From: Capitulum mitella | Lineage: Eukaryota; Arthropoda; Thecostraca; Pollicipedomorpha; Pollicipedidae | Assembly: GCA_030062745.1 (NCBI GenBank) | Contig: CP099843.1 | Span: 4,713,001 to 4,777,000 of the forward strand | Direction: 5' to 3' | DNA length: 64,000 nt | Shown here: positions 1-64,000 of the stretch, piece by piece | Position numbering within the stretch: the first letter of the stretch is position 1 | How the letters are laid out: every line of letters begins with the position of its first letter | Notes under the pieces: generated by a model | The model's input: the letters and a program-made list of their open reading frames with translations, nothing else | What the model was told of the DNA's origin: nothing | Databases searched by the model: none | Program-made: the position numbers and the translations under genes

Positions 1-2060
1 GTTAAATGACACGAGCTCCGGACACCATCCCAGAGCGGCATGTAGCGGGGCCCCGTGCACCTCATCACTCCCCGCCGGGCCGGACGGCGCACGGTTCCGC
101 CGACTGCGACGAGCCCCCGGTGGCCGCTCCGGTCGGCGCGCGCCTCCAGCGATGGCTCCGGAGCCGGGCGGGCGGGCGCCGGCGCCGCCAAACGCCCCAT
201 TTGGGGGCATAAAGCCGCACGCTGCGCTCGTGTTTTGCTCGTTGAGCCCCAGCGGGCACTTCCGGCTCCGGTAAACAGAGGATTTCACCGGCAGCTTTCA
301 TTGCGGCTCGTCGGTGGCACGTGCGCGGGTCGTCCGACCCGCGCCGGCGCCCGGCTCCTCCCGTCGGCGCCGCCGCCGCCGGCGCGCCGCGGCCGCCGCC
401 AATTACGCGGCCCCGAGAGGCCTCTATCGAATTTACGCAGCAGTTGGACTACGCAGTCGGACTCCGGAGCAAAAACTGGCGCGGCCGACACCGGGCCTGT
501 TGAACTAACGGCGCCCGGCCGGCGACGGCAGGCTAATTAAATAAGCCGGCGTTGCTTCGGCAGCGGCCGGGGCGGGCGCGGAGAAACCGGGGTCCTGAGA
601 GCGCCGCTTGCCCGGGTAATTGTAACGGCCACGGCGAGCGAGCCACGCTAATGTATGCAGGGTGATAGTGACGCAGTGACGGTCTCCAGTGCCGGCTCGT
701 CACGGGGATGGCGTAACGGCCACGGAAGCAGACCTCGCAGCCTGAGGACGGTCGGGCCGGGCCTTTGACTACGGTTTCGCCAAGTTCTTTCACGACAAAG
801 TTTGTCGGGATGCGGTTTGTGAAGTTTCATACGAGCCTGACACGCATAAGGAGACACGGGACAGAACTTTGGTGTTTGCTTCCTTTCAACATCAGGCGTT
901 ACAGCCGACTCGCCTTTGACGAAGCTGAACACCAGCACATCTGGTGAAAACACGCGCCCTGGAACCTCTTCCTCGTACCTACTGATGGCAGCGGTAGCCA
1001 GTGGTGTAGCACCATCCGCCATCCAAAGAGCTCAACCTGGCATTTCGAGCGCTAGATCGGCAGTCGGCTGGTATGCCTGGACGTTGAGAGCAGTGCCCAG
1101 TGCGGCTGACGGAATGAGGAAGTGAACCGACCACTAGTCTGGGCACCTGCTCGGCCGCGTTTGAACCTGCTCGAGACGAGTCCAGCGACATCGCAAGTTG
1201 CAACATAACAGCGCGTGGCATGGCTCGAAGAGACGGATATCGTGCGTGTGAATGTGGGGCTTGTTCACTATGACGAACTGTCATGGCAGTTAAAGGGACT
1301 ATCGCGCCCTTCCTGCGATTGTCTGTTCGAAATTTCAGTTTTGACACGTCTGTCGCAGCGACCTGGGCCCTGTTGCCGTCCGGTTTGCCGGCGGGAAAAC
1401 GTGCTATCGTGGGGAAAACGATCGACCTTTGACGTCCGGTGTGTCGCCTCGGCGCCGCCGTGCTCGGCGCTGGCGGGCGTCCTTCACACCAGCAGCTCAG
1501 AGCAGAGTCAGCCAGGCTCAGGTCGCAACGGAGCTCCGACGGCGCCGTGTGAGCGCCCACCTGAAATTCCCCTCCCGTCTCATAAAACTCACGGGCCACA
1601 GCCGGCCGCGCCGAGGCCCAAGCCCCACACTCAGGAGATGGGCCTATCCATATCGTTGTGCAATAGCAGAAGACGGAGAGGACCGCACAGGGCCGCCGCG
1701 GCACCGGCGGGACCGCGCGTCGCTCCGCGCCAGCAGACGTGGCGTGGGAATCACGCCAAGGCGTTCTCGGCCGGACTAATGGTCGGCCATCGGGACCGGG
1801 AATTAGCGCCGCCAGCGGACCTTGAAGCGAGCTGCCAGCAATGCCCCAGGACGAAAGCTTCGGACGATTAGGCCCCAATAACCTTTTCACAACTTCCGGA
1901 CCATCGGCCTATATTGGACATCGGTGTCAAGGAACAGAACTCTGAGGCAATGTCGTAGGCCGGCTCCTCCACTACGCCATTACACGCGTAAAAAGCAGTT
2001 ACACTTCGAAATGCGTAAACACATGTGCAATGCTGATGGTTGTTTGCTGGAGCTACCTGC
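1..2060. other. CpG-dense GC-rich blocks, no recognisable gene
   Basis: Two GC-rich blocks (about 1-620 and 1430-1860) carry long open frames on both strands at once, including a 303-codon minus frame at 1890-979. Simultaneous openness of opposing frames, arginine/proline/alanine-heavy translations and the absence of any motif argue that this is composition, not coding. They could be CpG islands or distant intron sequence of the D8C gene. Confidence 0.4.
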
Positions 2061-3990
2061 ATTCACCGATCAAAGAAATCCCGAACACGACATCGTAGCA
2101 TGTGATTAAGGTGGCGTTAATGTTCTCAGTTGACTATGAGATGCTAGGCTTACACGTACAAGGGCTCTTCGCTGCATGAGGATAGTCATCTTTATCGCGA
2201 AGAAACATCCCGGAATAAGGAGCAGTGTTTAACTTACTTCCAAACGAATAAATCACAAAGATAATCCGTTTTCTTTTTTAGCGGATACGAAGAGACAAAC
2301 ATGAACGAAAATATTATCACTGGCCCGTATAGGGGCTTCTGCATAACGCGGACGTATACAGGGGAGGTTGGTACGTCCCCCGCCCCGGCCATTTCCACAC
2401 TGTGCGTCCTAGAGCGTCGCGAAAAGAAAATGGCGGGTTGCGCTTGACGAGATCTCGGGACTGGTATGTGTTTCTAAGGTCTGAGATCAATGGATAACCT
2501 TCTCGGTCGGGTCAGAGGTCAGTAATATGCAGAAAGTAATACTTTTTCGAGTTTAAGTGCAAATGAACGCCAAAGAACAAATGATGATGAAACGAAACGG
2601 ATATCATAGCGTTCGTCAATCAATTATGAGTCTGTCTGTACCGCACGTTATTGTATTTTGCCCATGGAGTCCGATCCAGCCTTGCTGAGTTAATCCTGGT
2701 CAAACTGGGTCATCGACTCAGATGCGTTTTGAGCTGCAGAAACATTTTTGTACATAATAATAGGTGTTTACATCAAATGTAGCATCTCAGTTAACAAGCA
2801 ATATTGTCGATAACAAATAAAGGTCATCTTAGGCCATCCAAGGTCATCTTATGTCATCCATGGTTATCTGAAACCAGTAACCTAGAATGACCTCGGATCA
2901 TCTAGAAATCGCAACTTAGATGTCTTAAAAGCGTTTTTCGAGTTGATATCTAACACAAAGCATAATTTTACAAACATTAGGCATGCCGTGGTATTGCAGA
3001 CCCATCATTCCGCGGCCGACGCCGCTTCGCCCGTTGGAACAAAAGTTAGGCATTCGTTGCATTGCGCCCTCGTCTGATGAAATAAAAGATAAATTGCACC
3101 AGATCTGTATCATTCGATTCCTTACACCACAAGTAATACGAATATCTGGGTTGTTTTCGATACCTTTCTCCTACTGCATTCCCGAAGGACAAAAAATAAC
3201 GTATTTCCCGCCTTAGCTCATGGTCTCAGTTTACACCCTCGATTATACCGGAGTGAGTATAAGCATATTACATTTATGCAAAGTGTTACAGAACATACAG
3301 TTTGGAGTCGATTGGTACATATTTTATTGTATCTGTGCACTCCAGCCGTCTTACAGCGAAACAAAACTGAGACCGTTCTAAAGCGGCCGCGTCGGCGCAC
3401 AAATTTTAATCATACGATGAAGAAAGCACGCTCAAGGAGGCACATTTAGTTTCACATGGATAAACCGAACTGTTCGGAAATTATCCTTGCAAAACCTCAG
3501 GGGCGTTGCACCAACCTCCCCCGTACGGGCGAGAGTTTAAGGTTCAACAGGGTTTGACTGTAAATACTTTCTGATCAAAGAGTCGCATGCGCCATGCTCC
3601 AGTAGACCCTATGTTATTATTCCAGCTCGTTAGTTGACCACAGGTCCCCAGCTCCCCGGATTTACAACATGAGCCGTCAGGTACGAGGCCGCTACACTAC
3701 TTGTAAGGAGTCACCTTACAAAAAAAGCATTTCTCAATTTTAAGCATGGATCGTGTCGATTCATTTCGTATTGACTGATTCTGATGTAAAATGAGTTTTT
3801 TTTTCATTTTCGTTCGTTTTTTATTGAAGCAGTAACAAAGTCATATTTCTACCGCAATATTTCAGCGAGTGAGTTTTGGACTTTTCACCAAATGCGCAGC
3901 CCTCAAGTCCGAATAATACATTTTCAACGCGTATGTTGCAACTTAACAACGCAGCACAACATGAAAGGGAAAATGTCCCGCCTGTTTCGT
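2061..3990. other. AT-rich non-coding stretch
   Basis: No gene is visible. The only clear structure is the short 20-bp tandem repeat at 2821-2875. The remainder is AT-rich unique-looking sequence with small chance frames. Confidence 0.4.
2821..2875. repeat. 20-bp tandem repeat with AGGTCA half-sites
   Basis: Two 20-bp units starting AGGTCATCTTAGGCCATCCA, followed by a diverged third (TGGTTATCTG...). A related inverted fragment (TCTTAGGCCATT...ACCTAAGATGACCT) is at 19256-19300, so this is likely a piece of a dispersed repeat. Confidence 0.6.
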
Positions 3991-6900
3991 TCTGATCTCG
4001 GCATGACTCACGGTGAAAAACGGCGCGGACAGAATCTCGGCACAAAACGCGCGTAGCTGTCACCAGCGGCCCGGATCCGTGTCAAATCACGGGAAGGGCA
4101 TACTGCATCCGCCGACGTCACCGCAATTAACATCAGCCGTTTCGCACGACGTCCGGCGCGCGAGCGCTGCCCCTCCACGCCGCTGCCACGCGTTCCGACT
4201 CCCGCGCGGCGGCCGAAAGTGAAACCGGGGCGGGCGGCGCGAACGGCGTACGCTGTCGGCCCCCGCTGTACGCCCGTCAACGTGACGAGTTGAAGCGCGG
4301 CTATCGTGCGGAACGCGTAACTGGGGATGACGGTGCCGCCCCTGATGCAAGCTAAACGGACGGTGCACGGACGCCAGGCATTAGGTGGCAAACGTCGTGT
4401 TGTTATGGGTGTTTGAGAACCCACAAAGTGTTCTGAGCTGGTTTCATATTCTGGATGAAGCGACGACAAAAATCCACAAACTGTGCTCAACTTGTAAAAG
4501 TTTTGTTCACCTTAATATGAAACTGTAGTGAGCGTGGCAGAGGGGGAGGGGGAAATGAATACGCTGGAACAAGACAAAGACATCTCTCAACACCATTCAG
4601 GTTCTAGGCAGTCTAACGAAGTTGGTGATTTATCTTCGAAAAAAGCTGGTTATAAAACCGCTGGTTATAGCCACGCCACAACCACAAACACAAAAAAACA
4701 GATTCATGGTCTTCGTTTAAAAGCCGTACGACCATGATTGACACAAATGATGTCAGCGACCGTCTTCTTGACCTCGGCTTATTCCGATTAGTTCGTGCCG
4801 TCATTAATCAAAAACAAACGGAACATCGTCGCGGTGTCAAGCTCCGCGCTGTGCTATTTGTCCGGCCAGTGATAAATGCTGTGCTATTCGGCCAGTCATA
4901 AATGTGCAAAAGGGTGGGTACTGGTCGCGTGCCTTCGTGAAATAATTGCCTGACATCACGTCTTCACAAACTGCCTGGCCATCTGTGGTCGCCCTCTAAA
5001 GCAGAGGAGTGAGTTCCGGGGCGTTTAGAGGTTTTCCACCACCTAACGTTTCACGTGGCATTGGCGGATCCAGACGGCCGTTCCGTTTTGTGAGGAGTTG
5101 AAAGGGCGCAGGCAGTAAGGTAGCTCAAATGGTGCGGATGGATATCAATGACTCCGATAAGAAGGTATAAGATGTGCCAATTGTTGTACAATGCGTCTCG
5201 CTTTAATCGCAGAAATTGGCAGACACTTGCTACAAGAACATGGATTCTAATCTTATTTTGAGAAGCAGGACGTAAGGTAGTCGCTGACCATATGACCACT
5301 TAGGTACCCCTGGTTTGGCCCTTTGTTTAGGGAACATTAGGCTGTTTCGAAAACTTCTTGAGTCATCCTCACACATTTTCATTGCCAGCTTCCTATAGCA
5401 GCGGACAACAACCTACCTGTTACAAAACACCCTCCTTGCTTTTAACTTTGACACCATAGCGTCTGGCAGGATCGGAGAGTGAGACCACTCCGAAGGCCTA
5501 TAAACTGACGGGGGGATCGAAAGAATCGACGTTACGCCGTCTTCGCTACGTCGGCAAAACACCGGCACAAGCCGCTTTCGCCTCCACCTGGTCCCGGCCG
5601 GCCGCCCACAGCGGAGCGCACCACATCCGCGAGCGTGAGCCGTCGGCAGCACGCGCTCCTCGCCCCGTCTCCCTTTGACGGCGCAGTGGGGGAACCCCTC
5701 AGAACGGGACGAGGGGGCGCGTTAGACCCAGCTGGACCACGGGGGCCAAACGGTCGGTTTTCGGCCGCTGTCCGGTCGGCGGCCAGTCGCGTGGCGGCGC
5801 TCCGCCAAGGCGGCGGACTCGGCCGCCACTGCACGCGCGTTTTTGTCCGCGGCCGCGCTCCCACAGTGGCACTTTCTCCCCGACTTCATTAGCGGAATTC
5901 CCTGCCGCCGCCGTTTAGCGGCAAACGGCGCCCCAACCGCTTAGTGTTGAGCGCCTTTTATGAGGTCATTTGACTTCAAAATCCCACTCCTTTGCAGAGC
6001 GGCGTTAGGTCGGACGCTGGATTGCTGCCGTTCGGTAGCAGATAATAACATGAGCGCCGTTCAAGTCGACATTCGTGTCAGCTGTCACATCCCGGTTCGA
6101 TCCTTTTCCTCTGGCGTTGTCCAGCTTCGTTCTGCCGTCTGAGACTGGCAACTGTCGCGCACAGATGCATCACACGACGGCCCAGCGATGGCTGCTCGCT
6201 CGGACCCTTTGTCTCGCCGGCCGTGGTCCGGTACATATGGTCCGCCCGAGACCGTGGTCCGACCGATATTGTCCGTCCCGCCGGCCGTGGGCCGATACCG
6301 CCGACCGTGGTCCGGTCGAGATGGTCCACTCTGCCGACCGTGGTCCGGTGGAGATGGTCCGCCCATCGAGCGTGGTCCGGCAGACAGCGCCGACAGCAGC
6401 CGCTCGGACTCCATTTACGGTAGTCATGAACCGCAGGCTGGCCCGCCGCGGCCGCCTAGTGCCGCCCGAAATGCGGCGGCGAGCCGAACCGAGCCGGAGA
6501 AAGGAGCGGCCGCTCCGTCCGCCCTGTGGACGCCGGAGAGCCGTCGGTCGCGGAAACCCGGGCCGGCGCGCGGCGAACGCGACGCCGGCGCGTGAGAGGC
6601 CGGTAGCGCCGGAGGTCAGCGCGCGGGTCGCCGCGAGGCGGCCGGGTCAGGGGTCTGGGAGCGCCGTCTTATGGAGAGGATGTCAATTTGTTCATTAAAG
6701 CCCGACGTGGCGCAACGGAGCAACGAGAAAGTGACAAAGGAGCGTCGTTAAAAAAGATACAAGCCTATGTGTTCTCCGGGGTGAGAAAGACATTCCCGAC
6801 GGAGATGATCATCCCGCTCGAGCACGATCCCGGCGCACCTCTCGGCCGCTGATATCCGGCGATGAAAACAACAGCGCTGGGGAATGACTGTTTACTCGCA

Positions 6901-7830
6901 TCCGACCCGGCGTAACCCAATGCCGGCCAGATCGCGAGCGAGAGCATTTCATTAGGGCCTCTGTTTGTCGCCGGGCACAGGCCTGCTGCATTCTTAATGA
7001 GGACGCCCAGGCGGATGCGAAGACGGACGGTTTAATCGCGGGAGATCGCGGTCCGGGCGAGTTGGATTGAGTCCACGGGTGGACGTACCGGGGGGTGGGG
7101 GGGGAGGGCGTGTACCTGCTTACGATCTGCCATAGCCTTGGCAACTCCCATCCCGGCATGTCAAGACGAGCAACCTTGGCCCTGGAACCGCCTCTGCCTT
7201 GCCCGTCCCTTGCGAAAATCCTGGGTGCGCCCCTACTTGAGTCAGCCTCCCGTTGGGGCGTGCACCGGAAGCGGTCCGAAAACAGGGCGCGACGCCTGCA
7301 GTACGCCGGCCACAGCCCGGATTCCAAGAACGGCGACTGGCCCGCTGCCTGCGACCGCATCTCATCACGGCGCCGAGGGGCAGCAACTTTACCCGACCAC
7401 CGACGTCTCTGTCCCATCTCATCGGTGCCGGGCGCCCGTGAGACGTTCAGCGACCTCGGACGGTCCGACGGCGGCCTGGTCACCGGGCGCCGCCCGACCC
7501 GCACCAAACCTCGTCCTCCCACACGGCCCGCCGAGCGCAGGCGTGGGCGGCCGGGAGGACACGCTCTCCTCTCCCGTGTGCGGCTGCCGGGTCGCGGCAG
7601 CGCTCCCCCCCCCCCCCACATCCGCTCGGACGTGACGCGGCCACGGCCGACACCGCCCGGGGCGGTTTGCCCGGGGGCCGCCGCCAGGCCAAGGTCCCGG
7701 CTCGGCCACGACTAGCCGCCTCCGACCGCCGACGGAGCGGGCAGGCGCGCCGGCCGACCGGCCCTGTCACAAGGTGGCTATTTTCCGGCAGCACGCGCGC
7801 GGATCCGACCGATCGCACGGGTGAGGCGTG
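3991..7830. other. Mosaic of GC-rich islands, no recognised gene
   Basis: GC-rich, CpG-dense islands at about 4100-4400, 5530-5950, 6180-6680 and 7090-7800 alternate with ordinary sequence. Open frames here (for example 6075-6698 plus, 7621-6809 minus) are long only because stop codons are rare in GC-rich DNA; no domain or cysteine pattern is seen. They may include unrecognised exons of the D8C gene, but none can be supported. Confidence 0.35.
6218..6390. repeat. Roughly 33-bp tandem repeat with CCGTGGTCCG core
   Basis: Six copies of CCGTGGTCCG or a one-base variant begin at 6221, 6252, 6285, 6305, 6338 and 6370. Spacings are 31-33 bp except one of 20 bp. Inter-core sequence shares GAGATGGTCC in the later units. 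A 33-bp period keeps a reading frame, but no other coding sign is present. Confidence 0.7.
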
Positions 7831-10800
7831 AAGACGTTCAGGGCTGGCGCAACGGAGCCGATGTGGTAACGGAGCTGGCCATGTAACTGCTCCCCGCTCG
7901 ATCAGTCCTTAGGGTTCTGCTTCGCGGCGAATGGGCAAGAGATTAGCTGGGAATCCGGCTAGATTTTTTATTCGAATATTTAGATGGGTACATTCGACTA
8001 TTCGGGCCGAACATTCGGATCTTTCGAAGCTGGTGTCATTTCGTCCCCAAAAGCACGATCGGAACAACTGATTCACAATTGCATTAACGAGTTACAGAAC
8101 TTCTGAGCTTCGGCCCGCGGACGCGGACGGCGGCCGGGCTCTGCCGAGGAGGCGGCGAGGCGTGACGTCAGCGGTAGAAGGCGCTCTGTTTGGTAGCGAA
8201 GCTTCCGTGCAATCCAAGGGCAAACCATCAAGTCATTGCGACGGCATAGACTGGGACTTCGGAATGGTTAGGCCGAGAAAAGGAAATAAAATCAGATGAG
8301 CCGAATATAAGAAAACAATCGTTTCGAAAGTGACAGCATTCTCCCCTTTGCCGTACATCACTGCATACATGGTGAATACTACAAGAGAGTTCTATATTTC
8401 TGTCATATGCTGTGCATTCGAAATGTTTTTAGCAAGAGAAGCCAGCATAGGTTCAAAAGCTCGTTGCACGTACGTGACAATTAATACATTGTGAGGCCGT
8501 CCATTTCCCTATCTTCGTCTCAATAAACATGACTAAAAGTAAACACGTTAAAGAGAAAACAGGGTGATAATTCCGGCGACGTCCACCTTCACTCACCGAC
8601 TAATTCCGACCCAGCGTTTCCGCCAGTGGAGGCCAGGCACGGAAGAAACGTCAGATTAATCATGGGTCTGCTCATTTCCCTACGGAGCTTGAAGTGCAGA
8701 TCACGGCCGCAATGGAGAGGGGAGGAACAACATCGACGGCACTGCCGCGTTTTGTCCTTAATCATAGTAATGTGGAGACGCCACAGAACGCGAGCAAGGA
8801 TCTCAGTTAGTTTTTTGCACGTTTTGCGTCATATATATCTTCATATCCAGCGACGAAACGTAAAAGAATATTCGAATGCTGGGTTGACATTGGAAATTCG
8901 GTCATAAAAATGGCCGACTGGATATTCACGGAATATTCATATCTTGAAATTAAGATTCAAATTCTCGCCGAATCCGAATATTCGGACGAATATTCAGATC
9001 ATCCGAAGCCGAATTGTCGGCTCTGGCCAGAGAGCAGGAATTAAGTTGTTCGGGCGTATACTCCTCGGCTGTGACTGTCCCCTCTCCCCGTTCACTGAAT
9101 CATGTCTTCTGCGCGCGGGGACTGGTGCACAGTGATAACGGAGGTTGGTGTGAAGACAATTAACGAAGAACTCGGAGGCTGAACGAATTCCCGAACTGTT
9201 CTAGAGCTGAGGGCGAGGTCAACTAGCCCTCCGGCAGCGGCAATGTGACGAGTTCCTGATGGACAGGGTCTGACAGGTCTCCGACAGACGATGTCAGCAG
9301 TCATCTTCCACCAACCGCTACCAAATGATGCCAGCACGGTCAGCCTGAAAGGCTCTCAGACAGGTGGTGGTCTTCATCGGCATCGAGTCTCAGATAAAAA
9401 GCTCCGGGAAGAAGCTAATCTACTCGAAACGCAGTGATGGTCTGCAGGGACAGTCTCTGTCTCTTACAGTCCGGTCCAGATCAGGCCTGTTGGAATATTT
9501 AGTCCAGTCTAATCGATGGGATCCTCCAAGTGCAGACACCGTTCGAAATATCATATTACTGGACAGACTGGCAGCCAGCCAATGTCGAGACATGATTGCC
9601 AACTGCTTGATTACCCCATTGGCCGGAAAATGCCAAGGGCGTATTCTGACATGGAAAGGAATGAATAACTATGCCAAGAGCAATGTTTTCAAAGAACTCA
9701 ACGCTAAAACGCCTATCGCGTGATGTGCAGGTTCTCCCCGACGCCTCGCAAAACAGTCCACGCACTCTCGATTAACAAAACATGAAAGAATGCAAGCGAA
9801 GTATGCTAGGATGCATAGCCAAATGGCATGCATACCACCACACATGCAACGATAACGAACTTGTTTCATAACCCTAAAACTGCCCGCACCGGACGGATGC
9901 ATTCAGTACGGATGGTCAAACGCCTCCCGGTGGAACAATAACTCCTTCCGGGACCCATTCCGCAGCGATCATCACCCCCATGCGCCATTTTCATTCCTTG
10001 GCACGGCGGAGAAGCTGGAGCCCAGTCGTCAACGCTGGGATCAGTGGCTTTATCCCACTTTACCCCACTGGCTTTACCCCCGCCCCCTCTAAAGCCAAAG
10101 CACGACGGGCGGTCGCCGCCCCGGTCGCCCACTCTGGGGCCAGCAGCGTTACCGCGACATCTCCGAGGCCCTTCGCTAGACGTGCAGCCGGTGCCCTGGT
10201 CGCCCGTTCCGGGGGTCAGCACCGTTACCCCGTGCCATTCCCAGGCCCCAGCACGACGGCAGCCGGTGCTCCGGCCACCCGTTCTGGGGTCAGCAGCGTT
10301 ACGACACCCCGCAGAGTCCAGGCAGCGGCGTGGTCACGACCGGCGGTTTTCGTCGGAAAACCGGGCGCCTTTTTCCGGCCGGTCGGCCGCCGTGACGCAA
10401 CGAAGCCGACGGCGGCGGCGCGGCCGACACCCTCCCAGGCCGCCCCGCCGGGTCCGTCCACGTGTGGACACCGGGTGGACTCCGGCCGACGCCGTGACAG
10501 CGGGATTTCGTCGAGCTGTGGAACAGTTGTGAAATAAGAGGGCGTGAGGCGCAGGGGAGTCATATCGGCCGAATTCTAGGCTCTAAAATGGATCTCAGAG
10601 AAAATTATGGGCTTTAGAGGTTTCCACACCACTGAGGAGTGGGGTGGACTGTGGGATGACAGCTTTAGGTCCAGGTTTTCGGACCGCTAGCGAATGGAGA
10701 CGTCCAAAGGATCGCTTTGCTCTCGTTCTTACAGAAGGCGGAGCTTTCAGTGGTGTCGGGTGGCTATGGTGTTCTCAGTCCTCTGAATACCCTGGCATGC

Positions 10801-13800
10801 TGTAATTAATTGTGAGATATGGGCTTAATCTAAGCGCTCTTTCCCAGATAGGCCATATATTAGCAGGACGTGGTGTAATCACACTCTGATGCAGGTTTAA
10901 CCCACTGCGTGATGTCGGTAATTCAGCGTGAAAAGAAAGTTTCTCGCAAACCATCGGTGATTTCTCGCTCAGGAACCATCCACGTAGGTACCTCCAGCGA
11001 CCGTGATCAAAAGCCGCGGACAAGGACATCACTCTGCCCGTGTCGCAGCTCCGACTGACGGACACGCGCACTGAGCACATCGGGACGTAACGCAGCCTGC
11101 ACGCTCATCATCGCGTGAAGACCCCGTCTCAGGGACGAAGGCGTCCACGGAGCGCGCGGCGGCGACCGCAGACCTTACCACCCGGGTGTTCCGTGGAAGG
11201 ACCGCTGCCGAGTCGATTATTTTCGAATTATCTCGGCCGGAGTGACATCGGGGAGCATCATCCGGCAATTACGGCTGCCGCTGCGCCGTGACCGCCCGTC
11301 GCCGAGGTCCGATGCGCCGCGCTTCCCGCTGCCGCGCCAAATAGGCCGCAGCCTTCACGACCGTGCGCTGCCGCGGCTCGCCAGCTCTGGAGGCCGGCGG
11401 CGGCCGAGCTGCCGAAGCCCCCGGGAGACGCCGGCACCGGACGGACCCCAGCGGGCCGCGCTCCGGCCCGGACAGGCCAAATGGGCCGGCGAGTGGTCCC
11501 GGCCCGGCCGCCAGCTGGGCCCCGCCCGGTTCGAAGGGCGGCTCGATGCGCGGCGGTGACCGCCGCCGCCGCGGGTTACGGCGGGGTGATGGCCGTCGTA
11601 AAACGAGCGCGCCCGCCCAAAGTGGTTTTCCGGCGACAGAGATGGGCCATACCGCAGAAAAAGCCGATTCTTCGCCGTGGAAAGATTCTGGAATCAGAAA
11701 AACCTTCTACCAAAGTAAGGGAAAGGAGAGCGAAAGTTGTGAAGGCCGAGTCAGTTTACGCTTTTAGCTGCCAGTTCCTACCGCTCATCTACAGCGCTTT
11801 ATATTTATAACCCATGGTGCGGAAGTGACGGTGCTGTAGTTTACCATTTTCAAGAAATAAGCGTAGGTCGTGAGAGAAAAACAAAGCCAAGGCTTTTAGT
11901 AGAAACCACTGCCGCCGACATTTTTTTTACGACCGATAGAAACACACGAAATACACAACCATACACGAACATGCATGGTCGTCCGTATTTTACGGCACGA
12001 AGCTATCAAGGCAACGAATCTTTTAAACCCTGATAGGTCATCCATGGAAATGACGTGGAGTACCTCCAATAACGCTACTAGATCATTCCAAGAGCCGGCT
12101 CCGATGGTGAACAGGGCGACGGCAGGTCATACGAAAAGATCGACCCCAGTATCGGCTGTTGCCATCCGCAGAGGTCGTCTGGTGCGGCCTCACCCATCAA
12201 TGCCTTCCGTCCCCCCCCCCCTTCCCCCTGGCAGCGACCGACCGCCCGAGGCGGCCTCGACCGTCCCACAGCCGCGCGGCGGCGGCCGCCGCCACGCCGG
12301 CGCCGCCGGCCAAGCCGAGCAACATCGAAAGTGAAAATGGTGCGGCGGCGGCGGCCGGCCGGGCCTCGGCCGGGCGGCGCGCCGGGTCGGCTGCGGCCGG
12401 CCGGGGTCAGGTCAGGTCGGCCGGGTCGGCCGCGGGCGACGGTCGCGTCGGCCGACGGCGGCGAAATCGGCCGGCTGCGCGGCCCGCGCCCGCGGCGCGA
12501 TTCTCGGAACGAAGCCCGCTGATATCGAATGGCCCGGGGCGCCGAGTGACAGCGTGTGGCCACGGGCTCCCGAACTGAACGGAGCTGTCTGCTGAGTTCA
12601 GCAGAAATGACGCTGCTGAACTGGACGAGTCAAATGCAGCGCGCCTGTGGAGCATCAAAACACATCTGGATTGTAGGAATGCAGCCCATCAGGAGGGATA
12701 AAGAATGCCTGCAAAGCATTTCCTTTCTGCCGTACTGGAAAAGAGCACGGCAAATCAGCCATCACAGCGGCTTACAGAGAAGACAGACTACCCCCGTGCA
12801 AAAGGCGGGAGAACAGCCACGTAGTTTCAAATTCTAACGTTTCGCTGAAAACTTCATCTGAAGGTCTTTCATGCCGCCTCGCCTAACGACATTCAGTCGG
12901 TATCTGGAGTTGTGCGATTGATAATAAATTCAAGCGGTGCCTTGTACTCTGAGTACATCATGAATTTATGGTGACAAACCGACAAGATTAAAAAACGCAG
13001 GTAAACTTCAAACTTGAGCCATTCGGTGCTGTCATGCCCGCATTTAACTTGAACGACACTGCGTACCAGCGTGCTCCCGTTTCATGTATAAAACATTGTC
13101 ATCAAAGTCGGAAGAGCCGCAGCCCATCGCCGAACATAGAGTGAGAGGTAGATAGAATGTGTGAGTGGGACCCCGACGCAATGAATACACGGGAGTCTAA
13201 ATACCATTTGACGTGAGCCCTTTACCCACTATCCAATAACAACTGTCATGAATTTGGGTAGATCCCCTCCTGGCTTTGTTCACAGGCTAGGTTACCGCAA
13301 ATCATGCGACCCTGTCAACAGATCGGATATGAAAAGGAAAACACAACCGTAAATAATCGCTTGTATCGCGGCCACCCGGTCCGTAAGACCAGAAAATCGC
13401 CCGCAGCTAATCGTCTCAATCGACGGCGACAGTTCCTTCGGTCGACGCAGCGCCGCCGCGGTCACGAAAGTGACTTTCGTTTTTTCCGCTGGCCGTGGCT
13501 GCCGGTCGCCGGCGGTTTTATCCACTTCCCACAGGAAGGCCGGGCGGCGGCGGCGGCCGGCCGCCCAACCGACACTGACCGCCAGGATGGTGTGGACATT
13601 TCCGGCCGGGGACGGGCCGGCGACGGCCACGGGCGAGCTAATGACCGAACCTCGACCGGCGGCGGCTGTTGGCCGACAAACGCTCCCGTCTCCAAGAACG
13701 CATTTGCGCCACCGCTGTTTGCATTGTTTAATGAGCGCTCTTTTGTTTCACGGATTTTCCCTGGCCGTAATCCTAGAACGTGCGCGTGAACCCACGGTGT

Positions 13801-15147
13801 CATGACAGGTAATAGGTTTACTTCACTACCCAACGCAAATGCATACTTTTCCCTCGCCAACGAAAAAAAAATGCAACACAATGCAAAAGCTGTGCGATAA
13901 ACAAACCTGAAGCACTGCGAAACTCACGAGTGGCGGGCCGCTCGCGCAACAGCCGAGTCCATCCCGTTCGCTGCGAGCTCAACAGTTCGTACGATTAGCC
14001 CAAACAGCTCCCTCGCTGGAACAGTGGGGTCCGGCGGCGGCGGCAGCGGAGCGGGACCGCTGGCGGGTCAGGGTCGCTCGGAGGCGGTAACACGCACACT
14101 AACGTCGCCCTGCGGTGATCACATGCGCTCGCCATGGGTGATTACTCCTATCCGTGACCAAGGCCGCGATTGTCGGGTCTTGTTGACATGGGTTTGTTTA
14201 TCGCCTGCTGCTTACCATTACGCTCGTTTTTTGAACGTGTTCAGGGGTGAGAAAACGTCACTGGAATCCATTTGGACAAGAACTGCGTAAAAGCGCTTTC
14301 TCCATACTTTCGTTTCGCCGAGCCCAGGTCAACAACGAGAAGCAAGACTCCAGCATGCTAGGTCCACTAGGCATTACGAAGATTTCTAGGTCTCGGCTTT
14401 GCAGAGACATCAGGAATACAAATAACACGGTATTGCATGGAAGCCCACAGAACATGGTCGCGTCGTACAGGAAGAGTGGCTCATACAAACCACAAGTGAA
14501 AAATCATTTAAGCTTTCTTGAGGCACACGAAAACTTTTCTTGATGGCTGGAGAGCCAGCAACCGACCTGTTGCAACGAACTCGTGCGAAATTCAGCCCAT
14601 CCCACTACCCTGATGCCACTGCAGAAATTCCAAGCCAGCCAGTCGAAAGCCTCATATCACTGGAATGATTCACCCAGACCCGAATCATCCCGAAATGCCC
14701 CATTGTCAAAATTAACCAATCTAAGACAGCCGCGATCCTCCCTCGTCAGCGGTCCGGGAGTCCGATTTCCAGCTGAAAGCTCAGAGCGCCGTCGTGAGCG
14801 GCCGTTCACTTGAACGGCGGGCAACCGAACGTTGTCGTCACGCGCTTCCCGACTCTGACCTGGCCTGTCACGCGCCGCCGGTGCTGGGGAGGCGTGCCCC
14901 TCTCCCCCCCGACTCCAGGGGCCACGCCCACCCACTGAGCACTGCACCACGCAGCGTGCGTTCTCCAGGGCAACTTCAAACACGACATTTTCTAAAGCAC
15001 GTTCCACTGTTTAAACCCGCAGCGACCCACACGTGCACGGGACCACTAAGCATAGCAGCGATCAACACCGCAGCGTCCCATGGTCCGGCGGGACGGCGTG
15101 GGGTGTGGAGGTGGCCGTGCTGGGTCACGGGCCGCGTCCATACTCAC
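7831..15147. other. Long stretch with scattered GC islands, no recognised gene
   Basis: GC-rich islands lie at about 10040-10520, 11240-11600, 12190-12560, 13400-13800, 14030-14100 and 14740-15060, separated by AT-richer sequence. Intact-looking frames such as 9364-9723 (119 codons, plus) show no known motif. If the D8C gene continues left, this is intron sequence. No RNA gene or intact mobile element was recognised. Confidence 0.35.
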
Positions 15148-15372
15148 AGTAGCAGGGCGTGAAGCCGGTGCGCGAGGTCAAGCCCGGCGGGCAGGCGACC
15201 TCGTGGCCGGCGCAGTAGGCCAGGTTGCAGCCCGGGCTGGGCGGCAGCCGGTACACGGTGAAGATGGAGCAGTTGCGCACCTGCAGCGGCACCGTGCCCA
15301 CGCAGCAGTCCTTGCCCTGGTTGATGCAGGCTGTGCGGGAGACGATGCCCTCATCGGGAGTTGGCACCGCCC
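15148..15372 (-). CDS. D8C protein exon 3: second half of D8C domain
   Basis: The acceptor is GGGCAG, entered in phase 1 to complete a glycine codon after WLK, and the donor is TACT followed by GTGAGT. It encodes GIVSRTACINQGKDCCVG, VRNCSIFTVYRLPP, GCNLAYCAGHEVACPPG and ends near TPCY. The cysteine spacing completes the D8C domain begun in exon 2. The exon ends in phase 1, so at least one further exon must follow at lower coordinates or beyond the window. Confidence 0.75.
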
Positions 15373-18300
15373 CTGCCCGGCACACGTGAGTGTCAGCCTG
15401 TGGATCTCCGCACCGGAGAGCAGGAGCTAATAAACCGCGTCAGGATAAACATGCAGGCGACGGTTGAAAATTATGAGTGAAAGGACGATTGCGAGGCTTA
15501 CTCGACAAACACATTTCTAGGCCTTAATGTTTCGAGGAAAGTAGTGTTGTTCTGAAGCCGTGCTTATATTAACCTTCTGCAGACGTTTAGAGTGGACTAA
15601 TGGGAGCAATTCGTGCTAATGCAGTCAGTTGGGCAATGAGCTGCATATGGTTGTCAAATGAAGCTATTCCTTGCCAAAACTTTCTGCTTTTAGAATTATG
15701 AATTACAGTTGAGCCCTCCATACTGCTGGCAGCTGACACTGGGCTCTGTCTGGTTCGATGGCGTGGCAGCGGTCCTTTAGAAGGTGGCACAGTGTCGTGT
15801 TGAAAGCAGAATCCGTCTGTTCGGTCAGGGAATGCGGCGAAACATTGTACTGACATTGGAGGCGTCTCATGAACTTTCCGTCTAGCTTATTACGGCCCTC
15901 TAGACTGCAGGCTTCCACAAACAAGGTCCGAGAACGTCTCGACTGAGCTACATGAGACTTTCAGTGCTCACCTTCTCGCACGATGACGTCGCGATGATCC
16001 ATACGTAAACCGGCTTTGGGTTATCATCTTCGAAAACAGACGGAATTTGCAATGCCCACAGCTGGCCAAGACGGAGTTTTGGGTGTTCAACTTCGAGTCA
16101 GACGGACCTCCAGTGCTCACTCCTTGAGCCGTCCGGAGTTCAGAGCGCTCGTCTCTGATTCGGCCGGAACTCTCATTGTCCACCTTTGAGCCAGACAGAT
16201 CCGCAGTACTCACCTTTGAGCCGTCCGTATTTCGGAGTGCTCATCTCTGACCCAGTCGGAGCTTTCAGTGTCCACCTCTAAGCCAGATGGAACTCCAGCG
16301 CGCATCCCTGAGCCGACCGAACCCTCGAGTGCTCACGTTTGCGCCATCCCGAGCTCGGAGCGCTCACCTTTGAGCCAGATGGGACTCTGCGTGCCGCAGA
16401 AGCCGGCGCCCGGGCAGGCGGTGGGCATGTTGCCGCCGGCGGCGCTGTCGAACCGGTACCAGCCCTCGGCCAGCAGCCGGTCGCAGAGCGGCGTGCCGTC
16501 CCTCCGGCAGCCGGTAGTTGAACGAGCGCTCCACCTGGCCGGCGATCACCTGGTGCCGGCCCGGCGAGCACGGGTCCGCCTCGACCGCCCTGCGCCGGCA
16601 AAAACGACGGTCAGACGGTCGCCGGCCGGGCGGGGGGAACACACTTCCCACGCCGGACTCGCGCCGGGTGACGGGTGACGGTCGGCGGGTGTGACGGGTG
16701 ACAGGCGGCGGGTGTCGCGCGAACGGCAGCGCCGTCCGCCGTGTTACAAATCGCAGAGCGTGGCCCCCGACAGAGACGGACGCGGCCGACTCTAATGAGA
16801 CGCATGCAGGCTAGACTGTGACAGTTCTGACGAATGGGCGAAATTAGGCGGCTCGTGGTGTCATCGGAAATGATGAAGCCGACGTCCGTTCGGTCGTTGC
16901 TTATCAAACTCCAGGAGAGCGACTTCGAAGCGGGACATTTCTCACGGAACACTCGAGGAATCGCGTTTGTTCGTTTTGCGCCGTTTCGCAGTAACAATGG
17001 TATAAAGGCGAAAAGACCCAACGGTGAGCATCGGCGCTGAAAGCCATTTGGATGCAAAGTAGTTGGTTCGCTCAACATTTCCTGGACTCACAGTGAATTA
17101 GAAAGCGCGACTGAATGATGTTGCTCTTTGTTGGATGCTGTTTACAACTGCAGAGTTTAGTAAATGTGGCATTGTTCGACTTGACAGAATGGTCGGTTCA
17201 GCTGCAACCGGCTCCATACATTCTCTTAAAGACATGTCTGAAAAACTCTGGAAATAGACATTACTATTCCAAAACATTTAATTACGACTCCATAAAAGTG
17301 TCGTGTATCCAAAGAACTGCATGCCAGTTGACTGCAGAGTACTTACTGGTGTTATGTGGAGATGACACATTTCTTGCAATTGTCATGACGGAAAAATGGT
17401 TCCTTCCATCGATATCATTTGTGCGTTGTTTTTCGTCTCAAAAGGTGACTGGAAGAAGTTTTGCGACTTAAGACGCTCGCCAGTTCAGCATATGGCGTGA
17501 ATATTTCAGTCGCAGTTCAGCGCTACACGGCGAGTCCATCGAACTATGACACGGCCAGTGTTTATTAACAATGTGTGCCAAGGTTCTTTCCACCGTGGCT
17601 TGCCTATGCCTGGATAATTTACCTCATTAAAATCTACATACAGGTGGAGGGAATACTCCTCACGACCAAAGCTCACAATGGGTAGTGACCTTCCCGAAGG
17701 ACATCGACATATGCCGGCTTACCTCACCAAATTTGCGGGTTCATCGTTGTGGTGTGTTTTACAGGAGCAAGTGTCTGCGTTGTGTGCTCCCATTCCCAAG
17801 ATCTCAGAACATTTAAATGCCTACTTCAGAAGAACGTGACAACGTATGTGATTAAGTAGGCGGAGTAAGCTGCATCAAACCAAGATAATGCAGTTGAGAG
17901 CCACAGCCACCCCTACATGACACAGTTTGCGGGACCGCGCGTGGAAAATAGTTGGCTGTAATGAGGTTATAGCAAACACGGCGTCTCTCTCTCTTTCCCT
18001 CTCCCTCACCCTCTCCCTTCCCTCCCTGCCCTCTGTCTCTCTCCCCTCATCCTCTTTCTTTTGTTCTCTCTCTCTCCCTCTCTCCCTTCCTGCCTCCCTC
18101 TTCTCCCTCTTTTTTTCCTTCTCTCTTCCTTTTCAATCCTCTCTCTCACCTCTCCGCACTCATCCTTTCCCAGCATTTGTCATATTTCTTAGGGATTCAG
18201 TACTACTGTATGGATTGATCACGACGGCTTAAAGGATTCTGGCATAATGGGGAAAACGAACAGCACGCAACCTTTTGGAATATTTAGCATTACGCACTGG

Positions 18301-20654
18301 TTGCAATATCCAGGACTCTTACATCAATGTCCGATAGTATGTATTAAGTCGAAGAACTGGGGCCACCACCATACGTGCGGAGTGTAATAATGTACCACGG
18401 ATCATGGTGGTACGGACAGAAGCTTCTCAAACACGTTGGCCAAGTGCGCACCCTTAACGATGCTGTTACTGTGATGTTCGACTCGCATTAGGCAGTAGCG
18501 GAAATAGCTGTTTAAGAGGAGTCATTTAGGAAGGTGGCGGAAAGGACCTGAAATAAAGCCACCTTCCTAAATAAAACCACCAACACTTTGGACTAAACTA
18601 TGTCCGCCACCCAAGTGGTGTGACTACGCCATAGAGTTTCGATTAGGACAGCAGCGGACGTTAAGCGCCTTCCTCCCGGCGCAGGCTGCCACCACGCACA
18701 TACAGCGCACTGCGGCCTCGGCCACGTCCCCGGCTCGTGAGACAGCCGTCCCGCCTGTTCCGTGGCGAAACCGTCGCCGTCCGCCTTCCCACGACAGCGC
18801 CTACGGTCGAACGGTGGAGACAGAGAACGTGACCGGCGGTCGCCGGCTGCCGCAAACCGGAGCGGCGCCAGCGAGCGACGGCGAGCGGATGACATTTGAG
18901 AATCTCGTCCTGAATGTTGTTAAATGGTCCTAAGTAAAAAATACAATAATGTATCACCCAAAAGGACTTAAACTACATCCCATTACAAACTTACCTTAAA
19001 ACTTCATTTGGCCCTTAAATGAGTTATTGCCACGGATCAGAAAGCCATCGATAGCTGTGGGCCTAGAGCATCCAAAGGTACTCCGCCTGATCCCTTCAGA
19101 TCAATCAGTTAAATCAGGAACAGGTCGGTCTTTATGCTTGGGAACTATAAGTCGATTTTATGGAGATGAAAACAACACATTTTGGGACCAAATAGGCCTA
19201 AAATCGCCTCCTTTATCATATTCAGTGCCCAAAAAAATAGAAATCTCGTAAGGTCAAAAAAGATTATCTTAGGCCATTGAACGACCTAAGATGACCTGTT
19301 CATTTGTAGACTGTCATTCTGACCGGATTTCATGCCCATCATCTGCCGTTTATGCATGCCTATTGCTCTCAACAGCAAAAAAAATGACATTTGGCGCAAA
19401 AACTACTCTGCAAGTTTTCGGCAATGACGTCATAGGTCGGTGACCTGAGACGACCTGAGGTCACTTTTTTCCAAACCATGCGCAATGAATGCATCGTCAG
19501 CCATGTCAAATTTCACAGCGCTGTGGTGCCCCGTATTGCCATGGTTCCGGAAACACTGCTTGGAGGGAAGTGGCGTCAGCCCCCTTCCTCCGGTGAGGCT
19601 TAATAGTTACACTATACTAACAGTAAACGACCGATAAGAGCGGTCGTGGGCAACAACGGCCAAAGGTGTGCTCAAACCGCAACGATTCATGGCCTCCCTG
19701 CAGAAATGTAGCAGTGATTCCACCGAGGAATGAAAACACGGGATTCATTTTACGGGTTGCTTGTTTTGCGTACTATGAATCGGTAAAAAATTGCTGTGTG
19801 GATATTCTTTGATCCGGTAAACAAGAACATTTTCCCCGAAGCATCTCCATTTCGTTCGGGTTTCCGGGTTCTTGTGGCCTTTGGCACACTCCCAATTTTT
19901 CGACACCCCGGAACCCTGGAATGCGAGCGACCCCCATTGTTTGGAAAGATCTACACTGCTCGAAGATACCATTACTTTCAGCCTGAGGGGCTGCCGGTCC
20001 CCTAAGACGGCACCGCATATACTTCTCATTTACCTATCCGGATGCTTCGGCTTTATGAAATACCCAATGGAAAACGACCGACTAGTTAGTCCCAAAATAT
20101 GAACATGGTTACCAGTCACGTAGTCGGGGGGCATGGGGCCATGCCCCCCCCCTCCCTGAATCAAGCGGTCTTCACTAGATATTCAACGATTTCGCAGGAC
20201 TACGGAATAGTGAATCATGTATATGCCACAAAAGTAAACATTGCATGTTTTTCCTGCGCGTTAAATATCAGGTGAATTGCGTAAAATTGTTGCTTTTTAT
20301 ATAAATCTCATCATATCCCAGTGGTCTATGACAAAAATAGACATTTGAACACCCCTGCCCCTGCGAGGAAAATTCAGGTTACGTGCCAGATGGTTACCCA
20401 GCACGCATACCGCAATCAAAAATAAACTGCGCTTCTCTTGTTCAGTGCGCAAACGACGTTTTCAGAAAATGAGCAGACTAGTTGGACCGACGGGGGGGAT
20501 AATAAAAGCAGCTGCGTCCAGCCACCCCAGCCGGACGTCCGGTACGACGCGTCAGCCGCCGGACGGCTCACCTGGTGAGCGGCAGCTGGGCGCCGCCCAG
20601 CGCCGGCCACAGCGCCAGCAGCAGCAGGCAGCGCACGTCCCTCCGGCGCGCCAT
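15148..20654 (-). CDS. Secreted D8C-domain protein, VWDE/uromodulin-like (5' part; 3' exons not found)
   Basis: Three exons on the minus strand join by intron phase: 20654-20572, 16589-16368 and 15372-15148. The start ATG at 20654 opens a signal peptide (residues 1-22, leucine-rich core LLLLALW, likely cut after GGA). The mature part starts with a DPC motif and then a D8C domain: LCDRLLAEGWYRF, MPTACPGAGFCGTQ, CINQGKDCC, VRNCSIFTVYRLPP, GCNLAYC, CPPGL. This eight-cysteine module is known from uromodulin, GP2, OIT3 and the N-terminus of VWDE. The SPGxHxV lead-in and the CPPG after the domain fit VWDE best, so VWD and EGF modules would be expected next, but none was found to the left. Exon 2 contains a one-base frame break near 16500. 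Exon junctions 1/2 (phase 2) and 2/3 (phase 1) fit. D8C assignment is firm; the VWDE name is inference. Confidence 0.72.
15958..16395. repeat. 31-bp minisatellite overlapping the exon 2 splice donor
   Basis: About 13-14 degenerate units of roughly 31 bp, each with a core like GCTCACCTTTGAGCC followed by a variable tail ending near GGAACTC or GGAGCT. The last unit is the 3' end of D8C exon 2. On the coding (minus) strand the shared core reads GGCTCAAAGGTGAGC, which is the exon's 5' splice site. Several units keep a GTGAGC, GTGAGT or GTGGAC version of it. The array therefore multiplies donor-like sites inside the intron. Confidence 0.75.
16368..16589 (-). CDS. D8C protein exon 2: first half of D8C domain, with a frame break
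   Basis: The acceptor is GCGCAG at 16592-16590 and the donor is CTCAAAG followed by GTGAGC. Reading from exon 1 gives the lead-in DPCSPGRHQVIAG, then ERSFNYRLP. The D8C core TPLCDRLLAEGWYRF and FCGTQSPIWLK sits in another frame, and exon 3 continues that second frame. The shift falls in the GGAGGG run at about 16500-16507. Removing one G would restore a single frame, so this is either a sequencing or assembly error or a genuine frameshift allele. The exon's 3' end is itself one unit of a 31-bp tandem array that continues into the intron. Confidence 0.72.
17983..18158. repeat. Polypyrimidine (CT-rich) simple repeat
   Basis: About 175 bp almost entirely C and T on the plus strand (CTCTCTCTTTCCCTCTCCC and variants). 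It is purine-rich on the D8C gene's sense strand. Confidence 0.85.
18524..18572. repeat. Perfect 15-bp inverted repeat (hairpin)
   Basis: ATTTAGGAAGGTGGC at 18524-18538 is exactly reverse-complementary to GCCACCTTCCTAAAT at 18558-18572, with a 19-base spacer. Confidence 0.8.
20113..20389. mobile_element. hAT-like MITE (about 277 bp) with 8-bp target duplication
   Basis: Left end CAGTCACGTAGTC and right end, read inward, CTGGCACGTAACC form imperfect inverted ends. ATGGTTAC directly flanks both sides (20105-20112 and 20390-20397), an 8-bp duplication typical of hAT insertion. Internal sequence is shared with 29065-29348. There is no coding capacity. Confidence 0.75.
20572..20654 (-). CDS. D8C protein exon 1: start codon and signal peptide
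   Basis: The exon encodes 27 codons plus two bases: a basic N-region (MARRRDVR), a hydrophobic core and a small-residue cleavage site before QLPLT. It ends CACCAG followed by donor GTGAGC. The two trailing bases join one base of exon 2 to give an arginine codon. It lies in a CpG-dense block (about 20510-20800) that probably holds the promoter. Why this start: it is the only Met giving a complete signal peptide in frame with the D8C exon. Confidence 0.72.
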
Positions 20655-21701
20655 CGTCGCGACTGACTGCCGTCGGCCGCCGCCGCCGTCGGCCGGCCGG
20701 CGACGGACGCGGCGCGCCTGCGCGCCGGCGCCGCCGCCGGCGCGCGCGGACCTGAGGTCGGCGCGGTGATGAGATGCGCCACCGCGGCGATTGCGGTCGT
20801 GAATTAGGCGTCATTTACGCCGGGGATGCGTCCGTGGGAGCCGTCATTTGTCGGGCTGCGAGCTGGCGTGATGGAACGTCGCACCGGAATCGAGCCGCTC
20901 GCGTTTTGACCTCGCCGTGCTTGTGGCGGCACTCGTGACCCTCGCGCTGTGAGGTCGGGTGGCGGGTGAAGTGATCGCCTCGGTCACGAAAGAGGCTCGG
21001 CGGGACGTCGCCGCCGAGCGACAGGATCATTTTGACGTCTAATTTAGCGTCCACCGTGGACGAGTGGAGGTCCTCCGAGATGGAGCGATATGGGAACCTC
21101 CTGGGACCCTGGGGCTTAAATTGGTCTTTTTCTGTGTTGGATAGTGTGACGGCATCATTACCACAAATTGAAGTAAATTGGATCAAACTGATCCGATTTC
21201 GTCATGTGCACTGGAAATTGGTCGGGGTCTAAAAAGCGAAACGGATGCTACAAGTTCAGTGTGACCACATGAATTCCTGCGCCAAAAGACGATTCATTAT
21301 TCAGAGGAGTGAGTAGGCAAAACGAGCGGACAGTGTCGTGCAATTGATGAAGTCCAGAATTCTGAATACTGGCTTGCTTGTTCGCCTGAATGTAATTCAC
21401 AGGTAACTTTCAAATTACACTTTCTTGATCAACATTCTTGGTACGCAGAGAAATACCTCAAACCTACTCAGTGCTTGGGCTATGTTCAAACCCGTAATAT
21501 GATTTCAAAATCAGCAAAAATATGCTTAAGGGGAATTTTAATCATCTGGTAAGACCTTGACGCAAATCCCATGAGAAAATTACTCGGGAAGTTCCTGTAA
21601 AGAAACTGGAAACTGACCGCATTTTAAAAACGGAATGAGGGAGAGAGCACAACGAGCGACTGAGGGACTACAAACCTCGGTAATTTGGATTTCTGAATGG
21701 A

Positions 21702-21745
21702 TGCTTGCTTGCCTGCATGCTTGCTTGCTTGCTTGCTTTCTTGCC
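21702..21745. repeat. (CTTG)n simple repeat
   Basis: Tandem CTTG units with interruptions (GCTTGCTTGCCTGCATGC, then GCTTGCTTGCTTGC). Confidence 0.8.
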
Positions 21746-22552
21746 ATTGCCGGCTTCCGTTCCAATGATTTTTCATAAACTATTTCGAAGAGCGGGGCAA
21801 ATTTGGTACCTACGCTAGGTTACAATGGGAGATGTCTTGTTGGGCTTTTGAGTGAAACAAATATTTGCAAATTATATATGACGCAGAGGTGGTATGTTGA
21901 CCAAAAACGAACGCTCTTAAATCTTCGGTATTTTTGCTTTGGAAATGCTTAAATTGATTCACCGATACTTTTTGGGCCGCGAATACGGAAACTATCAAAC
22001 AAAACTTAGTCACCGACAGCCTCTGTATAATGTAGATAAGCGGTGCGAGTTGAAGATAAAAATGGCGTTAATGCAAAGCCTGAAAACAGCAAGACGCTTT
22101 TATAAAGCCTTGCTGAAATCACACAGTTTTCAATGACTGTAACGCCGGGGTTCTGATTATCGTAGTGTTCTCAGTCAGTTACATGGATCTAACAGAAGTA
22201 TGTTTGTCCATTTAATCTTTTGAGAAGCCAATGTGCACAGTGTTTCCAGCGCATATTTCGCTGCATGCCTGTGATATTTCTACCCATTGTATGACATAAC
22301 TGCAGGATAACTAGATTATTTTGCATGGTAATTATCTGCCACTACGTCTATTCCATGGCATGCATGCATGAGCTAGTAATTTTGAATAGCTGCTTCGTTT
22401 GGCGGGCCTAAGGCAACCTTTTTTAACTTTCATGTTATGAAGTCATGCAGTTCATGTTTTAGCAGCTAACCGATTTCGTGCGACAGACTCTCATCGGGCG
22501 GTTTGACTGGCAGACGTAATGACTATAGATAAATAGTATAAATTCATGATGT

Positions 22553-22555
<3 letters not shown>

Positions 22556-22596
<41 letters not shown>
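22556..22596. repeat. (TA)n microsatellite
   Basis: An uninterrupted AT dinucleotide run of about 40 bases. Confidence 0.95.
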
Positions 22597-22598
<2 letters not shown>

Positions 22599-25500
22599 GA
22601 GTGTACACATATAAATAAACCGGTAACGAAATTCACTGATTAGAGGGTTCAGTGACCAATCATACATTATGGTATCGTCAACCACGTGCTCATGACGCCT
22701 GCTTCATGCCCAAGACGCCCTAACTAGTAAAACACCAAGGGAACCAAACAGTTCCGTATATTGCACAGGCGATGCAAAGGCAAAGGTATTTTCGCATTGT
22801 GAATCAACGAGATAAACTAAACACTGTATGCGTGTGCACTACATGGACATTTCGAATGCTTTCACATCCACTGGTGACATACCTGCGCTGAATGAAAGTG
22901 ATTAAAGTATTTTTTTCACATTTGCCAGTGGTTCGTCGCAGCTTACGATTGATATTGACTGATTTGTACGATAGCTCGAAGTGATCTTCACGTTACAGCA
23001 GAACAACAGTAAACAACAGTAACGGTCCCGCTTGCGAGTAAAGACTCATAATGGAACCGATAGCATTTGAGAGGATAAAAGTCAGCAGAACAAAATCCGT
23101 CGGGTCACAGCATTACGTGGAAAAGATGTTTTGACCGATACAGCATTAGGTCTGGTGAAAGAAATGTTATTCTGTGTCGAACTCTGGTTCCAATTAAGTC
23201 CCAAACAGGGACGAAACATTATAGATTTAAAGCAAGGTATTTGCTCCCCCTCCAAGGCTACCGAGTTTTAGCATGGGGCTGTGGGCGTTCACTGGAAAGA
23301 ATGGGTCTAAAAATCCCATTCCCCTCCTCCCCCGGAATCATTTTAAGAAAGTTCCGCTCTTGTTCCTAACAAAACTGTGGCATAAATGTTCGTACGCGGA
23401 ACTCTACCGTGATGCTTCGGTCTGTTGGCCATTGAAAACGTCCTATTGTACACTATCTAGCCTAAAATAGCAGCCAAAATTGAAAAGGTTCCTGCCGCGG
23501 GCCCATCATTCGGGGACGAATGTCTTAACGCTAATTTTGTCTGAGAAATAACCAGAAACACCAGCAAATAAAATTAACCAAAACCTATTTTCTTACGACC
23601 GGCATTGCTGAGGACACAATATGAGTTTTCCGGTAACGCTCCTTGGCCTGTGGAGGTTCATATCGTCACACGGCAGATACCATATACGACACGGATAAGT
23701 AGGAAATACGGTAAATTCGCGGGAAATCGCTCGAAGTCCGTAAGTAAAGAGTTTTTGGGAACAAGGTATATACGAAGTAGATTCCTAAGACAAGCTACAA
23801 ACCGGCTCTTTCAGTTTGAAGCACTTATTGAAGGTGAGATGCTTCTCCAAAAGCCCAAAAGTTGGAAGGGAGGCGCTCATGATACCATCGACCGGACCCT
23901 GTAACCCTTCAAAGTTCATATCGTGCCTCACGATCGTTTTTGTGACGAGCTGAAGGCCGCGACTACGATGTCCGAAGCATCTGAATCATCCTTGGATATG
24001 TCCCAATCAACCCACTACATCTTGTTTAGCCGGGGTTAATTCTCAGAATAATATACGCCCACGGTCCCTGTGAAACGATAATAACCGAATCACGAACCAG
24101 GCCGCTTACTTCCGGGTGGCGTCACCCGGACCAACGCATTTCGGAATCCGGGTCATGACGTGGTCGGGGATTGGGGCCCGGAGGCGTTCGCTAAAATAGA
24201 GGAAGGGAAGCACTTCTGTCATTAATCTGCCGAGGCGGGCCCTGCGAACCGGATGTTTCCTCAGGGCACTGGGTCGCGGTTCAAGATCGACTCCCAGTTC
24301 TGTTGGCTCTTTCTGAAGGTTTGCTGATGATGTGAGCTGCCATGATGGATGACATCGGGAGTTTTGAAGGAATGTTCTTTGCGGGTACACGCTCACCACA
24401 TGCTCTCCAGTTTCCAGCCACCTCCGTGGTGGAGTGGGTTCACTTGTCCTGGTTATGACGTGTCCGTTTACTTACACGCTTTCCCTTGTCATCGAGACAT
24501 GTCTCCTGTCTTGAGCTTTGCATGGAATTCTGCCATTTCTTCCTCCAGAACGAAGGCTAGTGAGGCGTTTGGCCAATGAAAATCAAACGCAGGTTTAAAC
24601 TATTTTCACAAACATTGTACGATTCTTAGAGTTTCAACTGAGATTATGGCACATTTCTCGTATGTCGACTTATATACGATCAGGGCCGTGGTTCCTTTCT
24701 GAAGGAAAATGGCGTATGTACCATGCGTTTGTTTAACCCGCCCCCGACTGGAGGGAGGATTAAAGGTTTTTCCTGAGGTTTTTCCCCTGAGGTTTTTCCA
24801 AGATTGCGAGAAAGCAAACAAATGCAGTGCCACGAAACCTTGTGCGCCTTTTGCTTGATCATTTTTACGGCTAGTGTCAAAATTTTGATCTCAGAGCAAA
24901 TCAGGTGTCTGACCTAGGTCAGGTCAAGTGAACCTATGTCCAAAAAAGTTTTACGCCTTGTAGCTTCTCAGAAAACATGTATCACAATAAAACTTTCAGG
25001 GATGAAAAATCTTGATAGATACAACAAATTCGCTATCTCTGATTTTTTTCTATTTTCCGGGCCATTGACCTAGGGTTAACCGCGGTTTTAAGACATGTCG
25101 ATTTTTCGGAATTTCACGGATTTTTTATGATGTTTTGTTTTAGTTTGTTTTAGTTAGTTAGTTTAGTTTGATTATTTTGTTTTAGTGTGGGGCGATGCAG
25201 ACATCTATTTACCGTCAATGGACAAAGTACCAATGACTTCCAACCAATGACCTGAGGTCCAGGCCATGAACAACTGTTATGAGTCCAAAATGCACCGCCG
25301 TCAAAATCGGCGATGAATTGTTCAGAACGGGTTGAAAATTGCAAAACTGGCTCACACAGTTGCGAGTAGTACCAAGACACCCAAAAAGTTTCGAAAAATT
25401 GTATATTTTTGGAATAAACATACGCTCGCGAAATAAAGCTCAGCCGGCTTGTGTACATTGTTAACTACTGGATTTTTTCCAAAATTTAAGCATGAGAAAC

Positions 25501-27206
25501 CATCACAAGAACCATTAGCATAAAGAAATGTTACATGGAAAGGTTTATGTCCCGAAAATAAAGAAACGCTAAAATTAGTTCCCGTTAATTTCATACCGTG
25601 TTCGGTTACAGGGGTCGCCGGCAGCCGATGCGAAGATCGCCGTGTCTTTAACTGAACGTTTCGACGCATATATTGAACAAATCAGAGAAATTAGGCGTGT
25701 AGCGGCATCTGCGGACTTTTACCGTTCATTGGTGCCTTTGCCTAGACTATTTGTCACAGCCTTTGAGGTCCAGGCCACTTCTCGGTTTCATGCAGTCGGC
25801 TGTGAGAAAAAAATACGGGGTGTAAATGGCTTACACGTTATCCAAAACTAAAAATGAGACCAGTTTTGAGCCCGACTTGTCACGAGCTTTCCAACGGTTT
25901 GCTTACTTTTGTCGTTCGACCAGCCGTTCGTGAGTTAGAGGGGGCGGTCAACCGCTCCCCAGTCGTGCGTGATCGGCGCCGACCGCCAGTCGGGCGCGGC
26001 TTAACGTGACGCTAGCACATGAGCAGCTGCCTCAATAAACATCTCATATCTGAACTGTGAATTGTGGATGCCGTACACATCCAACGCACTCGACGAACTA
26101 TTCCAGTGTTTAATGGTCACGGTCCCAGCATTCGGTTGATGACGGTGTCACGTACATCTCACTGGTCCCATCTGAGTCATGCCTGATGCGAGTCGTGAGC
26201 CGTTTGTGAGGCACGAACGAGACCACTAGGGACGATTTTTTCACGCTCCTGGTTCTTCTAAGTGTCTTAAATTTGTGACATTTTATTTACTCAAGGATGT
26301 AAAAGGCTTTATTTTGACAATAAAAAGCTACACAGGCTGCTGTCCATATGAAAATGAGTATAACGAAGGTGGCCTACAGGGCTGACGGTAAAGTCAGGTA
26401 TGTGCTGAAACGATGAAGAATGCATGTAGGATTTCAAACATCTCGAAGTTCGTGCCGTTTTCTTGAGAAATCGGTAAATTTCGGTAATATGTGATTCGGG
26501 AAAGGAAAAAACAAATTCAATGAGGATATGGTAACATTTGCGACAACTTTCGTAAATTATTCCACCGAATAAATTTGCCCCTTGGACACGAAATATTTTT
26601 GGTCACCAAGTAATTGAGTGTATTTCGACTAAATGATATTTTAGTTAGCCTCGCAAGCTCATTGCCCGGTTACACGCCGCATGATTTTGTCTGGAATGCA
26701 TTTTAAATGAAGAACAGATCTTGATGAAGCAGAACCTTTACGTGGCACTTGCATTGCACATCGTGACACTTCTATTCAGCTCACTGGCGACAGCTCTCGA
26801 GTCGTGACAAAGATGTTCTTGACCTCATGGCTATCTAAGCATCAGCACCGGACCCGCCAGAGGGCCCCGGAAAGGGTTCAGTTGAAAATTATCTATAGTG
26901 TATCGAGTTGAATGGGGGACTTAATCATTGCGCACTTGCTGAATTAAACTGGCTTATATGTGGCAGCGATGTTTCCTAGATTTCCTTTCAGCACAAATGT
27001 TAGCCGTTTATTTTATGTACTGCCAATGCACACATGTAAACAATCATATTTTTATATCATTTAAGTGCCCTGAAATAATGTTTACTTTCATTCTTGGTAC
27101 CAGACAGTAAAACTGTAAACGTCATAGATACATACATGGTCCGATGGCGCCTGACTGGGGATGAAAATTTGACTGCTGGGTCATGTTAACAGCCCGCCGG
27201 AGGCGC

Positions 27207-27846
27207 TTAAGAATGCTCCGCCCGTGTTCTTTCATGGGTGCGGTGAAGGCCTGTAAGCTTAATGAGTATTCCAGGCACTGAAGACCTCTTTCGGCGCTCG
27301 GTTCCAGCGAGAGGGCCTATTTTGCACGGCATGAAGCCGAACTCTGGCACTGGTACTGGGAGCAGTGTTCCGTAGCTGAGCTCTTTGCCCGCCGAATAGT
27401 GAAGCATTGGAGGCTGACGGTAACCTGCATATAGAAAGGCGACCTGGAGAGTTTCGAGTATCTGGAAGTAAGAGCCGTTATCGACGCTGGTAATGAACGT
27501 TGCCGCTCGTTTCTGGACGTGCTCGAACACAACAAGGAGATCCTGAGGAAGTGACGTTCAGAGCACAGAAGAGGCTGAGAACCAAGGTGGCGAAATTGCA
27601 GTAAGCACTCAACAAGCCGCCCGTCATGTCCCAGATCGTGTCAACTGCTGGAGCATACAAGCTTTTTGTGATGCTCTCCGTACGCTGCCAATGATATAAG
27701 ACGAATGAGTCCGAACGAAATGTAAACCTCATAGCGTATCTTATTGAATGATAGAACCCGAGGATGTCTCGGCCTTTGTGACGTGACCCTCGTGCGCCTG
27801 ATCGTATGATGACTGGCCAATGCTCTACAACACTCCACGAGTTCAA
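27207..27846 (-). pseudogene. Possible decayed non-LTR retrotransposon reverse transcriptase tail
   Basis: A minus-strand frame contains FEHVQKRAATFI followed by a SYFQILETL-like stretch, which resembles the LE-x-VQ-RA-x-x-I motif near the C-terminal end of many CR1/Jockey-type reverse transcriptases. The upstream region is open only in other frames, so the copy is frame-broken. No catalytic FADD motif was found. The call rests on one motif and is tentative. Confidence 0.3.
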
Positions 27847-27883
27847 ATATAAAGGCGCAGAACTGTGTGCTAGGGCAAAGGGG

Positions 27884-28245
27884 GTTAACTCAGAAGGTCG
27901 AGGCTCAGAAGGTCGAAATTCAGAACGTCGAATTCCATTGCCAAATTACCGAGTATCGCTGGGGAAGGTGGTGTTTTGCGATACTAGGTGTGGGTGGGAG
28001 CTGTAGCCCACACCCAGGTTAGGCTAGGTCAGCCTAGGTTAGGTTAGCTTAGGTAAGGCTAGTTGGGTTAGGTTAGGCGGTTTGGGGGCCACGCGGGCAA
28101 CAACGACTTCTTGTCCCTGCCAGCCCAAACATGACCATTCCCATCGACACCAGGAATCTGGCACTGGAATTCGACTTCCTGAGCTTTGACCTTCTGAACC
28201 TTGACCTTTTGAACCTCACCGTATGAACATCGACCTTCTGATACC
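27884..28245. mobile_element. Foldback element with AAGGTCGA-type tandem units in its arms
   Basis: The left arm holds CTCAGAAGGTCGA, TTCAGAACGTCGAATTCC and TGCCAAATTAC. The right arm holds the inverted counterparts (GGAATTCGACTTCCTGAG, TTTGACCTTCTGAACC). The arms are about 60-80 bp and roughly 80 percent alike by eye. The 13-14-bp unit TCAGAAGGTCGA(A) repeats in tandem within each arm. The interior has a small hairpin (GTGTGGGT...CCCACAC) and the TTAGG-like block. Confidence 0.65.
28016..28078. repeat. TTAGG/TTAGGT-like short repeat block
   Basis: Degenerate tandem AGGTTAGGCTAGG, CCTAGGTTAGGTTAGC and GGGTTAGGTTAGGC. This resembles the (TTAGG)n telomeric motif of arthropods and the short AGGTT repeats common in arthropod genomes. 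It is internal, short and impure, so not a telomere. Confidence 0.7.
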
Positions 28246-29064
28246 ACACGCGGCAAAGATAGTCAACGTGCATGTCGCAAAAGGCGACAGATCTTGACTT
28301 TTGTCATGCATAGGTCGGCAACAGATCCGCCGCCTGAAATACATCGCTATTACTGAGGTCCTCGGACTTATCGGTAAACGGTTAAACCTGCATGAGATCT
28401 GCTAGTCTGTGCAAACAGCCGACACAAAACTGTACGCTGAAGTGGTAGTCCGTTAGCTCACCTGCTATCCATTTGGGATTAATGTTTTGGATGAATAGCG
28501 AGAAAACTTCCTAGGGAAACCGAACGAGATGTAAACATGCTTTCTAAGTTAAGACATACCACATTACAAATATGTCGATACATCGTCATGGCGGCGTTAC
28601 CACTGCATGGAAAAAGAGAATTAGTTCATTCACAGCTTTTCTGACCACAGGACGTGAGAGATTATAGCATGCTCCTTTATACAAATGGCAACGCACTAGT
28701 TCTCTAGCTGGCTAATTTTACAGGTTACAGCATCACTTTTTTTTCCGTGGCCTTCCAACTATCAATGCCTGCCTGCTTATTATGATACATGTGAGTGCAT
28801 CATAGTCATGGAAATGAATGGCACATTTGCCAGCAGGATGCTTACGACAGCAAAGATTACTTTACTTTTCAACCACCTCTGTTACTTCGACCCCCACGTT
28901 ACATTGACCTCTTGTTACATTTCATCACAAAAGCATTCTGAGGGAGAAACATCAGGGTGTTTCGTCAGACAAAAGTTTCTTAGTGGGAAAGATAAAAACT
29001 AGTGCAAGTGGCCAAAAATTCAAGAAATGTCGGAAAACCACCCGAGAAAACAGCGTTTACTGAT

Positions 29065-29348
29065 CAGGGAAGTAGCCAAGGGGGCCATGGGGGCCATGGG
29101 GGCCATACCCCCCCCCCATTGAGACAAACGGTCTACACTAGATATACAGCGATTTCGCAGGAATACGCAATAGTGGTCATATAAATGTTGCAAAAGCAAA
29201 CATTACGTGTTTTGTTGTGCGTTAAACGTGAGTTAAATTACATAAATTTCCTGCTTTTTCCTATAAACTCTTGTCATGTGCTAGTGACATACGACAAAAT
29301 TTGACTTTTTCCCCCCCTTTCCCCAGAAAAATCCTGGTTACGTGCCCA
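29065..29348. mobile_element. hAT-like MITE, second copy of the 20113 family
   Basis: It shares several internal blocks with 20113-20389, including CTAGATAT..CAGCGATTTCGCAGGA-like sequence, a GCGTTAAA block and the ending GGTTACGTGCC. The left end is CAGGGAAGTAGCC followed by three tandem GGGGGCCAT units. Target duplication is not clear. Confidence 0.6.
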
Positions 29349-29439
29349 CGTTACCGGTGCCACCCAGATTAACGAAGGGATTCACGCTCGTACCTCCCGG
29401 CGATGCAGTCTCCAGGCGCCACGAGTCGGCGGCCCGGTG

Positions 29440-30555
29440 AGCTAACACCAAGCTGCGGGCGGCGGCCGGGCGGAAGTGGCTGTCCATCGGCAGTTAATAT
29501 TTGCGAGGGTTTTATTTAGTCATTCCACATGTGGCTGAGGTAGTCTGAAAAGTAGATTGCACGTGTGCAGTTTTCAGGGAGCTCGTCTGATTCCATCAAA
29601 AGCAAAGGCGCCACGAACGTTTGAAACTACGGCATTAGGTCAATGAAGAGAAAACTTGGAAATCGAGAACGTTCATTGTGCTGTAACTTGAAATCGCCGG
29701 GGCGATGGCTCTGAACTTTTTGCTTTAGACAAAGCACGTGTATTTTCAACAGATGGATGGGCCTTCAGACAAAAATCCTTCTTGCTACAGAAAACCATGG
29801 CGATTTTCTGTCCGATGACGGCCGCTGAGGCTTCCATGGCCACGTGCACGCCTCACTCCACTGCGTGCATGTGCATTGGGCAGTTCTGGAACTCCATCGG
29901 AGAATGGAGGATGCCCCTGATGCTCTCGTTGGAGACACTTGCCGACAGAGGCGGCTGCGTCTCGAGTTCATGCTTTCAGTCGATCAGACTCTCAGCGAAC
30001 TGTGCATGTGATCACTGAAGCTTCAGTGGCCGTCATCGGACAAAAAATTGCAGGGTTTTATCTGCGTCAGCCTTCCACAAAGCAAAGATATGCCGTTGTT
30101 TGTAACAAGAAGGATGCTCGTCTTTCAAGGTCAGCTCATCTGTGAAAAATGTACATGTTTTGTCTAAAACCCAATGTCCGGTATACCATCTGCAATACCT
30201 GGAAAACACTCCCAACGTTGCTGAAGAATTTCAGTTCGTAAATTCCAAAAGACAGTACTTCAGAGTGGTCTTCTGAAAAAAAAATCAAGTTACAGCATCA
30301 CCACCGTCCTCGATTTCCAGGTTTTCTCCTCATTTTCCTAATGCCGTGGTTTCGAACGCTCGTGGCGCCGTTGCTTTTGACAGGTTCCGACGTACCCCCT
30401 GAAAACTGCACTCATGAAGTCTACGCTTCAGACTACCCTAGACACGTGTAGAATGACTGAATAAAATGCTCCCAGGTATTGCCTGCCGATGTATAGCTGC
30501 TTCCGCCAGGCCGCCGCCCGCAGCCTGGTGTTAACTCGGGCCGCCGCTGGGAACC
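29440..30555. mobile_element. Large foldback (long inverted repeat) element, about 1.1 kb
   Basis: The left arm (about 29440-29855) reappears inverted in the right arm (about 29995-30555). Matching blocks include the GCTGCGGGCGGCGGCC outer segment, TAGTCTGA followed by TGCAGTTTTCAGGG, CAAAAGCAA.GGCGCCACGA, a GAAAAC.TGGAAATCGAG block and the inner GGCCGTCATCGGACA block. The right arm carries an extra segment of about 100 bp. The inner arms, read outward from the centre, both encode an EAS(A/V)AVIGQKIA peptide followed by NKKD or SKKD. Arms duplicated from a once-coding segment fit; no transposase family was recognised. Confidence 0.7.
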
Positions 30556-32935
30556 CCTTTCTTAGCCTGGCAGCATCAATGAATGCTATTTTTTGTCCTT
30601 TCGACGCTTTTTTAAGATTTAGGCAGACGTGCCACTTTTATCACGTTCCATTTTACATCCGATGACATCCATGACAAAAATTATCATCACGATACACCTT
30701 AATAAACAAAGGAACTTGTGAGCATTCAAAAAATAATGAGACCAAAGGCATTTTTGCCCCAGGGATAATGTTAAATTTCCCGAAAAGTGTGGGGGCATGC
30801 TACCCGCCCCTCGTTCCCACATCTATGGATAAGCAGGATATTGTTCCGTTATCCCTTGAATTTACACCAAGGATAATAAAGACCGTGCTGAATAGGTCTG
30901 TTCTTGTAAACTGTGCATATGTATGCCCATATCTATATGTTTTTGGAGTAAAGTGTGTCTGTTTCTCTGTCTGTCCGTCTGTCTGTCCAGAAACATGTAC
31001 TCCAGCCCAAGGCCCAAATATGTTGACGGATCGGCAGGTGTCGCTCACCGTTCGAAAGGTCTCGCGCTCTACCAGCGAATCGGCTAATTTTCGTCGCGCT
31101 GCGACCCGTCGTTGTAGCGTGGTGCGCACTTCAGGGGCTAAATTTTAGCCCACGTGGATAACACGTAAAACGAGAATCACCAACAGCAACAAACTCTGTC
31201 TCGGTTCCAGCAAGTTTGCTCGGCAATCACGGGTCGGATCGGCTCTAAACGCATCAACTCAACGAGAACTGAAGAGGCAATCTGGCGCTCAGTACGTTTC
31301 AGTGCTCGCGGTACATGTCACGTGCAAAGATTGGCAATGTAAAAAAGTCGTTTTTGAGCGTTTTTTTTTAGGACTGGATGTCGTGCTGGCGACTCAGAGA
31401 TCGCAACTACATGCAAAAAGTGTCACGGTATAGCTCCGTGTAACTTCTTGCGTTTGCACTGATATTCAAACGCTTCCGGTCCACAGCTTGGGCGCCACGT
31501 CGCCTAGAAGGAAACCATGTACCCGTTCTTGAATTTCTTTTCGATTCCATTTCAGTATCGTATACTGGTCGTCGACTTTTGCAACGAAAATTACACCGAC
31601 CTGTAGCCCGTTCTAATGCACCCCATATTCACCAAAACATGATCCTATTTTACTGTGGTTCGCTTACAGACCATCTTTTTGTGAAGTACTGCCCGTCCTA
31701 ACGTGGTTGTTTTCGCAAAAGAAAATCACTTACTGGCTGCAGTCTGGCTAAATTCGCAGTCAAGTCAGCTCACTGACGCAAACACTGGCCAATACTTCAG
31801 ATCCGCTGGTAAAAAATTGGACACTTTTTTGTTTTCAAAGCGGTCTCGGTTCATGCCAGCTGTATCGGCAACCCAAGGTTAGAAAGACTCGCAGCGGGAA
31901 TCGCCTTCGAAAGAAAGTGAACGCCCAATCGCAATGCACCATGCACGTGCAACACTATACAGCACGTGTCGCATTCAGAGGACTGAGGACCAAAATGTCT
32001 TTTAAACCTTTTTTTATTTTTAGTATCAGAACGAGAGGCCGATTTTGCCTGTCGTCAGCAAAGAAATTGTAATAGTACTGTCATGCAAATAAAGACTGTG
32101 CGCTGCACGTGGTACTCGCCACGCGCAGGTGTATGCGGCGGAACGCGTGTTGCTTTAATTTCTCGGAACCTGCGATTAGATCCGGAAATCTGAGCGACTC
32201 AAAATTGATATCAGTACAAACTATGGTGTGCAGAGGGACGCAGAACCCTTGTTTAATGAAATAAGCGGCCACCTCTGGTGATACACTATCTATATTCCTG
32301 TATTGTGCGCGTAGCAGGTCATACGGCAGGTGGGGCGGGCGAGGGGAGGTGGCGGCGGCCCCACTAGCTTCTGGGAATTTTAACATAAGCCAATGGTGGT
32401 AGAGTATTAGAGAAGTTATAAATGTAGATCTGAACGGCTATGACCTCATCAGCTTGAAAAATACTGCTGCATTTATGCTGGTGGCGTAAATGCAACAGTG
32501 TTACTGCATGATGCGTGATATGTATGCCTCTGTTTAAGAAAGACAAACTAAAAATGATAAGACACAAATAGCTAAATAAGCGAACAAGTCAATACACAGA
32601 AACCAGCAGCAATGGGGCTGTCCGTGAATTGCTCACCTCTTAAGTTGGACCAGTGGTACCGTTTTAGCGCATAAGCGAGCTTCATTTCCTATGAAATTAG
32701 CGTTTCGTTCTCGGGAGCATGTGATGGTTTAATAAAATGAAAGTTTATGTCGTAAACGCAAAATAAAATTTGGCGCGATATTTTACCATCAGTCTGGCTG
32801 TCAAAGCTACGGCTATGTCGTAGTGCGGATAAGCACTTTCCGAAAAGGCGCATGTCTCTGCATTTAGGGGCTTATTAGAAGGCGATGACAAGCCATGCAG
32901 CATGCAACTTCATGCAACGCATCGCCACCTAATCC

Positions 32936-33085
32936 AGCGGCCAGGGATCCAGCAAAACCCTTGTCATAAGGATTCCAATCTAAAATGGATTCCTTGGCAA
33001 CAAGACATTAAATCCGGTCCCGAATCCCAAGAAATCGGAAATCGGAAGATATAGTCCAATCTGCAATCCATTTTGCGATTCTTTC
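32936..33085. repeat. Transposon end-like sequence, GCCAGGGATC type
   Basis: GCCAGGGATC followed by AAAACCC and repeated GGATT/AATCC motifs. An inverted relative (AAAACCCTGACGATCCCTGGC with GGATTGCAATCC) lies at about 36955-37110. They may be the two ends of one 4.2-kb element, but their flanks do not show a convincing target duplication. Confidence 0.4.
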
Positions 33086-36000
33086 TTCAATAATTTTCGC
33101 TGACGAAGCCACAACAGCGAGTACCGCAGCGCCTTTTTTACTGTATTTGATAGGAGTAAACGTCAAATGAAGCTCCGTCAGTCTGTGATCAGGGCTGAGA
33201 GTGCCTATTTCGGTGAGAAGGCGTTAAGTGGTCAGGTTCTGTTGGGTCAGGCCAAGTCTTGCCCTCTCAGGATGATAATGGTAGAAGGTGAAATACATGG
33301 CCATGTTTGGTTGTCCGTAATATGTAGTAGCACCATTCTAGCACCATCTGCCATTACACAACACTACCTGTGATCTGCCCCTCGGCCACTATCCTGCCAG
33401 TAAAATGTTTTATATCCTTAACATTTCGATAATGGTCTATATCCAAATATGCATCTGAGAGAATTCTAACGACCGACATTGTTGACTCAGGCCTAAAAAG
33501 CACCTTAATGAAGATAACCTCAGGCCAGACCATTGACCTGTCCATCTTTATATTATATGACTACTGAAATGAACAAACAGTTGATTTGTATGACGTCGCA
33601 TATTTTTTTCCATTTGCACCGTAAAGAGCTTGCTGCTACCGGCTTAAATACATTGCATGGCTTGTTAAATCATGGAATATGCCAGTAACTTCACATGGCC
33701 TCAAAGTGAAGCTTTGAACGACGATGTAAAAAGGATGAAAACACGGCTAATGAAAATTTCGTGCTCTGATTTCTTTTCGTTTCCGAGCTATGCTAAAAAT
33801 GTCAATGGGTGCCGGGTGATCCTCTCCGCATGCACCGAGGTGTGCGGGTTAATGCTCTTAAAAATGTTGCTTGCATTTCGAAGCTATCTTGCATAACCTT
33901 GTGCATGCAAGGCAGTCATGACACAAATTTCTTGAAGATGAGGGTCAAAGATCAGTATAAAACAACGAGGCCGTAAAGATAATTCATGATTCCCTAATTT
34001 TATTGCAACCAGACAACTGCACGCAAAGCAAATGTGTAAATGGATAATGCACATAAGCAAACGTACGTGCGATTGTACATTTGTACGATTTGTACATGAC
34101 GTGCGGCTGTACACGCTCAATCCTTGTCAAATGCTTGACTGAAATTCTACATTCCCGACATCCCCACGTAACGCTGGTATGATGTTGTAAGACAGCCTAA
34201 GCAATACGGAATTTTCTAAGGCCAATTTTCTGCCCATTTTGCTCCGACTCTCACAGTTGTTCATGTGAAGTCTTTATTTATACAGTCTCTTTTGCCTTCC
34301 TTTATTTCTAGCTCTTTGCGAGAGGAATTTTAGAATAGACGTGTCAAATGGATGAGGAAATATGCATTACATAAACCGATCGTACGGACCACAAAGTTGG
34401 TCTAGCATATGCCCTTGACCTTTGATAACCTCCAACGCTGATAATATAGGGTAAAATAGCATTCAGAATATGATCCTGATATGTTTGAGACATTCTTGCA
34501 AGCGAACTTCAAGTAATGGGTTTTTTTCTCATTAGGCTTAGCCTGCTGCGACGCACAGAGTAGCGTTTGGGCTTGACCTGACCCGTGATATCATCAATGA
34601 CTCAAAAACAAAAAAGTCGTACGTCATTGGATCCCTTGGTTTAGCGCTATCGATTGCCATTTGAATTAGCCAAATCGAGCGGCTGGTTCTCGAGACTGTG
34701 GAGCGATAAACGAGAAACTCCCAGGATGGAGTGGAATGCAATGGAGGGAGGAGAAATATCGCAGTCAATGCCGGATTAACGGGGGTGGAGAAGGGGATGT
34801 ACCCTACACGCTGATCATGTCATGCGTTCAGGTTTCGGATGATGCTAAGTTCATCTTCATGACTGAAATTTAATTATGTTCGAATCAGTTTTTCCGAGTA
34901 ATGTGGAACCTGGTAATCCATCCACGGTCTCCACCAAAATTTGCCGTTTGCCAGGAAGGAAAAGTAGCAGCTCCATGCATAATGTGCATACGGGCATTGA
35001 CGCATAAGTACATTTGTGCCCTTGTAAATTTGCTACGTCTGTGTGCCATACGTAAATTTGCGCTTAAATAAAGTTGTCTACGTTCATGGGCTCCGCCACA
35101 GGGGGAGATGGGGGGATTCATCTTCTCCAACCATCTGATTGGGGGACTATACCCCCTAATAACTGCCGAACGTAGGTTTTAATATCTACACCCGAAAAGC
35201 CTATGCTGCTTTTGCTAGATATTGCAAACACATACTTTATTTGACGTTTTTCCTTCCTTCTTTTTAATCTGGCAATAAATAGCAATCATGGTGACATTCA
35301 GAAATGATGCAATACGAGGCAGGACCAAGCATGGGCACCTGCATACCAACGCTTGTGCAAGGGCTTCAGGATCAGGGTGGATGTAAGAGATGTCTCTATT
35401 AGAAACATATTCGTATTTTGTGTGTTAAGACGCTGCAGAATACAGAAGCTTGTGTTCTTATTTTTACATCGTTTGTTAAAGATGGAACAGGAAGGCACCG
35501 ACGGGACCAAGGGGGCCAGGTTTCGGGGTAATCGACGAGTTGGCATCATCTCACCATTCAAGATCATTGCTCTTGACAGTGGCACCACGAGTAGCGCCCG
35601 TGCAACCAGTGTCAGACAGAGGTAAAATAAACTCGTCTTGGCAGCCAAACCTTCGTCATTTTCCAAAACGAAAGCTTAGCTGTCGGAAGAATTAAGTGTG
35701 AGAACAGGAGTAAGTGTAGTAATAGATGCTGGATAGGTTAGGTTGGTCAAGTAAGGTATTATCATGTTTGGATATGCATTTAAAAGCTGCCAACAGACAC
35801 AGGTTGTTCGTAATCTGGTTAGTGAGTGGTGGCTTTCTTAACCATCTTTGGTAGCGCCATGTTGTTGGCACCGTCAAAAGAAAAACGCCACCATGACAAA
35901 GCCAACTTGTATAATACTGGCTTCAACGATCTTATTTCCCACCAGTTCAGGGATTTTAATATTAACGATGTATGACATTGCATAATGAATAATGAGCTGA

Positions 36001-36954
36001 AAATTAACGCTTTCCTCACCCCCAGACTCCGGTTACGGCAAATTTGAGTGAGATCTCGTTGTGGACAATGGTGGAAAGGTTCAGGAATTGGAAGCAGGCG
36101 TTCAAGATCTGAGGAGAGTTCATAGCATTTTGTGATGAAATGGAATTGCGCGATGCTGTGCCGTTTCTGTTGTGCATATAATGCAGGACGAATACAGGCA
36201 TGACATTAGGACACTCATTTGATCCGTAATGTCCGAAATCGAATAGGGGGAGGGCATAATGTGCCGGTGTAACCTCCGAATCAAATTATCCTTTGGTGTC
36301 GGGTAGGGTTAATTAAGCGCCGCGGTAGCCTGATGGATGAGGCAAATAGTCATTTGCCCCCCCCCCCCGAAAACACATGGCTATTACTTACACCACCAGA
36401 ACTTTGAGCTTGAAGACGCTGTACACTCCAAACCCACGGCCAGCATCTTCCACCCCGCTCCTCCCAGTCACTGACTTGCTGGCCTACCTTCCATGCTCAA
36501 TTAATTCTAGTTTGGTTCCCAAAACCGAGTCCGCTGGATCTGCCCTGTCTGGGGCGACCTTTGCTATACCCCCCCCCCCCCCCATCAAAATGATGTGGCG
36601 AAGCTCCTACCTACGTCAATGTACCATGATTACAATTTGTGCATGTATTTTGCGAAGCCCTACGTGCATTAGCTCTACGTACACTTGTGATAGGATAAAT
36701 TTTACAACACCGGCAGCTGGCGGCCAACCGGTTTACTTCGTAAGGTAACTTCGCCGCCCTAGGCGGCAGCCTGATCGTCTTGTCGCCATAGACAATGGAA
36801 AAGCGGTAGTTCCCGATCCATATGTTGTGTGAGAGAATTCACTATCATCTTCACAGCAAACAGTTCATGGCCTGAGCCATGCGGTTCAGTTCGGAGTCAG
36901 TTCAGTCAGTTCATTCATTCATTTCATGAGTCAGTAAGTGTTTTAAGGTAGCAG

Positions 36955-37110
36955 TGGGGAAGATTTGCAAAAGGATTGCAGGGAAAAATGCAGTCCAATC
37001 CGCAATCCAATCCATTTTTAGGAAAAAAGGATTTCGTTCCGCCTACAGTCCCTAAAAAAGGATTGCAATCCAGGACTGCAAATCCTACAGTCAAAACCCT
37101 GACGATCCCT
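36955..37110. repeat. Transposon end-like sequence, inverted relative of 32936-33085
   Basis: Contains AATCCAATCC, GGATTGCAATCC and terminates GATCCCTGGCGGG. It is oriented opposite to the 32936 copy. Confidence 0.4.
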
Positions 37111-38102
37111 GGCGGGGACCTCCCAGGTTAGAGCCTCTTTTGAATGCTCACGGGGAAGCCTTGTGGCACTGAATTTTGTTCGCGCACATTGTAATGCTTA
37201 TCAGGCTTTCCATTGGCAAGAGGCGTTTTGCAGCGTAACGTGATTCCTGACGTCTTCGTGCACCACGCCTACCAGAAAACTATTTAGTTGCCCCTTTTCT
37301 TAGAGGATGGTACAGCGACTGAGCGCGTGCTTTGAAGTATTGTTGTACCAAAATTGCCCCCCAGACTAAAGCATTCCAGGAAAAAATGAAGAGCGGTGGG
37401 TTGATTGTCACGTTGTCGGCGCGTTCTTCCGAAAATATTCAAGACGTTGACTGCGTGAAACGAAACCAATTTCAGTACACGTATTTAAAGTTCCGGGATG
37501 GAAGCCAATGCTGTTTATTGAAGCAGACAAGAAGTTAGCAAATCATATACACTCTGCGAAATTGGAGTCTGCGTGCTGGGGTCGGGTGGTGTTTCCTGTT
37601 GTTTCGCGTTGCTGCACTTTGGTGGTATGCCAGAAAAGCAGACCCGGACGTGGTATGCTTTACTGGTATTTCCTCATGACAAAAATGAATGTAAATGGGC
37701 AGCAGTGGCTGCAACTGATTGTTGCGAATGGCAAAATGATAGGAACGCGAAGGCCTAATTCGATGGTTTCGGGCCAATGTCGCATTACTTCAAAGAGCTG
37801 CTTGTGCTTCAGGAAAACTGTGTTGATACTTTCTTTCTCTCTTTTCAGTAGACGTGGCAGAACCTGGCCGTTGCAGTCAAAATGGACGAAGAAATCGACC
37901 CACAGGTGGGTGTGGTAGTAAAGCCCATGAAGCAGGAAGACTATATTCATAACCTGGTTCAACCAGAAGTGCGGGGGGGACAAGGGGGTCAGTAGCAGAT
38001 GGTGAGAAAGGCATTAGTGTAGGCCGGGTCTACGAAATTTAAAATCGCGGAGCATGTCCATTGACCGAACGGACTCTTAGTTTTTGTGTTTGGCGATCAT
38101 TT

Positions 38103-38470
<368 letters not shown>

Positions 38471-38474
38471 AATC

Positions 38475-39196
38475 AAACCCGGGATATATGTGAGGGAGAA
38501 GGCCTCTACTTGTGTACCAAGTTTCCTTGATTCGGCGGGCACGGACACCAAAAGCGACCCAATCGCAGTAGCCATAAAAAAATTTTGAAAGAGGAATTCA
38601 AATATAAAACGTTTACAGATAATATCAAATGTACACGAGATCATTCCAGGACCCCAAGGTCACTGGAGGTCATTAAGGTCAAAGGTCACAAGTTACAAAC
38701 GGACCAGACAGTTCCCCTTTTTCATGTCCCTGGCACCGCCTATGCTAACATTATACAAACATGTAATTATTTTACTCTTAGCATAACATACTACAGAAGC
38801 CAAAAAAGTGTTTTTACCTTTTTGTTCATTCAGTTATTAGAAAACTAATCCTCCATTTTGAAACCCGAACGCCCATGAATTTTCTCAAAATTTCAGATTG
38901 CGACCCATGGTAAAAGCCCCATCCATAATCTCTCGATTCATGCCAGTTTCATGGAAATCGGTGTGTAAACAACGGAGTTATAAGAAGACCAAAAGTACCC
39001 CTCATTTTGGCATTTTTGCCCCCCTGCATCCACAAATCTCGAAATTTTGAAAATTTCTCTTTATAAAAGTAGTTCACGTCACGGCAAATCGATTGCCGTT
39101 TGTCGCGATGAAATCGAGAGAGTTCTCAGACTCGGGGGGGACTCCCCCCCTGCCGGGAATATACCATAGGTTTTAGCCCTCCGGGAATAGGGTTAA
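38475..39196. mobile_element. TTAA-ended (piggyBac-like) non-autonomous element, copy 1
   Basis: It shares blocks in the same order with 44450-45169 and 47854-49073: CTCTACTTGTGTACCAA, ACGTTTACAGATAATATC, GCTAACATTATACAAAC, CGGCAAATCGATTGCCGT. It ends CCGGGAATAGGGTTAA. The left end is lost or hidden in the homopolymer block. It contains AGGTCA at 38657, 38667, 38676 and 38683, giving direct repeats spaced 4, 3 and 1. No coding capacity. Confidence 0.65.
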
Positions 39197-42056
39197 TTCA
39201 ATGGACATCCAAGTTTTGCTGTCCCTAGCGTATTTTGTTGTGAAGGCCATTTGACCTCGTGTGCGAAAGTTTGCTGAATACCCGCTCACTAAGCAGACTG
39301 GCTCGATCTTATTGAGCACCAGTAAATTAACGTTGCCATTTTACTAATTTTATCGCCTGTGTTGTTTTAATTGCATTAAAGTTCATGGCTTTGTTCATTA
39401 TTTATGAGCGAAACAACACAGATGATCACCCGAAACCGGATTACATTTAACGCCTGAATTTGGCGGCATTGACGATCGTGGGACGTCAAGAATTTCCGGG
39501 AACTGGGTGCTTTCTGCTCGTGCCAATCCAATGCTTTTTAGCTCCCTGACCGGTGCGGGGGTGCTTCAGATAACTGGAGGGCAGGGGGGAGGTGGGTGCG
39601 TGGCCAAAAGTTGCCCATGCTTATATTCGAGACATCATTTGCCTAGCGTGGGGTAAACAGTAAGGGTGATCGGTGGGCAAACCCACATCCGTTTTGACGA
39701 GCAAAGGATGATCACTGCAGGCAGTTTGCATGTCTGCTTTTAGTTTACTTTCCAAAAGCGGACCAGAGATCGATTTATCACAGAACGCGGTTCTGTTGTC
39801 AGCTCACCAGCATGAGTGGAAAATGCGTTGGGGGGTATGGCCTTCACCACGCCAGACCTCAAAATTTGTGACATGCATTAAAATGGCTTGCCACACCAAG
39901 TTTTAACAGTGAGTGTTTCCAAAATTGGGAACACTTGGAAGAGAACTATCGACACCCCGAGGTTTTACTTTTTGCAAAACTATGAAATATAGGAGAAAAA
40001 AATAAATTACGCAGCAGAAACATATAGATTAACGAGCAGTGCCATAGAGCACTCCATTCCAGTGTTTTTAAGGGCATTTCTGTCCCAAAAGCACCGAACG
40101 AGGCCTCAAAAAAGCTTGCACCTTGCGAAAAGGCAGTTTTTAAGTTTTTCTATCGGAATCGAAAATGAAGTGTTTGAAATCGGATGAGAAAATAATAGAG
40201 GGGGGGGGGGACGAGAATGAAGATCTGGGAGTGACCAGGCTAACCTTTGCTACGCCAACTTTCAAAGCAAGTCTCCCACCTCTGCTGACAAGGCTATTCT
40301 TCGAAAACACTGTCAGTTGTCATGAAACAATCATGTCGGCACAGACGACATTCTTATCAACCGACGATCAGAGGTTTGGACTATTGGTTGGCTGTGATTT
40401 TAGTTTGATTCCGGAACCCTTGTAGCCAAATGTACATATGGACGATGTAAACCCTCCCCATCTCGATTCAGCATTGCGACATAAGTGGAGTGTGTGGCCA
40501 AAGGGTCTCCATTTGCGGTATCTTGGAATCAGTGGGCCCCGTAAGGTGAGGTGGTCTCAGGGGCTGCTTGTAAACTTGTAGCGATATTTTTGGCACTTTT
40601 GTAGATGTCAACTGGATGTCAGCTTTGTAGATGTCCCACCTTCAGTCGAACACCCATTTGCTCTGGGACCGTTTGTGCGTTTGATGAGTCTGATTTGATG
40701 AGGGCAAGGCGGACACAACCCGCCCTTTCTTGAGACGCATAAAGGCTTTGATGAGAAGTGATAATTGCTTTTCATGGGTTTTTTTTCTCAGTAAGGCATA
40801 AGATGTTCGGCATTGTGTAGGCCATTTCTTTGTACGTTATTTTTTATTGAGACCCTGTGAAATGTTCTTTACGTCCTGGTTCTCCCAGGTTTCTCGAGAA
40901 TCCCAGAATTTAGTAGAGAAGGGAATCGGCATGTGTATCAAATAGTTCGCACGCGTCGTTTTATCAAGTCAAGTGACCACACAAAAACAATTTTCGGTGT
41001 AGTTTCAAAACAGTGGCTAAAAACGCAAGTATTTTGTCAGTCTCTGGCTCAGTAGCAAAGACTGCCCACCAAAAGCAGTTTCTGGTATAATTGCAAAAAA
41101 GTATCGGCAAGACGAACAGCAAGGCAGGCCAGCAGTCTTTTTCAAAACTTGGTAATACCAGATAATGTCGGCCTATGGTATCGATATGTTCCTCTTAGGC
41201 GTTGTGTCCTGTTGATCTCACCAGGCACCTAGCTTGAGTGTGTCGTCACTTGCTTGCTGGGGTAAACGTTCCCGCCCAATGACTCCGCAACCAGTACGCT
41301 GACGTGACAGATTCAAGCGGTAATCGATTGCCCTTTATTGCGCAGGCCAAGGCATATAGTATTTTTTACCTCAAGATCATCCTCAGGTCACAAGTCACGC
41401 CAAAAGTCAATGTTTGACCTGTTTGGGCATGCGGTCTTTGCGTGCAAATGGGAAATTATGGACGTCCTAAAGCCGAAACACATGAAGGTAGGCATAAGAT
41501 ACCGATATACTTATACCTGAAGTAAATAGTGAAAAACATGAAGCCAGACCATGCGATACCAAGACGTCAGTTATGTGCTAGTTGTAAGCATGTCTGATAT
41601 GACGCATAAAATTTCATGTACTCCATAGCATTTCATCACATTCCGCTAGGTACTTATGTTTGCACAAGGAAGCCTTAAGGAGATAACGCAGTCGGTATCA
41701 TATGGGATAAACTGACTCAGTATTTGAAAAAAATATCAATTAGGTACCTTTGCTATATGATGACCTGAGTGAAGTCAGTGCCGGCCTCTTTATCATTGTA
41801 CCAATGAGCATGAAGCAAACGCAAAAAACGCATAAATCACGAAATAGTGCCATTTTTACCGGACGTTTTGACGGCGCCAGATGGCTTTCATAATTTCAAC
41901 AAAAAATGTACACAACTCATACATGTAGAGCTACCGAAAAGTTGGCAACGTCATACCGTTTAGTCTTATACTGTTGAGAAAAAGTGCTGTCGTCTGTCTA
42001 TGTATCTAGTAAAAGTCTATCGATCCCCTCCTTACCATCCCTCCTCTGCCCAGGAA

Positions 42057-42086
42057 ATGGCGGGTGATAGTGGGTTTGTTCCTCTG
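42057..42086 (+). CDS. bHLH gene, putative first coding exon
   Basis: Encodes MAGDSGFVPL. A strong polypyrimidine acceptor ends CTGCCCAG at 42053, and the donor is CTCTG followed by GTAAAG. The exon ends in phase 0, matching the next exon. Because an acceptor lies just upstream, at least one 5' exon exists. GAA before the ATG is also open, so the start is not certain. Confidence 0.5.
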
Positions 42087-45000
42087 GTAAAGGTCCATTT
42101 GTTGAGACGTCTCTCCAGTGACCCAATAGAACTAAGTCCTAGTACTTGGGATGTGAAGAGCTCGGGCTCTGGTAAAAGGCCGGGTCCTTGGACTTACGCT
42201 CCTGTGGGGTCTTCGACTTCCTTCCACAAACCCTCAGTAGCAGTCGCTTGCCTGTTCACATAGATGTTAGTTATAGGCGCCTCTATGGTTCTATGAATGA
42301 AACGAGAACGTGCCGAAAAACGAAGATATAAAGTAATGTAGCATCATTGGCAATGAAATGTTCTATTTCTAACCGACATAATTGCATATGAACGTGGTAT
42401 GGTGTGGCACTGTAGATTGAAGTCTTTTGAAGATTGACTGAATTGAATTCCGTTGACTTGATTAAAGATAGAAATAACTGATATTGTAGATCAGACGAGT
42501 AGCACAATGATTGCGCTCATTGGGTATTGAATAATTGTAAAAACATCTCATGGGACGGTTGATCAACGGAGTCACTGGCGAACTGCTCTTTAAACCTTTT
42601 TTTCTACAGGAGATGATTCCCGATCATCAGGAATCCCCATCGGCAGATCCACTGGGATCAAGTAGCAGCATCGCTGTGGATCATCCTAGTATGAGTGACT
42701 ATCTCGAGTTTATGAAGGACATCCCGAGACGGAATACTGACGGGTACGATGAAGATGGTGTCCATTTAAGCTCTTGCTGATGAGACTCGGACGTGTTGAA
42801 CCTACCGGATCTCTTGGGTCTCTTACCTTTGGATTAAGGCAGGCCACAAACCTGAAGGAATTTAAATTGTTCCTTCTATTACATGCACCCTGAAGTATGT
42901 AGCCTTTCTGCTTCTAGATTCAAGGGTTGACAAAACTTTCTGATTAACTGGCGCAACACCATTTCATCCATTTTGTGATGAAGGATAAAGGTTTGCAAGA
43001 AGTAGTCTGAAATGCGCTGTGTTTGGAGAGTGATGCGTTATTCCAAGAGGGTTTTATCTATTACAAGCTTCGTTTTTAGAGATGTTGCATTGACTGTTTG
43101 TTTTTTTCAGGGGTCCCGATGAAAAGAGTGCTTACTCTTTGCCGGAAGGGGAACGGCTCCCTCCTGTCCGGAGCTCCTGATAATAGAGACAGGATTGAGG
43201 CTCCGGCAAGTGACCAGCTTAATACGTCTGTGGTAGGTGTTCTCGTTTCTTTGTTTTTGGTACTGTTAATTTGTTTTGAATCAAGTTATGGCTTGGCTGT
43301 AATGAACCGAAGTAAAAAGGCATGTCGTTGGCTTCGAACAGACCAGCTGCCTGCTAGTGGGATTCATCTTGCTTGGTTGCTGCATTGCTAGGGTACAGAA
43401 GTGTTGGTTCTTATATTGCTTAAAGGCTATTTTTGACATGTTTCGTATTTAAGTTTCCTTGGATGCGGGATGTAGCCAAAAGTTTGCCGAAGAAGGGGCC
43501 AGGAAGAACCCAACCACCCCTCAAATCCGAAAACTGTCGGCTTTCGGCATTAGTGTTCGAGTTTGGGCTCCTTATTAATTTTCGTTCTTGGTGCGTAAAA
43601 TAGCGTTAAATTTTCAGACTCAAGAGGGCGATGGTCCCCTTGACCCCGCTATGACCACGTCTTTGGTTAAAGATGAGGTGAAAACGTGCATGGAAAACTC
43701 CGTTTGTGTCGTTCCCATTTCACTGATTTTTGGTCGTTTTCTGTTCAGGTATTTTTACAATATCGAAAAGGAGTATTAGGATTTAAGAATGTGAAAGGTA
43801 CTAAGAAAGATAAAGGTATATCGCTACTAACCGACTGAAAAAAAACTAAAAAGATGAAACCCAAACTTTAAAGGTCCGCGTCTAAGAGGCTTTTACACGC
43901 TCACCGTTCGATTGGAACAAAACTTCTGTTCTAGTAAGAAATAAATCCATATGCAGTGTTCGTGTGACGGATTGCGCTTATTTGCGTTGTAGACGGAACA
44001 GAAGCTATGAATGATGCATGTTTTTACATCAAAATGCTTGACGTGAACAAGCAATGGAAACAACACTCCATAATTTTTCCCTCTACTTCCTTCCCATCGT
44101 TTCCGTTGTCTGTGTTTTCCGCATGTATTCATGAACTCACATTTGTCCTCGCTGTGTTTGATTCGGCGCAGCAGGGCAGCTATAGCCAGGGCTTTGGAGC
44201 AACTATATACCGCCCTGCTATGTCGCAACATCCTGACACTCCGCATCCCAGCATCTCCGTGCCGCGATACAGCACCCGGTCTGGCGTCGCCTACCCCCAG
44301 TATGATACCTGGTCATCGCCGTTCAACCAGGTGAGAATGAGTCTTTCTGGGGTGATAGTTTTTTTTTTTTAATGATAAATTTAGGTGAAGCTTGTTAAAT
44401 TACGTTGGACAAAAGTTTGGTCGACGGTTACGCTTGCAAATGACTAATAAGCAGCTATGACCTAAAATGCCTGTGCGTGTACCCTATATCACGACAGCCG
44501 AAATGGGATTTTAGAAATAGAGTAAATATAAATTATTAGAAGCGTTCTCGGACACCATGTAACACACTCAAATTCATTTCATGTGACTGTAACGTCATTG
44601 GAGGTCATTTCAGGTCAGAGGTCGTAAGTTGACCTGATGAACATGAGACCATGACAGTTCGCCTTTTTCATTTCCCTAACACCGCTTATGCTAACATTAT
44701 ACAAACAGTACAATATGATTTGTTTTTCCTCAGCATAACATGACAAGTAAAGCTAAAAAGGCGTTTTTAACTTTTTTGTTAATCCATTTTTTGGAAAACG
44801 AATCCTCCCATTTTCGAAACCCGGTGAATGCCTATGAATTTTCTCAAAGCTTCAGACTTATGGAGCAGTGGTAAAAGTTTCATCCATACAAGCTCACGAT
44901 TAATGCCACTTTCATCGAAGTCGGTCTGTAAACAGTAGAACTATGGCAAGCCCAACAATATCCCCCATTTTGACCTTTGCGCCCCCGTATCCACCCCTTT

Positions 45001-48000
45001 CAAAATTCTGAAAACTTCTTATTATGAAAATGTAGTTCGTCATGGCAAATCGATTGCCATTTGTTGTGATGAAATCGGATGTGTAGTTCTCGAGATCTGG
45101 GGGGAGGCGAATCGCCCTCCCCCCTGCCGGGAATCGGCTAACCGTCTCATCCTCCGGAAGTAGGGTTAAGTGGCACCGTCGGGCTCGCCAACTCGGCGGA
45201 CAGATTATGGTGTAGATTTCGAAGTGATTCGTGGCGCGTGGCACGTGCCGCGTGACGCGACCCGGGCCGCCACAGAATTTAGTTAATCGCGGGTACAGGT
45301 CAAACGGCGGGTGCTGTTGACTCAAGACTTCGTCACAACATGGGCACCACTCACGGGTACCCGCCGCTGTGGTCGGCACCCACGTGCAATCCACGTGGCG
45401 ATCCACATGCACGTGTTTCGATTTGGACTCGGTGGCTTTCGAGTAACGGACACATAGGCGTCTAAAATTTGGTGGGTCAGTGGACCAGTACTAATGGTTC
45501 TGCGGTGCCCCATATGATGGACAGGGTGCAAGGCGTCACCTGCAGCGCGCGTGCGCCTCTTTTACACCCCTGTGTTTCTTACGAGCCTATTGCCGGGACG
45601 CAAACGATGCAGTTTATTGCGGTGACGGCTGGGAAAGGTGGACGGGCAGCTGGCCGATCACTTTCAATGGATTCAGGCGGAAACGGAGATGCAACTTGTA
45701 CATGAAGCGCGAGGTGCTCAAGATTAATACCTCTCCATTGCCGCAAAACTGCTTCTGCTGGAATGCTGACGAGTGATGGGCATTGTGAAAAAATCGACTG
45801 CCACGTGATACGTAGGAGTCGATACATGTAGCTGTTTTATCAGTATCAATAGCGTCAGGTTGAATTCTTGGAGAGCCCACTGGATGACGGGGTACAGGAT
45901 TCTTGGACATCTTTGTAGTTGTTGGCCTGTATACCGTATAGCGTGGCTTGTAGCTAGCTAGCCGTCGATTGGGATGGTTCTTGTCTCTGCTTCCTTGGCC
46001 GTGTGGGTGTTTAAGGAACCTCGGAACGGCAAATGGCAATCCGTATACGGTGTGCTGAAATTGCATCCATCCGTAAACGGCATCTGCTCGTGTGTTGATT
46101 TACCGATTACCAGGACAGCGATCACTGCTTGCGCGTCGCCGTTAATACTGGCGCAGTCTGGCGGTGTTCTGATCGCCTTGTATGACATCCCCAGGATGGC
46201 GGCGGCATGGCGCTGAACAGCAGCGGCGAGGAGAACAAGATGAGCTCGCCGGAGGAGTTTGCGCGCCTGCCGGAGGGCGCTGGCCCGTCGTCGGCCGGCT
46301 ACTTCAACGGCGCTTCGCCGGGCTTCCGTCCCGTGCCGCACCAGCTGGGCGGCATCATCGGACCGCTCGACAGCATCGGCTGCATGCCGGTCTGCCCCGG
46401 TGCGTGGCGCCAAATGAGCCGGTGAATTGAAAATAGCGTGTTCACCGTCTTTATGATGGACCAAACATCAAGCAACGCAGAATGGACCTGATGGATGACG
46501 CTGCACGTGGTGATAGAGCTACACATGTTGAAAGTTACTGATTAAAATGCAACATAATCAAGGTATATTCGTGGTACTTTTTATGACGTTTGAGCGGTCG
46601 GCCACGCTTTTGGTGGTCGCATCAATTCCTTGCATCAATGGCATCAATTCTTTTGCATCGCTGCAGTTATTTAAAGAGCTAGATTGAAGGAAACGTCACA
46701 GTAGGCCAACTTCTACAAACCCTATTCAGATTTCGCCACGGGTCTGCGTTCTTTGTAGGTCGCGAGACTCACAACGAAAAGGAGCGCAAACGCCGCTACC
46801 GTATCAAGAATGCTTGCTCGCTTCTTAAAGATCTGGTGCCTGGTCTCAGCGACAAAACAGATAAGGTGAGAGAACGTGTTTATTTCCGAATAAGATTTCA
46901 AAGCCTCGTATTCAACTGAGGCAAGGATAGACATTGCCAAGCAATGTTGGAAAACTGGTTTTTGTTCATGGTGTCCAGGAGTATAATTGTTGTTTTGGAG
47001 TACAAAATTTCTTAAAGAGTAAAACTAGTACTTGGCATTCCTGGTACAAGCCAGTTATGATATTGTACCTGTGTCTTACTGATTGGAAGGCGAGTCATGT
47101 GCCTGTAGAGTTAGAAATTTATCGGCATGGTTATAATGTGACAGGTGTACCTCAGGACCATCCACGGACCCCCTTGTGACACGCTGGCCAGGCGCGTTAC
47201 ATGGCGAAGGGTCTTGATCAACAGACGCCACCTCCGGGTGTAGCAACATTTATTCTTCAACGGCCTGCCACACGGTAGTTACTAGCAGCCGGGGTAGGGA
47301 ATGAATGTTCGTCCTCCGTAGAACAGTGTTGGCACCCCGCACGAAGGAGAAAAGATAACTGATCTTTTGGATCCCGTAAATTCACAAATTACAAGTTACG
47401 GCTGAAGAAATGTACAAGCAGCTTTGACATTCATAACGAAAGGTTCAATTAAAGACACTCACAGTCACAGTGCCTACATTTACGCAGGGGAAACCCCACC
47501 ACCAAAATCTCGAGACCCTCTTAGGCCCGATACCCACATGACTTACCCCAAAGAAGCCCCGATGTGAAGTGCCCTGATAGCCGGGATTCTACCGCGGACA
47601 GGACACCGCCTGGCGGCCGCATTGCCGGGACACCGCCGTTGCCGTCCCCTGGTGGCCACACTGGCCGTGGCTTTCACTCCTCCTAGCGGCGGTAACGACG
47701 GCGCTCCAGCGCTTTCGGCCGTACGAAGCCGCTCACGGCACCGTGGCCGGATCAGCTTTACAATAATATTGCTTTTTGGTACAGACACAAGATCAAACCT
47801 TCAGGGTATAAATGTTTTCTTTCGTAGCACACATTTTTTGGTGTTCATGAATATTAACCCGATTCCCGGCAGGGGGGTGGCTGGATCCGCCCCCCCCCTC
47901 AGGTTTTTGCTTGCCAATTCCAGGCTTTTTAACGCAGCTTCACGAAGCTTGGTGACTTTTCCTAGGTATTCTTCCTGTGCGCTGTGACAAAATTTCACAG

Positions 48001-49576
48001 TTCTACTTTGCTCAGGAGCGAAGTCGGGTAACGTTTTTGGGAGGCACCTCAGGCCATTTTTGGCCTTGTTGAGGGTAAAATAAAAATGTCTGCCAAAAAC
48101 AGAGTTTTTAAGGTAGAACTTAAAACTTTATATGGATGTATAGCTAAATAGTTGGGCAATTTGCACACAAAAGTTTGTTTATCTGAGGTCACTTTACAAG
48201 GTCAGGTCAAGGTCAAAATTTGAAATTTGTTTTTTTTGCAATGATTTCGGCGCCGTTTTTTCAAATGCCAAACCCGGAATATATATGACGTCGAAGGGTG
48301 CCCTCTACTTGTGTACCAACTTTCAGCTTGATACCAGGTCGGGTCACGGAGCTATGAACTAAAATGTCATTGCGCGTACCCTATATCGCAATAGACATAA
48401 AATGAAATTTTTGGAATACAGTAAATTCAAATGATTGAAAACGTTTACAGATAATATCAAATGCACACGAGATCATTCCAGGTGACCCCAAGGTCACTGA
48501 AGGTCATTTAAGGTCAAAGGTCACAAGTTGATCTGAAGAACGTGTGACCATGACAGTTCCCACTTTTTCACTGACACCCTGGCACCGCCTGTGCTAACAT
48601 TATACAAACATTGTAATGCGATTTTTACTTCTTTAGCATAGCATGACTATCAGAAGCCAAAAAAGTGTTTTTTGCCTTTTTTGTTCATTCAGTTGTTAGA
48701 AAACTAATCCTATTTTTGAAACCCTGTGAACGCCCATGAATTTTCTCAAAATTTCAGATTTGTGGACCCATGGTAAAAGTCCCATCCATAATCTCTCGAT
48801 TCATGCCAGTTTCATTGAAATCGGTTCATAAACAACGGAGTTATAAGAAGTCCAAAAGAACCCCCCATTTTGACATTTTTGCAACCTGTATCCCCAAATT
48901 TCGAAATTTTGAAAATTTCTTTTTATAAAAATGTAGTTCACGTCACGGCAAATCGATTACCGTTTGTTGCAATGAAATCGGACGAATAGTTCTCGAGATC
49001 TCGGAAGGGGGGCCGAATCCGCCCTCCTGCCGGGAATCGACCATACCGTCTAGCCCTCCGGGAATAGGGTTAAACAACACTTTTTCCAACCCTGTTGCAG
49101 TTAAAAATTTTTCAGTATGGCTATGATAATGCTTTTTGATGGAGGTACAAGATGAAACCTGGAGTATAAATGTTTTTGGAGCACATTTTCTGGTGTTCTT
49201 CAACACCAAAAAGCAAAGCCTTTTCGGACATTGTTGCCAAGTGATTTCGGTAGACGATTACCATTGCGCCCCACTTATCGATCCTCACGGCACCGGGATT
49301 CGCCAGTCTGGTTGGATATGGTGATCTAACATTCGCACTGGCATCTCACTTCCGTCAAAAAGAAAACTTTACATTGCAGTAGCCAGAACCAAAAGCGGTT
49401 GCCAGCCTGGTGTCCACTTTCTCGTTAACATACGAGAAATACATTATATACGTTGTATCTCGTATACGTTGCAGGCCACCGTTCTGGAGTACACCGTGCA
49501 GTATTTGATCCATCTGAAGAAACACGTAGGTCGGCAGTTCGACAAGGACTTCATGGAGAAATACAGCCCGTATTAA
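42057..49576 (+). CDS. TCFL5/SOHLH-type bHLH transcription factor
   Basis: Eight coding exons join with matching phases: 42057-42086, 42610-42757, 43111-43232, 43618-43677, 44172-44330, 46195-46399, 46759-46865 and 49475-49576 (933 nt, 310 residues, stop TAA). Residues 1-241 look disordered and Ser/Pro/Gly-rich (for example YPQYDTWSSPFNQ). The bHLH occupies about residues 245-294: basic region THNEKERKRRYRIKN with His246, Glu250 and Arg254, the E-box-binding triad of CACGTG-type bHLH proteins; helix 1 ACSLLKDLVPGL; loop SDKTDK; helix 2 ATVLEYTVQYLIHLKKH. The tail FDKDFMEKYSPY follows. HNxxER plus a TDKAT-type loop and a bHLH at the very C-terminus match TCFL5 and SOHLH, which in vertebrates act in germ cells. 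The upstream exon or exons are unknown; the first ATG could be internal. Confidence 0.8.
42610..42757 (+). CDS. bHLH gene, exon 2
   Basis: The acceptor is TTTTTTCTACAG. It encodes EMIPDHQESPSADPLG, SMSDYLEFMKDIPRR and ends DGYDEDG. The donor GATG followed by GTGTCC is non-consensus but is the one that keeps phase 1 and an open frame into exon 3; the GTACGA alternative leads to a stop. Confidence 0.65.
43111..43232 (+). CDS. bHLH gene, exon 3
   Basis: The acceptor TTTTTTTCAG is followed by GG completing a codon. It encodes VPMKRVLTLCRKGNGS and DNRDRIEAPASDQLNTSV, and the donor is GTG followed by GTAGGT. Only this frame stays open. Confidence 0.65.
43618..43677 (+). CDS. bHLH gene, exon 4
   Basis: Exactly 20 codons (TQEGDGPLDPAMTTSLVKDE) between acceptor ATTTTCAG and donor GAG followed by GTGAAA, phase 0 on both sides. 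Confidence 0.65.
44172..44330 (+). CDS. bHLH gene, exon 5
   Basis: Acceptor GGCGCAG, with a second in-frame CAG three bases on (NAGNAG type), so one glutamine may be alternatively included. It encodes QGSYSQGFGATIYRPAMS, SVPRYSTRSGVAYPQYDT and ends SSPFNQ. The donor is CAG followed by GTGAGA. Phase 0 on both sides. Confidence 0.72.
44450..45169. mobile_element. TTAA-ended (piggyBac-like) element, copy 2, in bHLH gene intron 5
   Basis: Aligns by eye with copies 1 and 3 (CGTGTACCCTATATC, GCTAACATTATACAAAC, ATCGATTGCCATTTG) and ends GTAGGGTTAA. It is truncated on the left. It keeps AGGTCA half-sites with spacings of 4 and 1, the last half-site changed to AGGTCG. Confidence 0.65.
46195..46399 (+). 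CDS. bHLH gene, exon 6
   Basis: The acceptor is ACATCCCCAG and the donor CCCCG followed by GTGCGT, phase 0 in and phase 1 out. It encodes DGGGMALNSSGEENKMSS, GYFNGASPGFRPVPHQLG and PLDSIGCMPVCP. It is much more GC-rich than its AT-rich surroundings, as expected for a real exon here. Confidence 0.75.
46759..46865 (+). CDS. bHLH gene, exon 7: basic region, helix 1 and loop
   Basis: The acceptor TTCTTTGTAG completes a glycine codon, then RETHNEKERKRRYRIKN and ACSLLKDLVPGLSDKTDK follow, with donor AAG followed by GTGAGA. It contains the His-x3-Glu-x3-Arg E-box contact set. Confidence 0.85.
46955..47155. repeat. Single arm of the 56296-type foldback family
   Basis: Shares with 56301-56500 the ordered blocks TTTTGGAGTACAAAATTT, TTGTACCTG or CATACCTG, GTTAGAAATT and ATGGTTATAATGT. 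Related short fragments lie at 47765-47850 and 49120-49215. Confidence 0.6.
47854..49073. mobile_element. TTAA-ended (piggyBac-like) element, copy 3, near full length, in bHLH gene intron 7
   Basis: The left end is TTAACCCGATTCCCGGCAGG and the right end CCTCCGGGAATAGGGTTAA, so both ends are TTAA followed by CCC and ATTCCCGG in inverted order. TTAA target plus CCC is the known terminus style of piggyBac. The element is 1.2 kb with no transposase. It contains AGGTCA direct repeats spaced 4, 4 and 1. Confidence 0.65.
49475..49576 (+). CDS. bHLH gene, last exon: helix 2 and C-terminus
   Basis: The acceptor CGTTGCAG enters in phase 0. It encodes ATVLEYTVQYLIHLKKH and FDKDFMEKYSPY before TAA. The intron before it (2.6 kb) splits the bHLH between loop and helix 2. 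Confidence 0.85.
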   Translation, partial: ATVLEYTVQYLIHLKKHVGRQFDKDFMEKYSPY

Positions 49577-49873
49577 TCCGGCCGCTACGACCAGGCTGCC
49601 ATCCGACCGGCCAGACTGCATGCCGGGTATGTTCCCGGGAGCTGATGAATATACGCATTGAATTGGACACGTTGTACGACAGTTTAAACATGATGTGGAC
49701 TTGAGGCGTTTCGTCTGTTTTGAATGACGCATGAAACTTGTGTCCTGACGTGATTCTGTCGAAAGTGTGAATGCATGTTCGCACGCGACAGCTTGTTGAA
49801 GGGTGGCTGGCTCAAGTCGAGCTTGACATTTGTCGCTCTTGCTTTGCAAGTGTCTGACGTCATCAGTGATAAA

Positions 49874-49879
49874 AATAAA
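49874..49879 (+). terminator. Candidate poly(A) signal of the bHLH gene
   Basis: AATAAA about 300 bases after the stop codon and before the convergent RAD51AP1 3' end. Confidence 0.4.
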
Positions 49880-49899
49880 ATAAGTCTTCTGGTGAAGTT

Positions 49900-50422
49900 C
49901 TATTGGATAAAAGAGCGTCGGGTTCCGTACTCTCTTTCACACTGATGAATCTCTTTCCCCATCCACGCGAGGTATCAGTATGTGCCAACACCACGTACAC
50001 CAGAGATCACTGTCTACATTTTTGCGTGGGAATGGACAAGCACGTGATGCATGGGCAAGGAGACTGGGCAACGGGCGTGAGTGCTGGACCGTTTTATGTA
50101 CCATTTATGTTTATGTACCAAAATACCAAACGAAAAATAAAAAGACAGATTTTAGGAAGGAAATAAAATTTGGCTGATCAAACCGCACGGACATTCCATT
50201 GACATACAATAAACAAAATACGACGGTACACGGGGAAAGCAAAGGGCCATGCCTCACATTTTCCTCGCACCAACGCACACGCAGTACCCAGGCGCGCAAA
50301 ACGGGCACTCAGTGACACGACGAGCGGAAATCGTGCACATCAGCTCCGCGTCAAACGGCAGTGTGTGACACCCACGGTCCGTCGGCCGCCGGCTGCCTGC
50401 CCTCCATTTCCGGTCCGGCCGG
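49900..50422. other. Intergenic strip between convergent 3' ends
   Basis: Holds the 3' UTRs of the plus-strand bHLH gene and the minus-strand RAD51AP1 gene. Apart from the AATAAA at 49874 no clear signal was seen; no AATAAA on the minus strand was found in the first few hundred bases after the RAD51AP1 stop. Confidence 0.4.
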
Positions 50423-50550
50423 CTACGTCACGGGCCGGGCAGACGGATGCAGCGGCTTGAGGCGCACATTTCGGGAGAGGCCGAGACGCAGCCCGCCTCC
50501 CGACGGCGACAGCAGCTTCTTTTCAGACGGGGCCGCCTCCGAAACTCGGC
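50423..50550 (-). CDS. RAD51AP1: RAD51AP1 last exon: RAD51-binding C-terminus
   Basis: The acceptor CCACTTTCAG enters in phase 1. It encodes VSEAAPSEKKLLSPS, then GGGLRLGLSRNVRLKPLHP, SARPVT and TAG. The LRLGLSR and KPLHP blocks are the most conserved part of the family. Confidence 0.88.
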
Positions 50551-53500
50551 CTGAAAGTGGAGTTCATCCAAGTGTGAGGCGTTTTATGGAGGGCGTCGGC
50601 TACTCCGTTCTACAGTAAATCACGCCGTCAGGGGTTCTGACAGCTTTACCGTAAATCGCGTCGTAGGAGATTGTGGCGAAGTCCGAGTGTAAGGAATCCC
50701 CAGTGAAATCGATGGGAATAAGATGCGTCGGATCATTACTGATGTTCTTTACGTAGACCACACTTCAGTACTTGCATCCCCAGCCACAAATACTCGTAAG
50801 CAGCCATGTTCGACAACACTATGTTCTACTTCTGGAAAATAAAAAAACGCGGAATTAGGAGCCTCTTCCCCCAAGAAATACAGCCTCCACGTTATAGCCA
50901 CACACAGATGTGCGTGGCTATATCTGTGCAGTGTAGCCACACACATCTGTCCCTTCTCGCCCCCCCCCCCGAGATTATTGCCGTCCAGACGTCATCAGAA
51001 CGAGGGCTGGCGCGACCCGATCTACGAATCGTGGGCAGTCCACGCATCACACACCTGGCGGCTTCCACTTGGGGGTGCCGACCTGCCGTTCGACGGGCGC
51101 CGCCCGTATCGCCGAGGCCATGACGGGCGGCCTGGCCCCCGAGTTCACGACCTTCAGCACGGGGCGACTGGGTGGGGCCGGAGAGCCCGCCAAGCCCGCG
51201 CCCTTCGAGGCCGCCGAGCGACGGCCAGCTGCCGATTTTGAACTTGCCGCCGCGCTCGCTTTCGGCGTGGACGGCTTGGCCGCCGGGGTTTTCTTCGGCT
51301 TTGCGCTCTTTGTCGGTTGTTTTTTCTTCGGCTGGAACTCCTCGTCCGAGACGCTGCTCTCGCTGCCGCTGTCGTCCGACTCGTCCGAGGCACTGGCTCC
51401 ACCCGCCCACTCGTCTTCGTCGCCAGCCGAGCCTGTAAAGGGGGCCATTCAATAACGCATGCAAAGACTTTCGATTTGAGTCCACCATAACGTTACACCA
51501 AAAGGCTCGAAGAACTATTGAGAGGATTCGAAGACCGCGACGGAAAATTCAAAGGCTTTTACACTGGCAGGTAAGAACGGCTGATGAGGCCAATTCCACG
51601 ACGCAAAGGTCTCGGAAGAGATGTAAAGGGGCGTAACTGAAGCTTTCGAGACGTGATCAAGAGTCGGTATGAGTTCAATTCCGTCCAATGGGCACGATGA
51701 AACTCGTAAATGGGATTCCTCAGTCGACTGCATGCACATAGTGGAATGCCTTGCATGGTGATCGGCAAAGCCCGTCTCAAGACCCTGCCTCAATGGCCAA
51801 ATATCAGCCGTCCCTCCAGCAATCACGATCAAGATCGATCTTCTGAATCGAAAAGCAGCCGCATTCGTTCCGGCCTTACTCTGCGATGTGATATCTTGGC
51901 TAGTCCCCGCTGTGTTCCTGAGGCTTGACACCACATCGTCTTGCGACACCGGGATGGTGTCAGCAGACTTGATACTATGTTCCTGGGATGGGGCGTCCGC
52001 TGTATTTTGTATTTCACTCCGGGACTTCTCTAAGGCGATCTTGATTTGTTTCTGCAAGAAGCCGTACCACAGTCATTCAGTGGCGCAGCCAGGAGGGTCC
52101 TAGGGGTCCCAGGACCCCCGAAATGTTTGACGGGGCCCACCGAGTTAACTCTGACAAAAACCGAAGCTATTGCTAAGTTGCTTTAAGAATGGTACCCAAG
52201 AAAAGACAAAATATAAAATATATTGATCCAAGCCTATAGAAGGACCCCTATCGGCCTCTACGGATCCATGCCAGCCTGCGTGGGCCTCCTGTCAGCCTGT
52301 AAGGGCCACCTGCCGACCTGTAGCGGCCTCTGCCCGCCTGAAGGCCCCCCCCCCCCCGCCAGCCTGTAGGACCCCTGCCGGCCTGCAAGGCCCCCTGCTG
52401 GCCTGTAGGGGGTCCCCTACCGGTTTTTTGGGCCCCTTACCCGTCTGTAGGGCCCCGGCCGGCCTGTGAGCCCCTCTCAGCTTTTGGAGGGCCCTGCTGG
52501 TCTGTGGAGGGACCCTCGCTGTTCTATCGGGCCCTGCCGACCTGTAGGGCCCCCTGCCGGTCCTGCTTGCCTCCTGCTTGTCCGCAGCTGGCCCCCTGCC
52601 AGCATGAAGAGGTCCCTTGCTGACACGCAAGGGCCCTTGCCGCCGCTTACAGCGCCCCCTGTCGGCCTGTGGAGGGGCCCCCGGCCTGTAGAGGAGTCCC
52701 TGACAGCCTGCAGATGGGCTCCCTGGCAGCTGTGCGGGACACAAGAATGGCGTTCTAAAAATAATTGTTGGTCCCCAAACTCACATAACATTTCTTATTT
52801 TTGAAACGGAGGAAATTTGACTTCGGCTCCATGACCCGCATGCTCACGAGACCGTTCAAATAATTTTCTTTAAGTTATCTGATCGGCTTTCTTCCCATGA
52901 GGACCTTTAGCTTCTGCACGAATTTCGTATGGGATAAAGGCAGACGAAACACGCCGGCTTGGTGCACCTTTGGTCATGTATTTGCTTTCGCCCCCCCCCC
53001 CCGCCCTTCCCTTTTCGAAAAATCCTTAGTTCGACTCTGGAAACATATTTTAGGGAATAACTGAAAACATTTCAGACTGTGGGTGTTCCATCTGCACTGC
53101 TGGTGCCAATTCCAACCTGTGGGTGCCGGAACACACTCAGAGAGATAAGAAACCACGCCCCAGGCAGTGGCAGCCGCAGTAAAAACTTATTTTTTGGCGC
53201 GATCACCGACAATCAGAGAAGAGCGAACTGGTTGCAACTAATAATGTTTAGGAACGGCAAGCGTCCATTGCCGCAGATTTTTCACTGACTGTTTTTATTC
53301 AGGGGGCCCAATCATAGGATAGGAACCACCTTTGGTCAAACACCTTCCGAAATTTTGGAAAAAAAACACCCTGCTGCGAGCCCCCTGTCAAAAGTTAATA
53401 TTTTTGTCCAGGGGCCTACATGAAGTGAGGGGGCCACCGCTGAGCGAGAACCCCCGGAATTTTGGCTGGCTGCGTGAATCACTGAATTCAGGTGGCTGGT

Positions 53501-56500
53501 ACATACAGCCATTTCAATGGCTCTGCGTTTGCAACACTTCTGGCCTTTCAGCAGGTCGAAAAAGATTTGGCCATCGGGTTCATAGCCCGTTAAACCACTG
53601 TAAATTGAACAGCAGCATGGGTGATAAGTAGGGATGCACCGGATCGGGGTTTCTGTGATCCGGCCGGATACCGGATATGCCGGATCGGGGTACCGGATAT
53701 CCGGCCGGATACCGGATATTATGCTTACGTGTTTTTATTTGCAATTTCTATTGAAAGAATGGAACCGAAAAGACTGAACAAAGAAAAGAAAGTGTAGGAA
53801 ACTGAAAAAAAATAGTGAAAAATGCCGACAGTTTGTGAGCCAGCCCCTAGTGCATAAACTCACTGTGAGGTTTCCTTAGGTTTCCTTGTAATCAATAAAT
53901 AGATGAGCAAAGAACACAACAGTAATAGCGGGCTCACCATCTCCAACTGCAGGCAAAGGTATTGGTGTAGCCACGATTCAGAAATGGGTGGGGGGACGAG
54001 CTAGCTGCAGTCCACCAAGAACATATAGCGCGAGGGATAGAAATAACTTTTTGGCGTTGCATGACAACTTACGGTTGAATGTTCTTTTGTTGGATTTCAA
54101 AGTGCAAGAAATAGTGTCTCCAGTGGGAACTTCCTATCTGATACCTTAAAATTAGGGGGACAAATCGCCACTTCTGGAAAACCGCAGGGGGACATGGGCA
54201 CCCATAGGCAAAGGCTTCAGAATACGCAGAATACCATTACAGCGCCTTCGTAGAACTAGAATACCTGACCTGACAAGCCTTCTTTACGATTACTAAAGTA
54301 TGCCTCTCGAAGTAACGGGTGGGTACTAAGAAATGAAGAAATGAAAACTTTTTAACTATAGATATTTCTTAAACATTACTCGTTTTACCACTGGCATTTG
54401 GCTCATGCATGCTAACCACTGTTGGCCTTAAAATCATGCAAAAATGTGTGAGGAATTTAAATTTATTTGCAGTCAGGAAGCAATATCAAAGCAAGGTGAC
54501 AGAGAGATTGTCGCGAGACTTATCCGTGAGAACCCGGAACGGCCCAAATCATTTATCTGGAGGCACTATGAACCCTTTGGGACCTACGAGCGACTGTTAA
54601 CAGAACGCTGGCTATATTTTTTAGAGTCTGGAGTCGTGGTAATGTTTCCCATGTTGGCAATCACCACCAAACAACCAGATTGACCATTAGCCCGCGCAGT
54701 GGAAGGGGGTTTCGCACTAACGCGCACTGGAAGGGGGGTCTTAAAGTGCCCCCTCCGATCTCGGCAACAGAAAGAGCTAGAAACATGAAATCCTATTTAT
54801 TAGGGTCTTTGAACCCTAATATACTATATTAGATTCTTTGAACGCATATTTCATACAAATCGACATGTCGCAGAACAAATCTGGGACAGGTTACAAGATA
54901 TTTGTCCTTGACCTTTAACTACCTTGACCTTCACTGACATTGGTACATGTAAGCGTATCAGTGTGCGCACACGTGTTTTTATTAGGGTCTTTGAATGCAT
55001 ATTTCATACAAACTGACATGTTGCAAAGCAAATCTGAATCAGGTGACAAGCTGTTTGAGCTTGTCACCGGTACAGGTACGTGATTCCTGTATTTGCAGGA
55101 ATGCTTCATTAAGATCCACCATGTCAACATTATTTTGACGAACATTGTCTGACGTAATATAAAGCCATCTCTCCAAGGGGTGTGACAAGTCCGGTTATCA
55201 TGCCGAGCACGGGTAATGTTGATGGCAACGTGTACCGTGAGAAGTGCGTAGGAGATGTGCTCATCTCACATTTGGATGAGGACTGTTTCGACAGGGGCAT
55301 GTTGATTTGGCCAAACTTGGCCAGCGCTCATTATGCGAAGAAAACGCTCAAGTTGCTGGAAGACGCCAGAGCGCCGATGGAGTGCGTGACAGCAATCCCC
55401 GTGTGCCCCATGTGCGTCCTACTGAGAACATCTGGAGCATCATTAAGCAGAGGATGTTTCAGGGAGACTGGTACGCAACACCCAAAGTTGCCCTAAAGCG
55501 CTGGATGAACCAGGTGATCGCTGTTCTGGACCCACAGGTAGCGCGTAAAATGCTGGTGCGCTTGCCGAGGCGCTTGCGTGTTGCCGACAGATGAGAGGAG
55601 ATGGAGATGACCCATTAGGCAAGAACTGACTGCAACGTCTATGACTACATTTCTGCAAAGTTTAATGTTCATTTATCAGTAATAAATGTGCTTGCGGTAT
55701 GACTTTAAATACTGTCCCATTTCCCTGTGCCCACACGTTGTATTTTCTCTTAATGCATTGTGTCAGAGGATTTGAGAAAGATAAGAAATATTTGGAAAAA
55801 GGAAGATATAAATCATAAGATGGGATGCTGACCGCATGCTGGCTATTGTTTCACAGCTCTGAACTTAAGTCCCATTCTTGCAAAATATGTCCGAACCCTC
55901 CCCGACCAGTACAGAAAAGTACTGGTTCCAAGGTCTCCAGATCGATCTGGAACTGCCAATTACATCGACAATCTAATACAACAAGCCACGTTTCTCCTGA
56001 AACGGTTTTGGACGCAAACATTTGAGCAACGACTTGATCGTACACCGGGAGGTTAAGTATCCGGCTATATCCGGCCGGATCACAAAAATATCCGGCCGGA
56101 TACCGGATAATCCCCAATATCCGGCCGGATATCCGACCGGACCGGATATCCGGTGCATCCCTAGTGATAAGTAAAACAAAGACGTTAAAATGTTAGAGCA
56201 AGACAAGCATAGGCAAATTACCCGAGTCAAACAGCATTGCTAGACGACAAATAATGGGTATGTGACAGTTTTTCTGGAGGTGGTCACCAGGATTGGAAAT
56301 TCGGCTTCGTTCTTGGTGTAGGAGTATGATTTTTGTTTTGGAGTACAAAATTTTGCTAACAGTAATGCTGGTATAAGTTGGCGTTCTTGGTGTAAGTCGG
56401 TTATCACATCATACCTGCTTCTTGCTGACTGGATGCAGAGTCGTTTGCTTGCATAGTTAGAAATTCGTCATCATGGTTATAATGTAGTTTGCTGACAGTG

Positions 56501-59500
56501 GCACAATGATCAAAATTTGTGGAGTACAAAATGTTTTTGGAGTACATATTTCCTGGTGTTCTTCAGCACCAAAAACCAGTACCTTTTCTTATCTTGGTGG
56601 ACACATACAGAAAATAAAAGCCCTGCCCTCCCGCGGGAATGCTTTTTCATTGAATATAAATAGGAAATAAAAGCATGAACACGCGCACAATGCCATAGCC
56701 ACTGACGTTTACCCAACACCAGGGTTGGAAAATTGCTTGTGTTGCTTTTTGGTGTGGAGGAACACCAGAAGATATGTGCTTCAAAAACATTTTACACCCA
56801 AAAAGCTTGTTGCTGCGTTCCAATCAAAAGCTACGTTATAAACATGTTGACAGATACCTAACTCTACAAGGAAATGACTGTCTCCATTCAATAAGAAGAA
56901 GGCATGATGTCATAACTGACTTACACCAAGAATGCCAGCTTAAACCAGTATCATTCTTTTCAAAATTTTGTACTTGGCAACAAAAATTATACTCCGAAAC
57001 CAAGCATAAAAACCAAATTTTCGGCCCTGCCCAGCACATCTTGCAGTCCAAAAATCGCTGGAAATGCATTGTTGCCTCAACAAAAATAAGTATGGAACAA
57101 AGCGAAGCATTATGTGAAGATAAGCGCAAAAAAAATGTTCGCACCAAAGCGCTGCTATTCCTGCAAGGAATACAAATACTGAACGAAAATATGCGATATT
57201 AATGCAATTTCGCGTCAGGAACAGCGTCTAGGAGGCCGTAAAACTGGGTGATTCTTGTCGTGTCTCATATCGCACAACAGGCAACAGCCTCCCCCCCATT
57301 CATCCCCACCTGTCTGGCTGTCGACATTCTGAAAATGAGTCGTATGTGAGATGGCCTCGAACAGTATCTCAAATAAAAAACTCACTCCTCGTGCAACTCA
57401 GCATTCAAAATTCCTAGCTCAATGACCAAATCCGAACATCCGAAGGCGCCTTGGACCGACAATTATCGCTCGGTTGTTATCTAACTCCTCTTAACTACCA
57501 TTTTCTCTCACACAAGTCGTAAAATCAGAAATGACTTCAAGAGAGCCATTGCCAAGACAGCAACCGTCTTCGAAGAGCCACCGCATTCCATGATTGGTCT
57601 ATGCTCGTTAGAATTCAATCTATCGGACGACTCCAGCTGACTCCACTGGGCGAAACTCATGTGTGACATTGTCTCTAACAAACGTTTACGAATCGGGTCA
57701 GGATTTTGCTGCGAAAGACAATTATCTGCGTTTAAAAGCGTCCGCTTTTCCCAGATTAAAGTGAAACTAATGCTTTTCGCAGAAGAGTTAAGGTAGTTCA
57801 TTTAACGCGTTTCAGATCTTAATTGTTCGCCCCAGCAATGTCTGACATGCAGAGTGTTTGAGCGCATTCCATCGCCTTCAGTCATGCCTGGTGCTTGCAT
57901 GCTGATTATGCATCCTTTCCGGGTCTTTCCAGAAAAGTTTACCAGGTTATATCAGGCCACCGAGTTACGTTATGACACCATTCTTGAAGGCCTGCAAACC
58001 GTTTTTCTGCCGGCGGTGCTGTTTTTGAGCCGTAGTGATCCTGAACCTCGTCGGACTAGGGAAATGGCTGCCACTCCCCATGAGGTTTTTCTTAGGCTGC
58101 CAGCGAACGATCACGTCAACCGGCGCCGGTGAACCGACCTTGAACAGCTTGTCGTCGAGTGAGGGACGTCCGTTGGAGGGGCCCGCTCCGTCGGCGAACT
58201 CCGCCTGCCGCTCGCTGGGCTTCTGGGCACGTGGACGTTTCGCCGGCCGCGTCGACACATTGAAGTCGTCTGGCGGAGCAGACACGCAACGGAAGACTCT
58301 CAGATAGCTTTGCGAATAGCAGGTTGGTGGACGGGACGAGACAGGCAATTTCCGGGAGGTACTAAGCTCCGCGATCACACATATCGTCACATCAATCTGA
58401 TGTGACGATATGTGTGATCAATCTGATCTGATCTGATTTTGTGATCAATCATCAATCTGATGTGATGTCACACTATCAAGAAGTGTACAACCAGTGGCAC
58501 AGCCAGGATTTTGAGGGGGGACGAAGATCAGTGCGAACTGGAATCAGATGAAAATGGCCTGCTGGGAAGACAATGTGCAATGGTTTATGCAAGAAATGCA
58601 GGACTAAGGTGGGCTGGGCCCCCCAGACCCCCCCCCCTTTTGGCTGTGCCTGTGTGTACAGCTAACACCCCAGCCTCCAGATGGCTCTGATGCACCACAG
58701 TCAAAACCTCAAAAGCTGGAAAACACACTATTTTTCCATATAGGTGGGATAAATCAATTCCTTATTCACTGCAAATTAGGATGTGTCTCTATGAGTCCAA
58801 AAAACATGTATGGTCATGTTTATAGCTAGATTATGAAATCAGAACATGATTATGGAAAACAGCTAATTAAAGCTAATTTAAAAGAGCACAATATAGTTCC
58901 ACTTCCATGGATACATGGATCTGGTTGCATGTGCAATTCATATTATGGGTATGTTTGCAAATATATTTGGCCACTACATCTCATACAAAACTTCTGCACA
59001 CTATTAAATGTTTGACTCAGATGTCCATTGCAGTCTGCATTAAGCTTAGCCTATCTTCCTATGCATGGAGTATGGTCTGAGCCAAATCACTGGAAGACAG
59101 GATAAAAGGAGGAAAATACTTTACATTCACAAACACATCATGCTCACCAGGCTGACAGATATAAAGCAATGAGACATGTTCCACAGACAGGTCACACACC
59201 ATGAAAAATTAAACTGCCACAGGTACAATGAAACCTGAACAAGAACAGCCACTTACACATTAAAATCCTTCTGTTGCAAAATGCTCCATTATAATCAAGC
59301 CACATGCAGAAATTTTCATCACAACACAATGATCTCACAGGCATCCTGTAGTTGGAAGATGATAATCTCTAATGGTAGTTAGGAAGAGCTTACCATCACT
59401 GTCTTCATCATCCAGCAGTCTGTAGTTGACTGGCTGCCTGGTTCTACGGCCCGGCATTGTCGATGTCCCACAAGGTTGTGCGCTAGTTGGTTGGCTAAAT
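50423..59500 (-). CDS. RAD51AP1: RAD51-associated protein 1 (RAD51AP1) orthologue
   Basis: Five coding exons on the minus strand join with matching phases: 59457-59394, 58269-58139, 52051-51880, 51432-51055 and 50550-50423 (873 nt, 290 residues, stop TAG; the vertebrate protein is about 335-350). Landmarks match RAD51AP1: N-terminal MPGRRTRQPVNYRLLDD and DSDDDF; central LDDKLF followed by KQIKIALEKS; an acidic stretch SDESDDSGSES before a Lys/Ala/Pro-rich linker; PKWKPP, the counterpart of the WVPP motif; and the C-terminal GLRLGLSRNVRLKPLHPSA (about residues 268-286), the RAD51-binding motif. The family binds RAD51 and DNA and stimulates strand pairing in homologous recombination. The coding start is at 59457; a 3' splice site at 59501 shows an upstream 5'-UTR exon. 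Intron 2 (6 kb) holds the hAT element. Confidence 0.9.
51055..51432 (-). CDS. RAD51AP1: RAD51AP1 exon: acidic patch, basic linker, PKWKPP
   Basis: The acceptor is CCTTTACAG and the donor CCAG followed by GTGTGT. It encodes GDEDEWAGG, an acidic Ser run, EEFQPKKKQPTKSAKPKK and PVLKVVNSGARPPVMAS, and ends TPKWKPP. The opposite strand is open across the exon, a shadow of its GC-rich composition. Confidence 0.85.
51880..52051 (-). CDS. RAD51AP1: RAD51AP1 exon: KQIKIALEKS helix
   Basis: The acceptor is GGCTTCTTGCAG and the donor CAGA followed by GTAAGG. It encodes KQIKIALEKSRSEIQ and a Ser/Thr/Gln-rich stretch with DTIPVSQDDVVSSL. A transposon-end sequence (CAGTGGCGCAGCC) lies only 27 bases from the splice acceptor. 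Confidence 0.8.
52265..52735. repeat. GC-rich minisatellite, GGCCCCTGCCGGCCTGTAGG type
   Basis: About 15 degenerate units of roughly 30 bp built on CCCCTGCCGGCCTGTAGGG. It lies in RAD51AP1 intron 2, close to exon 3. Confidence 0.75.
54444..54683 (+). pseudogene. Unassigned open frame inside the hAT element
   Basis: An 80-codon frame with REIVARLIRENPERPKSFIW and RHYEPFGTYERLLTERW. Composition looks protein-like, and a possible acceptor TTTATTTGCAG precedes it. No family was recognised. It could be the remnant of a transposase N-terminal part. Host exon status is unlikely because it is on the strand opposite to RAD51AP1 and inside the transposon. Confidence 0.3.
54797..55060. repeat. Direct repeat pair inside the hAT element
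   Basis: TTATTAGGGTCTTTGAA begins near 54797 and again near 54977. In both it is followed by the shared stretch GCATATTTCATACAAA and a GACATGT(C/T)GCA block, about 80 bp in all. Confidence 0.7.
55182..55594 (+). pseudogene. Tc1/mariner-like (DDE) transposase C-terminal fragment, frame-broken
   Basis: The first frame gives GNVYREKCVGDVLISHL, then MLIWPNLASAHYAKKTLKLL. The second frame gives RPTENIWSIIKQRMFQGDW, ALKRWMNQVI and VRLPRRLRVADR before TGA. The order matches the C-terminal catalytic half of Tc1/mariner-type transposases, where WPDLASAHYA carries the second acid and RPIExxW the third. Here the second Asp is Asn and a frameshift separates the two parts, so it is inactive. AATAAA at about 55680 may be its old poly(A) signal. 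Confidence 0.7.
56296..57030. mobile_element. Foldback element with arms of about 200 bp
   Basis: The left arm 56301-56505 reappears inverted at about 56825-57028: TTGGTGTAAGTC, GTTAGAAATT or GTTAGGTATC, ATAATGTAG or ATAACGTAG, and a shared GTACAAAATTTTG block. The inner parts (GGTGTTCTTCAGCACC; GGTGTGGAGGAACACC) are also inverted copies. Open frames of 103-142 codons in the right arm on both strands are by-products. Solo arm fragments occur at 46955, 47765 and 49120. Confidence 0.7.
58139..58269 (-). CDS. RAD51AP1: RAD51AP1 exon: DDDF to LDDKLFK
   Basis: The acceptor GCTCCGCCAG and phase 1 entry complete DSDDDF. It encodes NVSTRPAKRPRAQKPSE and RPSLDDKLFK. The donor AAG followed by GTCGGT is weak, but it gives the phase 0 needed by the next exon. 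Confidence 0.8.
58373..58419. repeat. Perfect 22-bp palindrome in RAD51AP1 intron 1
   Basis: Arms 58373-58394 and 58398-58419 are exact reverse complements (GATCACACATATCGTC... outward) with a 3-base spacer. The arm core ATCAATCTGATGTGA recurs just downstream (58421-58470) with CTGATCTGATCTGATT in between. It lies about 104 bases upstream of a RAD51AP1 exon on the transcribed strand. Confidence 0.85.
58492..58654. mobile_element. Short hAT-like MITE in RAD51AP1 intron 1
   Basis: The left end CAGTGGCACAGCC and the inverted right end CACAGGCACAGCC match at 11 of 13 positions. Flanks TGTACAAC and TGTACAGC match at 7 of 8, consistent with an old 8-bp duplication. The element is 163 bp, with C/G runs next to the ends and no coding. 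Confidence 0.65.
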
Positions 59501-60240
59501 CTGCAAAAAATGATCTTGCACTTCAGCCTGTTAATTTACCAGCAAAACTCAAAGGTGATGAATTACTGGCATCAAAGAAGAGCAACTTGACCTGATATTG
59601 GTATCATACTGCAATCCAGTTAAAAAATGGGTTGCATTTGTTATCACACATGAAACCCTAACTATAAAAAATTGCCACATGTTCAAGATTGACAAAAAAT
59701 GGCATCGTCTCATCCAGTGTTCACTGGTTCCCATAACCTGTGATTCCTAAAGCTGAAAGACCAGAAAAACATGTCACAACTGGATGCATTTAATCAATGA
59801 ATGACCTGAATTCCCTTTACAAAGAAACAATATGCCAGAAATGAATCCACTAGTAATAATAATATAAATAAAGGGGCACATGTGGTGCTACAATTGCCAC
59901 AGGCAGTTAAAGCACAGGGTCATTATGATAAAAACTTCATTTTGTTTATATGCAATATCACTCATCTTTATGCTCAAACATTGCAGTTAGATGGCTGGTA
60001 ACTCTGAACTGAGGAACTAAAATGGAAAAGTGAAGTTTCCAGCAACCAGTTATCAGAGGTGACAAAACGAGAATTTTCACATCAGAAGTGATCAGAGTGG
60101 TAATAAGTTTTATATACCTGAACCTGTATACCAGGATCTTCAGGCATCCTATAAAATGTACGCCTATACACGCCTAGCAGTATTCATGTCATTTTCCAAC
60201 TAGATTGACATTAAAAGTGGAAAAACACGCTGGTAAAATA
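58660..60240. other. AT-rich, CpG-poor block around the RAD51AP1 start exon
   Basis: Apart from RAD51AP1 exon 59394-59500, no gene is seen. The block has very few CpG dinucleotides compared with the sequence on both sides, where CpG is common. Confidence 0.5.
59394..59500 (-). CDS. RAD51AP1: RAD51AP1 exon with start codon
   Basis: The acceptor TTTTTTGCAG ends at 59501. The 5' UTR runs 59500-59458 and the ATG is at 59457. It encodes MPGRRTRQPVNYRLLDDEDS plus Asp and one base, with donor GATG followed by GTAAGC. It lies inside an AT-rich, CpG-poor block. Confidence 0.8.
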
Positions 60241-63200
60241 CTGGACGCCTTCTTATATGCCGTGTTTACATCTACAACTCAATTTTGCCGCCAAGGATGC
60301 GGAGTGGCGCACTTGCGGCCAATAAACTGCCCTTGTGAACGGTGCAGCTAAATTATTACACTCGGCAATCCATAACATTTTCCGCGTGGGTATACTTTCC
60401 GTACGAAAGTGCACACCTACCGTACTACCTTCGACCACGCATAGCTAATTACATTCATGCCTTTCCCAGGACAATGTTTTCATGTTTGTGTAATAGGAGT
60501 ACGACGCACGACCCCTTGGGCTCAGGCGTCCACGCCGTGAGTCGTTTTGTGTCTCGTCAGGCGTCAGTGAATCGTCTGTGTCTAGGACAATGCCACCACA
60601 CTTTCAGTACAGCTTCCCAGTGACGAAAGTGCTAGCCTTAGCCAGTCTCCGCAACATGACGCGTTTATAAAAGTGACAAAACAAAGAAGAGCCTCCTATC
60701 GGGCTCTGCATTTTGTACACCCGTCCGGCCAGCAGTCACCTAACCTCCCTCTAAGATAATCTTGTCAACCCTGGGGTATTTTCGTAAATCATCTTGGCCG
60801 GACACGAGTGTGGCGATGAAAGTGCATGCAGTGCGGTTAGTTTTGCACTTATACTAAACGACTCACTATTTTTTGTGGTATTTCTGTTTTTCGTTAACTA
60901 CCGACGCCAGCTACACTCGAGCTCTTTTTTTGCAACAGTAAATACAAGGGCGCGTGAAGCGGGATGGGGAGTGGCCCATCCAACCTTTTTTTTAATTAAA
61001 CATTGACCCTATGAGTGCTGACTGGAAAGCATTGGCCCGAAATGCGTCTCTGCCCCCGCCCCCTTCCTTCGCTCCCAACTGTGGAGGAGCGGCCGCGCCC
61101 CTGAATAAATGTGTTCGATATTCTTGTCGATTATCAGTGTTACGGATTGGAGACTAACCTACCGCGGAATAAAACGGATTTTCCCATCACCTCACCGTTG
61201 CATTCCGAACCCATGGTCGACCCCTTGGTGTGAAAAACGCGATTATTTCATCTTAAAGTTCTGCGGATTTAACAGATCGCAGACACTTCATGAGAAAGAA
61301 ACAGCCAACGGAGGCTTCATGCCCGCCTGGGATGTGCATATAAAACACCACAATTTGCTCTCATCCCACAACACTTCCAAATGCACCACATCATTACGAT
61401 AAGCACAGACTGTCATTCCCGATGCTAGGCAGAAAGAAACTCTGGAAAACTTCGTGTATTGGCATTGGAAAACAACAGAATACCAAAAACTGTAAAGACC
61501 AGTAGCAAATGCATTTCACGTGACACCAAAGCGAATGACAACAGGCATCTCTTAGAAATGAAGGGCGGTCGCAGCCAGCGGCCAAAGATTCACAAAATGG
61601 CCCACCGGCTGCTGATGGGCGACCGTCAAAATGGTCCCCCAAAAGGCGTAAAAGTCTACGAAAATATCACGAGATCTATCTGTCCGACGAACAGCGACAC
61701 CACAACCAAACGATTCCACGCCACACGCAGGCAAAATAACCTTGACATCCGCGTCTCGTAACACCAGAAGCGCTAACGCTATTGTCCGCCTGGCACACGT
61801 CCGCGGCAAGCGCAACGACACGAAATGTCTACGAAACCACGCGTGGCGACGCATGGTCGATATGGTTAGGTCCGTCCGGACAGCAGCCGGAAAATGTCTC
61901 GCGAAGTGACAAGTTCCACGGTTCGCAGTGTTCCTCACAGCTCAAATGGAGACGCAGTGTGCCGCTGGTCGTTACGTGTCGTTACGTCACGTCCGTCTGC
62001 GACAACAAAAGGGCCGCCGGTTCCATCCGGGGAGGACAGGAGCAAAAGACGGTTGGCCGCTCTCCCCCCCCCCCCAGGCAAACGCGGACGTTAGGCTACG
62101 GGCCGCATACTCACCAAGACGTAACAGTTAAATGAAACATGCACTGATGTTTACAAGGGAAAAGGGGAGGCGCTACGCCGTTTAGAGATGGACACAACAT
62201 GGTTGGTGCCCCATTTCTAGATAGCGAGGCTGTATGTACACACTGCCGTCCGCAGGATACGGGCAGCAAGGAAAACACGGCACTTATCGCAAACGAACCG
62301 TCGTCCAGCATCACGACACACATTGTGACTTTTCATCACTGCGAATAAAATCTGACAAATTCGGTCCATCGGTGTTCTGCTCCAGAGACAGAACGGTCAA
62401 CGACCGCCGCCATCAGCACAACGAGAGCTGAAGTCCATTTCACCACAGGCCATTGGACGGCCTCACGCGTGCTCCCGAACCACGCACGTGGCGCCGTGCA
62501 ATACTGCGCGGGTCTTACTGCAACGCGAATCCAACGAGCTTACTTTCAAGGATGGGCCAACAGAGGCTCGGGCACATATTGTCACAATGGGTAGCGTAAA
62601 AAAGTCCGCGCACAGAGGGCTGGCGACCATCCATAATCATCGCATACCTTTCTCCCAATTAAGCAATGGTCACATAGAGATCATCAGAGTCGAAAATATC
62701 AGGCAGATCTAGATGCCTGAAGATGGTAAAAAATATCACTCGACAATGTACCGTCGGACAATTCTGGGAACGTTTGACGTCTGAAAACGAGAAAGCTGTT
62801 TTCCTGAATGCTTCAGTAAGTGCAGAAAGGTAGCCCGTCTGGTGGCTGGGCAACCCAGGTTGTTTAATGTCAAGTAATTCACCACCAGGCCCCTTCCGCC
62901 ACCGACCCCAACCAAATCACAGGCTATGTAAGGGCGATCTAGGGGTGGAGGACAGACAGTTTTGTTATTGAAGAGCTAATCAGCCACGTCATCTGAACGA
63001 CACGCCAAAGGGCAGGAGCAGTGAAACCTCTGTGGAGATGGGGGGGGGGGCAAACGTATTTTTTCGTTTCTTTCCATGCAACGCCATTGGGTTAATGTTA
63101 AATGTGGCCCAAACTTGGGGAGGGGGCAGTTGCCCCAACGCCACTGCCACAGGGTTTTTACAACTCTGTTTTGGGTTGGGTTTTTACAACTTTTACTGGG

Positions 63201-64000
63201 TTTTTACAACTCTGACACTTTTGAAATCATGGAATTGCAGCTGATATGACACTATCCGACTGCCATTAAGACCAATGCCGTGATGCATAAATGGCCCATA
63301 ACAGACCTAGTGGAAGTTCAACAAATGAAAGCTGGTTTCTCTGCGACATGTACGGAGGTATAAATGCTTCCGGGTGGGAAAAGAACACACTATGCTTCGA
63401 TTTCTTTCAGCATTTTGAGTTCAGTAAGTTTTGCTTGTGGTTCCTAAACGATCAAAGGTAATGGAAAATCAAACCTGCTTTCCACATCTCAACAAATGCA
63501 ATATCTTATACCTGTTCCACGTTTACCACACCCTCTATAGCTCATCATATCGCTCATGGCAGATTGACAGAAATCTCTTACAAGTCCGCTGTTTACAGCA
63601 CATTTCAGACGCTCTGCTGCATGCTGCCGACGATGTGGTTGTACTCAGGTACTTATGTCTAATGAGCGGCTTTGGTCGGACGAAATCACTTCAAACGCTG
63701 TGTTTGAAGCTGTGTACTCAAAGGCAGGCGTACCTGGCACGCCTGCCTTTGAGGTGCTACATGCGAGAACGTAAAATTATTAAGAAAAGAACCATTAGGC
63801 CACGCACCTGAAAACGTATGTGAATGTCACGTGTCTTCTACAATCGGATCACGGAGAACTCAAAACTGAGTTTGTTTAATTAAGTGCCACTTATCAGACA
63901 TGTCAGCAAGCGCCGGGTTGGAGCAACCCCAAACCAAGACCATGCTGGGTGGAGCTGGCAGAAACTGGCAACTGATTGCCTGATTCTGGCAACAGGCCAG
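60241..64000. other. Upstream of RAD51AP1: no recognised gene
   Basis: CpG content rises again here, so a RAD51AP1 promoter and 5'-UTR exon could lie in about 60260-60700. Short frames (for example 61459-61761, 61782-62135, 63431-63811) show no known motif. A G-run and TTGCCCCAACGCCACTGCC near 63040-63150 resembles a transposon end. A pair of hairpins lies at 63689-63753. Confidence 0.4.
63689..63753. repeat. Two adjacent perfect hairpins
   Basis: CTTCAAAC and GTTTGAAG with a 5-base loop (about 63689-63709), then CTCAAAGGCAGGCGT (63717-63731) and ACGCCTGCCTTTGAG (63739-63753) with a 7-base loop. The 15-bp stem is perfect. Confidence 0.8.

Follow-up and report, generated by a model that had tools for sequence, protein, structure and literature searches.

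A minisatellite at a D8C exon/donor junction of the barnacle Capitulum mitella, and its likeness to the mirages of lancelets

In a gene of the barnacle Capitulum mitella, the last bases of a coding exon and its 5' splice site appear to recur down the following intron as a tandem array, which raises the questions of whether the repeat is real, whether it arose from the exon/donor junction and what its additional donor-like sites might do to splicing. We examined these questions in a stretch of 64,000 nucleotides (hereinafter the window; contig CP099843.1 of assembly GCA_030062745.1, positions 4,713,001 to 4,777,000), to whose first letter all coordinates below refer. The gene, which lies on the minus strand, codes for a D8C domain and is uromodulin-like. 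A conceptual translation, manually assembled by joining two exons and, within exon 2, two reading frames, matched the Pfam family D8C_UMOD (PF23283) with E = 4.3e-15 and 56.1 bits against a cut-off of 27, and matched four distinct uromodulin/GP2 sequences in PDB (best E = 2.3e-18). The ORF over exon 3 (15128-15439) matches PF23283 above the cut-off by itself (4.4e-8, 33.6 bits); neither of two ORFs over exon 2 matched PF23283 in the Pfam scan, which took in ORFs of at least 78 amino acids, the frame of the second half of this exon being shorter. The two exons are as follows:

16368 to 16589, minus strand: D8C-coding exon (exon 2 of the initial annotation), from the alignment to uromodulin and the sequence
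15170 to 15372, minus strand: tested part of the next D8C exon (exon 3, whose 3' end is not fixed), from the PF23283 match of the ORF and a frame that is open when joined in phase

We set the 5' end of exon 2 by eye, at a GCAG acceptor, and its 3' end at AAAG|GTGAGC. The last bases of the exon, up to 16368, are thus CCCATCTGGCTCAAAG, and the intron opens with GTGAGC; the protein reads ...SPIWLK|G in phase 1. Exon 3 begins at 15372, preceded by GGGCAG, and the phase 1 intron between the two is 995 bases long. Joined in phase, the exons read PIWLKGAVPTPDEGIVSRTAC at their junction and stay open across the tested part of exon 3; this joined reading aligns with a 21-residue stretch of human uromodulin, and IWLKG, encoded by the exonic part of the repeat unit, is aligned with MWLNG of the human protein. 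The domain and uromodulin/GP2 matches, together with a donor at 16368|16367 that is in phase with exon 3, bear out the D8C exon and its donor as named in the initial annotation. As a separate matter, the reading frame differs between the halves of exon 2 at 16481-16510 on the minus strand (DPCSPGRHQV...RLPEG versus LCDRLLAEGWYRF...WLK); as assembled, this frame change may reflect an error of assembly, damage to the gene or a gene structure that has escaped recognition.

The repeat unit of 31 bp comprises 20 exon bases and 11 intron bases, and the array runs from the end of exon 2 down the intron to about 15961. Self-comparison, which had been proposed as a check on the period, confirms it: self-match values of 0.448 (lag 31) and 0.479 (lag 92) exceed a simulated maximum of 0.374 (the largest value across lags 10-199 in 2000 first-order Markov sequences). 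TRF recovers only the 92-bp (three-unit) period, in two rows over 16072-16319, and a permutation of the units gives the three-unit block a marginal p value of 0.063. When the array is aligned cyclically to a 31-bp consensus, the score is 512 versus at most 221 in 60 shuffles, the former value being biased upward since the consensus was taken by eye from the array; the alignment reached both ends of the stretch supplied to it, and the ends of the array are thus not fixed by this method. Units in register start at 16387 (the exonic one), 16356, 16324, 16295, 16264, 16233, 16202, 16172, 16141, 16110, 16079 and 16048, and the cyclic alignment adds degenerate units starting at 16017 and 15990. This amounts to ten clear units (one exonic and nine intronic), 12 in register and 14 at most with the degenerate ones included. 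Hence, of the 13-14 units or so originally placed at 15958..16395, the repeat is real, while the higher count is reached only at its upper limit and the span is closer to 16387 to 15961. The array can be divided into three parts:

16357 to 16387, minus strand: exonic unit, the last 20 exon and first 11 intron bases, recovered by a profile of intronic units only (E = 6.2e-5)
16018 to 16356, minus strand: the 11 in-register intronic units, of which nine are clear, from cyclic alignment and profiles
15961 to 16017, minus strand: two degenerate units, the last of which retains GAAGGTGAGCACTGA, from cyclic alignment; weak by profile (E = 1.1; 2.9 with the intronic-only profile)

A profile of ten units found all ten of its members at E of at most 0.032, followed by 15974 at 1.1 and by its best place outside the array at 1.6; with two profiles, no place in the window beyond the array scored better than E = 1.6 or 1.7. 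The core of the unit, with up to three mismatches, occurs five times in the window (0.04 expected), each time inside the array. Searched against the barnacle's own genome (477,042,490 bases, 16 contigs), the array with its flanks (501 bases) matched only itself at E <= 0.001, a result that is no proof of rarity since the search skips common words. The 491 bases over the array fold as RNA no better than shuffled sequences (z = 0.07).

With the profile built from the 11 intronic units alone, the match to the exonic unit (16386-16358) covers the boundary at 16368|16367, in keeping with the proposal that each unit is a version of the exon/donor junction; the last two of the profile's own members score just E = 1.4 and 0.44. 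Pairs of units are 47-83% identical. The exonic unit shares 0.60-0.74 of its positions with the individual intronic units (mean of the 11 values about 0.67), and the intronic units share 0.62 among themselves. On average, the exonic unit therefore resembles the intronic ones more than these resemble one another, as expected of a source, which favors the original suggestion that a coding exon end and its donor expanded as a minisatellite.

Seven in-register donors were scored by rank among all 7353 GTs of the window (both strands), with human donor frequencies as weights, which are suited to ranking only. Three of them are strong and one is weak:

16362 to 16370, minus strand: presumed authentic donor AAG|GTGAGC, GT at 16367, in the top 0.1% of window GTs, with a phase that fits exon 3
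16331 to 16339, minus strand: weak decoy donor AAC|GTGAGC, GT at 16336, in the top 2%
16208 to 16216, minus strand: strong decoy donor AAG|GTGAGT, GT at 16213, in the top 0.03% and above the authentic donor
15966 to 15974, minus strand: strong decoy donor AAG|GTGAGC, GT at 15971, in the top 0.1%, its nine bases identical to those of the authentic donor

The GTs at 16183, 16120 and 16275 are ordinary, at the 7.2, 7.7 and 10.7% levels of window GTs. Thus, the ladder of usable donors that had been envisaged is retained in four rungs, one of them weak, and is lost at these three sites. Computed U1 duplexes likewise put 16213 (-10.2 kcal/mol) ahead of the authentic donor (-9.6); however, 16275 (-6.2) and 16183 (-6.1) form more stable duplexes than 16336 (-4.7), and the ranking of the weak sites thus varies with the measure chosen. 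In the remainder of the intron, the GTs at 15413 and 15501 also fall within the top 5%.

The three strong donors are nearly equal and lie within 397 bases of each other; the motif AAGGTGAG followed by C or T has three sites on both strands of the window, all three within the array. In a sample of the genome made up of 20 stretches of 10 kb, a broader donor consensus occurs 16 times over both strands, and none of the 90 TRF rows of period at least 12 in these stretches holds two donors on one strand. Across the 20 stretches and the window, three strong donors come within 450 bases of one another nowhere but in the present array; as the sample covers 0.04% of the genome, this marks such clusters as uncommon and does not imply uniqueness. 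Within the array, the donor columns are kept neither better nor worse than the other columns of the unit (p = 0.38), which gives no indication that the decoys are under selection.

The use of a later donor had been expected to shift the frame in two of three cases. We translated seven donor choices into exon 3, namely the authentic one and six others, and obtained a different picture: the authentic donor leaves the frame open over the part read, and all six alternatives run into a premature stop, five of them in the array at the TGA of the GTGAGC of unit 2 and one in exon 3. Even with 15971, whose 396 additional bases are divisible by three, a stop is reached. Alternative donors are therefore predicted to yield truncated messages and not a family of protein variants, and such messages would likely be degraded.

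In searching for precedents, we found the closest in amphioxus, where one report (PMC3087553) describes "mirages", tandem minisatellites at exon/intron boundaries, in Adh3 and the globins BflGb6 and BflGb9, and another (PMC3902484) adds a mirage in TnC and imperfect repeats in PGBD5. In the former account the splice signals are present in many, not all, of the repeats, RT-PCR data for Adh3 and the globins suggest that regular splicing is unaffected, and mirages are proposed as a possible explanation of intron gain. The barnacle array resembles these in consisting of minisatellite-like tandem copies across an exon/intron boundary with splice signals in many but not all units: its tandem unit is of minisatellite length (31 bp) and spans the boundary, and GTGAG[CT] occurs five times on the minus strand in 15958-16367, three of these being the strong donors. 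Judged by its anatomy in the sequence, the array is a mirage. Its unit of 31 bp compares with 10-72 bp in amphioxus Adh3, and its pairwise unit identity of 47-83% marks it as far more diverged than BflGb6, for which 81-100% is given there. Whereas length variation and normal splicing are shown in these accounts for the amphioxus mirages, the barnacle array is known from the DNA of one assembly. The hosts also differ, mirages having been described in lancelets and the present array lying in a barnacle genome.

Two further systems bear comparison. A study of human segmental duplications (PMC2812944) reports internal tandem repeats at exon-intron boundaries, with units of about 30 bp on average, which can accompany new or cryptic splice sites; these repeats are of recent origin, differ between paralogs and frequently code for protein, whereas the barnacle array is old and intronic except for its first unit. 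A potato gene is reported to have gained an intron via tandem duplication (PMC4974935), and resembles our case in that a duplication across an intron/exon boundary gives extra splice signals; there the duplicated boundary was on the acceptor side and gave rise to a new intron, whereas in the barnacle the donor side is multiplied and no new intron is seen. The phenomenon is thus already known, and the present array is apparently a likely case of it outside lancelets, the group in which it was described; we found no report of a boundary minisatellite in a crustacean among the open-licence papers covered.

We consider it probable that the minisatellite was born from the exon/donor junction, is old and decaying, and leaves splicing mainly at 16368. 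Under this scenario, a segment over the 3' end of the D8C exon and its 5' splice site would have been tandemly amplified, presumably by slippage or unequal exchange, initially as single 31-bp units and possibly afterwards in blocks of three, and the resulting mirage would have come to fill the first 400 bases of the intron. Most copies would since have lost a good donor by drift; on the simplest reading, selection at the protein level would have held the exonic unit near its ancestral state as the intronic copies drifted. Splicing would be expected to take place mostly at 16368, the donor nearest the exon; an occasional splice at 16213 or 15971 would lead to a stop codon and message decay, and the decoys would be neutral. 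We count in favor of this reading the period beyond chance, the junction content of the units, the closeness of the exonic unit to the intronic ones, the exonic part that aligns with uromodulin, the confinement of the strong-donor motif to the array, the lack of a comparable donor cluster in the genome sample, the donor columns that are kept like the rest, the stop after every alternative donor tried and the published mirages with normal splicing, and against it the weak match of the exon when the exonic columns are used alone (see below), the marginal three-unit block and the strength of the decoys. Since 16213 scores higher than the authentic donor and 15971 equals it, donor strength does not predict exclusive use of 16368.

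The strength of these sites raises the alternative that the decoys are partly used, with 16213 and 15971 competing with 16368, stop-bearing messages being degraded and array length or donor strength tuning the output. Three near-equal strong donors in so short a span and a stop in every alternative would suit such a role, but the donor columns are not better kept than the others, most copies have a poor donor and the published amphioxus data (PMC3087553, PMC3902484) suggest that splicing is undisturbed by mirages; we hold it to be unlikely. A bolder form of the idea, a barnacle splicing rheostat in which U1-binding decoys at 16213 and 15971 divert messages to stop isoforms and an array length that differs between individuals sets the output of the D8C gene, strikes us as distinctly improbable.

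An opposite polarity, with the intronic minisatellite coming first and the exon end or the donor being taken over from a repeat unit, could account for the rank of the exonic unit when the profile is restricted to the 20 exonic columns, since it then comes seventh among the places listed, with E = 0.3. Yet the alignment of IWLKG with MWLNG of human uromodulin implies that the exonic sequence is likely older than the array, and the exonic unit is closer to the intronic units than those are to one another; we find this polarity very doubtful. The different reading frames of the halves of exon 2 could instead point to a damaged gene copy or a wrong assembly, the array being without meaning for splicing. 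However, unit pairs of 47-83% identity are unlike the mis-assembly of a repeat, and apart from the frame change both exons match D8C and their splice sites are in phase, so that we assign this explanation little probability; the question it poses concerns the gene and not the existence of the array.

If such an array is confirmed in a crustacean, boundary minisatellites would not be a peculiarity of lancelets, and the array would provide a natural series for studying the choice of the spliceosome among near-identical 5' splice sites. It would also be relevant to the gain of introns through tandem duplication, a process to which mirages could, according to the amphioxus report (PMC3087553), supply the raw material.

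Across the whole window, D8C alone scored above the cut-off in the Pfam scan (29 of 235 window ORFs of at least 78 amino acids), and neither Rfam at gathering scores nor ARAGORN with the bacterial code found anything. The window has a GC content of 0.490, the genome sample (20 stretches of 10 kb) one of 0.499. CpG is not depleted: its observed/expected ratio ranges from 0.88 to 1.13 across three parts of the window and equals 1.02 in the sample. Long T runs at 38105-38467, up to 124 bases by TRF, possibly mark an assembly problem. A likely exon at 51050-51448 (minus strand) encodes an acidic and lysine-rich sequence with a sub-threshold match to the YL1 nuclear protein (16.9 bits against a cut-off of 29.2). 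Upstream of a likely exon, a second degenerate minisatellite at 52230-52780 (minus strand) has a unit of about 20 bp with an acceptor-like CTACAG|GC in several units; we rejected it as an acceptor-side mirage of the exon starting near 51431, its profile match being at chance level (E = 4.2). A third degenerate minisatellite, with a unit of about 31 bp (CCGTGGTCCG...), lies in GC-rich sequence at 6221-6390.
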